Source of the DNA: Acidobacteriota bacterium
GTDB lineage: Bacteria > Acidobacteriota > Polarisedimenticolia > J045
Length of the DNA: 58,831 nucleotides
Reading direction: 5' to 3'
Assembly (NCBI GenBank): GCA_025456425.1
Contig: JALOKP010000004.1
Location: 1-58,831, forward strand
Position 1 is the stretch's first letter. Every line of letters starts with the position of its first letter. Positions 1 to 58,831 of this stretch are shown one piece after another. The notes below the pieces were generated by a model. The model saw only the letters and a list, made by a program, of their open reading frames with translations, did not search any database and had not been told where the DNA came from. The translations under genes were made by a program, and so were the position numbers.

Positions 1-284
1 AGCTTCTCGACCGCCAGCACGTAGCCGATGTTGTTCGAGATCGGCGAGAGGTAGTCCATCCGGTCGGTCCACGTGATGAACTGGTGCAGCGTCTTGTTCT
101 CGGCGATCTTCTCGAAGCCGCGGTGCAGGTAGCCGAGGTCGGCGCGGCAGCTCACGACGATCTCGCCGTCCAGCTCGAGGACCAGGCGCAGCACCCCGTG
201 CGTAGCGGGGTGGCTCGGGCCCATGTTGAGCCAGATCGTCTCCCGGGGGGGGTGCGGGGCGGGGCTGTGGGCCTTTTCGCTCAT
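1..284 (-). CDS. nuoD: NADH-quinone oxidoreductase subunit D, N-terminal part (cut by window edge)
   Basis: This is the 49-kDa subunit of respiratory complex I, part of the peripheral arm that carries the quinone site. The visible 94 residues include [16 protein letters not shown], the [13 protein letters not shown] stretch and [12 protein letters not shown], all hallmark NuoD segments. The start is the ATG at 284-282 ([10 protein letters not shown]), 43 bases after the nuoC stop. The rest of the gene lies left of the window. It follows nuoA and nuoC on the same strand and is presumably co-transcribed with them. Subunits C and D are separate proteins here, not the fused NuoCD seen in enterobacteria. 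The identification is secure. Confidence 0.95.
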
Positions 285-327
285 GCGGCCTTCGTTGCGG
301 CCGCGCGTCCAGCGCGCGGCGTCGGTC

Positions 328-819
328 TCAGTACTTGAGGGGGAAGTCCTTCCGGAGCGGCCACTCGCCGAAGTCCTCCGGCATCAGGATGCGGCGCAGG
401 TCGGGATGGCCGTCGAAGACCACGCCGAACATGTCGTAGCACTCGCGCTCCAGCCAGCCGGCGCCCGGCCAGAGCGGGACGACGCTCGGGACCTTCGGCT
501 CGGGGCCGGCGTTCGCCTTGACCCGGAGGCGCACGTTGCGCGGCATCGAGTAAAGGTGCCAGACGATCTCGAACGGCTGCGGCCGCGCCGGCCAGTGCAC
601 GGCCGTGACGTCGGTCAGCATGTCGAAGCGGGTCTCCGGCGCGTCGCGCAGGAAGGCCAGCACGTCCTCGACCGCGTCGAGCGCGATCACGATCGTCGTC
701 TCGCCGCGGAAGTCGGCGGAATCGAGCACCGCGCCCGGGAACTCGGCCTTCAGGCGTGCGACGGTGTCGGGACCGTCCCAGCGGCCGTACACGCGGGGCT
801 CCCCGGATCCGGCGCCCAT
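328..819 (-). CDS. nuoC: NADH-quinone oxidoreductase subunit C
   Basis: This is the 30-kDa subunit of complex I, in the peripheral arm facing the cytoplasm. The protein is about 163 residues, normal for a stand-alone NuoC. It contains the family signature [22 protein letters not shown] and the C-terminal [16 protein letters not shown] take the ATG at 819 (MGAGSGEP) as the start because it sits one base after the nuoA stop at 821-823; an earlier in-frame start would overlap nuoA. The usual neighbour nuoB is missing between nuoA and this gene, so the order is A-C-D. The function is clear. Confidence 0.95.
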
Positions 820-820
820 C

Positions 821-1124
821 TCAGCGGTCCCAGTCCAGGGCGCCGCGGCCCCAGGCGTAGGCAAACCCGGCGACCAGGATCGCGATGAAGACCAGCATCT
901 CGATCAGCACGAACCAGGCGCCTGCCGTCCCGACCTGGTTCTTCAGCTCGACCGCCCAGGGGTAGAGGAACACCGCCTCGATGTCGAACAGGATGAAGAG
1001 CATCGCGATCAGGTAGAACTTGACCGTGAAGGGGTGACGGGCCGACTCGAACAGCCGGCTGCCGCATCACGATCGCGAGGCAGAGCAGGACCAGCAGCGT
1101 GAAGGTGTTGTAGGTCAGCACCAT
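821..1124 (-). pseudogene. nuoA: NADH-quinone oxidoreductase subunit A, frameshifted and shortened
   Basis: NuoA is a small three-helix membrane subunit of complex I. The start ATG at 1124 gives MVLTYNTFTLLVLLCLAIV, a first membrane helix. The conserved second half ([19 protein letters not shown], then [17 protein letters not shown]) reads in another frame, switching near 1060-1066. At the junction about 20-30 residues normally present between helix 1 and the ECG motif are also missing. Either the gene carries a real frame-shifting deletion, or the consensus lost some bases. The C-terminal part from about 1003 to 821 reads cleanly up to nuoC. A purine-rich GAGGAA lies about 12 bases ahead of the start. 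Confidence 0.7.
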
Positions 1125-1187
1125 GAGGCGAGGGTTCCTCGGGGGTTGGCAAAGCGCCCAAAATCCACGCTGACAAGGCTTTGGATG

Positions 1188-1754
1188 CTACCAACCCGCG
1201 GCGGGGGGTGTCAATTCGCGAAACGCCGCGGAATGCGCGGAAAAGAGCGCGACGGCGAGCCCGGTGAAGGTCGCGAAGAGAGCGCGCCGGATCAGCGTGC
1301 CGAGCAGTTCGGGCTTGTCGAGACCGGTGGCTGAGAGCAGCGAAAACGCGTCGAGCATGGCCGCGATGGCGCCGAAGTAACCGAGCAGCGCGGCGAGATT
1401 AGCGACGAGCGCGAGCAGCCAGACGCCGCGCTCGAGCCGGCCGATCTCGCGCCCCGCGGCCGACTCGAGGCCGGCGTGGAGGCGGTCCTCGCCGGCCTCC
1501 CAGGCCGCCCCCGCGGCGTCGGTCAGGGCGGCGGGGCCGGGACCCGCGTCCCGGCCGCGGGAGCGGGCGATCTCGATTTGACCATCGTTCAGAAGGCTGG
1601 CGACGGCGCGCGCCTGGGTCCGGGCGTTCGCTTCGGCCGGCGGGCGCCGGCCGGACAGCAGAACGCCGGCCCGCTCCAGCGAAACCAGGACGGCGACGGC
1701 CGCGAGGACCGCGATCCCCGCCAGGAAGGCGCCGACCCAGCCGCCGAAGGGCAT
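1188..1754 (-). CDS. MotA/TolQ/ExbB-family proton channel protein, short
   Basis: This 188-residue protein has an N-terminal helix (residues ~6-25), a cytoplasmic middle region and two C-terminal helices. The second and third helices carry the ExbB/TolQ-like pattern LGYFGAIAAMLDAFSLL and ATFTGLAVALFSAHSAAF, where the Gly-rich turn and the TGLAVA stretch match the proton-channel family. Such proteins use the proton gradient to drive outer-membrane or motor partners. No ExbD/TolR partner is visible. It lies 41 bases behind the TolC-like gene and ahead of the nuo genes, all on one strand. The family call is fairly firm; the process it energises is unknown. Confidence 0.7.
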   Translation of the reverse strand: MPFGGWVGAFLAGIAVLAAVAVLVSLERAGVLLSGRRPPAEANARTQARAVASLLNDGQIEIARSRGRDAGPGPAALTDAAGAAWEAGEDRLHAGLESAAGREIGRLERGVWLLALVANLAALLGYFGAIAAMLDAFSLLSATGLDKPELLGTLIRRALFATFTGLAVALFSAHSAAFRELTPPAAGW

Positions 1755-1795
1755 CGCCTGCGGCTCCCCCGGCGCGCCCCGCCCGTCCGCTCGAC

Positions 1796-3478
1796 CTAGC
1801 GGGTGCTCGCCGTTCCCGCCATCGCCTGCTCCAGCGTGATCCCCCGCTGCTCGAGCAGGGTTCCCGTGACGCGGGCGAGGTTCGAGACGCTCTTGTTGTA
1901 ATCGATCACGGCCAGGTTCTCGCGGGTCTCGGCGTCGCGCAGGTCCTCCTGGGTCTGGACCACGCGGAAGGCGATCGAGAGGCCGTTCTCGTAGCGCTTC
2001 TGCTCGGCCTCGACCTTCTTCTTCTGCAGCGCGACGTTGGCCCGCGCGGCCGCGATCCGCTCCGCGGCGGTCTCGATGTCGCGCACCGCCTGCCGGACCT
2101 CCACGCGGATCCGCTCGCGCTCGGCCTCGATCCCCAGCTGCTGCTGGTCGAGCGCGATCTTCGTGCGCGCGTACTGCGACCGGGCGGCGCGGTTGCCGAT
2201 CGGGACGCTGAGGAAGAGGCCGACGCGCCAGGCGTTGTTGTCGGTGGTCGCGATCTCCTGGAACAGGTCGCTGCGCGAGTCTTCCTCGAACTGGAAGAAG
2301 TCGACCGTCTCCGAGATGCTGAACGGCTGACCGCAGAGCGCGAAGGGGTTGTTCGGATCGTTGTTGCAGAGGTACTGCGTGAAACCCTCGCTGGTGATCG
2401 TCGTGCTGCGCTCGTCGTAGTTGTAGTTGTTGCCGAAGGTCCCGTAGGAGAACTGCGCCGACAGACCGGGCTTCAGCTGGTTGTCGCGGTAACGCTCCTC
2501 GAGCACCAGGTTCTGCTTCCGCAGCTCGGCGGCGGCCAGTTCCGGCCGCTTCTTCATCGCGGTATCGGTCAGCGCGCCGACGTCGAACGACGGCTTCTCG
2601 AAGGCCAGCTGGTCGGTCGGGATGATCGGGCGGCTCCAGTCGGGGGAGCCCTCGGGGACATTCATCAGTTGCCGCAACTGGTCCTCGAAGGTGCCGACGA
2701 AGCCGGTGCTCGTGATCACCGACTCCTGGCGCGCGGCCACCTCGGCCTCGGCCGTCGTGACCTCGATCGGCGCCACGGTCCCGACCTCGACCTTGATCTT
2801 GGTCTGGCGCAGGAGGTCCTCGGCCAGGGCCAGCGAGGTCTTGGCGACCTCGACCTGGCGGCGCGCGCCGACCAGGTTCCAGTAGGACTGCTCGACCAGG
2901 TTCACCGTCGTCAGCAGGCCCGTGATGAGCTGCTGCTCACTGATCGCCAGGTTGTTCGTGGCCTGTTCGATCGCCGTGCGGTTGATCGACAGTCCGAAAT
3001 CGCGGAGCAGCGGCTGGTTGTACGTGAAGACCATCGAGCCCTGGAAATTGTCAGGCACCAGCCCGAACCGGGAGGTCGCGAGCGGGCGGTAGGTCGCGCT
3101 GTCCTCGTTGTAGTTGAACGCCAGCGAGTAGTTGCCGCCCCACGAGATCGGGTTGAGCCACTCCGCCCCGACGTCCCAGCCCTCGGTCGAGAGCGGCGAG
3201 AAGTCGCTGGAGGGCTCCTGCTTCCGATAGTTGTAGCCGGCCGTCGCGTTGAAGCTCGGGTCGAACGCCGACTCGGCCAGCGTGATGGACTGTTCGACCT
3301 GCGGCGGGTCGAGCCGCTCCACCTTCAGGTCGAGGTTGCGCTCGATCGCCTGCGCGACCGCCTCGCCCAGCGAGAGCCGGAGAGGCTCCGGCCCGGCCTG
3401 CTGGGCCACGGCGGCCGGGGCGAGCGCGAGGAAGATGCCGGCGACGAGCAGCGTGAGGACGGTCTTTGGGACGTTCAT
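1796..3478 (-). CDS. TolC-like outer membrane efflux protein
   Basis: This is an outer-membrane channel of the TolC/OEP family, about 560 residues. The start ATG at 3478 gives a clear signal peptide (MNVPKTVLTLLVAGIFLALA, cleaved after AAVAQ). A good AGGAGA ribosome site lies about 9 bases upstream, which rules out the longer in-frame extension. The mature protein has two long helical repeats with the family patterns LSLGEAVAQAIERNLDLK near the start and AVIDYNKSVSNLARVTG near the end. These form the periplasmic tunnel of a trimer. It follows two peptide-type ABC ATPases on the same strand, but no membrane-fusion protein is visible. Confidence 0.88.
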   Translation of the reverse strand: MNVPKTVLTLLVAGIFLALAPAAVAQQAGPEPLRLSLGEAVAQAIERNLDLKVERLDPPQVEQSITLAESAFDPSFNATAGYNYRKQEPSSDFSPLSTEGWDVGAEWLNPISWGGNYSLAFNYNEDSATYRPLATSRFGLVPDNFQGSMVFTYNQPLLRDFGLSINRTAIEQATNNLAISEQQLITGLLTTVNLVEQSYWNLVGARRQVEVAKTSLALAEDLLRQTKIKVEVGTVAPIEVTTAEAEVAARQESVITSTGFVGTFEDQLRQLMNVPEGSPDWSRPIIPTDQLAFEKPSFDVGALTDTAMKKRPELAAAELRKQNLVLEERYRDNQLKPGLSAQFSYGTFGNNYNYDERSTTITSEGFTQYLCNNDPNNPFALCGQPFSISETVDFFQFEEDSRSDLFQEIATTDNNAWRVGLFLSVPIGNRAARSQYARTKIALDQQQLGIEAERERIRVEVRQAVRDIETAAERIAAARANVALQKKKVEAEQKRYENGLSIAFRVVQTQEDLRDAETRENLAVIDYNKSVSNLARVTGTLLEQRGITLEQAMAGTASTR

Positions 3479-3497
3479 GGGACGGTCTCTCCTGGGA

Positions 3498-4598
3498 TCA
3501 GGGGCTGGCCGGTTCCGGGCCACGGGTCGAGCGCCCCGTGCTCCCGGGTCCGGATGTCGGAGACGATGACGCATCGCGGGGAAAAAGGGTTGCCCCGCCG
3601 AGCAACTCTTCCGACCGGTGGCAGGCCGCGCGATGTCCAGCGGTCAGCTCGCGGAGGACGGGCGGTTCGGCCCGGCAGCGGTCGGTCGCGATCGGGCAGC
3701 GGGGGTGGAAGCGGCAGCCCGGCGGGAGGTCCGAGGGGGAGGGGACCTCGCCCGGGATCGGCATCCGGAGCCGGCGCGCGATCTCGGGGTCCGGGGGCGG
3801 CGACGACGCGAACAGGGCCTGCGTGTAGGGGTGGAGCGGGCGGGCGGCCAGCGCCGCGGCCGGCCCCTCCTCGACGATCCGCCCCAGGTACATCACGGCG
3901 ATCCGGTCGCAGAGGTGGGCCACCAGCGCCAGGTCGTGGGCGATGAACAGGTAGGCCATCCCGTGCCGGCGCTGCAGCTCGACCAGCAGGTTGACGATCT
4001 GCGCCTGGACCGAGACGTCGAGCGCCGAGACCGGCTCGTCGCAGACCAGGAAGTCCGGGCGCAGGGCCAGCGCCCGGGCGATCCCGATCCGCTGCTTCTG
4101 CCCGCCCGAGAACTCGTGCGGCCAGCGGTGCATCGCGTCCCGCTCGAGGCCGACCTCGGCCAGGAGCGCCGCAACCCGTTCCTCCAGGTCCCGGCCGCGC
4201 GCGACGCCGTGGATCACCAGCGGCTCGCCGACCAGGCTCTTCACCCGCATCCGCGGGTTGAGCGCCGCCCCCGGGTCCTGGAAGACGATCTGCATCCGGC
4301 GCCGCAGCCGGCGCAGGTCGCGCGATCCAAGGGCCCGGACGTCGATCCCGTCGAAGCGGATCGACCCGTCGTCGGGTTCGGTCAGCCGCAGGATCGTCCG
4401 GCCCAGGGTCGTCTTGCCGGAGCCCGACTCGCCGACCAGCCCGACGATCTCGCCGCGGCCGACCACCAGGTCGACCCCGTCGACCGCGCGGATCTCCGGT
4501 CCGCCGACGCCGAACAGCCCGCCTCCGCCGCCGAAGCGCTTCACCAGGCCGCGGACCTCCAGCAAGGGCCCGCCGAACGCCGCGCCGGGCGCGGTCAC
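3498..4598 (-). CDS. Oligopeptide/dipeptide ABC transporter ATPase, OppF/DppF type
   Basis: This 366-residue cytoplasmic ATPase powers a peptide-type importer. It shows Walker A (GESGSGKTT), Q-loop (VFQDPGAALNPRM), signature (FSGGQKQR), Walker B (FLVCDEPVSALD) and the switch His (IAHDLALV). The C-terminal peptide-transporter tail has HPYTQALF and PPGCRFHPRCP. The start is GTG at 4598, overlapping the stop of the preceding ATPase by four bases, so the two are translationally coupled. No permease or substrate-binding gene is in the window. A following in-frame segment past RSEELL is weakly conserved. Confidence 0.9.
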   Translation of the reverse strand: MTAPGAAFGGPLLEVRGLVKRFGGGGGLFGVGGPEIRAVDGVDLVVGRGEIVGLVGESGSGKTTLGRTILRLTEPDDGSIRFDGIDVRALGSRDLRRLRRRMQIVFQDPGAALNPRMRVKSLVGEPLVIHGVARGRDLEERVAALLAEVGLERDAMHRWPHEFSGGQKQRIGIARALALRPDFLVCDEPVSALDVSVQAQIVNLLVELQRRHGMAYLFIAHDLALVAHLCDRIAVMYLGRIVEEGPAAALAARPLHPYTQALFASSPPPDPEIARRLRMPIPGEVPSPSDLPPGCRFHPRCPIATDRCRAEPPVLRELTAGHRAACHRSEELLGGATLFPRDASSSPTSGPGSTGRSTRGPEPASP

Positions 4599-5590
4599 GA
4601 CCGGACCCCCGCGGCCTGCGCGACCGGGCAGGCGACCCGCCGGCCCGGCCCGTCGGGGACGAGCGGCGGCACCGCGGCGCGGCACGCGTCCTGCGCCAGG
4701 GGGCAGCGCGGGTGGAAGGCGCAGCCCGGCGGGAGCTGGGCGAGGTCGGGGACGCTCCCCGGGATCGACGGCAGGAGCCCGCGCTCCAGGTCGACCCGCG
4801 GGACGCTGGCCAGGAGGCCCCGCGTGTAGGGGTGGCGAGGGTCGTCGAACAGGGCCTGGACGGGGGCCTCCTCGACGATCCGTCCCGCGTACATGACCAG
4901 GACCCGGTCGGCGAGCGCCGCCACGGCCCCCATGTCGTGGGTGATCAGGAGGATCGAAAGCCCCCGTTCGTCGCGCAACGAGCGCAGCAGGTCGAGGATC
5001 CCGAGCTTCAGCGTCGGATCGACCGCGGTCGTCGGCTCGTCGGCGACCAGCAGCTTGGGGCGGGCCGAGAGCGCCATCGCGACCAGCGCGCGCTGCTTCA
5101 TCCCGCCCGAGTACTGGTGAGGGTACTCGCGCGCGCGCTGCGCCGGGTCGGGGATGCCGACGCGGCCCAGCAGGTCGACCGCTTCGGCCCAGGCCTCGCG
5201 CTTCGACAGCGCGCGGTGGGCGCGGATCACGTCGACGATCTGCGAGCCGACGCTGAGCACGGGATTGAGCGCGGCCCCCGGCTCCTGCGGGACCCAGGCC
5301 AGGCCGGCCCCGCGGAACCGCCGGATCGCCTCCTCGGGCAGCGGGAGCAGGTCGGTCCCGTCGAAGACCACCCGGCCCGAGACGATCCGGCCCGGGGGCG
5401 GGACCAGGCGGAAGAGGGCCAGCGCGGTGGCCGACTTGCCGCAGCCCGACTCGCCGACCAGCGCGACCGTCTCGCCCGTTCCGAGCGCGAACGAGACCCC
5501 GCTCGCGGCGCGGACGGAACCCCCGTTCCGGGGGAACTCGACGCCCAGGTCCTCGACCGAAAGCAGCACGCCCCGCATCGCCGCGAACAT
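4595..5590 (-). CDS. Oligopeptide/dipeptide ABC transporter ATPase, OppD/DppD type
   Basis: This 331-residue ATPase is the partner of the OppF-like protein that overlaps its end. Motifs are Walker A GESGCGKS, Q-loop VPQEPGAALNP, signature YSGGMKQR, Walker B LLVADEPTTAVD and switch ITHDMGAV. A C-terminal HPYTRGLL and PPGCAFHPRCP tail is typical of peptide and nickel importers. It is the first gene of its run; 217 bases separate it from the divergent glycosylation genes. A start at MRGVLLSVEDL, four codons in, is equally plausible. The permease pair and binding protein must be elsewhere or absent, so the substrate cannot be named. Confidence 0.9.
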   Translation of the reverse strand: MFAAMRGVLLSVEDLGVEFPRNGGSVRAASGVSFALGTGETVALVGESGCGKSATALALFRLVPPPGRIVSGRVVFDGTDLLPLPEEAIRRFRGAGLAWVPQEPGAALNPVLSVGSQIVDVIRAHRALSKREAWAEAVDLLGRVGIPDPAQRAREYPHQYSGGMKQRALVAMALSARPKLLVADEPTTAVDPTLKLGILDLLRSLRDERGLSILLITHDMGAVAALADRVLVMYAGRIVEEAPVQALFDDPRHPYTRGLLASVPRVDLERGLLPSIPGSVPDLAQLPPGCAFHPRCPLAQDACRAAVPPLVPDGPGRRVACPVAQAAGVRS

Positions 5591-5709
5591 AGCACCGAGC
5601 GCGCGCGGCGCGCGTCAACAGACCGACACCGGACCCGGGCGGACGGCGGCAGCCCGTCGCCGCCCCGCCGCCGTGGCCCTGAAAACGCCCGCCCGACGGC
5701 CCCCCGCTG

Positions 5710-5725
5710 AGCACGGAGATTGCAT
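5710..5725 (+). promoter_or_regulatory. Weak sigma-54-like promoter candidate
   Basis: The segment reads AGCACGGAGATTGCATC, which matches the -24/-12 pattern with exact N10 spacing and a good TTGCA. The near-invariant first G of the -24 GG is A here. It lies about 85 bases before the glycosylation gene at 5808. Given three clean sigma-54 promoters elsewhere in the window it is worth recording, but the mismatch makes it doubtful. Confidence 0.25.
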
Positions 5726-5807
5726 CTTCTGCCCACGGAGCCCTGTCTCCGCGTCGTCCGGCCCGCGGGCCGGCGGCGGGGCGGTTCCGCACGAGAGGGG
5801 AGGCTTC

Positions 5808-7154
5808 GTGAGACTGCTGGCGATCGTTCCCGACCCGGCATCGGCCTACGGCCTGGGCGCCCTGCTTGGGGCGCTTCCGCCGGGGACGACGCGCGTCGTG
5901 GCCTACGGCCAGGCGACCGCTGCGGTCCTGCCGCCGGGGCTCGACGTCTTCGTCTACCCGGTTCGGGATGGAACGCGGCTCCCGGCCCCGTTCGTCGAGG
6001 CCCTGCTCGAGCACGAAAGGGCCGACGTCCTGCTCGCCCCAACCGGAAGCGTGACCTCCACGCCGGTCCCGACCCTGCTGGTCGATCTCGACCCGCGGGT
6101 CGCCCCCCCCGCGCTGGTCAGCGGCGAGGACCCGGCCTCCTGGACCTGGGTCGAGGGGATCACCGCCCTGCCGGAGCGCCGCCCGGCGCTGCTGCGGGCG
6201 GGGCTGTTCAGCGTCGACGTCCTGGCCGACTGGTTCGAGGGGCCGGGGCGCTTGCGGGCCGGCGCGGCCCCCGCCCTGATGGCCCGGATGACCGACCTGG
6301 CCGGGCTGCTCGGGCGTCACCGGGAAACTGATCGGCGAGGGGGCTCGCCGCCCCCCGCCCGCTCCCGCGCGGCGGTGGAGGTGGGGGACCTGGAGGGGCC
6401 CGGCGTTTCATTCGGGGAGACCCAGGCCACATCAAACGATTTGCCCGCGGGCAAATTTAATTTGACCGCGTCCAGACTCGTTCCAATCGAGATTCGCTCG
6501 GGTGACGCACCTGCCACCGCGGCGGGCACAGCCCTGGCGCTGCTCCCCGAACCGGCGGCAGCGGCTCCGGTTCCCGTGCCGGTGGCGGCCCCGGTCGCGT
6601 CCCAGGCCGCCGAGGCGTTCCGCGGCCGCCACACGGGAGCCCGGGCGCTGATCCTGGCCTCCCCCCTGGGGCTGGAAGGGCTCGCTCCCTCCGCGTGGGA
6701 GGGCGCCGTCCTGCTGGCCACTCCCGGGACACTGGCCCGCCTGGCGGGGTGGGACGGCCCGGCGCCGTACGTGTGCCTCGCCGCCCCGCCGCGCGAGCCG
6801 GGGGTGCTGGACTCGCTGGCTGCAGCCCGCGGCGTGGTCGTTTGCGACGACCACCTCGACGCGGCCGAACTCGCGCCGGCGGCGGCCGCGACCGTGCCGC
6901 TGCTCGACCTGCACCGCGCCGGAGGACCGGCGCTCGGCTGGTCGGACGACCTGAAGGTCGGGTTCTTCCCCGCGGGGGGAGACGCCGCGCTCGCGCTGCA
7001 GTGGGCGCACTGGCTCGGGGTCGCCGAGGTCGTCCTGGCGGGGGCCGACGCGGTCGAGGCGGGGCCCGGCTGGCTGCCCTTCCTGCGCGGCGCGCGCGAA
7101 CTGCTCGAGGCGCGCGGTGTGACCGTGACGGTCGTCGACCCGGCGGGGCGGTGA
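5808..7154 (+). CDS. Unrecognised protein of a surface-glycosylation pair
   Basis: This 448-residue protein is read from the GTG at 5808 (MRLLAIVPDPAS), chosen because a strong GAGGGGAGG site lies 6 bases upstream. I do not recognise it firmly. The N-terminal third looks like an alpha/beta sugar-binding fold (RLLAIVPDPASAYGLGALLG). The C-terminal half has repeated LLATPG, VVVCDD and VVLAGADAVEAG strands, reminiscent of the DUF115/MAF glycosyltransferase-like fold. A Pro/Ala-rich linker near residues 215-265 joins them and contains an AT-rich perfect palindrome. It overlaps the following family-2 glycosyltransferase by four bases, which points to a joint role in glycan assembly. There is no signal peptide. 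Confidence 0.6.
   Translation: MRLLAIVPDPASAYGLGALLGALPPGTTRVVAYGQATAAVLPPGLDVFVYPVRDGTRLPAPFVEALLEHERADVLLAPTGSVTSTPVPTLLVDLDPRVAPPALVSGEDPASWTWVEGITALPERRPALLRAGLFSVDVLADWFEGPGRLRAGAAPALMARMTDLAGLLGRHRETDRRGGSPPPARSRAAVEVGDLEGPGVSFGETQATSNDLPAGKFNLTASRLVPIEIRSGDAPATAAGTALALLPEPAAAAPVPVPVAAPVASQAAEAFRGRHTGARALILASPLGLEGLAPSAWEGAVLLATPGTLARLAGWDGPAPYVCLAAPPREPGVLDSLAAARGVVVCDDHLDAAELAPAAAATVPLLDLHRAGGPALGWSDDLKVGFFPAGGDAALALQWAHWLGVAEVVLAGADAVEAGPGWLPFLRGARELLEARGVTVTVVDPAGR
6439..6456. repeat. 18-bp perfect palindrome within a coding region
   Basis: ATTTGCCCGCGGGCAAAT is a perfect palindrome. Just outside it lie TCAAA (6432-6436) and TTTGA (6461-6465), which are also inverted. The surrounding 40 bases are markedly AT-richer than the rest of the gene. 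It may be a protein-binding site, a hairpin, or the scar of a domain fusion. Confidence 0.8.
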
Positions 7155-8605
7155 TCCTCGAGCGCGAGGCCGGTACGCTCGTCGTCCTGACGGGTGAACT
7201 GGACGACGGCACCCACACGGCCCTGCTCCGTGCGCAGGCGCTGGTGCGCCGCTGGCCGGGTCCGGTCGCGGTCGTCGCGCTGGCCGGGCGCGTCGATCCG
7301 CAGGACGTCGAGGAACTGTCGCGCCGCGCGCAGGTGATCGAAGCCGGGCGCGTGCTGGGCAGCTCGTTCGCGCCGGGCGCGCCGGCGGAGGCCGCAGCGG
7401 CCGTGGCGGCCGCGGCGGCGCTGCTGCGGCTGGCGACCGGCGGCTCGCCGCTGGCGCGGATCTACGCGCGGCTGGGGCCGCAGGAGTGGCCATTGCTGCA
7501 GGCCTTCGCCGACGTCGCCGCCGGCGTGCCGATCGACCTGGAGATCGGGCCGGAGGCCGGCGTGCCGGAGATCGCGCCGCTCTGGACCGCGGCCGACGCG
7601 CTGGTGGTGGCCGACATGGACCGCCGCTACCCGCTCTCCGCCGGCTCGCCCGCGCTGCCGGTGCGCGTGGTGCCGGACGGCGACGGCGAGGAGGCGATCG
7701 GCGCGCTGGCCGAGCTGCCGATCTTCGGCGGTGACGAGCGCGTCTCCGTGGTCGTCCCGGTCCGCGGGCACGCCGCGCTCGCGGTGCGGCTGGTCGGCAG
7801 CGTGATCGAGCACACGGCGGGCCTGCTCGAGGTGATCCTGGTCGACGACGCCTCGCCCGCCCGCTCGCTCGCGCTGCTGGAGCGGCTGGCGGTCGAGGAC
7901 ATCCGGGTGCGGCTGCTGGTCAACCGCGCGCCGCGCGGCCTGGCGGCCAGCGCCAACCGTGGCCTGGCGGCGGCGCGCGGCGACCTGGTCGCGCTGCTCG
8001 ACGCCGGCGCCGTCGTCACGCCCGACTGGTCGGCCCGACTCGCGGCGCACCGCGGCCAGCCGCGCTGCGGCGCGATCGGTCCGCTGTTCAATCGCGCGGC
8101 CTGGCCGCAGCAGCTCGCGGGCGTGACCTACGACGAAACGACGCTCAGTGGGCTCGCGCCGTTCGCCGAGGCGCTGTCGCGTGGGCGAAGCGGGCAGGCG
8201 ACGCCGTGCCCTCGGCTCTCCGGGCGCTGCCTGCTGATCCCGCGCCCTGCGCTGCGGCGCATCGGCGGGCTCGACCCGCGCTTCTTCCCGGCCAGCTTCG
8301 AGGACGACGACTGGTCCGCGCGGCTGCACTCGGCCGGGCTGGCGGCGTACCGCGCGGACGACGTCTTCGTCCACCACGACAGCGAGGCGGGCTTCGGGCT
8401 GGAGCCGGACGCGCGCGCCGAGGCGGCCGCGACCGGCTGGCGCCGCTTCAAGGACAAGTGGGGGCTCCCGCCGGAGCGCGACGCGCGCGACGGCTGGCAG
8501 CCCTCCGAGGTCTCCGGCATCTACGACCGGGCGCGCCACTTCATCGCGCCGTGGCTGGCGCTGGAGCCGGTGGGGGCGGGGGGCGCGGCGGGCGCGGAGG
8601 GCTAG
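7151..8605 (+). CDS. Family 2 glycosyltransferase
   Basis: This 484-residue protein starts at GTG 7151, overlapping the previous stop by four bases. An N-terminal domain of about 195 residues is unassigned. The GT-A domain then runs from RVSVVVPVRGHAALAVRL through VILVDDASP, NRGLAAARGDLVALLDAG and the acceptor-side FEDDDWSARL. The aspartate of the nucleotide-sugar site is present, although the canonical DxD reads DAG. Such enzymes transfer sugars to surface polysaccharide or protein. Its stop TAG shares the CTAG tetramer with the stop of the convergent gene at 8602. Donor and acceptor are unknown. Confidence 0.82.
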   Translation: MILEREAGTLVVLTGELDDGTHTALLRAQALVRRWPGPVAVVALAGRVDPQDVEELSRRAQVIEAGRVLGSSFAPGAPAEAAAAVAAAAALLRLATGGSPLARIYARLGPQEWPLLQAFADVAAGVPIDLEIGPEAGVPEIAPLWTAADALVVADMDRRYPLSAGSPALPVRVVPDGDGEEAIGALAELPIFGGDERVSVVVPVRGHAALAVRLVGSVIEHTAGLLEVILVDDASPARSLALLERLAVEDIRVRLLVNRAPRGLAASANRGLAAARGDLVALLDAGAVVTPDWSARLAAHRGQPRCGAIGPLFNRAAWPQQLAGVTYDETTLSGLAPFAEALSRGRSGQATPCPRLSGRCLLIPRPALRRIGGLDPRFFPASFEDDDWSARLHSAGLAAYRADDVFVHHDSEAGFGLEPDARAEAAATGWRRFKDKWGLPPERDARDGWQPSEVSGIYDRARHFIAPWLALEPVGAGGAAGAEG

Positions 8606-11043
8606 GCCGGAGGCGCCGCCGGGCTCCGCCACCAGCGCGCGATCGCCGCGCCGGCCGCCAGGTAGCCGGCGGCGGCCAGGAGCGTCACGCCCGAGATCCC
8701 GACGTCGAGCGCGAGCAGCGCGGCGAGGATCGGCCCGAGCACCGAGCCGACGCCGTTGGCGGCCCAGGCCAGCCCGGTCGACGCCCCCTCTCCACGCGCC
8801 GCGAGCCGCGCCAGCGCGGCCGGGAACGGCACCCCCACCGCCAGCCCGAGCGGCACGACCAGCGCGATCGCCAGCGCGATCCGCGCCGCGTCGCCGAGCG
8901 CGAGCCCGGCGCGCAGCACCGCCGGGAGGCCGAGCGCGTAGAGCGCGACCAGCGCCGCGACCGCCCCCAGCATCGGCCACGCGCTGGCCTGCGCGGCCGC
9001 GCGCGGACCCGCCAGCAGGCTGCCCGCGCCGGCCGCCGCGAGCAGCGTGGCCAGCACGACGGCCGCGGCCAGCACCGGGCTGCCCAGGAAGAGCGTCACG
9101 CGCTGCATCAGCGCGATCTCGAGCAGCATGAAGGCCACGCCCAGCGCGGCGAAGTAGCCGGCGAGCGCGCGGGAGCCGGCTGCGGGCGGGCCGCCCGCGG
9201 CCGCTCCCGTCCGCGCGCCGCCGCGCAGCGCCAGCGCGAGCAGCGGGAGCGACAGCACCAGCGCCTGGAGCAGCACCGCGACCAGCACCAGGCGGCCGGA
9301 GAGGATCAGCGGGTTCTCCTTCCAGCCCGCGCCGAAGAGCTGCAGGTTCGACCAGCGCCCGAACTGGAAGAAGAACGGCCGGTCGTCGGTGGTCGGCGAG
9401 ATGTCGAACGGGTAGCTCGCCACGAAGGCTCGGCGGTCGGGCGCGGACAGGTAGGCTGCGTACGCGGTCGCGGCCGGCCGCTCGGGCTCGTAGACGACGA
9501 AGAACCCGCGCTCGGCGGCCAGCGTGCGGGCGCGGGCGATCTCCTCGGGGGTGAAGGGGCTCTTCTTCACGACGAGGTTCGCCATCCGCCCGAGGCCGAA
9601 GACGATCAGGTGGCGCGACGGGGCGGTCGCGCCCTGCCGCCGCAGCGCCTCGTCGACGACGGCGACCAGCCGCAGCGACTCGCGCGGCGGGTTCCAGTCC
9701 CAGCGCGTCACGGTCAGCGCGCCGTCGGGGGCGAGGCGGGCGAGGTTGTCGCCCAGCGCCTCGACCGTGTAGAGGTAGCCCTCGGACAGGCTGTAGGCGC
9801 CCGATGCGCTGGCCGCCCAGGTGTCGATCAGCGAGAGCTGCACCAGGTCGAAGGTGTCCTTCGAGCGCCGCGTGAACGCGCGCCCCTCCGCCTTGTGCAG
9901 CGTCACGCCGGGGCGCTCGAAGGCGCGGCCGCCGCGCGCGGCGAGCGGGCCGCGCGCGAAGTCGATCACCGCGCCGTTGATCTCGACCGCGTCGACGGTG
10001 CGCGCGCCGTGGTGCAGCGCGGTCAGGACATCGACCCCGCCCCCGGCGCCGATGATGAGAACGCGCTGCGGGCGGAGCAGCTGGTAGGCCGCGGAGCCGA
10101 GCGTCCAGTCGAGCAGCGCCATCTCCGCCGGCGGGGTGTCTCCGAAATGCACGACCGGGGTGGCCGCGTCGCCGTCGAGCAGCAGGCGTGTCTCGCCCGG
10201 GTGCGGCACCGGAGAGCGCGGGTTGGTCGTCCAGGTGACCGGCGGCGTGTTCTCCACGACGTCGACGCGGGCGAGCGGGTTCCAGCGCGTGGCGGTGACC
10301 CGCGGCGCCTCGACACCGGGCGGCCGAGCCAGGAGCCAGCCGAGGGTCTTGCCCTCGCCGGGCCGGATGTCGAGGAGAGCCGGGGCGAACGGGATCGCGG
10401 CCAGCAGGGCCAGCGCGGCCGCCAGCGCCGGCGCCGCCGCGCGCAGGGGACTGCCGGCGCCGGCGACACCGGGATCCCCGGCGCTCCCGGCGCGCAGGAT
10501 CGCGGCGCCGAGGCACGCGACCGCCGCCACGAGCAGCACCACCCCCTCGGCGCCGAGCGGCTCCAGCAGGGCCATCACCGCCACCGCGCCGGCAGCCGCC
10601 CCCAGCAGGTCGCTGCCGTAGACGGCCGGCGCGTTCGCCGCGAACCCCTTGAGCAGCGTGCCCACGGCGAGGCCGGCCGCGGTCAGCGGCAGCAGCAGGG
10701 CGACGTAGTACGAAAAGAGCAGCACCCACTGCCCGGCGCCCTCGCCGAGCCGTGTCGGATCGAGCGGCAGGCGCCCGATCAGCGCAACCGCTGCGATGGC
10801 GAGCCCGGCGAACGCCAGCGCGTACTGCGCGGCGCGGCGCGGCGCCGGCTCGGAGGCGCGCGGGACGAGCTGCAGCACCACGCCGCCGACCGCCACGCCG
10901 AGCAGCGCGACGCTGATCACCATGAAGGCGAAGTGGTGCCAGATCGAGAACGAGAAGATCCGCAGCAGGACGATCTCGAACGCGAGGATCGCCCCGGCGA
11001 GCAGGGCGATCGCGATCCGGACGGAGGCGTGGGCGGGGCGCAT
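8602..11043 (-). CDS. Membrane-embedded spermidine-synthase-like methyltransferase-fold protein
   Basis: This 813-residue protein has about seven N-terminal membrane helices (residues ~1-220), a soluble spermidine-synthase-like domain (~280-560) and a C-terminal block of six or more helices. The soluble domain shows the Rossmann glycine loop VLIIGAGGGVDVLTAL, the acidic residue in VEINGAVIDFARG, then LVQLSLIDTWAASASGAYSL. A following FDISPTTDDRPFFFQF motif is typical of this large membrane family. Aminopropyl transfer is not established for such proteins. It is the last gene of the six-gene minus run, 19 bases behind addA. The start ATG at 11043 is followed by MRPAHASVRIAIALLAG. Confidence 0.82.
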   Translation of the reverse strand: MRPAHASVRIAIALLAGAILAFEIVLLRIFSFSIWHHFAFMVISVALLGVAVGGVVLQLVPRASEPAPRRAAQYALAFAGLAIAAVALIGRLPLDPTRLGEGAGQWVLLFSYYVALLLPLTAAGLAVGTLLKGFAANAPAVYGSDLLGAAAGAVAVMALLEPLGAEGVVLLVAAVACLGAAILRAGSAGDPGVAGAGSPLRAAAPALAAALALLAAIPFAPALLDIRPGEGKTLGWLLARPPGVEAPRVTATRWNPLARVDVVENTPPVTWTTNPRSPVPHPGETRLLLDGDAATPVVHFGDTPPAEMALLDWTLGSAAYQLLRPQRVLIIGAGGGVDVLTALHHGARTVDAVEINGAVIDFARGPLAARGGRAFERPGVTLHKAEGRAFTRRSKDTFDLVQLSLIDTWAASASGAYSLSEGYLYTVEALGDNLARLAPDGALTVTRWDWNPPRESLRLVAVVDEALRRQGATAPSRHLIVFGLGRMANLVVKKSPFTPEEIARARTLAAERGFFVVYEPERPAATAYAAYLSAPDRRAFVASYPFDISPTTDDRPFFFQFGRWSNLQLFGAGWKENPLILSGRLVLVAVLLQALVLSLPLLALALRGGARTGAAAGGPPAAGSRALAGYFAALGVAFMLLEIALMQRVTLFLGSPVLAAAVVLATLLAAAGAGSLLAGPRAAAQASAWPMLGAVAALVALYALGLPAVLRAGLALGDAARIALAIALVVPLGLAVGVPFPAALARLAARGEGASTGLAWAANGVGSVLGPILAALLALDVGISGVTLLAAAGYLAAGAAIARWWRSPAAPPA

Positions 11044-11062
11044 GGAGGGGAGGATAGCGAAA

Positions 11063-14000
11063 TCAGGCCCGCTCCACCCGCCCCGCGGCCAGGAGCCACA
11101 GCTCGGCCCGCGGCGGCGGGTCGGGGAAGATCGCTCGCAGCGACTCGACGTAGCGGGCGAGCTGCGGGCGGTAGCGTGCGACGGCTGCGGCGAGCGCGGC
11201 GGGGAAGTCGGGCGCGCCGGGATCGGGCAGCGCGTCGGTCTTGTAGTCGGCGACGACCAGCGCGCCGTCCTCGGCGCGGTAGAGCAGGTCGATCGTGCCG
11301 ACCCAGGCGCCGGTCGGCTGGTCGTCGGCGTCGCCGCCGGGAGCGGCGAGCAGCGGGACCTCGCGCCCCAGCACGCGGCCGCGAAGCGCGGCGAAGGCGG
11401 CGAGCGCGCCGTTCCCCGCCATCCGGTCGAGCAGCGCCTCGGCCTCGGCGCGGGCGCCGTCGCGGAGCTCGGGAGAGAGGTCGGGCGGCAGGTACCCCGC
11501 GAGGCGCGCGCGCTGGCGCGCGCGCTCGGCCGCCGGGTCGGCGGCCAGGTCCCAGGCCTCGAGCGCGCGGTGGATCGCGGTGCCGACGGCGAGGCGCTCG
11601 TCGCGCCGCGTGTCGTCGGAACCCGGCGCGGGCCCCGCCGGCAGGGGCGGGCCGGTCCCCGGCTCGTCCGCTTCGTCGCGCGCGGCGCGGACCGCGGCGT
11701 GGACTGGGGCGTGGACTGCGGCGTGGGCCGCGCCGGAGGGCGTCGCCGTGGCGGGGCGGCGCATGCGCGCAACCGCGTCCCGCCGCGCGTCGGCGAGCAG
11801 CGCCAGGTCGCGCACGGCGGCGGCCTCGGACGCCGCGGACGCCTCCGCGCGCGCGGCCGCGGCGGGGGGGCGAGGCGCCGCCGGGTCGCCCGCGGGCGCG
11901 AGGCGCCACGGGACGCCGTGCGCGTCGGTCGCGGCGCCGCCCGCCTCTACCATCGCGGCCAGCCCGTCCCCGCCCTCGCGCCGCGCCAGCAGTGACAGGT
12001 GCGACCCGGCGGGCGCGGCCCGGCCGGTCGCCGGGTCCGGCCAGGCGCCGGCCAGCACCATGCTCACCCGCGCGCGCGTCGCCGCCACGTAGAGCGTCCG
12101 GACCGACTCGGCCGCCGCGATCTCGGCCTCCTCCCGCTCCACCGCGTGGAATCCCAGACCGGGGACGCCGAGCAGGCGGATGTCCCAGCCGCCGCCGTCG
12201 CGGGGCGCGACGCGGTTGTCGTTCGATCGGCTGCCACGGGGTCGATTTCCGCCGGACCGGTGGCCTCCCGTGCGGTGGTGCAGGTCGACGACGAAGACGT
12301 GGTCGAAGTCCAGCCCCTTGGCCTTGTGGATCGTCAGCACGCGCACCGCGTCGAGCGTGTCGTCTCCCGGCGCCCCCTCGCGCTCCTCGCGCCCCTCGGC
12401 GACGCCGCCGCGCAACTCGCGCAGGACCCCCTGGATCCCTTCCGCGCCGGAGAGCCCGTCCAGCAGGCGGCGCAGGAAACGCTCCAGGTTCGCCAGGCGG
12501 TGCAGCCCCAGGTAGCGCGCCGCGGCGAACTCCTCGGCCAGGACGAGGGCCGCGAGCGTTTCGACGAACCGGTCCGCCGCGTCTTCGGACAGGGACCGGC
12601 GCAGCTCGGCGAGCGCGCGCACCGCGGCCTTCGCGGCCGCGCGCCAGTCGGCGACCCGGTCGAGGCCGGGGATCGCGGCCCGCTCGACCTCGCGCGCGAC
12701 GGCGTCGATCTTCTCGTCGAGGCTCGCGAAGGCGGCGTCGGCGGGGCGGTCGAGGCGCCGCAGCTCTTCCACCGCCCCGCTGCTCCAGAGGCCGGGCAGC
12801 GCGGCGTCCGGGACGCCGCCCCACGGCGAGCGCAGGAAGGTGACCAGCGCCAGCTCGTCGAGCGGGTCGGCGATCGCGCGGACGAGCGCGCCGGCGTCGA
12901 TGACCTCGCGCCGCCGAAAGTACTCGCGCTCGCGCTCGACGACGAACGGCAGCCCGCGCGCGCGCAGCGCCGCGAGGTAGGGCTCCAGCCCGGAGGTGGC
13001 GCGGAGCAGGATCGCGATCCGGCCCAGCGAGGCGCCCTCCCGGCGCAGCGCGTCGATCTCCGCCGCGACGGCGTCGGCCTCGACCTCGCGCGCCTGCCGG
13101 GCTCGCGTCGGCTCGCCCGCGTCGAAGCGGTCGCGCGACCACGACACCCAGTACTCCACCGGGGGGCGTGCGCCCTCCGGCTCCGGCGGCCGGTCCGGGG
13201 CGAGTTCCTGGAACGGCGCCTGCCTGTCGCCGTCCTCGACCAGCAGCGGGCGCGCGATCCGGGTCACCTCCTCCAGCACGGCGGGCTGCGAGCGGAAGTT
13301 CACCACCAGCGGGAGCCGCTCGCCCCCGGCCTGCTCGACCCGGCGCGCGAACTCCCGGTACGCCGCGAGGCTCGCGTGGCGCCAGCCGTAGATCGACTGC
13401 TTCGGGTCGCCGACCAGCATCAGCCCGGGACGCTCGCCGGACGGGCCCTCGAGCGCGAGCCGCCGGACGATCTCGCACTGCAGGCGGTCGGTGTCCTGGA
13501 ACTCGTCCACGACGAGCTGGTCGATCTCGCGGCGCACCGCGGCGGCGACCGCGTCGCTGCGGAGCAGCACGGCCGCATCGCGGATCAACGCGGCGAAGGG
13601 GGAGATGCCGCGGCGGCGCAGCTCCTCCTCGACCTCTGCGAGCAGCGGGCGGAGCACCGCGCGGGCCGGGGCGAGGACGGCGGGATCGACCTGGCGCAGC
13701 GACTGCAGCAGGCCGTGCAGCGCGCCCGCCGCGGGGGCCAGCTCGCGGGCGACGGGCGCGAGCACGGCGGATTCGGTATCCGAGTCCGACGGGTCCAGCG
13801 CGCTCCAGGCCCGCAACTGCTTCAGCAGAGTCTCGTCCAGGCGCTCGGTGGCCAGGACCACGAGCTGCCCGGCCGTCTCCGCGCCCGCGGCGGCCGCTGC
13901 GACCGCGTCGAGCGCGTCGCGGAGCCGCGGACCTTTCTTGAGCCGTTTCGCTGCGGGGCCGGCGAGCGGTTCGCGGACGAGATCGGCGATCTCCACGGCT

Positions 14001-14746
14001 CGCCTACCGAGCTCCCGCGCGACGGCGTGTGCGCGCGCGTCGGACAGCGGGTCGTCGTCCAGGGCCTCGGGCGGCACGGCCTCGGTCGCGAGTTCCTCGA
14101 GCGCCGCCGCGAGCGCCGCCGGGCCGTGCCCCTGCGCGGCGAGCTCGATCCACCGCTCGTCGCCCGCGGGCCCGAGCGCCTCGGGCAGGCGGCGCGCCAT
14201 CACCTCCTCGACCACGCCGGCGAGGAGCGTCCCCTCGGCGTCGACCTCGAAGGCCGGGTGCAGTCCCGCTTCGAGCGCCCGCGCCGCGAGCAGCCGGCGG
14301 CAGAAGGCGTGGATCGTCGCGACCTCGAGCCGGTCCTGCACGGCGAGCAGCGCCGCGGCGCGCTCGCGCCGGCGGTCGTCCGGCCCGGGGAGGTCGGCGA
14401 GCGCCAGGCCGACCGCGTCCACGCCGCGGTGCACACAGGCCAGCATCCGCGCGATCCGCTCCGCCATCTCGGCCGCCGCGCGGTCGGTGAAGGTGATCGC
14501 GACGACGCGCTCGGCCGCGCGGCGCGCGATCCGGTCCGGGTCCTCCCCGCCGCCGCCGCCGAGCGCCGCCGCCGCCCGGTCCCAGCCCGGCCCGAGCAGC
14601 CAGGCGACGATCCGCGACGCGACGACCGTCGTCTTGCCGGTGCCGGCCCCGGCGTCGAGCAGCAGCGGCCGCTCGAACTCGGTGCGCGCGACGCGGCGCG
14701 AGCGGTCGTCGTCCGCGCGGGCCGCGGCCAGTTCGGCGGGCGTCAC
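11063..14746 (-). CDS. addA: AddA-type helicase-nuclease subunit
   Basis: This 1227-residue protein is the UvrD-like helicase plus nuclease subunit of the AddAB break-repair complex, which resects double-strand ends for RecA. Motifs in order: Walker A DAGAGTGKTT, motif Ia ITFTDRAAAEM, motif II VVDEFQDTDRLQ, motif III GDPKQSIYGWRHA, motif IV NFRSQ, motif V TIHKAKGLDFDHVFV and motif VI TLYVAATRARV. The C-terminal PD-(D/E)XK nuclease has GTIDLLYR and LVVADYKTD, then QLARYVESL. The GTG start at 14746 overlaps the addB stop by four bases. Length and motif order are complete, so it should be functional. Confidence 0.95.
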   Translation of the reverse strand: MTPAELAAARADDDRSRRVARTEFERPLLLDAGAGTGKTTVVASRIVAWLLGPGWDRAAAALGGGGGEDPDRIARRAAERVVAITFTDRAAAEMAERIARMLACVHRGVDAVGLALADLPGPDDRRRERAAALLAVQDRLEVATIHAFCRRLLAARALEAGLHPAFEVDAEGTLLAGVVEEVMARRLPEALGPAGDERWIELAAQGHGPAALAAALEELATEAVPPEALDDDPLSDARAHAVARELGRRAVEIADLVREPLAGPAAKRLKKGPRLRDALDAVAAAAAGAETAGQLVVLATERLDETLLKQLRAWSALDPSDSDTESAVLAPVARELAPAAGALHGLLQSLRQVDPAVLAPARAVLRPLLAEVEEELRRRGISPFAALIRDAAVLLRSDAVAAAVRREIDQLVVDEFQDTDRLQCEIVRRLALEGPSGERPGLMLVGDPKQSIYGWRHASLAAYREFARRVEQAGGERLPLVVNFRSQPAVLEEVTRIARPLLVEDGDRQAPFQELAPDRPPEPEGARPPVEYWVSWSRDRFDAGEPTRARQAREVEADAVAAEIDALRREGASLGRIAILLRATSGLEPYLAALRARGLPFVVEREREYFRRREVIDAGALVRAIADPLDELALVTFLRSPWGGVPDAALPGLWSSGAVEELRRLDRPADAAFASLDEKIDAVAREVERAAIPGLDRVADWRAAAKAAVRALAELRRSLSEDAADRFVETLAALVLAEEFAAARYLGLHRLANLERFLRRLLDGLSGAEGIQGVLRELRGGVAEGREEREGAPGDDTLDAVRVLTIHKAKGLDFDHVFVVDLHHRTGGHRSGGNRPRGSRSNDNRVAPRDGGGWDIRLLGVPGLGFHAVEREEAEIAAAESVRTLYVAATRARVSMVLAGAWPDPATGRAAPAGSHLSLLARREGGDGLAAMVEAGGAATDAHGVPWRLAPAGDPAAPRPPAAAARAEASAASEAAAVRDLALLADARRDAVARMRRPATATPSGAAHAAVHAPVHAAVRAARDEADEPGTGPPLPAGPAPGSDDTRRDERLAVGTAIHRALEAWDLAADPAAERARQRARLAGYLPPDLSPELRDGARAEAEALLDRMAGNGALAAFAALRGRVLGREVPLLAAPGGDADDQPTGAWVGTIDLLYRAEDGALVVADYKTDALPDPGAPDFPAALAAAVARYRPQLARYVESLRAIFPDPPPRAELWLLAAGRVERA

Positions 14747-17700
14747 GGGGCGTCCCCGGTGCCCAGCCGCATCACGGCGAGCAGCGCCGCCAGTCGCGGG
14801 TCCGACGGTCCGCCCGGGGTCCCGCCCGGGCCGGAGCGCTCGAGCGCGCCGCGGACGGCCGCGCGCCAGCGCAGACGCATCCCGCTGTCGTCGACGAGGC
14901 ACGCGGTGCGCACCTCGCAGAAGGCGCAGGCGGGGTTGGGATGCTCCTCGAGGTCCTCGAGGCGCGGGAAGAAGCTCCCGGCGCGCGCGGCGCCGAGCAG
15001 CGTGGCGACGGCGCGCGGCAGCCCGGCCGTCACCGCCTCGTCGTCGGACGCGACCGCGGCCTCGACGAGCCGCGGTTCGTCGAGGTCCTTCAAGGACACG
15101 TAGCGCCCGATCTTCGGGCCGGGCCCGTCGGCCGCGGCGTAGGCCGCGCCTTGCAACAGCTCTCCGCGCGCGACCGACTGGGCCATCTTCTGGCGGCGCG
15201 TGTCGGACTTGACCGCCGTGAACGGCAGCTTCCCGGTCTTGTAGTCGGTCAGGACCAGCGCGCCGTCCGCGGCGCGGCGGTCGACGCGGTCGGCGCGGAA
15301 GCGCAGCGCGACCGTCCGTCCTTCGCCGGCCGCGATCGTCGCCACGCCGTCGACCTCGGTCCCGAGCAGGCGCGGCCCGTCGTCCGCCCAATCCAGCTCG
15401 ATCGCGCGCTGGACGAACGGGAGCGCGCGCCGCGCCAGCGCCTCGTGCAGGCCGGGCAGCGTGATCCCGGCCTCGAGCGCGACCTTGCGCGCCGCGTCGC
15501 GCGCCGCGCTCTCGACGCTCGCGGCGGGAGGCCGGCGCAGCGCGACCGGCTCGGCGGCCGCCAACTCGACGAGCGCGTCGGGACGGCGCCCGGCCTGGTC
15601 CGCGACGAGGCGCTGCAGCGCGTCGTGCACCACGGCCCCGACGCTGGGAGGATCGGGCTCGGGCAGCGCCGCGCGCGGGTCGGGCGGCGGCGCGAGCCCG
15701 AGCGTCCGCTCGAGGAACGCCTTCCACGGGCAGCGCGCGAGGCGCTCGACGGCGGTGACCCAGAGATCGTCCGCAGCGAAGTGGGATCCGCCGGCGCGCG
15801 GCGCGAGGAAGCCGAAGAGGGGGCCCGCGCCGCGGCCCTGCGGCGGCGCGTCCCACTCCTCGAGCGCCTGCCGCCGGGCGCGCGCCAGCGCCGCGCGGTC
15901 GAGGCCGTCCAGCGCGCGCGCGGCAGCGGGCAGCCGGCGCGCCGCGTCGCTCCAGGCCAGCGGCGCGAGGCGCTCGACCAGCTCCAGGTCGCCGGCGAGC
16001 GCGGCGCGCTGCAGGTGTTCGGCGGCCGTCAGCGCGCGGCCGAGCCGCACGGTCCGGTCGAGCGCTTCGCCGCGCGGTCGCGCCACCGCGACCGGCTCCA
16101 GCGCCGGCCGCTCCAGCCGCAGCCGCTGTACGAAGGGCGAGGGGTCCAGCACCTTGCCGTCGTCGTCCGCGCGCTGCCAGGAGATCGTCACGACCGGTGC
16201 CGCGTCAGTGAGCTGCGCGAACAGGAAGCGCTCCTCCTCGCCGCCCCACGACTTCTCCGGCAGGTTCGGCAGCGCCGCGGCCAGCCGGCGCCGCGTCGCG
16301 TCGGAGAGCAGCGGGTCCTCGTCCTGCCGCCGCGGGAAGCGGTCGCGGTTGACCCCCGCGAGGAAGAGGCGGGTGAAGGTCAGGCCGCGGGCGCGCGCGA
16401 CGTCGAGAAGCCGGACGCCGCCCCCGGCGCCGCCGAGCGCGTGGCGCGTCGCGGCCTCGACGCGCGGCCGGGCCAGCAGCAGGAACTCCTCGCGGGAGAG
16501 CGGCTCGCCGGGTGCGGCCTCCGCGCCGAGCGCGTCGAGCGCGCCGGCCCAGGCGGTCCCGGCCGCCGGATCGTCGGCGAGCAGGCCGGCGCCGAGCGCG
16601 CGCGCCGCGTCGAGGAACCGCGCCAGGGGCGCCGGAGAGGGCCACGCGGCGACGCGCTCCGCGGTGCCCCGCGCCGCGGCGAGCGCGTCGCGCAGGGCGG
16701 CCCCCGGGACGCGGCGGGCGCAGGTCTCGAGCGCATCGAACTCCGCGTCCGGCGGCTCCGCGCCGTCCCCGGCGCCGTCGTTCCAGTCGCCGTTCCCGTC
16801 CCCCTCGTCCGGTGCGTCCCGCGGCTCCGCGGCGACCGCCATCCGCACCGGGAGGCGGTAGTTCCCGTGGCCGTCCAGCACCGCCGCGAGATCCACGCGC
16901 GCGGCGTCCTCCAGCCGCGCCACGCCCAGCGCGCGCAGCGCGAGCCGCAGGTCGTGCCGGCTGGCCGCGCCGGCGACCGAGCCCTCCGCGGCGTCGAGCC
17001 AGGCGTCCACCGGAGCCGACCCGGCGCGCTCGATCACGACGAGCAGCGCCTGCAGCCGCCGCGCTGCCGGCCGCAGCCCGCCCGGCTCGTCGCCGCCCGA
17101 GAACGGCACGCCCAGCCGCTCGAACCAGCGCCGGAAGGGAAGCTCCCAGCCGTCGAGGCTGCGGACGACGACGCCGATCTGCTCGGGAGCGGGCGGAGGG
17201 GCTGTCGGCGGGGCGCTCGCGGGCGCGTGCAGCCACTCGCGGATCCGGTGCGCGATCTCGCGCGCCTCGGCGTCGCGGCCGGCGGCGTGGAAGAGCTCCA
17301 GCGTCGTCGCGCCGGCGGCCTCGGCCCGCTCGCGCGGCAGGCCCGTCAGCCCCAGCCGCGTCTCGAACCGCTCGCGGAAGGCGTTGCCGGGGTCGGGCGC
17401 GCCGTCGTCGCGCGCCGGGTCGGGCGGTTCGTCGAGCAGCAGCGTGGCCGCGGGGAGCGCGAGCAGCGCGCGCAGCAGCGTCGTCGCGGCGCCGGTGGCG
17501 TCGGCGAAGCCGTGAACGAAGAGCGCGCGGGCGGGGAGCGCGTCGGGGCCCTGCTCCGCGAGCAGCGCCGCCGCGCGCCGCAGCGCGTCGGCCGGGCGGC
17601 CGAGACCCAGCCCGCGCATCGCGGCGGCGGTCCCGGTCGCGCTGCGCAGCACCGCCGCGGTGCGCCGCGCCTCCGGCGTGCGGCGGGCGCCGCCCGGGAT

Positions 17701-18156
17701 CGCCTCGAGCGCGGCGTCCAGCGCGGCGGCGTCGAGCCCCGCGCTGTCGAGGTCGCGCACGGACGCGGCGACCGCCGCGTAGCCGTCCTCCAGCGCGCCG
17801 AGCCGTTCCACCAGCGCGTCGTGCTTCGCCGCCTCGCGCCGCACGAGGATCTCGAAGAAGCCGCCGTCGGCGGGGGCGCGCTCGCCGGCGCGCTCGAGGA
17901 TCTCTCGCGCGACGGCCCAGAGGGTCTGGATCCGCAGGCCGAGCAGCGTCGGCCCCAGCTCCCGAGCGAGCACGCGCGCGAGGTGCCGGCGCAGCGTGCC
18001 GGAGGCGACGATCAGCAGGACGGGGCGGGACAGCAGCGCCGGGTCGCGGTGAGCCGCGTCGAGCAGCGGGCGCAGCGTTGCGATCAACTGCCGCTCGACC
18101 GCGCGCGGCCCTCGGCCGACGATCACCCGTGGCCCGCGCTCTCCCCCATTCGCCAT
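14743..18156 (-). CDS. addB: AddB-type nuclease subunit
   Basis: This 1137-residue partner of AddA has an inactivated helicase fold and a C-terminal PD-(D/E)XK nuclease of the RecB type. The nuclease core shows RFRADRVDRR and LVLTDYKTGK. Four cysteines are placed as in the AddB iron-sulfur staple: one in ERLARCPWKAFLERTLGL before the nuclease, and three in NPACAFCEVRTACL after it. The N-terminal nucleotide loop (VIVGRGPRAVER) lacks a normal Walker A, as is usual for AddB. The ATG at 18156 starts 31 bases after the previous gene's stop. The pair is complete. Confidence 0.93.
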   Translation of the reverse strand: MANGGERGPRVIVGRGPRAVERQLIATLRPLLDAAHRDPALLSRPVLLIVASGTLRRHLARVLARELGPTLLGLRIQTLWAVAREILERAGERAPADGGFFEILVRREAAKHDALVERLGALEDGYAAVAASVRDLDSAGLDAAALDAALEAIPGGARRTPEARRTAAVLRSATGTAAAMRGLGLGRPADALRRAAALLAEQGPDALPARALFVHGFADATGAATTLLRALLALPAATLLLDEPPDPARDDGAPDPGNAFRERFETRLGLTGLPRERAEAAGATTLELFHAAGRDAEAREIAHRIREWLHAPASAPPTAPPPAPEQIGVVVRSLDGWELPFRRWFERLGVPFSGGDEPGGLRPAARRLQALLVVIERAGSAPVDAWLDAAEGSVAGAASRHDLRLALRALGVARLEDAARVDLAAVLDGHGNYRLPVRMAVAAEPRDAPDEGDGNGDWNDGAGDGAEPPDAEFDALETCARRVPGAALRDALAAARGTAERVAAWPSPAPLARFLDAARALGAGLLADDPAAGTAWAGALDALGAEAAPGEPLSREEFLLLARPRVEAATRHALGGAGGGVRLLDVARARGLTFTRLFLAGVNRDRFPRRQDEDPLLSDATRRRLAAALPNLPEKSWGGEEERFLFAQLTDAAPVVTISWQRADDDGKVLDPSPFVQRLRLERPALEPVAVARPRGEALDRTVRLGRALTAAEHLQRAALAGDLELVERLAPLAWSDAARRLPAAARALDGLDRAALARARRQALEEWDAPPQGRGAGPLFGFLAPRAGGSHFAADDLWVTAVERLARCPWKAFLERTLGLAPPPDPRAALPEPDPPSVGAVVHDALQRLVADQAGRRPDALVELAAAEPVALRRPPAASVESAARDAARKVALEAGITLPGLHEALARRALPFVQRAIELDWADDGPRLLGTEVDGVATIAAGEGRTVALRFRADRVDRRAADGALVLTDYKTGKLPFTAVKSDTRRQKMAQSVARGELLQGAAYAAADGPGPKIGRYVSLKDLDEPRLVEAAVASDDEAVTAGLPRAVATLLGAARAGSFFPRLEDLEEHPNPACAFCEVRTACLVDDSGMRLRWRAAVRGALERSGPGGTPGGPSDPRLAALLAVMRLGTGDAP

Positions 18157-18187
18157 AGGGCGATTCTACGCCGGTGCGTTCGGCCGC

Positions 18188-19171
18188 TCAGGTCCCGGCC
18201 GGCATTCCGTCCACCCGCTGCAGCACGCGCAGCGCGCGCAGCGTGACCATCCGGCTCGGCCGGCCCGGGCGCTCCAGCGCGAACGGCCGCGGGGTGCGCC
18301 GGGGGTTGCGGGCGTACCAGGCCAGCATCGCCCCCTCGACGTCGGGGTGGACGGCGTCGAGCGGGAATCGTCCGTCGCGGCGCTGGCGGCCGCGCAGCCA
18401 GGACAGCGCCTCCCCCAGCCGCGGGTCGGCGCCGTAGCCGAGCGCGGTCATGAACTCGAGCCCGACCAGCAGGTCGTAGTAGTAGTGAACCGGGTCGTGC
18501 AGTCGGAACCAAGGCTCGTAGTGCGCCCCCTGCCGGTGCAGCGCGCGGGAAAGGTAGAACTCCGCGCCGCGCTCGACCGCGCGGGCCATCGCCTCGGTCC
18601 AGCGCTCGCGGGGATAGACCGCGAAGGCGCTCAGCGCCTCCCAGCTGTCGAGGTTCCGGCCCTTGCCGAAGCAGCTCCAGCCCCCCAGCCGGTCGGCGCT
18701 CGCGGCGAGCCACCGGAACGCGCTCTCCACCTTCGGGTGATCGGCGTAGCCGAACTGGACCAGGGCGCGCGCCGTGTTGCCCGTGACGCAGAGGTGACTG
18801 GTCGCCGAGGTCTCGGTGTTGAAGCCACCGTCCGCCCGCGCGAAGCGGCTGAGCCAGAGACGGCAGGCCGCGTCGATCCGCGGCTCGTCCCGCGTCAGGC
18901 CCAGCTGGGCGAGGACGAGCAGCATCCAGTTCGTCGAGAGGTACTTGGGCCGGTAGAGGGTCTTCTCGTCGTCCCACGAGCCGTCCGGGTGCTGCCGCGC
19001 CAGGATCTCGGCGGCCCAGCCGCGCTGCGGGATCGCGGCCTTCGCGCTCCGCACCGCAGGGTCGTGCTCGGGCCTCGCGAGCAGCGTGGTCAGTGCCAGG
19101 TATCGGATCGACGGCTGTTCGTCCTCGAGCAGCCAGTCGAGGACTTTCGTCGAGGTCGCGCTCTTCGCCAT
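18188..19171 (-). CDS. Prenyltransferase/squalene-oxidase-repeat protein
   Basis: This 327-residue soluble protein is built from alpha-helical repeats of the terpene-cyclase / prenyltransferase type. It shows QW-like units such as ILARQHPDGSWDDEKTLY and WLSRFARADGGFNTETS, a later GGWSCFGKG unit, and WLRGRQRRDGRFPL. No DxDD or DCTAE cyclase motif is evident, so a squalene-type cyclisation cannot be claimed; the barrel may bind or scan another ligand. The start ATG at 19171 follows the Nudix fusion stop by 22 bases. The fold is confident, the function is not. Confidence 0.8.
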   Translation of the reverse strand: MAKSATSTKVLDWLLEDEQPSIRYLALTTLLARPEHDPAVRSAKAAIPQRGWAAEILARQHPDGSWDDEKTLYRPKYLSTNWMLLVLAQLGLTRDEPRIDAACRLWLSRFARADGGFNTETSATSHLCVTGNTARALVQFGYADHPKVESAFRWLAASADRLGGWSCFGKGRNLDSWEALSAFAVYPRERWTEAMARAVERGAEFYLSRALHRQGAHYEPWFRLHDPVHYYYDLLVGLEFMTALGYGADPRLGEALSWLRGRQRRDGRFPLDAVHPDVEGAMLAWYARNPRRTPRPFALERPGRPSRMVTLRALRVLQRVDGMPAGT

Positions 19172-19193
19172 CGGCGTCCCTCCGCGCGCCAGC

Positions 19194-20597
19194 TTAGACC
19201 ACGCTCCAGTCCCGGCCCTCGGGGTCCGCCCGCCGCGCCTCGCCGCGCTGCTCGAGGTGCACCAGGTGCGCCAGCGCCTGCATCCGCGCCAGCGCGGGAG
19301 GGGCGTCCGGGGCGTCGGCGTAGGCCTCGCGGGCCAGGTCCTCGAGCGGGCGTGGCGCGGGACCGAGCGCCAGCGCCACCTGCGCCTCGCGCTGCGCGCG
19401 GTGGGCCAGCGCGCGGGCCAGCGCGCCGCCGTCGAGGACCGGGCCGTGGGCGGGAAGCACCCGCGCCGCGCCCAGCGCGCGCGCCTGCCGCAGCGACGCC
19501 AGGTACGCTCCCATGTCGCCGCCGTCCGCGAGCGGGATCAGGATCGTCGACATCCCGCTGACCAGGTCGCCGGCGATCAGCAGCGAACGACCCTCGATCT
19601 CCAGTACGACGTGGCCCGGGGCGTGGCCCGGCGTGTGGTGCGCGACGAGCGTCAGCCCGCCCAGGTCGAGGCGCGCGCCGTCGGTCAGCTCCGGCCGTGC
19701 GGCGAGGTCCGCGTCGAGCGGGACGCGCGCCAGCGTCTCGGGGTGCGCCAGGACCGGCACCGCGAGCGCACGAGCCACCGCGGCGGCGCCGGCGACGTGG
19801 TCGCGGTGGTGGTGGGTCAGCAGGACCGCGTGCGGCTCCGCTCCCGTGACCGCGCGGCGGCGGGCGATCACCGCGAGCAGCGCCTGCAGCTCGGCCGGAT
19901 CGTCGGAGCCGGGGTCGATCACGACGAAGCGGGCGCCGCCGGGCATCCAGACGTTGGTGTGGGTGGCGGGCGGGAGGGTGGCGGTCGCGACCGGGTAGAA
20001 CCAGACGCCGTGCGCGACCTCGAAGCGCGGGGCCGCGGCGTCGGCCTCGTGGTCGGCACGCAGGCGCGCGGCGAGCGCGGCTGGGGCGAGCGTCGGCGGA
20101 GCGGTGGCGAGGCTGCGGAAGAGCGGCGGCAGCGGGGGCGGGGCGGGGAGCGTCCCGGCCTCCCAGCGCGCGACCGCCTCGGCCGCCGGGACGAAGCGCA
20201 GCTCCTCGATCTCGTCGGGGGAGGGGAGGCCGGGCGGCACCGTTCCGGCCGGGACGACCGCGAGGAAGAAGGGGCTGTGGTAGCGCAGCTTCATGAACGG
20301 TGGCGTGGTGCGCACGCCGATCGGGTGCAGATCGCCGGGGGCGACGCGCACGCCGGTCTCTTCCAGCAGCTCGCGCGCGCCGCAGCGGGCGAAGGCGCCG
20401 GGATCGTCCGGGCGGTCGACCGACTCGACGCGCCCACCGGGGCAGGCCCAGTGCGACGGGAAGAAGCGCGAGTGGCGCGAGCGCAGGCCGAGCAGCAGTT
20501 CCCAGCCGGCGGGGCCGCGCCGGACCACGGCGACGACGGCGCTGTCGATCGGCGTCGACGGGACGGCGGGGGAGATGCCGTCGGGGAGTTCGCTCAC
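19194..20597 (-). CDS. Nudix hydrolase fused to metallo-beta-lactamase (LACTB2-like)
   Basis: This 467-residue protein combines two enzymes. Residues ~15-170 form a Nudix domain with WACPGGRVESVDRPDDPG and the box end RELLEETGV, although the spacing of the Nudix box is expanded. Residues ~200-440 form a metallo-beta-lactamase fold with LLTHHHRDHVAG (the HxHxDH metal site), HTPGHAPGHV and AGDLVSGMSTILI, most like LACTB2-type nucleases. Nudix domains hydrolyse nucleotide diphosphates, while LACTB2-like domains cut single-stranded nucleic acid or thioesters. It starts 7 bases after the DegT stop. The substrate pair is unknown. Confidence 0.88.
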   Translation of the reverse strand: MSELPDGISPAVPSTPIDSAVVAVVRRGPAGWELLLGLRSRHSRFFPSHWACPGGRVESVDRPDDPGAFARCGARELLEETGVRVAPGDLHPIGVRTTPPFMKLRYHSPFFLAVVPAGTVPPGLPSPDEIEELRFVPAAEAVARWEAGTLPAPPPLPPLFRSLATAPPTLAPAALAARLRADHEADAAAPRFEVAHGVWFYPVATATLPPATHTNVWMPGGARFVVIDPGSDDPAELQALLAVIARRRAVTGAEPHAVLLTHHHRDHVAGAAAVARALAVPVLAHPETLARVPLDADLAARPELTDGARLDLGGLTLVAHHTPGHAPGHVVLEIEGRSLLIAGDLVSGMSTILIPLADGGDMGAYLASLRQARALGAARVLPAHGPVLDGGALARALAHRAQREAQVALALGPAPRPLEDLAREAYADAPDAPPALARMQALAHLVHLEQRGEARRADPEGRDWSVV

Positions 20598-20604
20598 GCC
20601 GGGC

Positions 20605-21852
20605 TCAGGCGGGGGCCAGCCGGCCGGCGCGCGCCGCGTCGGCGACCTTGGCGAAGGCGGCGACGACGTCGCCCATCTCCTCCGCGCCGGCGAGCAGCGT
20701 CTCCTGTTTGACCCAGATCGTCGTGTCGCAGAGCCGCTGCGTGACCGGCAGGTCGTAGCTGGCGTAGGGGACGCGGATCGCGTCCTTCCACTTGGGGCCG
20801 CCCCAGTGGGTCGGGCGCTCGCCGTACCAGGCGAAGAGCCCCTGCCTGTAGAGCGGCATCGTGTAGCCGGGGTTGGCGGGGATCCCCTCGGCGTGCAGGG
20901 CCTTGATGACCTCGGCCTTCGGCGCCGGGATCGCGGCGGGGTCGAGCCGCACCATGAACATGTGGCAGGCGTGGGCGGTGATCCGCGGGTCGTCGTCGGG
21001 GACCAGGAGGCCGGGGATTCGCGCCAGCTCGCGCTGCAGCACCGCCATCGCGGCGCGGCGCCGCTCCTGCTGCGCGGGCAGGCGCTCGAGCATCGCCAGC
21101 AGGATCGCGGCCTGGAACTCCCCGAGGCGCAGGTTGAGGCCGGGGAAGTCGTGGGCGTACCACTCGCCGCCCAGGCGGCGGCCGCAGTTGTGGTAGCTCC
21201 AGGCGCGCTGGAAGGTCGCCTCGTCGTTGGTCAGGACGATGCCGCCCTCGCCCGACGAGATGTTCTTGCTGGACTGGAAGGAGAAGATGCCGGCATTGCC
21301 GAGCGCGCCGACGGGCGTGCCGCGCCAGGCCGCCATCCAGCCCTGCGCCGCGTCCTCGACCACCGACAGGCCGTGCCGCTGCGCGGCCGCCAGCACGCCG
21401 TCCATGTCGGCCGGCCGGCCGCCGATGTGGACCGGCATGATGCAGGTGGTGCGCTCGCTGACGGCGGCGTCGATCTGGCGCGGGTCGAGGTTGTGGGTTC
21501 CGGGCTCGACGTCGACGAAGACCGGGACGGCGCCGATCTCGACCACCGCCATCGCGCTGGCCATGAAAGTGTAGGGGGAGGTGATGACCTCGTCGCCGGG
21601 CTTGACGCCGGCAGCGATCAGCGCGATCTCCAGCGCGATCGTCCCGTTGCAGCAGGCCACGCCGTAGCGGGCGCCCTGCAGCGCCGAGTACTTGCACTCG
21701 AACTCGCCGACGCGCGGACCGCCGATCCCCCAGACCCCGCCATGCAGCGCGTCGAGCAGGGCTTTCTCGTCCGAGGCGTCGAAGGTCGGCCACTTGGGCC
21801 AGGGGCGGGTGCGGACCGGGGTGCCGCCGTGCAGGGCGAGGGTGTCGGGCAT
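20605..21852 (-). CDS. DegT/DnrJ/EryC1/StrS-family PLP aminotransferase
   Basis: This 415-residue aminotransferase makes amino sugars or related products using pyridoxal phosphate. It contains NGTIALEIALIAAGVKPGDEV, EDAAQGWMAAW and the Schiff-base lysine in FSFQSSKNISSGEGG (normally FxxxKN). The active-site stretch HNCGRR and SPYTFMASA are also family features. Such enzymes serve surface-glycan or antibiotic sugar pathways; no sugar-nucleotide gene is nearby. It begins the six-gene minus-strand run, and the long spacer upstream (21853-22329) should hold its promoter. Confidence 0.92.
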   Translation of the reverse strand: MPDTLALHGGTPVRTRPWPKWPTFDASDEKALLDALHGGVWGIGGPRVGEFECKYSALQGARYGVACCNGTIALEIALIAAGVKPGDEVITSPYTFMASAMAVVEIGAVPVFVDVEPGTHNLDPRQIDAAVSERTTCIMPVHIGGRPADMDGVLAAAQRHGLSVVEDAAQGWMAAWRGTPVGALGNAGIFSFQSSKNISSGEGGIVLTNDEATFQRAWSYHNCGRRLGGEWYAHDFPGLNLRLGEFQAAILLAMLERLPAQQERRRAAMAVLQRELARIPGLLVPDDDPRITAHACHMFMVRLDPAAIPAPKAEVIKALHAEGIPANPGYTMPLYRQGLFAWYGERPTHWGGPKWKDAIRVPYASYDLPVTQRLCDTTIWVKQETLLAGAEEMGDVVAAFAKVADAARAGRLAPA

Positions 21853-22329
21853 CGGGTGCGGTCTCCGGGGTGCGGGGTCGGCCCCGGCATCATGGGGAGC
21901 GGGGCCGGGGAGGGCAAGATGGGGCCGGGGGCGGGGTCGGGGCCACGCGGGGCGGCCGGGCGGGGCGCGCCGCGGAGGGGACCGCGCGGTCGGCCGGAGC
22001 AGGACCGGGGCGCGACGAATCGAAACGGAGTCCGGTCGAATGCACCGTTACGACAACGGAGCCACCCCGAGTGCACCTTCTCGGCGGCTCGAGGCCCAAC
22101 ACGGAGCGGTCCGGTACCCGGTGCAGCGCCTAAGCTGTTGATCCGCGAACGCGCGGCGGACTCTCCCGGGCCGTAGTGTGCACCCGACCGGGCTCCGTCC
22201 GCGGCGATGTGCATTCGACCGGGCTCTGTGCGGAGGGCGGCGCCTCCGCGACGGACCGGGAGCTTCACGGAGATTTGCGGTCTACCGCCGCGCCGCGCAC
22301 CTCGCCCCACCCCACCCTACAATCCTCGC
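21853..22329. other. Divergent spacer with 22-bp repeats
   Basis: This 477-base gap separates the divergent DegT and TatD genes. No credible gene is present. The left half is a G-rich low-complexity stretch (GGGGCCGGGG-like runs, 21885-21960). The right half carries three copies of a 22-bp motif listed separately. Confidence 0.7.
22025..22229. repeat. Three-copy 22-bp repeat (one inverted, two direct)
   Basis: Copies lie at 22025-22046 (inverted), 22177-22198 and 22208-22229. They share the core GTGCAYYCGACCGGRCTCYG with two or three differences each. The two direct copies are 31 bases apart start to start, about three helical turns. This would fit an operator for a dimeric regulator ahead of tatD or the aminotransferase, or a short mobile repeat. 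Confidence 0.75.
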
Positions 22330-23100
22330 GTGCTGATCGACGCTCACGCGCACCTGGCCGACGCAGCCTTCGCGGAGGATCTGCCGGAGGTCCTGGCCGC
22401 CGCGCGCGCGGCGGGGGTGGCGCGGATCGTCGCGGTGGGGGAGACGCTGGAGGACGCGCGGCGGCTGATCGCGCTGGCGGAGCGGCACCCGGAGATCGCC
22501 CCCGCGGCCGGGCTCTACCCGACGCACCTGGATCCGGGCGCGCTCGAGGCGATGGAGGCTTTCGTGCGCGCGCACCGCGACCGGCTGGTCGCCGTCGGGG
22601 AGATCGGGCTGGACCGCTGGGCGGTGCAGGACGAGGCGCTGCTCGCGCGGCAGCGGGAGTTCTTCCTGCGTCAGGTCCGGCTGGCGGCGGAGCTGGACCT
22701 GCCGGTCAACGTCCACAGTCGCAGCGCGGGGCACCACGCGATCGCGGCGCTGGTTGAAGCGGGGGCGCGGCGCGTGCTCATGCACGCGTTCGACGGGCGG
22801 GCCGGGGCGGCGCTGGAGGGGGTGCGCCACGGTTTCTTCTTCTCGGTGCCGCCGTCCGTGGTCCGCTCGCGGCAGAAGCACAAGCTGGTCCTTGCGCTGC
22901 CGCTCTCGGCGTTGCTGCTGGAGACCGACAGCCCGGTGCTGGGGCCGGAACCCGGCGAGCGCAATGTCCCCGCGAACATCGGCGTCGCGCTGCGGGCCGT
23001 GGCGGAGCTGAAGGGGATCAGCGCGGAGGAAGTGGCCCGGGCGACGACGGCGAACGCGGTGCGGCTGTTCGGGGAGGGGGTGCTGGGGCGGTGTGGGTAG
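22330..23100 (+). CDS. tatD: TatD-family metal-dependent DNase
   Basis: This 256-residue TIM-barrel hydrolase belongs to the TatD family of Mg-dependent 3'-5' exonucleases. Metal ligands are visible: the DAHAHL motif at the start, the glutamate in AVGEIGLDRW, histidines in NVHSRSAG and LMHAFDG, and the aspartate in LLLETDSPVLGPE. The GTG at 22330 (VLIDAHAHLAD) is the only start that puts the HxH at the N-terminus as in the family. It ends 79 bases before the FHA activator and may be co-transcribed with it. The family is certain. Confidence 0.93.
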   Translation: MLIDAHAHLADAAFAEDLPEVLAAARAAGVARIVAVGETLEDARRLIALAERHPEIAPAAGLYPTHLDPGALEAMEAFVRAHRDRLVAVGEIGLDRWAVQDEALLARQREFFLRQVRLAAELDLPVNVHSRSAGHHAIAALVEAGARRVLMHAFDGRAGAALEGVRHGFFFSVPPSVVRSRQKHKLVLALPLSALLLETDSPVLGPEPGERNVPANIGVALRAVAELKGISAEEVARATTANAVRLFGEGVLGRCG

Positions 23101-23179
23101 GCCGGAAAGGGCCGGTCCCCGCGGGCCCGGGTCTGCGCTAGGATGCGCCGCGTCAAGGTTGGTCCGGGGGACGGAACCC

Positions 23180-25045
23180 ATGTACTTCCTGGAGGCGCGG
23201 GTCGGCGGCCGATCGGTGCGCTGGCCACTGCGCGATGCGTCGTACGTGGTCGGTCGCGAGAGCGGGTGTGAGGTGATCGTCCCCGATCCGCGGCTTTCCC
23301 GCCGCCACTTCCGGCTCACGATCGCGGGACGGATCTTCTCCGTCGAGGATCTCGGCAGCACGAGCGGGGTCATCTGCGACGAGCAGCGCATCGAACGGCA
23401 GCAGGTCGAGCTTGACCAGTGGTTCGCGGCCGGCGCGACGCTCTTCGCGGTGCGCGAAGGGGTGACGTTCACGTCGGTCGACGAGGTCCGGCCGGTGGGG
23501 TCGCTGGAAGGACCGCCTTCCGCCCGAGAGGGAAACGCTGTTTCCAAGCTGACCCAGCCGCCCCCCCACGGCGTCGCCGCGGACGGGTCGAATCGCGTCT
23601 CGGACCGAGCCGACTTGAGTGCGTGGCTCGCCGAGTTGGCGGGCGCCGTGGCGAACGCGCGCGACGCCGAGGATCGGATACGGTGGGCGCTCCACTTTGC
23701 CGCGCGGCACAGCGGCGCCGAGACGGTGGCGATCGTGCAGCGCGGGGGGAACGGATGGTCCGTCGCCGGGCTACACGGTGACTTGCGGGCCCCCGCCGTC
23801 GATGCGGCACTCGAGCTCCTGAGCGGTACGGCCGCGTTCTTCGTGCAACACGACGGCCAGTTCCTGCTCGGCTGTCCGGTCCACTCCGGCGCGGCCGACG
23901 GCGATGGGTGGATGCTGCTCTACCCATGGCGGGGCCCACGCGCACCCACTCCGGAAATCCTGCTCACGGCTTCGCTTTGTGGGAGCTGGCTCGATCTTCG
24001 AGGTGACGGATCGAACCGATCGGGGTCGACGTCCGCCTCGCCCGAGGCCGCCGGTGGCGGTTCGACGACCCAGCCAGCCGGCAACGGCTCGAAGCTGCAC
24101 GCGCCCACGTTCCTGGGGAATTCCGCCGCGGTCACGGCGCTGCTCGCCGAGGTCGACCGGCTGGCGATCGCGGCCCTGCCGATCCTGCTGCAAGGGGAGT
24201 CTGGCACCGGAAAGGAACTCCTGGCGCGACGCCTGCACGTGCTGTCGCCGCGCCGGTCCGGCCCCTTCGTCGCGCTCAACTGCGCCGCGCTGCCCGCGGA
24301 GCTGCTGGAGGCCGAGTTGTTCGGGATCGAGCGCGGCGTGGCGACGGGCGTCAGCGCGCGGATCGGGCGCCTCGCGCAAGCGAGCGGCGGGACGTTGTTC
24401 CTCGACGAAGTCGGAGACCTCCCCCCCGCCCTGCAGCCGAAGCTGCTGCGGGCCATCGAGTCCGGAGAGGTCACGCCGCTCGGGGCCCCCGCGGCGCTGC
24501 GGATCGACGTCCGGCTCGTCTCGGCGACCAACCAGGACCTCGAGGACGGAGTGCGCCAGGGCCGGTTTCGATCCGACCTGATGTACCGCCTCGCGGGGGC
24601 GGTCATCCGCTTGCCCGCGCTGCGGGAACGGCCCGAGGACATTCTCCCCTTGGCGCGGGCATTCGCCCGCGAGGCCGCGGGGGCGCAGGGCCGGCCGTTC
24701 CGTGGGATCGACCTCGACGCCACCCGCATCCTGCTCGGTTGCGAGTGGCCGGGCAACGTCCGCCAGCTTCGCCACGCGATGCATCGCGCGGTCGCGCTAG
24801 CGGACGGCGCGATCCTCCACGCCGGGCTCCTGCCGGCCGATCTCGCGCCCGCGTCCGACGCCCTCCGCGGTGCGGCACTCCTCGATGCGCGCGGCGAGTT
24901 CCGTGAGGCGCGGGTCGCCTTCGAGCGGTTCTACTTCGCGAAGCTCCTGGAGCGCGCGGCCGGGAACCTGTCCGAGGCAGCGCGGCTCGCGGGTGTCAGC
25001 CGGAGCTTCCTCTACGAGAAGCTCGAGGAACTGGGGCTGCGGTGA
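23180..25045 (+). CDS. FHA-domain sigma-54 activator with altered GAFTGA loop
   Basis: This 621-residue transcription activator has an N-terminal FHA domain (residues ~1-100; GR at 25-26 and LSRRHF at 39-44), which binds phosphothreonine. A GAF-like domain follows (~145-275). The AAA+ core (~310-545) has Walker A GESGTGKE, Walker B GGTLFLDE and arginine region RFRSDLMYRL. A C-terminal Fis-type helix-turn-helix (NLSEAARLAGVSRSFLYEKL) completes it. The sigma-54-contacting loop, normally GAFTGA, reads GVATGV at ~386-391. The ATG at 23180 is preceded by GGGGACGGA. It is followed by a sigma-54 promoter and a lectin gene, its likely target, and a Ser/Thr kinase lies beyond. No receiver domain is present, so kinase-FHA signalling is the likely input. 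Confidence 0.93.
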   Translation: MYFLEARVGGRSVRWPLRDASYVVGRESGCEVIVPDPRLSRRHFRLTIAGRIFSVEDLGSTSGVICDEQRIERQQVELDQWFAAGATLFAVREGVTFTSVDEVRPVGSLEGPPSAREGNAVSKLTQPPPHGVAADGSNRVSDRADLSAWLAELAGAVANARDAEDRIRWALHFAARHSGAETVAIVQRGGNGWSVAGLHGDLRAPAVDAALELLSGTAAFFVQHDGQFLLGCPVHSGAADGDGWMLLYPWRGPRAPTPEILLTASLCGSWLDLRGDGSNRSGSTSASPEAAGGGSTTQPAGNGSKLHAPTFLGNSAAVTALLAEVDRLAIAALPILLQGESGTGKELLARRLHVLSPRRSGPFVALNCAALPAELLEAELFGIERGVATGVSARIGRLAQASGGTLFLDEVGDLPPALQPKLLRAIESGEVTPLGAPAALRIDVRLVSATNQDLEDGVRQGRFRSDLMYRLAGAVIRLPALRERPEDILPLARAFAREAAGAQGRPFRGIDLDATRILLGCEWPGNVRQLRHAMHRAVALADGAILHAGLLPADLAPASDALRGAALLDARGEFREARVAFERFYFAKLLERAAGNLSEAARLAGVSRSFLYEKLEELGLR

Positions 25046-25098
25046 GGTAGCCCCGTTGCGCCCTTGGCCGCGGCATCGCCCGCAAGGACACGCTCGAA

Positions 25099-25142
25099 CG
25101 GCCGTCGGTGGGGCGGACAGGCCACACGGTCGGCCGTCCGCC
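25099..25142. promoter_or_regulatory. Candidate upstream activator site
   Basis: CGGCCGTC occurs at 25099-25106 and again at 25131-25138, 32 bases apart. An inverted pair GGCGGAC (25112-25118) / GTCCGCC (25136-25142) lies in the same stretch. It is 107-150 bases upstream of the sigma-54 promoter, the usual distance for an enhancer site. Assignment to the neighbouring activator is inference. Confidence 0.35.
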
Positions 25143-25248
25143 GCGCCGGACGCCCTTCGCTGCGCGCGAGGCGTGCGCTCCGCGCGCGCCCGTTGCATCC
25201 CGCTCGTGCACGGGGACCTCATCCGAGCTCTCGCCCCTTCCAAGGCCC

Positions 25249-25263
25249 GGCACGCTCGTTGCA
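25249..25263 (+). promoter_or_regulatory. Sigma-54 promoter of the lectin gene
   Basis: GGCACGCTCGTTGCA is a near-perfect -24/-12 element: GG at 25249-25250, ten bases, then GC at 25261-25262. Transcription should begin near 25274, leaving a leader of about 100 bases before the lectin ATG. It lies directly downstream of a sigma-54 activator gene. Confidence 0.85.
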
Positions 25264-25374
25264 CTCGCTTCACGCCGAGGCGCGCGTCGACGCTCTGCGG
25301 CGTCGTTCTCGACCAGCGGCGGTCGGGGGCGCGCGGCTCTCATCGACCGAATCCATGCTCACGGGGAGGACACC

Positions 25375-26232
25375 ATGGGAAAGCGAACCTGGGTACTGAC
25401 ACTCATCCTGCTGCTTTCTTGTTTGGCGCCAGTCTTCGCACAGGTCGCGATACCAGACGCGCGCCAAGTCGTGCCGCTGACCGCCGAGCGCTACACGCTG
25501 GTCCGGCAGCCCGCAGTCAGCTGGAGCGAGGCCCGGGACGCTTGCCGCATCTCGGGAGGCCACCTCGCGACGATCCATTCCGAAGCGGAGAACGCCCGAG
25601 TCCAGTCGCTCCTCGGCGGCGTACTGGGCGCTTGGCTCGGCGGGACGAATCTGGATGGCGAGTGGCGATGGATCACCGGCGAGCCCTTCGACTACACCAA
25701 CTGGGACCCGGGTGAGCCGAACAACGCCACCGGAGACGAGCACTACCTCCAGATCTGGAGTCCGGACTACGATCCGGCCAAAGCCGGAACGTGGAACGAC
25801 AACGCGCTCGTCAGCCGCCACGTCGACGGGTACATCTGCGAGTACGAGTATCGCGTCTTCTATTCCTTGAGCGTCACCTGGGAAGCGGCGGACCTCGCCT
25901 GTCGGGTGACCGGAGGCCATCTCGCGACGCTCACGTCGAGCGCGGAGAATGCGCTCGTCACGGGCATGCTGCGCGGCTTCTCCGCCTGGATCGGCGGATA
26001 CAAGGACCGGGGCGGGTTCTGGGATCTCGGCGGGACCTGGAGGTGGGTGACCGGCGAGCCGTTCGATTGCGAGACCTGCTACACGAACTGGTATCCCGGC
26101 GAGCCGAACAACTACGGGGGCCGCGAGAACTTCCTCGAGCTCGGGGGAGGCTTGTCCTATCCGGAGAGCTTCTGGAACGACAACGAGAGCCCGTCGCGCA
26201 ACGTCCACGGGTTCGTGTGCGAATACGAGTAG
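25375..26232 (+). CDS. Secreted protein with two tandem C-type lectin domains
   Basis: This 285-residue protein has a signal peptide (MGKRTWVLTLILLLSCLAPV, cut near FAQ) and two C-type lectin-like domains. Domain 1 (~38-157) and domain 2 (~160-285) each carry the calcium/sugar motifs: EPN at 114-116 and 243-245, WND at 140-142 and 267-269. The EPN form is the mannose-type specificity signature in animal lectins. GGHLAT and a closing YICEYE or FVCEYE mark each domain. GGGGAGGA lies 5 bases before the ATG. It is likely transcribed from the sigma-54 promoter at 25249 and ends 19 bases before a strong hairpin. A role in adhesion or glycan capture is inferred. Confidence 0.92.
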   Translation: MGKRTWVLTLILLLSCLAPVFAQVAIPDARQVVPLTAERYTLVRQPAVSWSEARDACRISGGHLATIHSEAENARVQSLLGGVLGAWLGGTNLDGEWRWITGEPFDYTNWDPGEPNNATGDEHYLQIWSPDYDPAKAGTWNDNALVSRHVDGYICEYEYRVFYSLSVTWEAADLACRVTGGHLATLTSSAENALVTGMLRGFSAWIGGYKDRGGFWDLGGTWRWVTGEPFDCETCYTNWYPGEPNNYGGRENFLELGGGLSYPESFWNDNESPSRNVHGFVCEYE

Positions 26233-26251
26233 CCGGGTGAGCGGTGCGCGG

Positions 26252-26281
26252 CCGGGGTACCGCCGTGACGGCGTACCCCGG
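26252..26281. terminator. Bidirectional hairpin terminator
   Basis: A 12-bp stem with one bulged base and a five-base loop pairs CCGGGGTAC with GTACCCCGG. It sits between the converging ends of the lectin and kinase genes. No long T-run follows, as is usual at this GC content. Confidence 0.75.
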
Positions 26282-26287
26282 TCGCGA

Positions 26288-29074
26288 CTACTCGGGGTGC
26301 ACCCGAGAGTACCCGGCGACATGGCCGCTTCGTGAGTTCCGCGCCGCCGCCGCGTGCCGCTCCGCTCCCGCCCGATCCCCCGCCGCGAGGCACGCCCGCC
26401 CCGCGAACGCCTCCGCCCACGGCAGGAGCCACCACTCGAGCACGCGCTCGCGGGCGGCCGCACTCAACCGAGCGAGTTCCGCCTCGATCGCGGGGAGGTT
26501 GTCCGGCGGCCGGCCCTCCAGCGCATCGAGGTACCCCGCGAGCGCCTCGAACGGCAGGACGTGCCCGGAGCCGCGGCCGGTTCGCGCGACGGCCAGCGCC
26601 GCGCGCGCGCCCGCAACGTCCGGCGTCGTGCGCAGCGCGTCGGCCATGGCGACGTAGAACGCGAAGTCCGGCAGAGCGCGCACGCGGAGAATCTGCGCCA
26701 GCAGCGCCACCGCGGCGTCGCCGCGCCCGGCGGCAAGGTCGACGACCGCGGGGCCGAGGAGGTCGTAGTAGCCGCTGCCGGGCCGCGGGGCAGACCGCAC
26801 CGCCGCGACGAGGCGTTCCGCCTCGACCGCGTGCCCCGAGGCGAGCCCGGCGACGATGAGATCGAAGCGCACGGGGTCGCTGGTCGAGACGATCGACGGG
26901 GCCGATCTCGAGAACGCTTCGGCCTCAGGCCAACGCCCGAGGCGCGCGAGCAACTGAATCCGCAACCGGTAGTGACCGGGGACGGCCGGCTCGAGCGCGA
27001 GCGCCTGGTTGGTCAGCGCCAGCGCGGCGTCGAGGTCCCCCCGACGCATCCGCAGCTCGGCCGCGCGGGCGAGCGCGACGCCGGCCTGCGCGGTGCCGAG
27101 CCGGTTCTGCGCCGCGAACGCTTCGAGGTCCGACGCCGCCTGCCTCAGCGCGTCGTCGTCGCCCTCCGGTCGCAGCCGCCCTGCCGCGAGCAGCAGCGCG
27201 AGCAGGCGGCGCTGACGGTCCTCCCACTCCCCCTGCGACAACCCGGCGCGCTCTTTCGCGTCGACCGGCTCGCCCGTCCGCGCATCGAGCACGATTGCCT
27301 GTCCGTCGGGCGTTTCGACCCGCACGCGGTTTCCATCCGGGAACACGCGCGCGCGCCCGCCGCGCGACAGGAAGGTGTAGAAGACCGGCTCGCGGGGCGA
27401 AGGCAGGTCGAGATCGTACGGCGGGAAGCTGACGCTGGCCGCGCCAGGGAGGTCGCCGGCCGGCACCGCAAACACCGCCAGTCGCTGACCGAGCGGGTTG
27501 TTCTCCGCGGCCGCCACCAGCAGCGAACGCGGCTCCGCAGCGAACGGAGGTACGATCGCGAGATCCCACATCCAGCCTGCATGCGGCGTCATCAACTCGG
27601 TGCTTTGCGCGGAGACGATCGCGAGAATCGCCGGGTAGTCGTCCTGCTTGAGCGAGAACGCGAAGCGGGGCTCTCCGGCGGACGTCGGCGGGAGCGCGAG
27701 CAGTTGCTGGCCGCCGAATGCGGAGCCATAGAGCGGGAAGAACGCCGGATACGTGGCTCTTTCACCACCCAGAAGCCCTGGCGGATCGAACGGCTCGACG
27801 CTGCCCGTCAGCAGGTCGACGCGGGCCAGGGCTGACCAGAAGCGGGAAGGCATCTGGTTGGCCTCCGCGTTGAGCAGCACGAGCTGCTCGCGCGGCGAAA
27901 GCGCGTTGGCGCGCCACGGCAGGGCGGCTACGGCCCGCGCGTCGCCGAAATCGAACTGGCGCAGGGGCACGCCGGCCAGGCTCGCCGCGGCGAGCCGATT
28001 CTGTTCGTCGATGCGCGGCCGCACCGGCAAGAAGAGCGCCAGCGCCAACGGGGCGCCGACGGCGACGGCCGCGGCGGCGATCCGCAGCCTCCGCGACCGT
28101 GCCCAGCGAGAGACCCCCGCGCCGAACGGAGCCCGCCCCCGCTCCAACGTGTCGATCGCAGCGCGCGCGTCCCGAGGCCGCCGCGCCGGCTCCTTCTCCA
28201 TCAGCCACGCGGCGAGGTGCCGCAGCCAGGCTGGGACGCCGGGCATCGCGCGCCGCGGGTCGGGGAGCGCGCGGCCGATGTGCGCCGTGAGGATCTCCAC
28301 CGCGGAATCGCCCGTGAACGGCGGTGCCCCCGCCAGCATCTCCCACAACACGATCCCTGCGCTGTAGATGTCCGACGCCGGGCCGATGGCCCGCTCGCCG
28401 CGCGCCTGCTCGGGCGAGACGTACTCCGGCGTGCCGACGAACTGCCCCGTCGCCGTGAGGGAAAGGTCGTCCTCGGCGCGCGCGAGGCCGAAGTCGAGCA
28501 GCACGATGCGGGGCTCGCCGGCATCGACTTTCGCCAGGAAGATGTTCGCGGGCTTGACGTCGCGGTGGATCCCTCCCTGTTCGTGCAGGGCGCCGAGCGC
28601 GTCGAGGAGCGCGCGCAGGATCCGCACCGCCTCGGCCGGCGCGAGCCGCCCGGCGCGCGCCATTCGCTCGCGCAGCGTCTCCCCCTCGAGCAGGTCCATT
28701 ACCAGGAAGAGCAGGCCGTCCGACTCGCCGATGTCGTGCACGCGGACGATCCCGTCATGTCGAAGACGCCGTGCGATCCGCAACTCGCGCTGCAGGCGCG
28801 CCAGCGGCTGGGGCCCGTCATCGCCGCGGGGGAAGAGGACCTTCAGGGCGATCGGCTGGCCGGCGACCTGGTCGAGTGCGGCGTAGACCTCGCCCGCGCC
28901 GCCGCCCCCGAGCCGCTCCCTGATCACATAGCGCCGGGCGAAGAGCGACCCGGCGCGCAGCGCGGTGAAGCGCGACAGCCGCCCGTCGCACACCGGTTCG
29001 GCCGGGAGCGTGGGCGGGCACTCCGGCACCTCGCTGTCGTCCTGATTCCGAGGAACTCCGGGAGTCTCTTTCAT
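26288..29074 (-). CDS. Membrane Ser/Thr protein kinase with TPR-like extracytoplasmic region
   Basis: This 928-residue kinase has a cytoplasmic PknB-type domain (residues ~48-310), one membrane helix (~330-350) and a large C-terminal part of ~575 residues. Kinase motifs are complete: glycine loop LGGGGAGEV, Lys78 in IALKVL, HRDVKPANI (170-178), DFG at 194-196 and GTPEYVSPEQ. The outer part begins with an unassigned beta-rich sensor-like region and ends in TPR-like helices (for example LRMRRGDLDAALALTNQAL). The ATG at 29074 (MKETPGV) is preferred to an upstream TTG. It converges on the lectin gene across a shared terminator, next to an FHA-domain activator that could read its phosphorylation. 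Confidence 0.92.
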   Translation of the reverse strand: MKETPGVPRNQDDSEVPECPPTLPAEPVCDGRLSRFTALRAGSLFARRYVIRERLGGGGAGEVYAALDQVAGQPIALKVLFPRGDDGPQPLARLQRELRIARRLRHDGIVRVHDIGESDGLLFLVMDLLEGETLRERMARAGRLAPAEAVRILRALLDALGALHEQGGIHRDVKPANIFLAKVDAGEPRIVLLDFGLARAEDDLSLTATGQFVGTPEYVSPEQARGERAIGPASDIYSAGIVLWEMLAGAPPFTGDSAVEILTAHIGRALPDPRRAMPGVPAWLRHLAAWLMEKEPARRPRDARAAIDTLERGRAPFGAGVSRWARSRRLRIAAAAVAVGAPLALALFLPVRPRIDEQNRLAAASLAGVPLRQFDFGDARAVAALPWRANALSPREQLVLLNAEANQMPSRFWSALARVDLLTGSVEPFDPPGLLGGERATYPAFFPLYGSAFGGQQLLALPPTSAGEPRFAFSLKQDDYPAILAIVSAQSTELMTPHAGWMWDLAIVPPFAAEPRSLLVAAAENNPLGQRLAVFAVPAGDLPGAASVSFPPYDLDLPSPREPVFYTFLSRGGRARVFPDGNRVRVETPDGQAIVLDARTGEPVDAKERAGLSQGEWEDRQRRLLALLLAAGRLRPEGDDDALRQAASDLEAFAAQNRLGTAQAGVALARAAELRMRRGDLDAALALTNQALALEPAVPGHYRLRIQLLARLGRWPEAEAFSRSAPSIVSTSDPVRFDLIVAGLASGHAVEAERLVAAVRSAPRPGSGYYDLLGPAVVDLAAGRGDAAVALLAQILRVRALPDFAFYVAMADALRTTPDVAGARAALAVARTGRGSGHVLPFEALAGYLDALEGRPPDNLPAIEAELARLSAAARERVLEWWLLPWAEAFAGRACLAAGDRAGAERHAAAARNSRSGHVAGYSRVHPE

Positions 29075-29185
29075 CGCAGCAGTGCTACGGGATCCGCCGG
29101 CCAAATGCAACGGGGGCAGCCCCCGGCTGTGCTACGCTTCACCTGCCGCGCCGCGACACGGCGCGACGCCCCGGGGGGCCCCGCC

Positions 29186-29923
29186 ATGTCGTCGCGTCGC
29201 TCGGAAAAAGAACAGCAGATCGCCGCCGTGTTGCTCATCATTTTCGCGTCACTGCTGCTCGGGATGGTGATGCTGGAGTTCATCCTGGTCGGGACGAACC
29301 CGCTCAAGCTGACGCTGGGCGGCGAGTTCATCAACAAGTCGCGGATGGACTACGTCATGCCGCTGTTCATGGGTTACCTGATCATCGGGGCGGCGGGGTT
29401 CGTCGGGACGCTGGGGCTGGTCGCGGTCTACGGGCCGGAGGGGCGGCTCGAGACCGAGGTCGTCAAGCTCTCGGCCCTGGGGTACTTCCTCACGTCGTAC
29501 TGGCTCTGGTCGGCGGTCTTCGTGGTCCAGCACAAGATCACGCTCCTGGCCGAGAAGCCGACCGATCCGCCGGAGTGGCTGCTGCAGATCTACGACGCCT
29601 CGGACGCGCTCTGGGCGCTGCCGTCGTGGGGGGCTCTGGGTTGCTCGCTGCTGCTCTACGCCGGGCTCTGGCTGCTGCTCGGGCGCGGCGCGACGCTGCT
29701 GCCGCGGGTCGCGTCGTGGGCCTTTCTGGCGCTGGCGGTCTCGCGCTTTCTCGACCTGATCTACGTCGGCACGCGCGGCAGCGGCGTCGTCAATCGCGGC
29801 GGGTTCGACTTCGCGATGCTGAACGACAGCTTCTTCATGATCGTGCAGATCGTCGCGTTCTTCCTGGCCGGGGCCGCGCTGTTCAAGGAGAAGGGGGTCT
29901 TCAAGCGGCAGAGCCGGGCGTAG
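29186..29923 (+). CDS. Six-helix membrane protein, unrecognised
   Basis: This 245-residue protein has six predicted membrane helices at roughly residues 11-33, 54-82, 96-116, 138-162, 168-192 and 208-235. I do not recognise a family. Charged residues cluster in the N-terminal tail (MSSRRSEKEQQ) and at the C-terminus (FKEKGVFKRQSRA), suggesting both ends face the cytoplasm. It is divergent from the kinase gene (112 bases) and followed 16 bases later by the next plus-strand gene, so the two may form an operon. No catalytic motif is visible. Confidence 0.75.
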   Translation: MSSRRSEKEQQIAAVLLIIFASLLLGMVMLEFILVGTNPLKLTLGGEFINKSRMDYVMPLFMGYLIIGAAGFVGTLGLVAVYGPEGRLETEVVKLSALGYFLTSYWLWSAVFVVQHKITLLAEKPTDPPEWLLQIYDASDALWALPSWGALGCSLLLYAGLWLLLGRGATLLPRVASWAFLALAVSRFLDLIYVGTRGSGVVNRGGFDFAMLNDSFFMIVQIVAFFLAGAALFKEKGVFKRQSRA

Positions 29924-29939
29924 GCTCGTCGCGTCGGGT

Positions 29940-31115
29940 GTGCGCGTGGCGCAGGACGACCCCAGGCTGGTCGAAGCGCTGCGGCTGCTGGTCGAGGCGG
30001 CCGAGGCCCGGGCACGCGCGCACCCGTGGTCGCACCTGCTGCGCGCCGCCGACGCGCGGCTCGACCTTTCCCTGCGGCTGCCGCTGTTCGACGCCGGCGG
30101 GCGGCTGGCAGAGGAGACGCAGGCGCTCCAGGGGGAACTGGAGGACGCCGTCGCCGCGCTGCTTTCCGGCGCCGCCGCCTTCCAGCCGGGGCGGGTCTAC
30201 TGCTTCCGCTGCGGCCAGGCGGGGTGCGCCCACGCCGCGACCGACGACCCGCGGGCGGTCTTCACCGGATACGGCCCGACCGGCACGCCACGCTTTGCCG
30301 ACTTCTTCCAGGTGCTGGTCAGCCGGCGGGACCCACGGATGGAGACGCTGGCCTCCGGATCGCCGCAGCTGGTGGTGCTCGAGACCTCCGGCGAGACGCT
30401 GATGGGGGAACTGCTGCCGGTCTATCGGCAGGGGCGCGAGGAGGTCCAGGTCCACGGGCAGGTCGCGGCCGGGTGGTACCGGGTGCCGGACCCGTCGGGG
30501 CGGCCGACGCTCCTGGCGGTGACCTTCCAGGTGGCTTCAGGGAAGCTCAAGAGCGGGCAAAGACGGTATTTTTTGAACGTGATCGGATCCGGGCCGGAAG
30601 GCGAGACGCTGGAACACCTCCACGACCGGCTGGGACCGATCCCCTGGTCGGGGGCGGCCCGCTGGGCGCAGTCGGCGCTGGCCGAACTGGAGCGGGGGGC
30701 CCGGCGCCGCGGTCGCGCCGGGGAGGAGGCCGCCGCACGGCGGATCGAGGGGCTGCTGGGCGGACTGGCCCGGCGCCTGGAGCGGGGGGAGCGGGCGCGG
30801 GAGCGGCGGACACGGCACGCCACGGTTCGGCACGAGGAGGGCTCCCGACCCACCCGGATGGCGGTCGCCGACGCGGCCCGGGCGGCGCAGGACGAGGTCC
30901 TGTTCGACGTCCGGAAGGGGACGATCGTCGTACTGGGCGAGCGCGGGCGGGCCCACATCTTCAACCTCGAGGGGCGGCTGGTGACGTCGGTCCGCTACCA
31001 CCCGGACGCGATCTCCCGCCGCCGGGAGGCGGGGATCTGGCGGCCGGCCTCGCCGGCGGAGATCGAACTGGTGAAGAATCGGACAGCAGCCCCCCGGCAG
31101 GACGGGACGGGCTGA
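29940..31115 (+). CDS. Hypothetical protein with a CxxC-x4-CxH metal-like motif
   Basis: This 391-residue protein is not recognised. It starts at GTG 29940, with a second GTG two codons later. Near residue 88 it has YCFRCGQAGCAHA, a CxxC-x4-CxH arrangement that could bind zinc in a SWIM-like manner. The middle has FFQVLVSRRDPRMETL and a beta-rich stretch. Residues ~240-310 are Arg/Ala-rich and probably a charged helix. The C-terminal LFDVRKGTIVVLGERGRAHI resembles a compact beta domain. No signal peptide or membrane helix is present. A small hairpin follows its stop. Confidence 0.65.
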   Translation: MRVAQDDPRLVEALRLLVEAAEARARAHPWSHLLRAADARLDLSLRLPLFDAGGRLAEETQALQGELEDAVAALLSGAAAFQPGRVYCFRCGQAGCAHAATDDPRAVFTGYGPTGTPRFADFFQVLVSRRDPRMETLASGSPQLVVLETSGETLMGELLPVYRQGREEVQVHGQVAAGWYRVPDPSGRPTLLAVTFQVASGKLKSGQRRYFLNVIGSGPEGETLEHLHDRLGPIPWSGAARWAQSALAELERGARRRGRAGEEAAARRIEGLLGGLARRLERGERARERRTRHATVRHEEGSRPTRMAVADAARAAQDEVLFDVRKGTIVVLGERGRAHIFNLEGRLVTSVRYHPDAISRRREAGIWRPASPAEIELVKNRTAAPRQDGTG

Positions 31116-31121
31116 GCCACC

Positions 31122-31144
31122 GGGCCCATATTGTTTTTGGGCCC
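31122..31144 (+). terminator. Small hairpin after the metal-motif protein
   Basis: GGGCCCA (31122-31128) pairs with TGGGCCC (31138-31144) around a T-rich nine-base loop. It starts 6 bases after the stop at 31115. It is a possible terminator, but no T-run follows. Confidence 0.45.
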
Positions 31145-31224
31145 AACGCTTTGGCGGGCGGGACGGGGATCGGTCCGGTGTCGGAAACGATCCACTCCGC
31201 ACCGCGGGGACCGGGGAGATCGCC

Positions 31225-32502
31225 ATGCTCGACCCGAGGACGACGCGCCCGATCGATCTGGCATCGTGGAACGCGGGGACCGCGACCCGCCCCGTCAACG
31301 GCCGCTTCCTCGTCGACGCCGAGGGGACGATCCTGGCGTTCGATCGCGGGGCGGAGTCGTTCACGGGGTGGACCGCGCTGGAAGTCGTGGGGCGCGGGCC
31401 CGGGCTGGGGGTCTACACCGAGCCGGACGACGACGGCTTCCGCCGCTTCGAGCCGCGGCCGCTCTACGAGGGGACGCTGGGACCGGTCTCGCGCGCCACG
31501 CCGCGCACGCTCTCGATGTGCGCCAAGGACGGCGTGCGCTGGCAGGTCGACGTGATCCTCACGCCGGCGGCGGCTCCGCCGGGCGCGGTGACGGTGGAGT
31601 TGCTGCGCGCGCGCGGCCCGGCCGGGGCGACGGATGCGGCCGCCGCCCCCAGCGCCGCGCCGGCGCACGCGCTCGAGCGCTGGCCGGGGATCGACGCGCT
31701 GACCGGCCTCCCGAGCCCGGTGGAATTCGAGGCGCGGCTGGCCGACGTCTTCGCGCTGGCCCGCTCGGAGGGGGTGCCGTTTTCGCTGCTGCTGGTCGAG
31801 GTCGACGGCTACGACGCGTTCGTCGAGGCGCTCGGCCCCGGGCTGGGGGACGCGATGCTGCGCCACGCGGCACGCGTGATCCACGGCGCGGTGCGGGGAC
31901 ACGACATGACGGCGCGGCTCGACGGCGCGCAGTTCGGCGTCCTGCTCGAAGGAACCGGGCGGACCGCGGGGCGCGCGGTCGGCGGCCGAGTGCGGCAGGC
32001 GGTCGAGTACCACCCGTTCGAGGTCGACGAGGGTCGCCGGTTGCGGCTGACCGTGACGGTCGGGGGCGCCTGCTATCCCGCCGACGGCGACACGCTCGAC
32101 GAGCTGGCGCGGCGCGCGCGCGAGGCGCTGGCCGAGGCCCGGCGGCTGGGCCGGAACCGGGTCTGGATCTATGCGCGGCGGCCGCGGCTGCGGATCATCA
32201 CCCCGGTCTACGTCGAGGGGCAGGAGCACGATCCGATCGGCCTGTCGTACGACATCTCGAACTCCGGGCTGTTCGTCGAGTGCGAGCCGCGGGTGGCGGA
32301 GGGGGCGCGGCTGGGGCTCCACTTCGGCGTTCCGGGGCAGACCGAGCCGGTGCGGGTGATCGGACGCGTGGCGCGCGTCAGCCGCGGCGGCGAGTCGTCG
32401 CCGTCGGGTGGGCCGGGGCTGGGGATCGAGTTCGAGAGCTACGGGCAGCGCGACCGCACGCTGATCGAGAGCTACCTGCGCGAGGGGCTGGCGGAGGACT
32501 GA
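31225..32502 (+). CDS. PAS / degenerate GGDEF / PilZ protein
   Basis: This 425-residue cytoplasmic protein has three domains. A PAS-like sensor (residues ~25-125; GRFLVDAEGTILAFDRGAES) is followed by a GGDEF-fold domain (~150-310; DALTGLPSPVEFEARL) and a PilZ domain (~315-420). The active GGDEF motif reads DGAQF (in RLDGAQFGVLLEG), so c-di-GMP synthesis is unlikely. The PilZ domain keeps the arginine-rich entry (RRPRLR) and DISNSG, the expected c-di-GMP-binding pair. It probably acts as a c-di-GMP receptor gated by PAS. It converges on another PilZ gene with a 10-base gap. Confidence 0.88.
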   Translation: MLDPRTTRPIDLASWNAGTATRPVNGRFLVDAEGTILAFDRGAESFTGWTALEVVGRGPGLGVYTEPDDDGFRRFEPRPLYEGTLGPVSRATPRTLSMCAKDGVRWQVDVILTPAAAPPGAVTVELLRARGPAGATDAAAAPSAAPAHALERWPGIDALTGLPSPVEFEARLADVFALARSEGVPFSLLLVEVDGYDAFVEALGPGLGDAMLRHAARVIHGAVRGHDMTARLDGAQFGVLLEGTGRTAGRAVGGRVRQAVEYHPFEVDEGRRLRLTVTVGGACYPADGDTLDELARRAREALAEARRLGRNRVWIYARRPRLRIITPVYVEGQEHDPIGLSYDISNSGLFVECEPRVAEGARLGLHFGVPGQTEPVRVIGRVARVSRGGESSPSGGPGLGIEFESYGQRDRTLIESYLREGLAED

Positions 32503-32512
32503 GGGGCCGGGC

Positions 32513-33103
32513 TCACGGCTCCTGGTGCCGCTCGCGCAGCTGCGCGCGCTGCAGCTTGAAGAAGTAGCGCACCAGCGCCTCGCGGTCCGCGGGGTGGATC
32601 GACTCGTAGGCGACGCCCATCCGGAACAGGCCGACGGGGCGCTGCACGCCGTCGGGGCGCGCCGCGAACGCCACGCGGCCGACGCAGCGCACCGTGGCGG
32701 TCGGCTCGCCGAGCAGCGTCAGTTCGATCTCCAGCGGCGTTCCCTGCGGGAAGCGCTGCGGCAGGTCGAGGCCGGTGCCGCCGGCGGAGATGTCGACCGC
32801 CTCGCCCGCGATCCACTCCGCGGGAGAGCCGAGCGGGATCCCCAGCTTGGTGGCGATCAGTTCGAGCGTCCGGTCCATCTGCTCGACCCGCTCGACCAGG
32901 TGCGCCAGGGCGGCCTGCTCGTAGGTTGCCGGGGTGGTGCGGGCGCCGCCGTCGCCGGGGGCCCGGGGGGCCCACGTCGACTCGAGGGCGAGGCGTCGAG
33001 CCAGCTCGTCGGCCTCGTGGTCGGAGAGGGGGCGGACCCGGGCCGGGATCCGGACGCCCATCCGGGGGTGCTGGCGCTCGCGGGTGAAGGAATCGGTGGT
33101 CAC
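32513..33103 (-). CDS. PilZ-domain protein
   Basis: This 196-residue protein starts at GTG 33103. The N-terminus has RERQHPRMGVRIPARV, matching the RxxxR c-di-GMP contact, and the core has AVDISAGGTGLDL, matching D/NxSxxG. An extra helix, probably a coiled coil (LVERVEQMDRTLELIATKLG), is inserted before the barrel, as in some flagellar or pilus PilZ adapters. The stretch RYFFKLQRAQLRER closes it. It lies between the PAS/GGDEF/PilZ gene and, divergently, the FlgN-like gene, so a motility role for c-di-GMP signalling is likely. Confidence 0.88.
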   Translation of the reverse strand: MTTDSFTRERQHPRMGVRIPARVRPLSDHEADELARRLALESTWAPRAPGDGGARTTPATYEQAALAHLVERVEQMDRTLELIATKLGIPLGSPAEWIAGEAVDISAGGTGLDLPQRFPQGTPLEIELTLLGEPTATVRCVGRVAFAARPDGVQRPVGLFRMGVAYESIHPADREALVRYFFKLQRAQLRERHQEP

Positions 33104-33140
33104 GCCGGAGAACTTCGCGTCCGGGGGGCGGATCGTCCAG

Positions 33141-33167
33141 TCAAGGCCGCCGCGGTGCGGCCGATAA
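33141..33167 (+). promoter_or_regulatory. Sigma-28 (FliA) promoter of the FlgN-like gene
   Basis: TCAA (33141-33144), exactly 15 bases, then GCCGATAA (33160-33167). The -10 element is the full flagellar sigma-28 consensus and the spacing is ideal; the -35 differs from TAAA at one base. It lies 32 bases before the ATG at 33200. Confidence 0.75.
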
Positions 33168-33199
33168 GTCGGTCCGGGCGGATTTTCGCCGGAGGTGCG

Positions 33200-33490
33200 A
33201 TGACGCTGTCGCAGACCGTGCTGGACGAGGCCGAGGACCTGGCGCGCGCGCTGCGCGACGCCGGCCGCGAGGAGCGCGAGGCGATCGCCCTGGGGCGGGT
33301 GGAGGCGTTGGAGGGGTTCAGCGCGCGCCGCGGCGCTATCCTGGCGCGGCTGGCGGCGCTGCTGCCGCCGGGGCAGATGGCCCCGGGGCCGGTGCGGGCC
33401 CTGCTCGAGGAAGCGCAGGACGAAGCCCGGCAGTCGCTGGCGATGCTGCGCGCGCTGCGAGAGCAGATGTTCGAGCGCGTCCCCTCCTAG
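33200..33490 (+). CDS. FlgN-like flagellar chaperone candidate
   Basis: This 96-residue, all-helical protein (MTLSQTVLDEAEDLARALRD) resembles the FlgN/FliT export-chaperone type in size and heptad-like pattern: E..A..LGRVEALEGFSARR, then ILARLAALLPP, then a C-terminal helix. Sequence alone is weak evidence. The sigma-28 promoter just upstream supports a flagellar role, since flgN is a late flagellar gene in many bacteria. GGAGG is placed 5-9 bases before the ATG. Its stop shares CTAG with the convergent AMP-ligase stop. Confidence 0.6.
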   Translation: MTLSQTVLDEAEDLARALRDAGREEREAIALGRVEALEGFSARRGAILARLAALLPPGQMAPGPVRALLEEAQDEARQSLAMLRALREQMFERVPS

Positions 33491-35202
33491 CCCTGAGCCG
33501 CGCGTCCCTCCAGCCACTTGCGGCGGTTGGCGACGCGCGAGGTCTTGCCGCTCGAGGTCTTGATGATCCAGCGCTCGCTGAGCACGTCGACGAAGCTGAC
33601 GGTCAGCGACATCTGCTGGGTGATGGCGCGGCGGATCTGGCGGCCGACCTCGGCCTTGACCTCGGGGTCCTCGCTGTCGATCTCGGCGACGACGGCGATC
33701 AGTTCGGTCCCTTCCGCCTCGTCGGGGACGCCGAAGACGGCGACGCGGCCGGGGCGGACGCCGGGGATCGTGCTGACGATCTCCTCCAGGTCCGCCGGGT
33801 AGATGTTCTTGCCGCCGTTGATGATCAGGTCCTTGAGGCGGCCGACGATGTAGAGCTGGCCGTCGGCGAGATAGCCCATGTCGCCGGTCAGGAACCACTC
33901 GCCGCGGAACAGGTCGGCGCTCAGGTCGGGGCGGCGGTGGTAGCCCGTGAAGAGCGATCCGCTGCGGATCGCGACCTGGCCGACACGGCGCTCGGGGAGC
34001 GGCCTGTCGTCGTCGTCGCGGATCTCGATCGCGACGCCTTCGAGGGGCGGGCCGCAGGAGACGTTGATCACGGCGTCGGAGTGCGCGGGATCGACCGGCG
34101 CCGCGACCTGCTCCAGCTCGAGGCGCCGGCGGTCGACCGCGTCGTAGACCAGCGGGTCGCCGGTGCGGGTGTGCGCGGCCATCAGCGTGTTCTCGGCCAG
34201 GCCGTACGCGACGCCGAGACGGTCCCGGGTCACGCCGAGCGGGCCGAAGCGCTCGAGGAAGCCCTCGAAGCTGGTGTGGTAGACGCGCTCGGAGCCGTTG
34301 ACGAAAGCGCGCACGCCGGCCAGGGACAGCCCTTCCAGGTCGCGTTCGCGGACGCGGCGGACCAGGTGGTTGAAGGCGAAGTTGGGCATGTTGCAGAAGG
34401 TTGCGCCGTACTGGCCGATCGCGTGGAACAGGATCGCCGGGTGCCGGACCCAGTCGAGCGGCGACATCATCACGACCGGCACGCCACAGAGCAGCGGCAT
34501 GACCGCGCCCAGGATCAGGCCGCCGTCGTGGTAGAGCGGCATCCAGTTGGCGACGACGTCGTCCTGCCTGACGTCCATGCGGCGGGCCAGGGCCGCGAGC
34601 TGGACCAGGACCATGCGGTGGGTCGTGGGGACGCAGCGCTGGTTGCCGGTCGTGCCGCTGGAGGTCTGGACGTAGGCCAGGTCGTCGGGCTGCGCCCGGT
34701 GGTCGGGCGCGGGGACCGCGGCGCGGGCCTCCGGCAGCGCCTCCAGGACCCGGCTGAAGCCGGTCACGGGGCAGGGGATCCGGTTGGCGAACTGCTCCGC
34801 CAGGGCGTCCGAGGTCACGAGGGCGCGGGCGTCGATGTCCTTGATCAGCGCGGCCACGTTGGCCATGTAGATCTCGGGGAAGAGCCGCTCGTTGGGAATG
34901 GTGTAGATCGAAGGGACCGCGCCCATCAGGAGCAGGCCCCAGAAGGAGTAGAACAGCGACATCGTGTCCTCGTGCGCGACGAGGACCAGGTCGCCGGGGT
35001 GGATCCCCACCGCCCGCATCGCGGCGGCGTAGCGCCGGGCGGTGATCGCGAACTCGGAGCGGGTGGTGCGGACCGGGTCGCATCCGGTCTCGATGTAGGT
35101 GATCGCGAGCGAGGCCGGGTCGATCCGGGAGCGCTCGAACGCCTCAATCAGTGTCGCGGAACGGTCGAGCGGCTCGTAGTCGATCGGCGGGGAGGTGGTC
35201 AT
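33487..35202 (-). CDS. Fatty acyl-AMP ligase (AMP-forming synthetase)
   Basis: This 571-residue adenylating enzyme activates a carboxylic acid, most likely a fatty acid, as the acyl-AMP. It shows the P-loop-like TSSGTTGNQRCVPTTH, WMPLYHDGGLILG, GLAENTL, the adenylate motif TGDMGYLADGQLYIVGRLKD and IINGGKNIYPADLEEIV. The C-terminal lysine is in IIKTSSGKTSR. The FAAL-like HDGG and long N-terminal domain favour loading onto a carrier protein over CoA. It follows an acyl carrier protein gene by 12 bases, so the two form a loading pair. Its product pathway is not in the window. Confidence 0.9.
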   Translation of the reverse strand: MTTSPPIDYEPLDRSATLIEAFERSRIDPASLAITYIETGCDPVRTTRSEFAITARRYAAAMRAVGIHPGDLVLVAHEDTMSLFYSFWGLLLMGAVPSIYTIPNERLFPEIYMANVAALIKDIDARALVTSDALAEQFANRIPCPVTGFSRVLEALPEARAAVPAPDHRAQPDDLAYVQTSSGTTGNQRCVPTTHRMVLVQLAALARRMDVRQDDVVANWMPLYHDGGLILGAVMPLLCGVPVVMMSPLDWVRHPAILFHAIGQYGATFCNMPNFAFNHLVRRVRERDLEGLSLAGVRAFVNGSERVYHTSFEGFLERFGPLGVTRDRLGVAYGLAENTLMAAHTRTGDPLVYDAVDRRRLELEQVAAPVDPAHSDAVINVSCGPPLEGVAIEIRDDDDRPLPERRVGQVAIRSGSLFTGYHRRPDLSADLFRGEWFLTGDMGYLADGQLYIVGRLKDLIINGGKNIYPADLEEIVSTIPGVRPGRVAVFGVPDEAEGTELIAVVAEIDSEDPEVKAEVGRQIRRAITQQMSLTVSFVDVLSERWIIKTSSGKTSRVANRRKWLEGRAAQG

Positions 35203-35214
35203 CGGGGGGGCTCC

Positions 35215-35478
35215 TCAGCGGCCCTTCTGGGCGCTGGCGAGGACGCAGGCGGCCATCTTCTCGACCGAGTCCATGTTGTCGACCGTCAGCTCGGTGTCCG
35301 GGACGTAGACCTTGAAGGCCTTCTCGACGAAGACGCCGATCTGGGCGATGGCGAAGGAGTCGATCAGGCCGCCGGTGACCAGCGGCTCGTCGTCCCTCAG
35401 GGGGTAGTTGGGGTTGCGGATCAGCTCGCGGCAGATGAAGGTCCGGAGCTGGTTCTTCAGTTCCGCGGAATCGAGCAT
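35215..35478 (-). CDS. Acyl carrier protein
   Basis: This 87-residue carrier protein has the phosphopantetheine attachment serine in GGLIDSFAIAQI (GxxDS). Four helices are evident, and the acidic second-helix region is preserved. It is placed directly before the fatty acyl-AMP ligase, which would load it. It differs from the housekeeping AcpP in its extended N-terminus (LRTFICRELIRNPNYPLRDD). The ATG at 35478 gives MLDSAELKNQ. Confidence 0.88.
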   Translation of the reverse strand: MLDSAELKNQLRTFICRELIRNPNYPLRDDEPLVTGGLIDSFAIAQIGVFVEKAFKVYVPDTELTVDNMDSVEKMAACVLASAQKGR

Positions 35479-35537
35479 GCCGGGCCTCCGGGGGGCCGGA
35501 ATTGTACGGTGATCGACCCCGGGGATGGGGACTGCGG

Positions 35538-37964
35538 TCAGATCCGGCGCTCGCAGCGGTAGCGGCGGGCGGTACCGGGCGGACCGAGGCGCCAGGTCAG
35601 GCCGAGCGGGGCGCGGCCTGAGACGGCGAGCGAGCCGCGCTCGTGCAGCGCGGCGTGGTGGGCGACGCAGAGCGCGACGCGGTTCTCGGCGTGGTTGCCG
35701 CCGCCGCGCGAGCGGAAGACGACGTGGTGGTCCTGGAGCGTGGCGCGGGCGGTGCAGCCCGGGGCCGTGCAGCGGAAGCCGTCGCGGCGGTAGACGGCGT
35801 CGCCGGGGCGGCGCGGGAGGGCGCGCGGGTCGTCCCAGGCGATCGCGGCGTCCTCGAGCAGGGCCAGCAGGCCGACCCAGCTGGGGACGCGACGGGCCCG
35901 GACGGAAAACGTCCGGGCCGCGAGCACGGAGGGGAGGGCGGGGCCGGGGGGCCAGGGTTCGGTCCAGGGGACGGCGTCGGCCATCCGCGAGAGACCGCGG
36001 CGGGCAGTCTCGATCGCGGCGAGCAGGTCGTCGGCGAGGGCCTCGGGCAGGCGCAGCCGGAGGAAAACGTCCGGGCTGGACTCGAGTTGGCGGATAGCGA
36101 GCAGTCCGGCCTGGAGGACGCGGCGGCGGGCCAGGCCGGGCTCCCGCCGGAGCGAGGCGGCCCAGGCGGCATCGGCGAGCGGGAGAGGCGGGCCGGAGCC
36201 GGCGGCGTGCGGGGGCGGGCCGTCCTGGGGCCCGGCCTCCGCGCCCGCGTCGGCCTCTGCCGGCAAATCGAGCGCGCGCCGGGCCAGCGCCCGCGCTTCG
36301 TCGCGCAGCCGCTTGACGGTGGCTTCGCGGGCGCGATCCAGCCACGAGTGCTCGACATCGTCCGGGACCGGCCCGCGCCCGAGCGTGCGCAGCACGACCA
36401 GCAGCGCGTCGAACGCCAGCTGCCCGCGCTCGTAGGCTGCGCGAAGCTGCGGCCGCGACGCGAGCCGGCGCGCGACGAGCACGCGGTCCTCGAGCACCGT
36501 GGCCGGAAGCCCGAGCCGCGATTCCGCGTAGTGACCGACGCTGGCGAAGCCGAGCGTGGTCCACGCGCCGCGGCGCGAGAACTCGAGCACGATCTCGCCG
36601 AGTCGGCGCATCAGCGCATCCTCGAGCGCGACCAGCCGGGCGAGCTGGTCGTCGAGCAGCAGCGGCCCGCCTTGGCCTGCGCCGGCGGCGAGCAGGCGGT
36701 ACTCCGCGAGCGAGGACTCCGCGCGGCGCAGCACGTCGTCGAGGCCGGCGTCCGGATGGACATCGGTCGCCACCGGCAGGTGGCCCCGGCGGCCGGCAGC
36801 TCGATCGAGCCGGGCTTCGCGCGCTGCGCGCTGCGCACCCGGGCTGTGCAGCGCGCCACCGGCGCGCGCGCGGCACCGCCCGCGGGCTGCGCCCGTGAGG
36901 TCTTCCGGCTCTGCACCGCCGCTTCGCCGGCGTGCGATCCCGAGGGCGCTCGAGCCGCTGCACCAGCCCAGGTGGTCCGCGCGGGGATCGTCCGCCGCGG
37001 CCGGACCGGCATCGCCCGCATGGGCTGCGGCCGGACCCGAGAGCGCCTCGGCCAGCAGCGCCTCGAGGGCTTCGGCAAGAGAGCCGTTGCGACCGGCCAG
37101 CGCGCGGTAGAGGTCGACGACCTCCTCGAACGCGGCGCTCACCGCTGGCGGCATGCGGATCTCTATCAGGCAGCGTGGCTCGTCGCCCGGCTCTGCGTCG
37201 AGCCTGGGTGCCGGGAAGGGCCCGGCGGGGAACGGTCCTGCCGGGAAGGGCCCCGTCGTATCCCCGATCTGGGTGCTGGCCGCGAGCGCGGCCCGGACCT
37301 CTCCCCGCAGCACGCGCAACGGCGTCTGCCGCGCACGCGCGATCCAGAGTTCCAGCGCGTCCTCGCGGTGGTCCGCGCGGCTCTTCTCCGCCGGCCGCTC
37401 GGCCGCGGGGGGCGGCGGCAAGTCGACGAGCTGCGATTCCCAGCGCGCCAGGAGGCGCCCCACGAGACGCGCCGACTCCGCACCGAGCGGCGCGCCGCCG
37501 TCCTCTCCCGTCAGCGCGCGTGCCAGCCGCGGGAAACGCTCCAGCGCCTGTCCCAGCTCGGCGAGTTGCCGAACCCAGCGCCCGGTCCGGCTGTAGCGCT
37601 CGCGCGCGTGGTCTTCCAGCCGTGCCGCGCCGCAGGCCCGCCAGCCCCGTGCCGCCACGAACGCCGCTGCTGCGCGGGCTATTGGCCGCGTCAGCCGGTC
37701 GTGCGCGACGCGCAACTCCAGCGCGAGCCGATCGAGCCGCAACAGGCGGGCGGACGGTGCGGGGAAGGCTGCGGCACCGGGCTGGCGATCGGAGCCGGAC
37801 GAGCCGCCGCCGGGCGCGGGGCGCGGCCGCGCAGCGCTTTCGCGCACCTCGACGGCGAGCGCAGCCGGGGCATGGCTTGAGCGACCAGGAGAGGTCCGCC
37901 ACGGAGCGTGCCACGCGGTGCGTGCCGCTCCCCGCGCCCAATCGATGAAGACCTCCCCCCTCAT
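35538..37964 (-). CDS. HNH endonuclease with duplicated DUF222-like modules
   Basis: This 808-residue protein ends in an HNH nuclease domain: YRRDGFRCTAPGCTARATLQ, then DHHVVFRSRGGGNH and NRVALCVAHH, with the paired cysteines of a zinc-stabilised HNH. Two related helical modules precede it: residues ~70-170 (RLDRLALELRVAHDRLTRPI, then FVAARGWRACGAARL) and ~440-540 (ARLVALEDALMRRLGEIVLE, then FSRRGAWTTLGFASVGHYAE). A PAGPF unit repeats three times near residue 240. The middle third is Arg/Ala-rich and looks degenerate. The ATG at 37964 sits only 6 bases after a TATAGT, so the transcript may be leaderless. Confidence 0.82.
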   Translation of the reverse strand: MRGEVFIDWARGAARTAWHAPWRTSPGRSSHAPAALAVEVRESAARPRPAPGGGSSGSDRQPGAAAFPAPSARLLRLDRLALELRVAHDRLTRPIARAAAAFVAARGWRACGAARLEDHARERYSRTGRWVRQLAELGQALERFPRLARALTGEDGGAPLGAESARLVGRLLARWESQLVDLPPPPAAERPAEKSRADHREDALELWIARARQTPLRVLRGEVRAALAASTQIGDTTGPFPAGPFPAGPFPAPRLDAEPGDEPRCLIEIRMPPAVSAAFEEVVDLYRALAGRNGSLAEALEALLAEALSGPAAAHAGDAGPAAADDPRADHLGWCSGSSALGIARRRSGGAEPEDLTGAARGRCRARAGGALHSPGAQRAAREARLDRAAGRRGHLPVATDVHPDAGLDDVLRRAESSLAEYRLLAAGAGQGGPLLLDDQLARLVALEDALMRRLGEIVLEFSRRGAWTTLGFASVGHYAESRLGLPATVLEDRVLVARRLASRPQLRAAYERGQLAFDALLVVLRTLGRGPVPDDVEHSWLDRAREATVKRLRDEARALARRALDLPAEADAGAEAGPQDGPPPHAAGSGPPLPLADAAWAASLRREPGLARRRVLQAGLLAIRQLESSPDVFLRLRLPEALADDLLAAIETARRGLSRMADAVPWTEPWPPGPALPSVLAARTFSVRARRVPSWVGLLALLEDAAIAWDDPRALPRRPGDAVYRRDGFRCTAPGCTARATLQDHHVVFRSRGGGNHAENRVALCVAHHAALHERGSLAVSGRAPLGLTWRLGPPGTARRYRCERRI

Positions 37965-37970
37965 GCTCCC

Positions 37971-38001
37971 ACTATATCACATACCACACAAATCACCACA
38001 A
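37971..38001 (-). promoter_or_regulatory. Possible leaderless promoter of the HNH gene
   Basis: On the minus strand, TATAGT (37976-37971) lies 6 bases before the ATG at 37964. TTGTGG (38001-37996) lies 19 bases further upstream, a longer spacer than normal. The segment is far AT-richer than its surroundings. Confidence 0.35.
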
Positions 38002-38505
38002 TTAATCCGCGCGATTCCCGCGGGGCGTCCCACCTGCGGGAATCCCGCATCAGGGAGGAACCGCGAACTCGGTGGTGGCGAGATCAGCGGAGAGACGAGG
38101 CGGGAGGCGCGGCGCGGTCGGGGCGAGCTGCGCGAGCACAGGGGACGTGGTGCGGAGGACGCCGTGCGGATGGGAGGTGGTGCATGACCACGGAGAGAAT
38201 GGCGGTGGGGCGCCGCGTAGGCGGCAGACGCTGCGGGAGCAGATCCGCTGGTCGCGCTGTCGACCCGCCCTGGCGCCCGTCGGCGGCCAGACGCCAGCCC
38301 GGACCCGTCACGGATCGCCGGCCGCGGCCGCGGACCTGCCCGTCCTCCCGGCCTGGATCATCCATGAAGGGCCGGCTTAAACCGCGGAGCCGACCGTCGC
38401 GCCGGACGGTTCGCCCGGCCCGGGCCACTGCGGTACTGCACGAGTACGGCGGCGGGCCCAAGCGGGACGGATGCGCCCGACCTGCCGGCCCTCTTCGCAG
38501 CGTCG

Positions 38506-38577
38506 CTCCGGGGCCGCGTGAATAATCCGGGTTAGCGAACGCTCCGGGGCCGCGTGAACGATCCGGGTTGACGAACG
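38506..38577. repeat. Tandem 36-bp repeat, two copies
   Basis: Copies at 38506-38541 and 38542-38577 match at 32 of 36 positions, beginning CTCCGGGGCCGCGTGAA and continuing with ATCCGGGTT and GAACG. They lie 9-80 bases after the oxidoreductase stop. They resemble the remains of a transposon end or an intergenic repeat. Confidence 0.8.
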
Positions 38578-38585
38578 ATTGGGGG

Positions 38586-41500
38586 CTAGGAAGCCGCCGC
38601 GACCTGCCCCTCGGCCGGCCGGCGGACGCGCTCCGCGCGCAGCGCCTCGATCGCGCGCCGCGCCGCCTCGCGCTTGCGGCTGCGCACCGCGCGGAAGCCG
38701 ACGACCTCGCTTCCGCGCTCGAGTGTCGCGACCAGCCGCTCGTAGTCGCCTGAGCGTCCCGCTTCGTCGACAGCGGCGAGGAACCAGGCGAGGAACTCGT
38801 CGTCCTCGCGATTCCAGCCGCGGCCCCAGTTCCGCAGGAACGAGCCGGAGGCGACCAGGCGCAGGACCCACGGCGGCGCCGCGACGGGGATCTCCCGCTC
38901 GCGCCCGAAGAGGGTCAGACGCGGGCGGACCAGGAAGGCATACCGGAGCGAGTCGCCGCGGGCGGGGTCGATCCCGTAGCGCAGTCGGTCGCGCTCGAGC
39001 TTGGCCGGCGAGGTGAGCAGCCGCGCGACCCAGAACTCGTCCTTGGGCGTCATCAGCCGGAAGAAAGCCCGCAGCGCGGCGCGCGTCGCGCGGAAGCCGC
39101 GCTCCGCGCCGTCGCGCGTCATCACGTCGCGCAGGTGAGTCAGGAACCGCTCGGCCAGCCCGGCGCCGCCGTAGCGCACCAGGTCGCCCAGCGCGTGGGC
39201 CGCGTACCGGCGGTCGGCCTCCGGGAGCGGACACTCGGCGCCGGCGCGCTCCGCGATGCGTCGGTAGGTGGCTGCCAGCGCGGTCCCGCCGCCGCGCTCG
39301 CGCTCGATCACGGCGGCGCGCTCGGCCACGACTGCGGCGAAGTCCCCGACCGCGCCGCCGCCCCGCCCGGCGCCGCACGCCGCGCCATCTGCTGCGGTCC
39401 CGATCGTCGTCGCGTCCTCCGCCCCGGCTGCAGTGCCCGCCGCCAGTTCCAGCGCCAGCTCGCGTCCGCGCCGGAAGGCGCGCAGGTTCGCGGCGCGGTC
39501 CGCAGCGCGCACGCCGCTCTCGATCGCGCGCACCAGCGACGCTTCGCTCAGCGGGAGCCATCCGTTCTGATAGGCGACGCCGAGCAGCATCACGTTGACG
39601 AAGAGGCGCGAGCCCAGCTCGGTCTCGGCCACGCGCGAGAAGTCGGCGTGGAGGCTGGCATCGACGCGCGTGCGCGCGCGGAGCAGCGCGGCCAGCTCCT
39701 CGGTGTCGAGCGTGTCGCGCGAGGCCTGGGACAGCACCGTCTGCTGCGCGCCGAGGTTCACGACGGCCCGGGTCCGGTCGCGGTGCGCGACGCGAAGGTT
39801 GCCGCCGGGGTGGACGCCGCGGCAGGCCTCGAGGAGGTCGATCCCCAGCAGCAGGTCGGCGTCGCCGTAGAACTCGAACGGCGAGTCGGGCGGGGTGCCG
39901 CGCGAAAGCACGAGATGGCCGTAGACGCCGCCGTTGCGGATCGCGAGACCGTTGCGCGTCACGAAGTGGGCGTGGCAGCCGTCGAACTCGCCGGCGCGCG
40001 CGACGATCCCGGTCAGCACGCCGATCCCCATCCCGCCGACGCCGCCGAGGTAGGCCGACCAGGTCGTGCCGGGCTCGATCGCCGGGGCCGCGGGGGGTGG
40101 CGGCAGGTCCGGCAGGCCAGCGGCGGTGGTCCCGCCGGCTGCGGCCGAGGAGCCCGCGCCTGCGCCTGCGCTGCCGGCACCCGCACCCACGACCCCCGCG
40201 CCCGCGCCGCCCGCGCCTGCGCTGCCCGCGCCTGCGCTGCCCGCGCCGCCCGCACCCACCCCACCCGCCGGCGCCTTGCGCCGGATCGTCAGCCGCGCGA
40301 ACGACGGGCAGGCGCGCGTGCGCGAGCAGGCGCCGTCGTCGATGCAGGTCGACAGGTCGGTCGCGATCTTGGGGCCCAGCGCGGTCTCGACGACGGCCAG
40401 GCCCGGGCACGCGGTCTGGTCGACGCACTCGAGGCAGTTGTCGCAGACCTCCTCGTCGATCCCGATCCGGACTTCGCGTTCGAGGAAGCCACGCTCGGCG
40501 ACCAGGCGCTTGCGCTCGGCGCTCTCGCGGCGGTGCGCGGTGATCGCGCACTCCTTGTCGGAGATGATGACCTTGACGCCCGGCGTCCGGAGGCACTCGG
40601 CCATCAGGCGCTCGTACTCGTCGCGCTTCGATGGGTCGATTCGCCGCAGCATCAGCCCGTCCGGGACCATCCCGCGCAGGATCCGCTCGATGTCCTGCGT
40701 GCGGGTCGGGCGGCCCATGATGTCCTGGGCGTTCTCCGCGGTCGGCTGGTGGCCGGTCATCGCGGTCGTCTTGTTCTCCAGGATCACGTAGGTGATGTCG
40801 AGGTTGTTCTTGATCGAGTCGGAGATCGCGACCAGGCCGGAGTGGAAGAAGGTCGAGTCGCCCATGAAGACCATGTGCGGGTTCTCGACGAAGGGGCCCA
40901 TCCCCGCGCCGGCGCCGCCGCCGAGCCCCATCCCGACGTAGTTCTGCATCAGCTCGGAGTAGGGGGGGAAGCCCAGCATGGTGTGGCAGCCGGACTCGCC
41001 GTGGACCACGACGTCGAGCGGCCGCGAGGCGCCGCCGGCGACCGGCAGGCCCCCCGCAAGGCGCCGCTTCAGGTCGCGCGCGACGACCGCGGTGTCGCGG
41101 TGCGGGCAGCCCGGGCAGAAGGTCGGCGTGCGGCGCGGGATCGCGTCCGCGGCGGCGCCGGTCTCGCGGACCTGCGCCAGCCGCTCGACGATCCGCTCGC
41201 GGCGCAGCGAGGGGAACCACGCGCCCCACTCGAGCAGCTCCGGACCCAGGACCTCGAGCACGACCGAGGGGTTCATCCCGCCGACCGCCGGGAAGCCGGG
41301 CCGGCCGCCCGCGAACTGCTTGCCCCACAGCTCGGGCGCACGCTCCAGCTGGCCCGCGCGCACCGCGTCGGTGATCGCGGCCAGCGCCTGCATCTCGACG
41401 AAGGCGCGCTTCTCCTCGACCACGACCAGCCGCTCGACGCGCGCCGCGAACGCGACGAGCTGCTCGGCGTCGATCGGGTAGGTCAGGCCGAGCTTGAGGA

Positions 41501-42392
41501 CCGGGACCTCGCCCCAGATCCCGGCCAGCTCGAGCACCTTGCGCAGGTAGGCCGACGACAGGCCCGAAGTCACGAAGCCGACTGGTGCGCGCCCCGCCGG
41601 TCCGAACTGCCGGTCGAGCCCCAGCGCCCGCGCCCGCGCGTGCAGCCGCTGACGCCGCCCGGCCAGGCTCGCCTCGCGCTGCGTGATGAAGGGCGGGATC
41701 ATGATCACGTCGCCGGTCGTCACGCTCGCGCTGACGAAGCGACCGCGCTGCACCGCGTTGACCGGTGGCGCGGCATTGGGCCGTGCGATCACCGTCCCAC
41801 CGCCGTCGGCCTGGTTGGTCGTGATGACGTAAGTGACCAGCAGATCGGCCGCGCCCGAAAGCTCGAACCCGGCGCCGACGAAGTCCTTGATCTCCTGCAG
41901 CGAGCCGGGCTCGATCACCGGCATGTTCAGGTGCATCGACAGGAAGCGCGAGTCCGAGTTCACCTGCGTCGACTCGTTCCACGGGTCGTCGCCGGTGACG
42001 ACCACGCCACCCCCTTCCGGGCGCCGGAACTCGACGAGATTGCCGGTCGCGAGCGCATCGGAGGCGACTTGGTAACCGACCGACTTCATCACCGCCAGCG
42101 CGCGCAGGCCGGCCTGGCAGGCGCCCGACAGCCGGGCCGCGGCCAGCGCCTCGTTGTTGGCGATCTGGGCCACGACCCCGATCTCGGCCAGGTGCGGCGC
42201 GATCGCCTCGATCGTCTCGAAAACGCCCGAGATCGGCGAGCCGGGGTAGCCGGTGAGGAGCGCGACGCCCCCCTCGAGCGCGCCCTTGACCAGCAGCTCG
42301 TTGCCGGTCAGGCCGACGACGCCGTTCCCCGCGAGGAAACGGGGGTCGACCCGGCGCTTGGGGCGGTTTTCTGGGGAGGCTGACTGGTTCAT
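38586..42392 (-). CDS. Fused indolepyruvate ferredoxin oxidoreductase
   Basis: This 1268-residue enzyme oxidatively decarboxylates aryl- or branched-chain 2-oxo acids to acyl-CoA, passing electrons to ferredoxin. The alpha part (~1-640) has the pyruvate-oxidoreductase start TGYPGSPISGVFE, thiamine region MGDSTFFHSGL and FCPGCPHRDT. Iron-sulfur cysteines follow (EEVCDNCLECVDQTACPG, then STCIDDGACSRTRACP). A Gly/Ala/Ser low-complexity linker (near 40150-40270) leads to the beta part (~780-960; YLGGVGGMGIGVL, RNGLAIRNGGVYGH) and a C-terminal DUF6537-like region. The ATG at 42392 is the start. It is a single-gene unit in this region. Confidence 0.93.
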   Translation of the reverse strand: MNQSASPENRPKRRVDPRFLAGNGVVGLTGNELLVKGALEGGVALLTGYPGSPISGVFETIEAIAPHLAEIGVVAQIANNEALAAARLSGACQAGLRALAVMKSVGYQVASDALATGNLVEFRRPEGGGVVVTGDDPWNESTQVNSDSRFLSMHLNMPVIEPGSLQEIKDFVGAGFELSGAADLLVTYVITTNQADGGGTVIARPNAAPPVNAVQRGRFVSASVTTGDVIMIPPFITQREASLAGRRQRLHARARALGLDRQFGPAGRAPVGFVTSGLSSAYLRKVLELAGIWGEVPVLKLGLTYPIDAEQLVAFAARVERLVVVEEKRAFVEMQALAAITDAVRAGQLERAPELWGKQFAGGRPGFPAVGGMNPSVVLEVLGPELLEWGAWFPSLRRERIVERLAQVRETGAAADAIPRRTPTFCPGCPHRDTAVVARDLKRRLAGGLPVAGGASRPLDVVVHGESGCHTMLGFPPYSELMQNYVGMGLGGGAGAGMGPFVENPHMVFMGDSTFFHSGLVAISDSIKNNLDITYVILENKTTAMTGHQPTAENAQDIMGRPTRTQDIERILRGMVPDGLMLRRIDPSKRDEYERLMAECLRTPGVKVIISDKECAITAHRRESAERKRLVAERGFLEREVRIGIDEEVCDNCLECVDQTACPGLAVVETALGPKIATDLSTCIDDGACSRTRACPSFARLTIRRKAPAGGVGAGGAGSAGAGSAGAGGAGAGVVGAGAGSAGAGAGSSAAAGGTTAAGLPDLPPPPAAPAIEPGTTWSAYLGGVGGMGIGVLTGIVARAGEFDGCHAHFVTRNGLAIRNGGVYGHLVLSRGTPPDSPFEFYGDADLLLGIDLLEACRGVHPGGNLRVAHRDRTRAVVNLGAQQTVLSQASRDTLDTEELAALLRARTRVDASLHADFSRVAETELGSRLFVNVMLLGVAYQNGWLPLSEASLVRAIESGVRAADRAANLRAFRRGRELALELAAGTAAGAEDATTIGTAADGAACGAGRGGGAVGDFAAVVAERAAVIERERGGGTALAATYRRIAERAGAECPLPEADRRYAAHALGDLVRYGGAGLAERFLTHLRDVMTRDGAERGFRATRAALRAFFRLMTPKDEFWVARLLTSPAKLERDRLRYGIDPARGDSLRYAFLVRPRLTLFGREREIPVAAPPWVLRLVASGSFLRNWGRGWNREDDEFLAWFLAAVDEAGRSGDYERLVATLERGSEVVGFRAVRSRKREAARRAIEALRAERVRRPAEGQVAAAS

Positions 42393-42606
42393 TCGTGGTT
42401 GCGGGGCGCCGAAAGGGCCCGTGCGGTCCGGGATTTACGCAGCATCAGATCAGTCTATTACAGGGATCCGGGCCGTCCCGCACCGATTTCTTCGCGGGGC
42501 CGGGGGGGGTGCCGTGGCCGCGAGGCCGCAGCGCGACGCCGGCGCGGCGCCCCGGCGGCGGCGCGGAGCGGCCGCACCCGGGGCCGGGCTGCTATCCTCC
42601 CGCCCC

Positions 42607-44457
42607 ATGATCCGACTGCCCCGCCGCCGCCTCGCGCCGTGCGCGCCCCCGACGCTGGTTCTCGCGCTCTCCCTGCTCTGCGCCGCGGGCTGCGGCGGCG
42701 CTGGACGCGGTGACGCGCCGACGGTCGTGCTGGTCACGATCGACACCCTGCGCGCCGATCGCGTCGGCTGTTACGGCCGCGCCGACGCCGGCACGCCGAC
42801 GCTCGACCGGCTGGCGGCGGAGGGGGTGCGCTTCGACGCCGCGCAGTCGACCGCGCCGATCACGCTGCCGGCCCACGCCTCGATCCTCACCGGGCGCTCG
42901 CTGCCCGGCCACGGCGTACTCTCCAACAGCGGCTTCGCGCTGGCGCAGTCGATCCCGAACCTGACCGAAGTCCTGCGCGGGGCGGGCTACGCGACGGGCG
43001 GCTTCGTCTCGACCAAGCTGCTCTCGGCGAAGGCCGGCTTCGGCCACGGCTTTGAGCAGTTCGACGACCGGATCACGCTGGCGCCGTCGCGCCGTGGCGG
43101 AGTGACCGGGTTCCCCGAGCGTGCGGGCGACGAGACGCTGGCCGCGGCGATGGCGTGGCTGGCGACCGTGCCCAAGTCGAAGCCCGCGTTCCTGTGGGTC
43201 CACCTCTTCGAGCCGCACACGCCGTACGCGCCGCCGCCCGAGCTGGCGGCGCGCTACGCGAGCGACCCCTACCAGGGTGAGGTCGCGGCGGCGGACGCCG
43301 TGCTGGGACGCCTGCGCGACGGGCTCGACCGCGCCGGGCGTGGCCGCGTGCTGACGCTGGTTGCCGGCGACCACGGTGAGGGGCTGGGCGACCACGGCGA
43401 GGCGACGCACGGGATCTTCCTGTTCCAGGAAGTGATGCGCGTGCCGCTGATCGTGCACGGCCCGGACTGGGGCGTCCGGCCGTCGGTGGTCGACGCGACC
43501 GTTTCGCTGACCGACCTTGCGCCGACCGTGCTGGAGCTGGCGCAGCTCCCCGCGCTGGCGGGCGCGGACGGGCTCTCGCTGGCAGCGGTCGTCACCGGGC
43601 GCGGTCCGGTCCCGGCGCGCCCTGGCGTCTTCGCCGAGAGCCACATGCCGCAGATCGAGTACGGCTGGTCGGGTCTGCGTGCGCTGGTGCAGGGGAAGAC
43701 CAAGCTGATCCAGGCGCCGCGCTCCGCGCTCTACGACCTGGCGGCGGACCCTGGCGAGCGGAACGACCTGGCCGCCGCGCGCGCGGCGGAGGTCCCGCCG
43801 TTGGTCGAGGCGCTGACCGACCTGCGGCGGCGGGCCGTCGCCGCGGCCCCCGCGCCGTCGGACGCGACCGCCTCGGTCTCCGAAGACCAGATGAAGGACC
43901 TCCAGGCGCTGGGCTACGCGGCCAGCGGACGCTCCGCACGGTCCGGCAGCGGCGACCTGGTCGATCCCGCCGCGACCAACCCGCTCGATCGCCAGGAATT
44001 CGTCGGGCAGTTCTCGAAGGCGATGGACCTAGTCCAGGCTGGCCGGCCGCGCGATGCGCTCTCGATCTTCGAGAATCTGCGCCACGGGGATCCGCGCAAC
44101 GTCTCACTGCTTCACCAGTACGGCCAGGCGCTGATGCTGACGGGCTTCGTCGACAACGCGCTGGAGATCTTCCGGATCGCGGTCGAGGCCGACCCGTCCT
44201 ACGCGCTGGGCTGGCAGCGGATCGGACAGATTCTCGACGCGAAGAAGGACCTGACGGGCGCGGAGGCCGCCTATCGCAAGGCGATCGCGGCCGGTCCCGA
44301 CATGCTCCAGGCGCACAAGGCGCTGGCCGGGCTGCTGATCGAGACCGGGCGCATGGACGAGGGGATCGCGGCGCTCGAGGACGCGCAGCGGATCGATCCG
44401 CTCGACGCCGGGGTCAAGCGCGACCTGGAGCGCTTCCGGGCCCAGCAGGCGCGGTAG
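42607..44457 (+). CDS. Sulfatase-like lipoprotein with C-terminal TPRs
   Basis: This 616-residue protein has a lipoprotein signal with AAGC at ~26-29. An alkaline-phosphatase-superfamily domain (~38-420) includes VLVTIDTLRADRVGCYGR, THGIFLFQEVMRVPL and the metal-binding AGDHGEGLGDHG. The sulfatase nucleophile position (C/S-x-P-S-R) reads T86-L-P-A-H, as in Thr-nucleophile phospho-transferring relatives, so a true sulfatase is unlikely. TPR-like helices fill ~500-610 (LFENLRHGDPRNVSLL, ALGWQRIGQILDAKKD). The ATG at 42607 gives MIRLPRRR. It is divergent from the oxidoreductase gene. Confidence 0.88.
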   Translation: MIRLPRRRLAPCAPPTLVLALSLLCAAGCGGAGRGDAPTVVLVTIDTLRADRVGCYGRADAGTPTLDRLAAEGVRFDAAQSTAPITLPAHASILTGRSLPGHGVLSNSGFALAQSIPNLTEVLRGAGYATGGFVSTKLLSAKAGFGHGFEQFDDRITLAPSRRGGVTGFPERAGDETLAAAMAWLATVPKSKPAFLWVHLFEPHTPYAPPPELAARYASDPYQGEVAAADAVLGRLRDGLDRAGRGRVLTLVAGDHGEGLGDHGEATHGIFLFQEVMRVPLIVHGPDWGVRPSVVDATVSLTDLAPTVLELAQLPALAGADGLSLAAVVTGRGPVPARPGVFAESHMPQIEYGWSGLRALVQGKTKLIQAPRSALYDLAADPGERNDLAAARAAEVPPLVEALTDLRRRAVAAAPAPSDATASVSEDQMKDLQALGYAASGRSARSGSGDLVDPAATNPLDRQEFVGQFSKAMDLVQAGRPRDALSIFENLRHGDPRNVSLLHQYGQALMLTGFVDNALEIFRIAVEADPSYALGWQRIGQILDAKKDLTGAEAAYRKAIAAGPDMLQAHKALAGLLIETGRMDEGIAALEDAQRIDPLDAGVKRDLERFRAQQAR

Positions 44458-44458
44458 C

Positions 44459-44530
44459 GAAACCGGGGACAGCTACCGTAAGTCGGTAAGACGGTCTATC
44501 CGGGGACAGCTACCGTAAGTCGGTAAGTCG
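44459..44530 (+). repeat. Left 72-bp terminal inverted repeat
   Basis: It starts one base after the sulfatase-like stop codon. It consists of GAAA plus nearly two tandem copies of a 37-bp unit that begins CCGGGGACAGCTACCG and contains the hairpin TACCG-TAAGT-CGGTA. It pairs with 45502-45573 at 71 of 72 positions. Confidence 0.92.
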
Positions 44531-44568
44531 TGAGTTGCGGCAACTGTCCTCACATCCCCGAGGGCGCG

Positions 44569-45318
44569 CTAGCTCCCCTGCGGGGTGCAGACACTGGGCT
44601 GGCCGACGCAGGTATAGCCGGGCTCGACGAGGCAGGCGGCGGAGCAGCCGTCGCCGGAGTTGGCGTTGAAGTCGTCGCAGGTTTCGCCCGGGTCGAGCGC
44701 GCCGTCGCCGCAGGCGGGCTGCGGGGTGCAGACACTGGGCTGGCCGACGCAGGTATAGCCGGGCTCGACGAGGCAGGCGGCGGAGCAGCCGTCGCCGGGG
44801 TTGGCGTTGAAGTCGTCGCAGGTTTCGCCCGGGTCGAGCGCGCCGTCGCCGCAGGCGGGCTGAGAGCTGCAGGATGCGACGCTCTTCGCGCGACAACTCG
44901 CCACTCCCAGCGGCCGCTCGGTGCCCGCGCTCGCACTACCGTAGGAGCCCCCATTCGTCCCGTTGTGAGGCACGATGAAGTAGTACCGGCTACCCGTAGC
45001 CGCCGCGATCGTGACGCCCGTCGCCCCGCCGGTGGAGCAGAGCACAGGCACGTGGGTCGTGAAGTTCCCCAACATGCCCTCGTACACCTCGTAGTCGGTG
45101 TCCGTCACACGGCACGACTGGTCCCAGTTCAGAACCAGCCCATCCGGCGCCGACGGGCTTCGCGCGATCGTGAACGGGGCACCCGGAACCGTCGCTCCGG
45201 TCGGTACGGCGCCGGCCGGTAGATGCTGCGGACCGGCGGCGTTCGACACCGACGAGAACAGGAGGCCGGAAGCCAAGGCCAGGACGAGCGCAGTACCGAC
45301 ACGCAGCAGAACGAACAT
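44569..45318 (-). CDS. Secreted protein with Myxococcus-type Cys-rich repeats (DUF4215)
   Basis: This 249-residue protein has a signal peptide (MFVLLRVGTALVLALASGLL, cleaved near SNA). A fibronectin-III-like domain (~28-140; WDQSCRVTDTDYEVYEGML) is followed by two C-terminal Cys-rich repeats of 47 residues. Each has CGDGALDPGETCDDFNAN, a GDGCSAACLVEPGYTC loop and VCTP, the calcium-binding DUF4215 pattern common in Myxococcota surface proteins. The two repeats differ by a single residue. The gene lies inside the inverted-repeat element and may be its cargo. Function is likely adhesion or surface display. Confidence 0.85.
   Translation of the reverse strand: MFVLLRVGTALVLALASGLLFSSVSNAAGPQHLPAGAVPTGATVPGAPFTIARSPSAPDGLVLNWDQSCRVTDTDYEVYEGMLGNFTTHVPVLCSTGGATGVTIAAATGSRYYFIVPHNGTNGGSYGSASAGTERPLGVASCRAKSVASCSSQPACGDGALDPGETCDDFNANPGDGCSAACLVEPGYTCVGQPSVCTPQPACGDGALDPGETCDDFNANSGDGCSAACLVEPGYTCVGQPSVCTPQGS
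44578..44859. repeat. 141-bp direct duplication
   Basis: Copies at 44578-44718 and 44719-44859 match except for one base (Ser/Pro codon change). They encode the two Cys-rich repeats. The near identity points to a recent tandem duplication. Confidence 0.9.
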
Positions 45319-45501
45319 CGCGGCCCCTCACTAATGGAAATCCTCGGGGAGGTAATTCGCCCATCGAGCGAGGAGGGAAAGCTCCTCCGGGGGTGTATCG
45401 ATCCCGGGCCCGCGACTGACCAGTACGTTCTCCGGCGGCCACCGCTCCGGGCACAACGGCCTTCCGTCCTTCCGAAGTGCGGTAGCTGTCCCCGGATAGA
45501 C

Positions 45502-45573
45502 CGACTTACCGACTTACGGTAGCTGTCCCCGGATAGACCGGCTTACCGACTTACGGTAGCTGTCCCCGGTTTC
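45502..45573 (-). repeat. Right 72-bp terminal inverted repeat
   Basis: It is the inverted partner of 44459-44530, differing at one base (45541). Units lie at 45533-45569 and 45496-45532, plus a 16-bp partial unit at 45480-45495. It abuts the stop codon of the response-regulator gene. Confidence 0.92.
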
Positions 45574-46989
45574 TTAGGCGTCGTAGGTGGGCTGGCCGCG
45601 CTGGATCCGCTTCAGTTTCTCGACGAAGGTCGTGCGCTTGAGGTCCAGCAGCTGCGCCGCGCGGGCCTTGTTGCCGCGGGTCAGTTCGAGGCTCTGCAGG
45701 ATCAGGTTGCGCTCGATCTCGGAGACGACGCTGCGGAAGTCGAGGCCGTCCTCGGTGACCTGCACGGAGCCGGCGGGGGCCAGCGACTGGCCGTCGAGCT
45801 CGACCGGCAGGTCGGCGGCGTCGACGAAGGCGCGGCCGCCCGACATCACGGTGGCGTACTCGATCGTGTTCTCCAGCTCGCGCACGTTGCCCGGCCACTC
45901 GTGGCGCATCAGCACGCGCATCGCGTTTTGCGACAGCTCCTTGGCCGGCAGGCGGTTGCGCGCGGCGTACTTGGCGACGAAGTGCGCCGCCAGCAGCGGC
46001 ACGTCCGAGCGCCGCTCGCGCAGCGGCGGGACGAAGACCGGGATCACGTTGAGGCGGTAGAAGAGGTCCTCACGGAACTCGCCACGCTCGACCTTCGCCC
46101 GCAGGTCCTCGTTGCTGGCGGCCACGACGCGGACGTCGATCGGGATCGCCGCAGTGCCGCCGACCCGCGACACCTGCCGACTCTGCAGCACGCGCAGCAG
46201 CTTGACCTGGAGGTCGGGTCGCATCGTCCCGATCTCGTCCAGGAACAGCGTGCCGCCGCGCGCCAGCTCGAAGCGGCCGGGCTTGTCGCGGTCGGCCCCG
46301 GTGTAGGCGCCGCGCACGTGGCCGAACAGTTCGGACTCGATCAGGTTCTCGGGGATCGCGCCGCAGTGCACGGCGACCAGCCGCCCGCTGCGGCGCACCG
46401 GGTGGTGGTGGTGCAGGGCGTGAACGATCAGCTCCTTGCCGACGCCGCTCTCGCCGGTGATCAGCACCGTGCTGTCGACCTGCGTCACCTTGTCGAGCAG
46501 CTGGAACATCCGCTGCATCGAAGGGCTCTTGCCGATGATCCGGTCGAAGCCGGAGCGCTCGGCCAGCTCGGTCCGCAGCTGCGCGTTCTCCTCGCGCAGC
46601 GCGCGGGTGTCGGCCGCCCGCTCGAGCGCGAACCGCAGCTGGCTCATCGCGAACGGCTTGGGGAGGTAGTCGGCGGCCCCCTCGCGCATCGCCTGGACGG
46701 CGGTCTCGATCGAGCCGAAGCCGGTCATGATCAGCACGATCAGGCCGGGGAAGTGCTCGCGGGCCTGGCGGGCCAGGTCGAGGCCGTCCTGGCCGGGGAG
46801 CTTGACGTCGGTGACCAGGACATCGGCCGGCTCCTCGACCAGCAGTTGGAAGGCCCGCTCGGCGCTCTCGGCGCCGCGCACCCTGTGTCCCAGCTCCGCG
46901 AGGTAACCGACGATCGTCTGCAGCAGGCCCGGGTCGTCTTCCGCCACCACGATGTGAAAGCGCTCGCTCTCCCTCGGCATGCTCCCCAT
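45574..46989 (-). CDS. Sigma-54 response regulator (FlrC/NtrC type)
   Basis: This 471-residue regulator has a receiver domain (~10-125; VVAEDDPGLLQ, phospho-Asp in VLVTDVKLPGQDG, LIMTGFG and YLPKPFA). An AAA+ domain (~150-385) has Walker A GESGVGKE, the sigma-54 loop GAYTGA (a normal variant), Walker B GGTLFLDE and FREDLFYRLNV. The C-terminal Fis-type helix is in RGNKARAAQLLDLKRTTFVE. It is divergent from the TPR-fliF-fliG-motE run, which has two sigma-54 promoters. That placement makes it a flagellar-type activator; its partner kinase is not in the window. ATG at 46989 or 46980. Confidence 0.94.
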   Translation of the reverse strand: MGSMPRESERFHIVVAEDDPGLLQTIVGYLAELGHRVRGAESAERAFQLLVEEPADVLVTDVKLPGQDGLDLARQAREHFPGLIVLIMTGFGSIETAVQAMREGAADYLPKPFAMSQLRFALERAADTRALREENAQLRTELAERSGFDRIIGKSPSMQRMFQLLDKVTQVDSTVLITGESGVGKELIVHALHHHHPVRRSGRLVAVHCGAIPENLIESELFGHVRGAYTGADRDKPGRFELARGGTLFLDEIGTMRPDLQVKLLRVLQSRQVSRVGGTAAIPIDVRVVAASNEDLRAKVERGEFREDLFYRLNVIPVFVPPLRERRSDVPLLAAHFVAKYAARNRLPAKELSQNAMRVLMRHEWPGNVRELENTIEYATVMSGGRAFVDAADLPVELDGQSLAPAGSVQVTEDGLDFRSVVSEIERNLILQSLELTRGNKARAAQLLDLKRTTFVEKLKRIQRGQPTYDA

Positions 46990-47226
46990 TCCCCTTCCGC
47001 CCCGTCCCGTTTTTCCGTCCGTGTGCGGGTTGTCGTCGCCTGCGCGGTGTCTTCAAGGAATACATAGGCGGCGCGGAGCGAGTGTCAAGACTTCGACCAC
47101 CGGGCGCGGATCCCCGCCGGGGCGTCGGCGGACCGACGCTCCGGCAGCGCCCGGGTGGCCCGACCGGCCGCCGACAAGCTCCATTTCCGCAACGAGTTGC
47201 GCCCGCCCCGCGGACCGCGGCCGCAA

Positions 47227-47241
47227 GGCACGGCGCTTGCT
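47227..47241 (+). promoter_or_regulatory. Sigma-54 promoter before the TPR gene
   Basis: GGCACGGCGCTTGCT has GG at 47227-47228, ten bases, then GC at 47239-47240. Transcription should begin near 47252, about 28 bases before the GTG start at 47280. The divergent neighbour encodes a sigma-54 regulator. Confidence 0.82.
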
Positions 47242-47279
47242 GCCTCGAGCGGCTGGCCCGTGGGCCCTCGGAGTCGATC

Positions 47280-48521
47280 GTGCGGAAGCTCCTCCCGCTC
47301 GGACTGCTGCTCGTGTCCGCCGCCGCGGCCGCCGTGCTCGGCGCGCGCGCGGCCGGCGAGCCCTCCGCGCGCCAGCGGCTCGCGGCGCTCGACCGGAGCG
47401 GGGCGGCGCCCGCGGACGAGGTCGCGCGGCTTGCACGCGAGGCGCTGGCGAGCGCGCCCGGCGACGCGACGCTGCTCTGGCGCCGCGGCGACGCGCGCCG
47501 CCGGCTGGGCCAGGACGACCTGGCGCTGGCCGACCTGCAGCAGCTGATCCGGACCGCACCCGGCTCGCCGTACGCCGTGCGCGCGCAGCGCGCGCTGCCG
47601 GTGCTGCTCGCACGCGTCGGGCTGGACGGCGAGGCAGCCGAAGCGGACGAGGCGCTGATCGCCGGGCGGCTGGCCGACCCGGTCGCGGTGCTGCCGCGGC
47701 TGGCCGAGACCTACGCGCGGATGGGACGCTCGCAGGAACTGCTCGAGACGATCGGCCGGCTGCGCGCGCTCGACCGCGCGCGCGCCGACGCCGACCCCGA
47801 CCTGGCGTGGCTGGAAGCGGACGCGCTCGAGCGGCGCGGGCCGCCACGCGAGGCGGCGGCGGTGATGCTGGCCTTCGCCGAGCGCTTCCCGGGTGACCGG
47901 CGCCGCGGCGAGGCGCTGGTGCGTGCGGCGCGGGCCCGGGCGGAAACGGGGGAGCTGGCGCAGGCGATCGAACTGGCCGGTCGCGCGGTCGCGGAGCCGC
48001 TGCCGCCGGCCTCCGCGGCGTGGGTGCGCGTCGCGCGGGCCGAGCTGTTCGAGCGCGCGGGGCGCTCGCGCGAGGCCTCGGACGACCTTCGCGCGGCGCT
48101 GGAATCGGGCGCCGACGAGGCGACGATCGAGCGCGTGCTGTCGCGCTACGTCGACATCGAGATGGAACGGCGCGGCACCGAGGGGGCGCTGACGGCGCTG
48201 GCCGCGCTGGTGTCCGGGGGGCGGCCGGCCGTGGCCGGGCCGGCGAAGCGGCGGATGGAAGCGCTGCTCGAGGGGCTCGCGGCCTCGCGCCCGACCGCGC
48301 CTGACCGCGCGGCGTTCCTGGTCGCACTGGCCGGCCGGGCCGACCCGGCGCTGGCGGTTCCGCCGGCACTGCGGCTCGCGGCCGCGCAGCTGTGGGAGGG
48401 GGTCGGGGACTGCGCGCGCGCCGCGCGCACCTACCGGGAACTGGCGTCGGCCGGCCCGCCGGTCGACGGCGAGGCGGAGCGGGGACTCGAGCGCTGCCGG
48501 GCCGGGGCGTCAACGCCATGA
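47280..48521 (+). CDS. Secreted or anchored TPR-repeat protein
   Basis: This 413-residue protein starts at GTG 47280 (VRKLLPLGLLLVSAAAAAVL), giving an N-terminal signal or anchor helix. Alanine-rich helical hairpins of TPR type follow, for example GDATLLWRRGDARRRLGQDD and LAETYARMGRSQELLETIGR. There is no enzymatic motif. Driven by a sigma-54 promoter and directly upstream of fliF, it is a candidate flagellar assembly or periplasmic scaffold protein, but the family cannot be named. A second sigma-54 promoter lies 63 bases after its stop. Confidence 0.8.
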   Translation: MRKLLPLGLLLVSAAAAAVLGARAAGEPSARQRLAALDRSGAAPADEVARLAREALASAPGDATLLWRRGDARRRLGQDDLALADLQQLIRTAPGSPYAVRAQRALPVLLARVGLDGEAAEADEALIAGRLADPVAVLPRLAETYARMGRSQELLETIGRLRALDRARADADPDLAWLEADALERRGPPREAAAVMLAFAERFPGDRRRGEALVRAARARAETGELAQAIELAGRAVAEPLPPASAAWVRVARAELFERAGRSREASDDLRAALESGADEATIERVLSRYVDIEMERRGTEGALTALAALVSGGRPAVAGPAKRRMEALLEGLAASRPTAPDRAAFLVALAGRADPALAVPPALRLAAAQLWEGVGDCARAARTYRELASAGPPVDGEAERGLERCRAGASTP

Positions 48522-48584
48522 CGCCCACGGGGCGAGAGCGCCGTCCGACCGGCGCAAACGGCCCGGAAACCGCGGGGTTTCCGC

Positions 48585-48599
48585 GGCACGCCGCTTGCT
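48585..48599 (+). promoter_or_regulatory. Sigma-54 promoter before fliF
   Basis: GGCACGCCGCTTGCT has GG at 48585-48586, ten bases, then GC at 48597-48598. Transcription should begin near 48610, leaving a leader of about 50 bases to the fliF ATG at 48662. It matches the two other sigma-54 promoters almost base for base. Confidence 0.85.
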
Positions 48600-48661
48600 C
48601 ACTCCAGAGGGGATGGTGCGGGCCGGCCGGCCCGCGCCGCGGAAGGGACTGAGGTCGAGCC

Positions 48662-49714
48662 ATGCCGCCGCCACTCGTCGAGCCGTTCGCCGCCGCAGGG
48701 AAGGCCCTGGCGCCCCGCCCGCGCCTGGCCCTGGCCGTCGCGCTGGCGCTGACCCTCACCGCCGCCGGCGCGGTCGCGATCTGGGCGCAGCCGGAGCCGG
48801 CCGGGCCGGCGGGACCGCCGCCGGCCGGGACAGCGCCGGAACAGGACGCGCCGCAGGGGGACGCGCCGGGCCTCCGGCAGCAGATCGCGCTGCGCGCCGC
48901 GCTCGAGCGCGACGTCGACGGCAAGGTCGCGCGGGTGCTCGAGCCGCTCGTCGGCAGCGGCGGGTTCGTGGTCCGGACGACCGCGGAGATGGACTTCGCG
49001 AAGGTACTGCGGCGCGAGAAGAGCATCGATCCGGACAGCGCCGTGGTCCTGACCGAGGAGCGTTCGAAGGAGAAGCCGGCGGGTGCCTCCGAGCGCCAGG
49101 AGCAGCGCGCGAGCTACGAGTACTCGGTCCGCGAGTCGTCGATCGAGCAGCCGGCGGGGCAGCTGCTGCGGCTGTCGGTCGCGGTGCTGGTCGACCAGAG
49201 CCGGAGCGACGACGCCGGGGTCGACGAGCCCACCGCAACGCCCGGGGCCGGGCCGCGCGCGACGCCGCGCAGCGACGAGGAGATCGCGCAGATCGAGGAG
49301 CTGATCAAGGGGGCGATCGGTTTCGACGCGCGGCGCGGCGACCGCGTCACGGTCGAGCAAGTCGCGTTCCGGCGCGCGCCGGTCGTGACCCCCGCGGTGG
49401 GCCTCGATCCGCGCTCCTGGCCGCCGCGCGTGATGGGGGTCGCGCTGTTCGTGCTGGCGCTGGTGGCCTTCGCCCTGCTGGCGCGGCCGCTGCTCGCGCT
49501 GCTGCGCCCGGCAACGGCGAGCGGCGCGGCGCCGGGCACGGCGGGCGGCCTGCAGCCGGCCGCGGCCGCCTCCGGCGCGCTGCCGCCCGGGCGGCCCTCG
49601 CCGGTCGAGGCGCTGCGGCAGCGGCTCGCCGCCGTCGCCGTCGAGGAGCCGGAGGGGATGGCGCAGACGCTGCGGGTCTGGCTCCACGAGTCGCGCCGCG
49701 AGCGGCAGCCATGA
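48662..49714 (+). CDS. fliF: FliF-like flagellar MS-ring protein lacking RBM1/RBM2
   Basis: FliF forms the MS ring of the flagellar basal body. This protein has 350 residues, against the usual 520-560. It keeps membrane helix 1 (~22-41), the third ring-building domain (~70-238: GKVARVLEPLVGSG, TTAEMDF, IDPDSAVVLTEER, RRGDRVTVEQVAF), helix 2 (~257-281) and the FliG-binding C-terminus (EPEGMAQTLRVWLHE). The YscJ-like RBM1 and RBM2 domains between residues ~45 and 70 are gone, replaced by a Pro/Ala-rich linker, with the frame intact. The ATG at 48662 is used. It overlaps fliG by four bases. Confidence 0.87.
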   Translation: MPPPLVEPFAAAGKALAPRPRLALAVALALTLTAAGAVAIWAQPEPAGPAGPPPAGTAPEQDAPQGDAPGLRQQIALRAALERDVDGKVARVLEPLVGSGGFVVRTTAEMDFAKVLRREKSIDPDSAVVLTEERSKEKPAGASERQEQRASYEYSVRESSIEQPAGQLLRLSVAVLVDQSRSDDAGVDEPTATPGAGPRATPRSDEEIAQIEELIKGAIGFDARRGDRVTVEQVAFRRAPVVTPAVGLDPRSWPPRVMGVALFVLALVAFALLARPLLALLRPATASGAAPGTAGGLQPAAAASGALPPGRPSPVEALRQRLAAVAVEEPEGMAQTLRVWLHESRRERQP

Positions 49715-50742
49715 GCGAGCCGGCGCTGAGCGGCACCCAGAAGGCCGCGATCCTGATGGCGCTGATCGGCGAAGAGGCCGCGGGGAGCGTGCTGCGCCAC
49801 CTCGAGCCGGAGGAGATCCGCCAGGTCACGCTGGAGATCGCGAAGATCCGGATGATCGACCCGCTGGCCTCGGCCGGGGTGCTGCGCGAGTTCGCCGAGC
49901 TGGCGGCCGGCGAGCGCGGCCTGCAGCCGGCGGGACCGAAGCTGGCGCGCAAGCTGCTGCAGCTCACGATGCCGGGCGAGGTCGATCGGCTGGTGCGCGA
50001 TCCCGAGCGGCAGCGGATCGCCGGCGACGAGGACGAGTACGATGAGGCGCGGCTCCCCGAGCTGCCGGCGCCGCTGCTGCGGGCGTCGTCGCGCCGGCTC
50101 TCCGTGCTGCTGGCCGAGGAGGCGCCGCAGACCGTGGCCCTCGTGCTGGCGCACCTGCCGCCGCGCAAGGCGGCGCGCGTCCTGCAGTTGCTGCCGGCCG
50201 AGCGCCGGCTCGAGGCGACGCGCCGGATGGCGACGATCCGCGAGATCCGGCCCGACGTGGTCCAGCGCGTGGCGCAGGTCCTGCTGGACCGGCTGGCCGA
50301 CCTGGGCGAGGAGCCGCTGGTGCCGGTCAACGGCGTGCAGGCTGCGGCCGAGGCGCTGACCCGGATGGGTCGGCCCGCCGGGCGGGAGATCGTCGAGGCG
50401 ATGGCCGGCGAGTTCCCGGACCTGTCGCGGCAGTTGCGCGAGCTGCTCTACACCTTCGACATCCTGCGCGGCCTCGGCGACCGCGACGCGCAGGAGGTGC
50501 TGCGGCAGGTCGACCGCACCACGCTGGCGCTGGCGCTGAAGGGGGGCGATCCCGAGGTGACGCAGCTCTTCCTGCGCAACATGTCCGAGCGTGCGGCGCA
50601 GATGCTGGCAGAGGAGATGGACCTGGCCGGGGCGCCGCGCCTGGCCGAAATCGAGCAGGCTCAGCGGACGATCGTCGAGCTGGTGCTGCGGCTCGAGGCC
50701 GAGGGGCTGGTCGTGCTGGAGGAGCCGGCCGGTGTCGCCTAG
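49711..50742 (+). CDS. fliG: Flagellar motor switch protein FliG
   Basis: FliG couples the rotor to the stator and binds FliF. This 343-residue protein has all three domains: the FliF-binding N-terminus (SGTQKAAILMALIGEEAAG, then LEPEEIRQVTLEIAKI), the middle domain (LLAEEAPQTVALVLAHLPPR) and the torque domain (LFLRNMSERAAQMLAEEMDL, then RLAEIEQAQRTIVELVLRLE). Charged torque-helix residues are largely kept. The ATG at 49711 overlaps the fliF stop; its own stop overlaps motE by 11 bases. Length is normal. Confidence 0.96.
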   Translation: MSEPALSGTQKAAILMALIGEEAAGSVLRHLEPEEIRQVTLEIAKIRMIDPLASAGVLREFAELAAGERGLQPAGPKLARKLLQLTMPGEVDRLVRDPERQRIAGDEDEYDEARLPELPAPLLRASSRRLSVLLAEEAPQTVALVLAHLPPRKAARVLQLLPAERRLEATRRMATIREIRPDVVQRVAQVLLDRLADLGEEPLVPVNGVQAAAEALTRMGRPAGREIVEAMAGEFPDLSRQLRELLYTFDILRGLGDRDAQEVLRQVDRTTLALALKGGDPEVTQLFLRNMSERAAQMLAEEMDLAGAPRLAEIEQAQRTIVELVLRLEAEGLVVLEEPAGVA

Positions 50743-51325
50743 ACGCGCGCTGGTCGCGGCCGCGGCGGTGGCGCTGGCGATCAACGCGCTGCTGGCCGTC
50801 GACGCGCTGACGGTGGGGCTGCTGGTGCCCCGCGCGGAAGCGCGGGCGCCTGTGGCGGCGCGGGCCGGGGCCGGGGCCGGCGTCGGCGAGGCCGCGACCG
50901 CGTCCCGGACCGGGGTCGCCGGGGCGGAGGCCGGCGCGGCGGAAGCGGAGGCCGCCTACCGCGCGCTGGTCGCCGAGTTGACGCGGCAGAAGCAGGCGCT
51001 CGACCGGCGTGCGGCGGCGCTGGCGGAGCGCGAGCAGCGGGTCGCCGGGGCGCAGCAGGCGCTGCAGGCGCGCGGGGGCGCGCCGGAGTCGCCCTCCGGC
51101 TTCGAGCGGCTGGTCCGGGCCTACGAGGCGATGGACCCCGACAACGCCGCCGCCGCGCTGGCGTCGCTCTACGGGAAGGAGCGGCAGGCCGTGACCGAGA
51201 TCCTGCTGGGGATGAAGCCGCGGCAAGCAGCGGCGGTGCTGGACGCGCTCGCGGCGCGCGCGCCGTCGGTGGCCGCCGAGCTGTCGTTGGCGGCGTGGCA
51301 GCGGGAGCGCGGACAGCGCCCTTAG
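50732..51325 (+). CDS. MotE/FlbB-like flagellar protein
   Basis: This 197-residue protein has an N-terminal helix (VSPRRALVAAAAVALAINAL), a coiled coil (~70-115; LTRQKQALDRRAAALAEREQ) and a C-terminal MgtE-N-like domain (YEAMDPDNAAAALASLYGKE, then EILLGMKPRQAAAVLDAL). This is the MotE/FlbB architecture, a periplasmic chaperone for the motor stator. It starts at GTG 50732 inside the end of fliG. The usual fliH-fliI-fliJ genes do not follow; a decayed transposase starts 130 bases later. Confidence 0.83.
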   Translation: MSPRRALVAAAAVALAINALLAVDALTVGLLVPRAEARAPVAARAGAGAGVGEAATASRTGVAGAEAGAAEAEAAYRALVAELTRQKQALDRRAAALAEREQRVAGAQQALQARGGAPESPSGFERLVRAYEAMDPDNAAAALASLYGKERQAVTEILLGMKPRQAAAVLDALAARAPSVAAELSLAAWQRERGQRP

Positions 51326-51456
51326 GGAAATGGGTGTGCCTCGCCACATCCCCGTCCGCCTTGCTCCTCAACGAGTTGCGCTCCTGTGCAGGATACCCGA
51401 AGCGCCCGCGGACGAGTCCGGTTGCCCTCCCTCCCGACCGCCATCATCGTGCGTGG

Positions 51457-52227
51457 ATGCTCAGCCACGCTCTGGCCGTCGCCCGGGCTTTCCTCGCGAT
51501 CTTCGCCTGCCGGGCCGACCTGATCCTGGAGAACCTCGCGCTCCGACAGCAGGTCGCTGTCCTCCAACGGAAGCAACCTCGACCGCGTCTCCGCGCGTTC
51601 GATGAGGTCCTGAAGCTCGGGCTCGAGGTCTCCGAGCGCACCGTATCGCGCACCATGCCCCGGCGCCCGACCCATCCCGACGAATCGCCACGATCGACTT
51701 CTTCACCGTCCCCACCGCCACGTGCCGCGTACTCTACGTCTTCTTCGTCGTCCACGACACTCGGCGCGAGCTGATGCACTTCCGTGTCACCGGCCATCCG
51801 ACGGCGGCCTGGATCACGCAGCAACTCCGCGAGGCGTTCCCCTACGGCCAGGCCCCGCGCTACCTGATCCTCGACCGTGACGCCAAGTACGGCCACGAGG
51901 TCCTCACCGCGATCCACCACTTGGTCATCACACCAAAAGCAGATCACGACTCGCAGTCCCTGGCAGAACGGAGTCGCCGAGAGAATCGTCAGCACCGCAC
52001 GCGCCGAGCTTCTCGATCACGTCATCGTCCTCACCGAGAAGCACTTGCAGCGCCTCCTGGCCGGCTTCGCCTCTTACTACCTCAACGACCTGTCGCACTT
52101 GTTCCTGGAGAAGGAGACGCCCGCGGTGCGCGTCGTGGAGCCGAAGCCGCATCCAGCCGCCGAGGTCATCGCTCTGCCTCGCCTCGGCGGGCTTCACCAT
52201 CGCTACGCTTGGTGCTGCGCGGCCTGA
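51457..52227 (+). pseudogene. Decayed integrase-core (DDE) transposase
   Basis: Three segments in different frames belong to one rve-type transposase. 51457-~51680 gives MLSHALAVARAFLAIFACRA and, after an internal deletion, KLGLEVSERTVSRTMPRRP. ~51682-51960 gives DFFTVPTATCRVLYVFFVVH, WITQQLREAFPYGQAPRYL and ILDRDAKYGHEVL. ~51950-52227 gives SPWQNGVAERIVSTARAELL and LDHVIVLTEKHL. At least two frameshifts and one deletion make it non-functional. No clear terminal repeats were found. It lies straight after motE, where the flagellar cluster appears to stop. Confidence 0.85.
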
Positions 52228-52540
52228 GGGTTCTGCTCGACAAGTCCACTGCTGCGGTCTCGTTATGGAGGGCGTGTGCTCTTGCAGGAACACGCACCGC
52301 CGCCACCGCTGTCAGCCGGTGGGCATGACCGGCGCCGGCACACCGAGGGGCGCGTCCGGCCGGCGTGTCAACCTACCATCGCGAGCCGCGCGAGCCATCA
52401 CGGGTGCCCGGACTCGATTGTGCCGCGGGACAGGGGAAACGCGGCCAATACCGGCTATCCGCGTCGTCATTGCCCGTCGCGATGGGCGTACAATTGGCAG
52501 CTAGCGCGGGACTTCCCGATCCGGCGCGGAGGGGGGCAAG
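52228..52540. other. Spacer between transposase remnant and secreted-protein gene
   Basis: No gene is supported in these 313 bases. A TACAAT near 52486-52491 could be a -10 element. GGAGGGGGG (52528-52536) is the ribosome site for the ATG at 52541. Confidence 0.5.
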
Positions 52541-53963
52541 ATGAGGCTCGTTCGCAGCCGTGCGTTTTCGTCGTGTTTGGTTTTGTTCGCCACGCTGATG
52601 ATGGTCGGAGGGGCGCTCGCGCAGGCTCCGAGCGGAATCCGCTGTCTGCCCATTCCGGTCCTCGCCTCACAGCTCGGTGACCTGCCACCGCAGGTCCCGG
52701 ACTCGCTCCTGCCCTGCGATCCCGTCATCATTTGCTCCGTCTCCAATCCCCCGACGGTGACCTCGATCGGCGAGACGCAGGTGCTCAAACTCAACGCCCC
52801 CTCTTGGCGGGCAACCAGGTGAGCCAGTTCAAGGCCCTCGAAATCCAAGCGCAGGTCTACAGCGCGACCCTCGGTTGGCAGCCACTTTTCCAACACCGGT
52901 CGTTCGACGTCGTGGAGCGGGCGGGCGGCACGGCGACATCCGCCGACTATTTCGCCACCGGCCTGAAGCCCGGCGCACGGCATAGGTTTCGTGTAGCCTG
53001 GTGCCGAGAAGGGAACGGCAGAATCGGCTGCGAGTGCTGGTCAGTGTGGACCGAGGCCGCAAGCGCGCAGCCCTCGACGTTCCCCGCGGGACCCATCGCA
53101 CTTCCAGCCGCGCCGATCGTTCAGGAGGTCGGGCTTCCGTTCCACTTCACGACCAGCGATCCGCCAGCCGACCCGACGACAGGTACCACAGGCGGAGATG
53201 GGTGGGGTCCCAGCGCGATCTGGACCGCGCCCTTCGCCCACTTCATCTCGCGACCGCTCGCCGGAGGCGGGTCTGAGACCTTTAAAGTACTACGGCGAAG
53301 TACCAGCCGATCGCCCAGGGGCCGATCTCGTTCACGGAGGCGCAGTTCAGGCCGCTGTGCACCAGTAGTCCGGACGTCTCTCCCAAGGCCAATCCGCCGA
53401 CCAACACGGACTGTACGGCCGCAGCGGTCAACTACCGCACCGATCTCGAATCGCGCTTTCACGCCGCGGCGCCGGACGTCTGCCAACCGACGAATCCGAA
53501 TGCCACCAGGCCCTACTACTATGCGGCGCAGATCGCCTATGAACCGAACTTCGGCGAGCCCCCAGCTGATCCGTCGATTCGGGTATTCCGCGTTGGACCG
53601 GCCATCGTCACTACGCCCTGCGTCGACCAGTACTGGCTGATCGGCCCGAGTTTCGTGAAGCTCGCAGATCTTTGCTCCAACACGGACTTCACGAAACCCA
53701 CCGATGGCTCGCAGATCCTCGGGCGGATCGAGGTGACGCAAAGCTCAGGAAACAAGCCAAAGGTCGCCGTCGTCATCGGCTGGGATTGCACGGCAACGGC
53801 ATGTACTCAGACGTGCACGATTGATCAGGACCTCGCGGGTGAGGACCTGATCGATGTAGACATTCAGCCGCTTCATCCTTTGCTCTCCGCCGGCCGTTTT
53901 GGCGCCACCGCACATCACTGGGACCTGAGGTTCGACTACGTTCGATTCGGGAGCAAGTCGTGA
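52541..53963 (+). pseudogene. Secreted protein gene with two frameshifts
   Basis: The reading frame starts at ATG 52541 behind a strong GGAGG site, with a signal peptide (MRLVRSRAFSSCLVLFATLM, cut after ALAQ). It ends early at 52822, but coding continues one frame back from about 52800 (SQFKALEIQAQVYSATLGWQ) to about 53280. It then shifts again to a third frame (for example QPIAQGPISFTEAQFRPLC) to the stop at 53963. Both shifts equal one lost base; the first is at a C5 run (52796-52801). Joined, the protein would be about 473 residues and is unrecognised. It overlaps the next gene by one base. Confidence 0.75.
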
Positions 53964-55993
53964 TGAGACGAGCGCCTCGAGGTTCGAGCCACGGCCTCCT
54001 CGGGCGCGTTGGTCGGACGGTGGCCTTCTACTTTCTCTCGATGGCGCCGCCCGCCTTCGCCTCGGAGTTCGTCGATCTCGCTGCGTATGGCGACGCCTTC
54101 GAGGTGCGCTCGAGCGGCTCCTTCGAGGAACTTGGTCGAGGGGTCACGACCTGCGATTTCAACGGGGATGGCATCGGCGACCTGCTGGTCGGCGTCCCCT
54201 ATTCCAACGGGCCAAGCGGTATGCGCAACAACGCCGGCGAAATCGATGTGTTCTTTGGACGCCGGGGTCGGTGGCCGGCACTACGCCTGTCGGCCACAGC
54301 CGACGTCGTGATCTACGGTGAGCAGGACCTCGACTCTCTCGGCATGTCGGTCGCGTGCGGCGATGTCGACGGTGACGGCCGAGACGACATCGTCGGCGGG
54401 GCCTATCTTGCCGACAGCATCAACGACAGCCGCATCGCCGCGGGGCAGCTTCACGTCGTGTTCGGCAGCGTCAACCCGCCGTCCGTCATCGACCTGGCGC
54501 AGCAGACCGAGCCTGTCATCTACGGCTTCGTCGTCCAAGGGTGGCTGGGAGCCCAGAATGGGCTCGCAGTCGGCGACGTCACGGGCGATGGACTCGCAGA
54601 CGTTCTTTCCGCCACCGTGTGGGGCCTTCACCCCATCACGAACGGCGCCACCGGCCACGCGTATCTGGTGATGGGAAGGCCAAACTGGCCGATGCAGATC
54701 GACCTCGCGACGACCTGCGATGTCCGGTTCTACGGTGCTCAGGTGAGCAGCAGTTTTGGCGCCCTCGATTGGATCGCGCACCTCGATAACGACGGCATCG
54801 CGGAAGTCGTCATCGGCGCCGAAGGTGGTTCCGGACCCTCGGGCAGCAAGGCTTCCGCCGGAGACGTGTTTGTGTTGCGTGGGCGGGCCTCATGGCCGTC
54901 CGTCATGGACCTCGCCCAGGTGCCTGCGGACTACCGCTTCACGGGGCCCGAGTTCCTCGACCAGATTGCGGTAGGGCGTGGTGCGGACTTCGGTGATTTC
55001 GATGCCGACGGAACTCGCGAGGCCTGGCTCGGCGCCTATACGGCGGATGGAATCGCCAACACGCTCTCCAACGCGGGAGAAGTACTTCTCCATGAGGTGA
55101 CGATCAATCCTCCCGCGCAGATCGATCTGCTCGACGCAACAGATTGGGCGCTGCATTCCAACAAGCGGAACGATAGGATGGGCGGCGGTGTGCGCCGGGG
55201 CGATTTCAATGGGGACGGGCTCGATGACCTGGTGGTAGAGGTCGAGTCGGGGGATGGACCAAGCGACTCTCGAGCTGGGTGTGGCGAAGCCGCGATCTGC
55301 TTCGGTCCGCGCACGTTCCCCGCACGGCTCGAAACCGGTCCGATAGAGCCTGACCTGACGACCTATGGGAGGAACTCTGGCGACAACTTGGCCGTGAGAA
55401 CACCCACCGACATCAACGGCGACGGCATCGACGAGGTGGTCGTGACGCTCGCCGTGGTGAGCGGTGCGACACCCTCCGTCGTCCTCGTCAGCCACCTCGA
55501 CATCGACGGCGATGGTTTCCGCCAACTGCGCGACAACTGCCCGCTCGTCGCCAATCCGAGCCAGATCGACTCGGATGCCGACGAGCGCGGCGATGCCTGC
55601 GAGCTCGACTGGGACGGCGATGGAATAAACGACGCCATCGACTGCGCCATCGCCGATCCCCGCGCCGGGTCGCCGCTGCCCGTGGAGGGGCTCGCCTTCG
55701 CTGCACCAAGCAAGAGCGACATCATCTGGTCGCCGCAGCGCGTGGCTGACGCCTTCGACATTTCGCGCGGCCGGCTTCCTCGCACGACGAGCACCGACTA
55801 CGGCGCCTGCCAGACTCACCGCGATGCAAACCCCTCCGACACGCTCTTCGTCGACACCGACTCCCCCGCCTCCGGCAGCGGCTTCTTCTACCTCGTCCGC
55901 GCCCGCGACGCGGGCTGCGGCGGCGCGGGCTCTTGGGGCCAGACCAGTGCCGGCCTTCCCCGCCAGAACGACAATCCGCTCGCCTGCCCCTGA
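53963..55993 (+). CDS. Secreted FG-GAP beta-propeller protein with TSP3-like tail
   Basis: This 676-residue protein has an N-terminal secretion signal (around VAFYFLSMAPPAFASEF). At least seven FG-GAP / integrin-alpha-like blades carry calcium loops of DxNGDGxxD type: CDFNGDGIGDLLVG, GDVDGDGRDDIVGG, GDVTGDGLADVL, GDFDADGTREAWLG, GDFNGDGLDDLVV and TDINGDGIDEVVV. A thrombospondin-3-like run (DIDGDGFRQLRDNCPLVANP, then DSDADERGDACELDWDGDG) follows. It is probably a secreted calcium-binding adhesion or envelope protein. The ATG at 53963 overlaps the broken upstream gene by one base, so the pair was likely one operon. Confidence 0.88.
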   Translation: MRRAPRGSSHGLLGRVGRTVAFYFLSMAPPAFASEFVDLAAYGDAFEVRSSGSFEELGRGVTTCDFNGDGIGDLLVGVPYSNGPSGMRNNAGEIDVFFGRRGRWPALRLSATADVVIYGEQDLDSLGMSVACGDVDGDGRDDIVGGAYLADSINDSRIAAGQLHVVFGSVNPPSVIDLAQQTEPVIYGFVVQGWLGAQNGLAVGDVTGDGLADVLSATVWGLHPITNGATGHAYLVMGRPNWPMQIDLATTCDVRFYGAQVSSSFGALDWIAHLDNDGIAEVVIGAEGGSGPSGSKASAGDVFVLRGRASWPSVMDLAQVPADYRFTGPEFLDQIAVGRGADFGDFDADGTREAWLGAYTADGIANTLSNAGEVLLHEVTINPPAQIDLLDATDWALHSNKRNDRMGGGVRRGDFNGDGLDDLVVEVESGDGPSDSRAGCGEAAICFGPRTFPARLETGPIEPDLTTYGRNSGDNLAVRTPTDINGDGIDEVVVTLAVVSGATPSVVLVSHLDIDGDGFRQLRDNCPLVANPSQIDSDADERGDACELDWDGDGINDAIDCAIADPRAGSPLPVEGLAFAAPSKSDIIWSPQRVADAFDISRGRLPRTTSTDYGACQTHRDANPSDTLFVDTDSPASGSGFFYLVRARDAGCGGAGSWGQTSAGLPRQNDNPLACP

Positions 55994-56270
55994 CCGGGTG
56001 GCGTCTCTCCTCAGCGAGGGGTCCTATGGCCGTCACTACATCCTCGACGCTCCGCAGGAGGTCGCGGCGCCTCTTGTGCTCTGCCACAACCGCATCCACG
56101 GGTCCGCATGTCCGATCCCTGGCTGAACGCCGGGGCAAGAGGCTGTTGTTCGCCAATATCGAGCCCGCGCATATCGCGCTCAGGGCGGCGTCGATCCACG
56201 CCGGGTCGATCGCTCCAGTCCCGAAATAGGTGGCTGGCACCGATTCCCAGCTTGCTAGCCGTCACCGATT

Positions 56271-57011
56271 CTACGGGTCAAGAAGCCTGTCCAGCTCCTG
56301 GTCCAGAACCGCGTAGGCCTTGGGGTTGAGGTGCAGGCCGTCTCCGGAGTCAAGCATCGGAGAGAGCGCGTACAAGCCACCGAACGGGTGCAGCAGCGCC
56401 CGCTCGATTTCGAGCAGGGGAAGGGACTCCGCCGCAGCGTACGCGCGGATCGAATCGTTGTAGCGCGCGATCGCCGCGTTCTGATCCTCACGCCCGAGGA
56501 TCCACGACTTCACGAACGCCTTGAGGTGCTGGATCACGCCGGCCGGCGCGGCCACGGGCGCGACGGTCGCGACCGCCGGCCGGATCCCGGCCGCGCGCAG
56601 CTCCGCGACCCAGCGCCGGATCATCGCCTCGTACGCGGCCTGGTCCCCCGGGAAGTAGGCGCCGCACTCCTTGAGGATCACGAGGTCGGGGCGCTCCGCC
56701 GCGCCGCGGGCGAGTAGCGCCGCGACCGACTTCGACTTGTCGAAGCCGTACTCGCCGACGTATTCGACGACCACGTCGCTGCGACCGATGCGCGCGGCGA
56801 AACCGTCGAGCTGCCAGCCGCGCGCGATCGACGCGCCGATCAGCACGACCCGCAGCGGGCGCGGGGCGGCGGGGCCGGAAGGGCCGGAAGCGCCAGAGGG
56901 GTCCGGCGGGTCGGTCGGCGGAGGCGTGGCAAAGCCGGGCATCGGAGCCCCCAGGGCCAAGGCGAGGGCCAGGGCCGGAGCCAGAGCGAGGAAGGCCGGT
57001 CGTCGCGGCAT
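56271..57011 (-). CDS. SGNH/GDSL-family hydrolase, secreted
   Basis: This 246-residue protein starts at ATG 57011 with a hydrophobic signal (MPRRPAFLALAPALALALAL). The SGNH blocks are visible: VVLIGASIARGWQ (block I, Ser), the conserved GEYGFDKSKS turn, LVILKECGAYFPGD and DGLHLNPKAYAVL (Asp/His block V). It is likely a periplasmic or lipid-anchored esterase or acetylhydrolase. A Pro/Ser-rich linker follows the signal. It stands alone between spacers. Confidence 0.85.
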   Translation of the reverse strand: MPRRPAFLALAPALALALALGAPMPGFATPPPTDPPDPSGASGPSGPAAPRPLRVVLIGASIARGWQLDGFAARIGRSDVVVEYVGEYGFDKSKSVAALLARGAAERPDLVILKECGAYFPGDQAAYEAMIRRWVAELRAAGIRPAVATVAPVAAPAGVIQHLKAFVKSWILGREDQNAAIARYNDSIRAYAAAESLPLLEIERALLHPFGGLYALSPMLDSGDGLHLNPKAYAVLDQELDRLLDP

Positions 57012-57272
57012 CGGGGTTCCTGCCGCGTCCGGCCCGCTCCGGGCGCGGCGTGCGGCCGATCGGAGTATAGCCAAGGGGCTCCGGTACGCCCGATTGACCC
57101 AACCAGGAGAAAAGTCAAGAAAGCGTCCAAACCCCGCCTGACGGGCTGCTTACTTTCCGCGCGATACCGGTGAATTCTCCTTTCTCCCGGCGCCACGACT
57201 CGCTACATTGGCGCGGTCCGGCCCCCGGCGGCCGGGAGCGCCAGCGACCGAGCCCAGCCGAGGGGGCAGAGC

Positions 57273-58449
57273 GTGTCGGGCAAGTACGATCCGAACCGCG
57301 TGACCAACCCGATCCGGCGGCGGATCTTCCGCACGCGGATCACGCGCGCCGAGAACCTCGTCTCGGCCGCGCTGATCCTCGCGGTGATCGGCGCCGCGGC
57401 CTGGGTCTTCGCGCAGCGCGACCGCTACGACCCGGGCGAGCGCGACATCACGATCGACGCGCTGCGGGCCGGCAGCATCAAGGAAGTGCGCGCCGCTCGC
57501 GCGCTGGCAGGAGGGCGGACCGGCAGCCGGCGGTGCGGGGGCGTACGGCGCGGCAAGCCCCGGGGTGATCGGGGTCAGCATCGCGGGGACGGGCCTGGCG
57601 GGACCCGGATCGGTCCCGGGACCCGACCTGGGGATCTTCCCGCCGGCGCTGCTCGGCGGCGGCTGGATCCCCGACGGGCGGGTCGAGACCTACGAGCCCG
57701 ACAACCTCTACGAGAAGATCAACGGCCAGGCCGAGCAGTACCTCAAGTTCGACTTCCGCCGCCTTCACTACCTGACGCTGGCGTGCGACGCCGCGAACCT
57801 GACGGTCGAGCTGTACGACCAGGGGGAGTTCCGCAACGCGCTGGGCGTCTTTGCCTCGCAGCGCGATCCGGCGCGCACGCTGACCGAGTCCGGGCCGCTG
57901 TCCTACTACCGGACCTCGGTCGGGGCGATCGGCCTGGTCGACCGCTACTTCTTCAAGATCACCGCCAGCGAGGCCAGCCCCGCGGTGCGTGAGCAGACCG
58001 ACCGGATCCTGGCGGCGCTGCCGCGGCTGGTCGCGGGGCCCGGCGCAGGCGCCCCCGCGCAAGCTGCCGAGCCCTTCGCGATCCTGGCCAAGGGGCTGGG
58101 GGTGCCGCGCGAGTCGATCGCCTACGCCAAGGAGAACGCGCTGCAGTTCGAGTTCTTCCGCGACGTCTGGTTCGGCGAGCCGAAGGGGGGCGCGGGCACG
58201 CGCGTCTTCCTGCACCACGCGGCCGACGACGTGGCGGCGGCGGCGATCGAGCAGCAGCTGGTCGCAGAGCAGCGCCAGGAGCACGAGCCGGTCGACTCGG
58301 CGGACGGCGTGATCGTGATGAAGCACCAGTTCCTGGGGACCTACTTCGGCCTCGCCCGGCGCGGCGGCTGGCTGTTCGGCGCCGACGGCGCGCCTGACGC
58401 CGAGTCGCTGCGCGCGCTCCTGGCCCGCGTCGAGAAGGAACTCCCGTGA
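57273..58449 (+). pseudogene. DUF6599-like membrane protein, frameshifted
   Basis: The GTG at 57273 (ribosome site GAGGGGGC) gives an N-terminal membrane helix (MSGKYDPNRVTNPIRRRIFR, then ENLVSAALILAVIGAAAWVF). Coding shifts by one base near 57490-57540. The second frame carries the conserved domain (GGGWIPDGRVETYEPDNLYE, then FFKITASEASPAVREQTD, and FLGTYFGLARRGGWLFG) to the stop at 58449. The joined protein would be about 391 residues, matching DUF6599-type proteins seen next to DUF362 genes. It overlaps the next gene by four bases. It may be a true frameshift or a consensus error. Confidence 0.7.
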
Positions 58450-58831
58450 GCGACGAGAAGCCGGTCCAGCACCCCGAGTACGAGAAGGCCCCGCTGACGC
58501 GGCGCGGCTTCTGGACGCGGGTCGCGACCGCGCTGGGGGTCGGCGGCGTCGCGACCTACCTGGCCAAGGCCCCCCCCGGCTGGCCGCTCTCGCTGCAGGA
58601 CCCGACCGGGCTGCGCAGCATGCCCAAGCCGCGGCCGATGCAGCTGGGCGACTTCCGGATCGCGCGCGCGGCCGGCGCGCCGGACGTGGTCGTGGCGCGC
58701 GGCGGCGACGGCGTGGAGACGCGCCTGCGCATGGCGCTCGAGCCGTTCGGCGGGATCCAGGCCTTCGTGCAGCCGGGCGAGATCGTGCTGGTCAAGCCCA
58801 ACGTCGCGTTCGACCGCTCGCCCAACCTGGG
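58446..58831 (+). CDS. DUF362-family protein, N-terminal part (cut by window edge)
   Basis: The GTG at 58446 overlaps the previous stop by four bases. The visible 128 residues begin with a twin-arginine-like signal (LTRRGFWTRVATALGVGGVA). The DUF362 start follows: VETRLRMALEPFGGIQAFVQ and VLVKPNVAFDRSPNLG. DUF362 proteins are iron-sulfur-linked and often paired with the upstream DUF6599 gene. Export through the Tat system fits a folded cofactor protein. The gene runs beyond the right end. Confidence 0.85.
   Translation, partial: MSDEKPVQHPEYEKAPLTRRGFWTRVATALGVGGVATYLAKAPPGWPLSLQDPTGLRSMPKPRPMQLGDFRIARAAGAPDVVVARGGDGVETRLRMALEPFGGIQAFVQPGEIVLVKPNVAFDRSPNL

Follow-up and report, generated by a model that had tools for sequence, protein, structure and literature searches.

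The ring of the flagellar protein FliF contains about 34 subunits, and the usual view ties FliF and the C-ring firmly to export and to the building of a filament. Stators of the MotAB-like kind can work without a flagellum, as in the Agl/Glt gliding motor of myxobacteria, which has no FliF, FliG or C-ring, and Chlamydiota keep FliF, FliI and FlhA. A 2025 survey found rotor proteins to be highly correlated with flagellin and set the Chlamydiota apart as a separate partial flagellar cluster (PMC12199754). Non-flagellated Lysobacter species, in which some flagellar genes are kept, have lost fliG, fliM, motA and motB (PMC9927559).

The locus analyzed here differs from each of these systems. It lies in an Acidobacteriota MAG (4.28 Mb, 252 contigs, 84.86% complete), on a contig (C92) that corresponds to the window, that is, the whole 58.8-kb stretch of DNA under analysis. 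The MAG shares with the E-ring motor of polar flagellates (MotE/FlgY/FlbB) the proteins FliG, FliM, FliN, MotA, MotB, FliL, an E-ring protein, FlhF/FlhG and FliA and a TPR neighbor, but no export gate, ATPase complex, rod, P/L rings, hook or flagellin was found in it. This is the opposite of the C-ring and stator loss of Lysobacter. MotAB-like stators without a flagellum are common to the MAG and the Agl/Glt system, whereas the rotor is kept only in the former. The FliF protein of the window (hereafter FliF') is a direct homolog of flagellar FliF (PF08345; TIGR00206), with which it shares TM1, RBM3, TM2, the FliG-binding tail and the position before fliG, and from which it differs in missing RBM1, RBM2 and the S-ring top loop. 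The features of the region are as follows (window coordinates).

45574..46989, minus strand: sigma-54-type response regulator (receiver, AAA and Fis HTH; Pfam), a divergent conserved neighbor of the flagellar operon
47082..48521, plus strand: TPR protein (TPR matches) with a probable signal sequence; likely true start near 47.28 kb
48662..49714, plus strand: short FliF (FliF'), 350 aa, arranged as TM1, linker, RBM3 with short collar, TM2 and FliG-binding tail
48722..48778, plus strand: TM1 helix of FliF', aa 21-39 (AlphaFold; match to the relatives' TM1 judged by eye)
48782..48862, plus strand: Pro/Ala linker standing where RBM1 and RBM2 would be, aa 41-67 (alignment)
48863..49360, plus strand: RBM3 with shortened beta-collar, aa 68-233 (Pfam, AlphaFold, Foldseek)
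49076..49105, plus strand: second deletion site in FliF' (S-ring top loop), aa 139-148 (alignment)
49424..49525, plus strand: TM2 helix of FliF', aa 255-288 (AlphaFold)
49601..49696, plus strand: cytoplasmic FliG-binding tail of FliF', aa 314-345 (alignment conservation; AlphaFold helix 314-328)
49711..50742, plus strand: fliG, starting just inside the 3' end of fliF'; its product has complete FliG N, M and C domains (Pfam, NCBIfam, alignment)
50732..51325, plus strand: MotE/YlxF/FlbB-type E-ring protein, overlapping the end of fliG; TM, coiled coil and ARM-like head (orthology, AlphaFold, Foldseek)
51440..52330, plus strand: frame-broken insertion-sequence (rve integrase) remnant directly 3' of motE (rve_3 Pfam match, ORFs)

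The initial annotation had described a FliF in which both membrane helices, RBM3 and the FliG-binding tail are kept and RBM1 and RBM2 give way to a short in-frame Pro/Ala linker, and our analysis bore this out. FliF_C was the sole Pfam match on FliF' (E 2.8e-30, aa 93-236, full model), with no match to the YscJ_FliF N-terminal domain. A MAFFT alignment to the FliFs of relatives (14 sequences) showed that FliF' retains RBM3, TM2 and the tail (EEPEGMAQTLRVWLHES) and that about 185 residues comprising RBM1 and RBM2 (the YscJ_FliF region, with its ASVxV-type motif) are replaced by a linker of ~25 residues. The hydrophobic N-terminus LAPRPRLALAVALALTLTAAGAVAIWAQPEP matches the TM1 of relatives LSLKQRISLGASALMTAAAVIALVWWAKQP by eye, MAFFT having put it elsewhere. 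The alignment uncovered a second deletion of ~33 residues, which takes away the loop at the top of the beta-collar with its conserved sequence GVPGTASNLPG, the S-ring top loop (PGxxSNxP). Both deletions are in frame.

An AlphaFold model of FliF', built from 8 sequences (mean pLDDT 61, RBM3 core 75-90), predicted a TM helix at 21-39, an alpha-beta-beta-alpha-beta fold at 68-233, a TM helix at 255-288 and a tail helix at 314-328. In a Foldseek search with this model, the first 18 matches were MS-ring structures, solved or modelled, the RBM3 of solved MS rings being matched at E ~1e-10. The next match was SpoIIIAG (5wc3, E 0.015), whose ring in endospore formers is likewise built from a membrane-anchored ring-building motif with a beta insertion and no RBM1/2; this fold match is weak, and SpoIIIAG differs in having neither a FliG/C-ring nor stators and in its gene context. 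FliF' scored 57.7 bits against the FliF equivalog TIGR00206, below the cut-off of 129.75. The features of an injectisome SctJ, an RBM1/RBM2 lipoprotein accompanied by a type III export gate, were not found either, as FliF' has no RBM1/2 and the genome gave no FHIPEP or FliP family match.

In flagellar motors, FliF meets FliP/FliQ through RBM2 and FlgB/C/F/G through the S-ring loops (PMC11481574), and the ASVxV motif, which belongs to the region lost from FliF', is believed to bring FliF to the export core (PMC7064773). As FliP/FliQ are anchored by RBM2 and the rod by the S-ring loop, and anchors and anchored parts alike are missing here, interfaces and partners have been lost together. RBM3 alone makes rings in Salmonella, and FlhF or FliG is needed for ring formation in some polar flagellates (PMC8786727); both FlhF and FliG are retained in the MAG.

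The gene neighborhood of fliF' is reduced as well. The order in the window is the response regulator (minus strand), then TPR - fliF' - fliG - motE and the insertion-sequence remnant, with overlaps of a few bases between fliF' and fliG and between fliG and motE. In relatives it is the response regulator (minus strand), then TPR - HK - RR2 - flgB - flgC - fliE - fliF - fliG - fliH - fliI - (fliJ) - motE, where fliJ is inferred from position and flgC of G009 carries no separate annotation. HK-RR-flgB-flgC-fliE and fliH-fliI are therefore missing from the window operon. The sigma-54-type regulator shows 70-77% identity in four same-family relatives, where it adjoins the same TPR gene, and the TPR gene has an orthologue at the same position in relatives (32-50% identity). 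The TPR protein is a candidate periplasmic scaffold or spoke; the MotE partners MotC, MotK, PflA and FlcB are TPR-rich (PMC13023049). The FliG that follows FliF' is normal, as had been noted from the sequence, passing the NCBIfam FliG equivalog cut-off (228.7 against 226.7) and being 60% identical to the FliG of G009. The gene 3' of fliG encodes a MotE/YlxF/FlbB-type E-ring protein, a TM helix, coiled coil, ARM-like head and flagellar locus all being present. Its best Foldseek match was YlxF of a FliF-YlxF model, followed by FliG and MgtE domains; MgtE_N was undetected by Pfam, and a sequence search of the PDB gave no informative match. The insertion-sequence remnant behind motE may have played a part in the deletions.

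A second reduced locus was found on another contig (C180, 66.7 kb; L075:10772-18385, minus strand), with the order fliN2-flhF-flhG-fliA-fliM-fliN-(72-aa TM ORF)-flgM-fliW-csrA-motA-motB-fliL. The same stretch in the relative G004 reads fliK-flgD-flgE-fliN2-fliP-fliQ-fliR-flhB-flhA-flhF-flhG-fliA-fliM-fliN-flgF-flgG-flgA-flgH-flgI-flgJ-flgM-flgN-flgK-flgL-fliW-csrA, followed by fliL-motB-motA in the opposite strand order. Missing from C180 in comparison are fliK-flgD-flgE, fliPQR-flhB-flhA, flgFGAHIJ and flgNKL. Only 24 bp separate the end of fliN2 from flhF, where G004 has fliP-Q-R-flhB-flhA. The same reduction pattern is thus seen on two unlinked contigs of one MAG, and these are closer to each other in tetranucleotide composition (r 0.92) than either is to a relative. 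In G004 the lost genes are flanked by genes that are direct neighbors on a single contig here, so that gaps in the MAG do not account for their being missing from these positions. The loop deletion in FliF', the operon reduction and the C180 locus all go beyond what the initial annotation had noticed.

Two small ORFs of the C180 locus may be recorded. The 72-aa membrane protein after fliN (L075:13969-14184) has a similar one at the same place in G001 and G004 and no Pfam match. The ORF beside fliN2 (L075:18583-19785, plus strand) also lacks a Pfam match; part of it aligns, at 37% identity, with an ORF next to the fliK end of the G004 locus.

Profile searches of the whole MAG gave one match for FliF_C, one for FliG, three for FliMN_C and one for MotB (MotB_plug). 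The FliG, FliM and FliN switch complex is present, as are a flagellar-type stator (MotA, and MotB with plug and PG-binding domain), FliL and the MotE-type E-ring protein. FlhA and FliP gave no match anywhere in the MAG, so that the export gate was not found, and rod/hook C-terminus and flagellin models gave none either; FlhA, rod/hook and flagellin are present in all same-family genomes tested. The one FliF_C match is FliF' itself, and the search for a second, full FliF in the MAG, which had been proposed as a check, came back empty. The proposed comparison with relatives also came out in favor of the initial annotation: ten same-family genomes carry a full-length FliF of 521-541 aa, and that of an eleventh is cut by a contig end.

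Across the phylum, FliF was present in 115 of 396 Acidobacteriota genomes, and an internal RBM3-only FliF in a single one of these 115, namely the source MAG; a plasmid search returned distant FliFs only. Several other short FliFs were rejected as RBM3-only cases: that of G291 runs into a contig end, that of G187 keeps RBM1/2 and is broken C-terminally, and those of G044, G003 and G333 were judged split or at a contig end from their coordinates. FlhA was missing from four of the 115 (the source MAG, G018, G108 and G312). G018 (L052, G018:C22) was considered as a second reduced case, having FliF and FliG and no FlhA, yet its operon holds flgB, flgC, fliE and fliI, and a missing contig is therefore more likely there than a true loss of FlhA. 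G108 has a full FliF, and the FliF frame of G312 is 593 aa long. The pattern comes from one MAG, 84.9% complete and with no congener to replicate it.

Residues of the torque interface are retained. In E. coli, R90 pairs with D288-D289 and E98 with R281 (PMC12505986). The alignments showed that MotA keeps R90/E98, the ARRESLLALE region and both prolines, MotB keeps the channel Asp (YGDMMSLLLCFF), FliG_C its charged helix (GDRDAQEVLRQVDR) and FliM its N-terminal motif LSQAEVDSLL. Gene content, gene order, deletions, intact ORFs and conserved torque residues together favor a model, to which we assign a probability of about 0.58, where FliF' belongs to a rotary motor that derives from the flagellum and is shorn of all but torque generation. 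With its two TM helices and an RBM3 ring, FliF' would make up a thin S-ring of the inner membrane and would carry a FliG-FliM-FliN C-ring beneath it. MotA/MotB with FliL around the ring would be the drive, ion flow turning a ring that no axle connects to the exterior, and the MotE-type E-ring would serve both as a bearing and as the scaffold of the stators. Polar placement of the complex would fall to FlhF/FlhG, and transcription of some of the genes to FliA. The surfaces of FliF for the export gate (RBM1/RBM2) and the rod (S-ring loop) would have been lost because those partners no longer exist. The motor would most likely serve the envelope, the cell surface or sensing and not swimming; torque could be passed to a periplasmic or cytoplasmic partner, or the complex could serve as a sensor of load or ion-motive force.

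The suggestion, made when the gene was first annotated, of a minimal MS ring or non-flagellar rotor is supported to the extent that rotor, stator and E-ring genes are kept and no export gate, rod, hook or flagellin was found; assembly, rotation and function are what we infer. A more specific proposal, of a dedicated non-flagellar machine in which an RBM3-only ring, C-ring, E-ring and MotAB do envelope work or load sensing with no rod, hook, filament or export, is one we put forward tentatively, as possible and somewhat less likely than not. The parts are flagellar; the combination of rotor, stators and E-ring with an RBM3-only FliF and no export or axial structure is new to the literature searched. 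Nothing matching a flagellar motor without export apparatus was found in the open-access literature searched, and to our knowledge such a class of rotary motor has not been described before. If the model is correct, the torque unit would be a module that evolution can split off from the rest of the flagellum, and a natural minimal motor would make testable what a flagellar motor can do without a flagellum; the system would be categorically new only if non-flagellar work by the motor were shown.

The main rival, somewhat unlikely in our judgment, is that the locus is a flagellar relic in which export and axial genes were deleted and rotor and stator genes are leftovers still unbroken. Flagellar loss is frequent in bacteria (PMC12199754; PMC10746217), and the insertion-sequence remnant abuts motE. 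The FliG branch leading to the source MAG (G000) measures 0.52 against 0.23 in G009, the MotA branch 0.51 against 0.25 or less in close relatives, and the longest MotB branch is that of the source MAG, which is not so for FlhF and MotE. With FliG and MotA evolving about two-fold faster than in relatives and MotB longest, relaxed constraint is possible. FlgM and FliW (L075:13013-13896) are also kept although neither an export route for FlgM nor a flagellin partner for FliW was found. FlgM is normally exported and FliW normally binds flagellin; without these, the FliA/FlgM and CsrA/FliW circuits either work differently or are relics. Against a relic, no debris of the lost genes came up: tblastn with 22 lost proteins and the N-terminus of G009 FliF gave no significant match to either C92 or C180 (best E 0.007, FlgJ over 28 residues). 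Most of the same queries matched strongly in the compared stretches of G001, the FlgE match being partial and FliK, FlgD and FliP/Q/R lacking one because those genes fall outside the stretches compared. None of the 17 retained ORFs is interrupted, and all show codon periodicity (GC3 0.90-0.97); the conservation of FliM, FliN, FlhF and FlhG is on a par with that in flagellated relatives. The genes retained on the two contigs fall into functional classes (rotor, stator, bearing, placement), and decay would hardly trim FliF in frame at precisely the interfaces for export and rod. We read the retained proteins as constrained with a changed role, relaxed selection being a real alternative. The branch lengths, the partnerless FlgM and FliW and the remnant beside motE count against the motor model too, as do its source in a single 84.9%-complete MAG and the fact that a rotor partner was not found.

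A non-rotating use appears improbable. FliF', FliG and FliM would then be a polar scaffold or signal platform working with FlhF/FlhG and two-component regulators, and MotAB only a load- or PMF-linked channel. In polar flagellates, the two-component systems of the flagellum do receive a signal from FliF/FliG complexes, but the C. jejuni signal needs the export core (PMC7064773), and of the regulators here the neighboring sigma-54 one is kept whereas the flagellar HK-RR pair adjoining flgB is lost. Moreover, the stator torque residues, the peptidoglycan-binding domain of MotB and FliG_C, all retained, would be superfluous for a scaffold. Least credible is an assembly or binning artefact, with collapsed or chimeric contigs and the export genes on missing ones: the MAG is incomplete and in 252 contigs, and single flagellar genes are missing from some relatives' MAGs (FliP in G001 and G002, FlhA in G018), but the genes that flank the lost ones in relatives are neighbors here inside two long contigs (58.8 and 66.7 kb), where gaps are no explanation. 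Moreover, a number of the junctions coincide with gene ends and show neat overlaps or a spacing of 24 bp, neither deletion in FliF shifts the frame, and contig composition agrees. Elsewhere in the window, two near-identical DUF4215 repeats were observed in a secreted-looking protein (44572-45318, minus strand).
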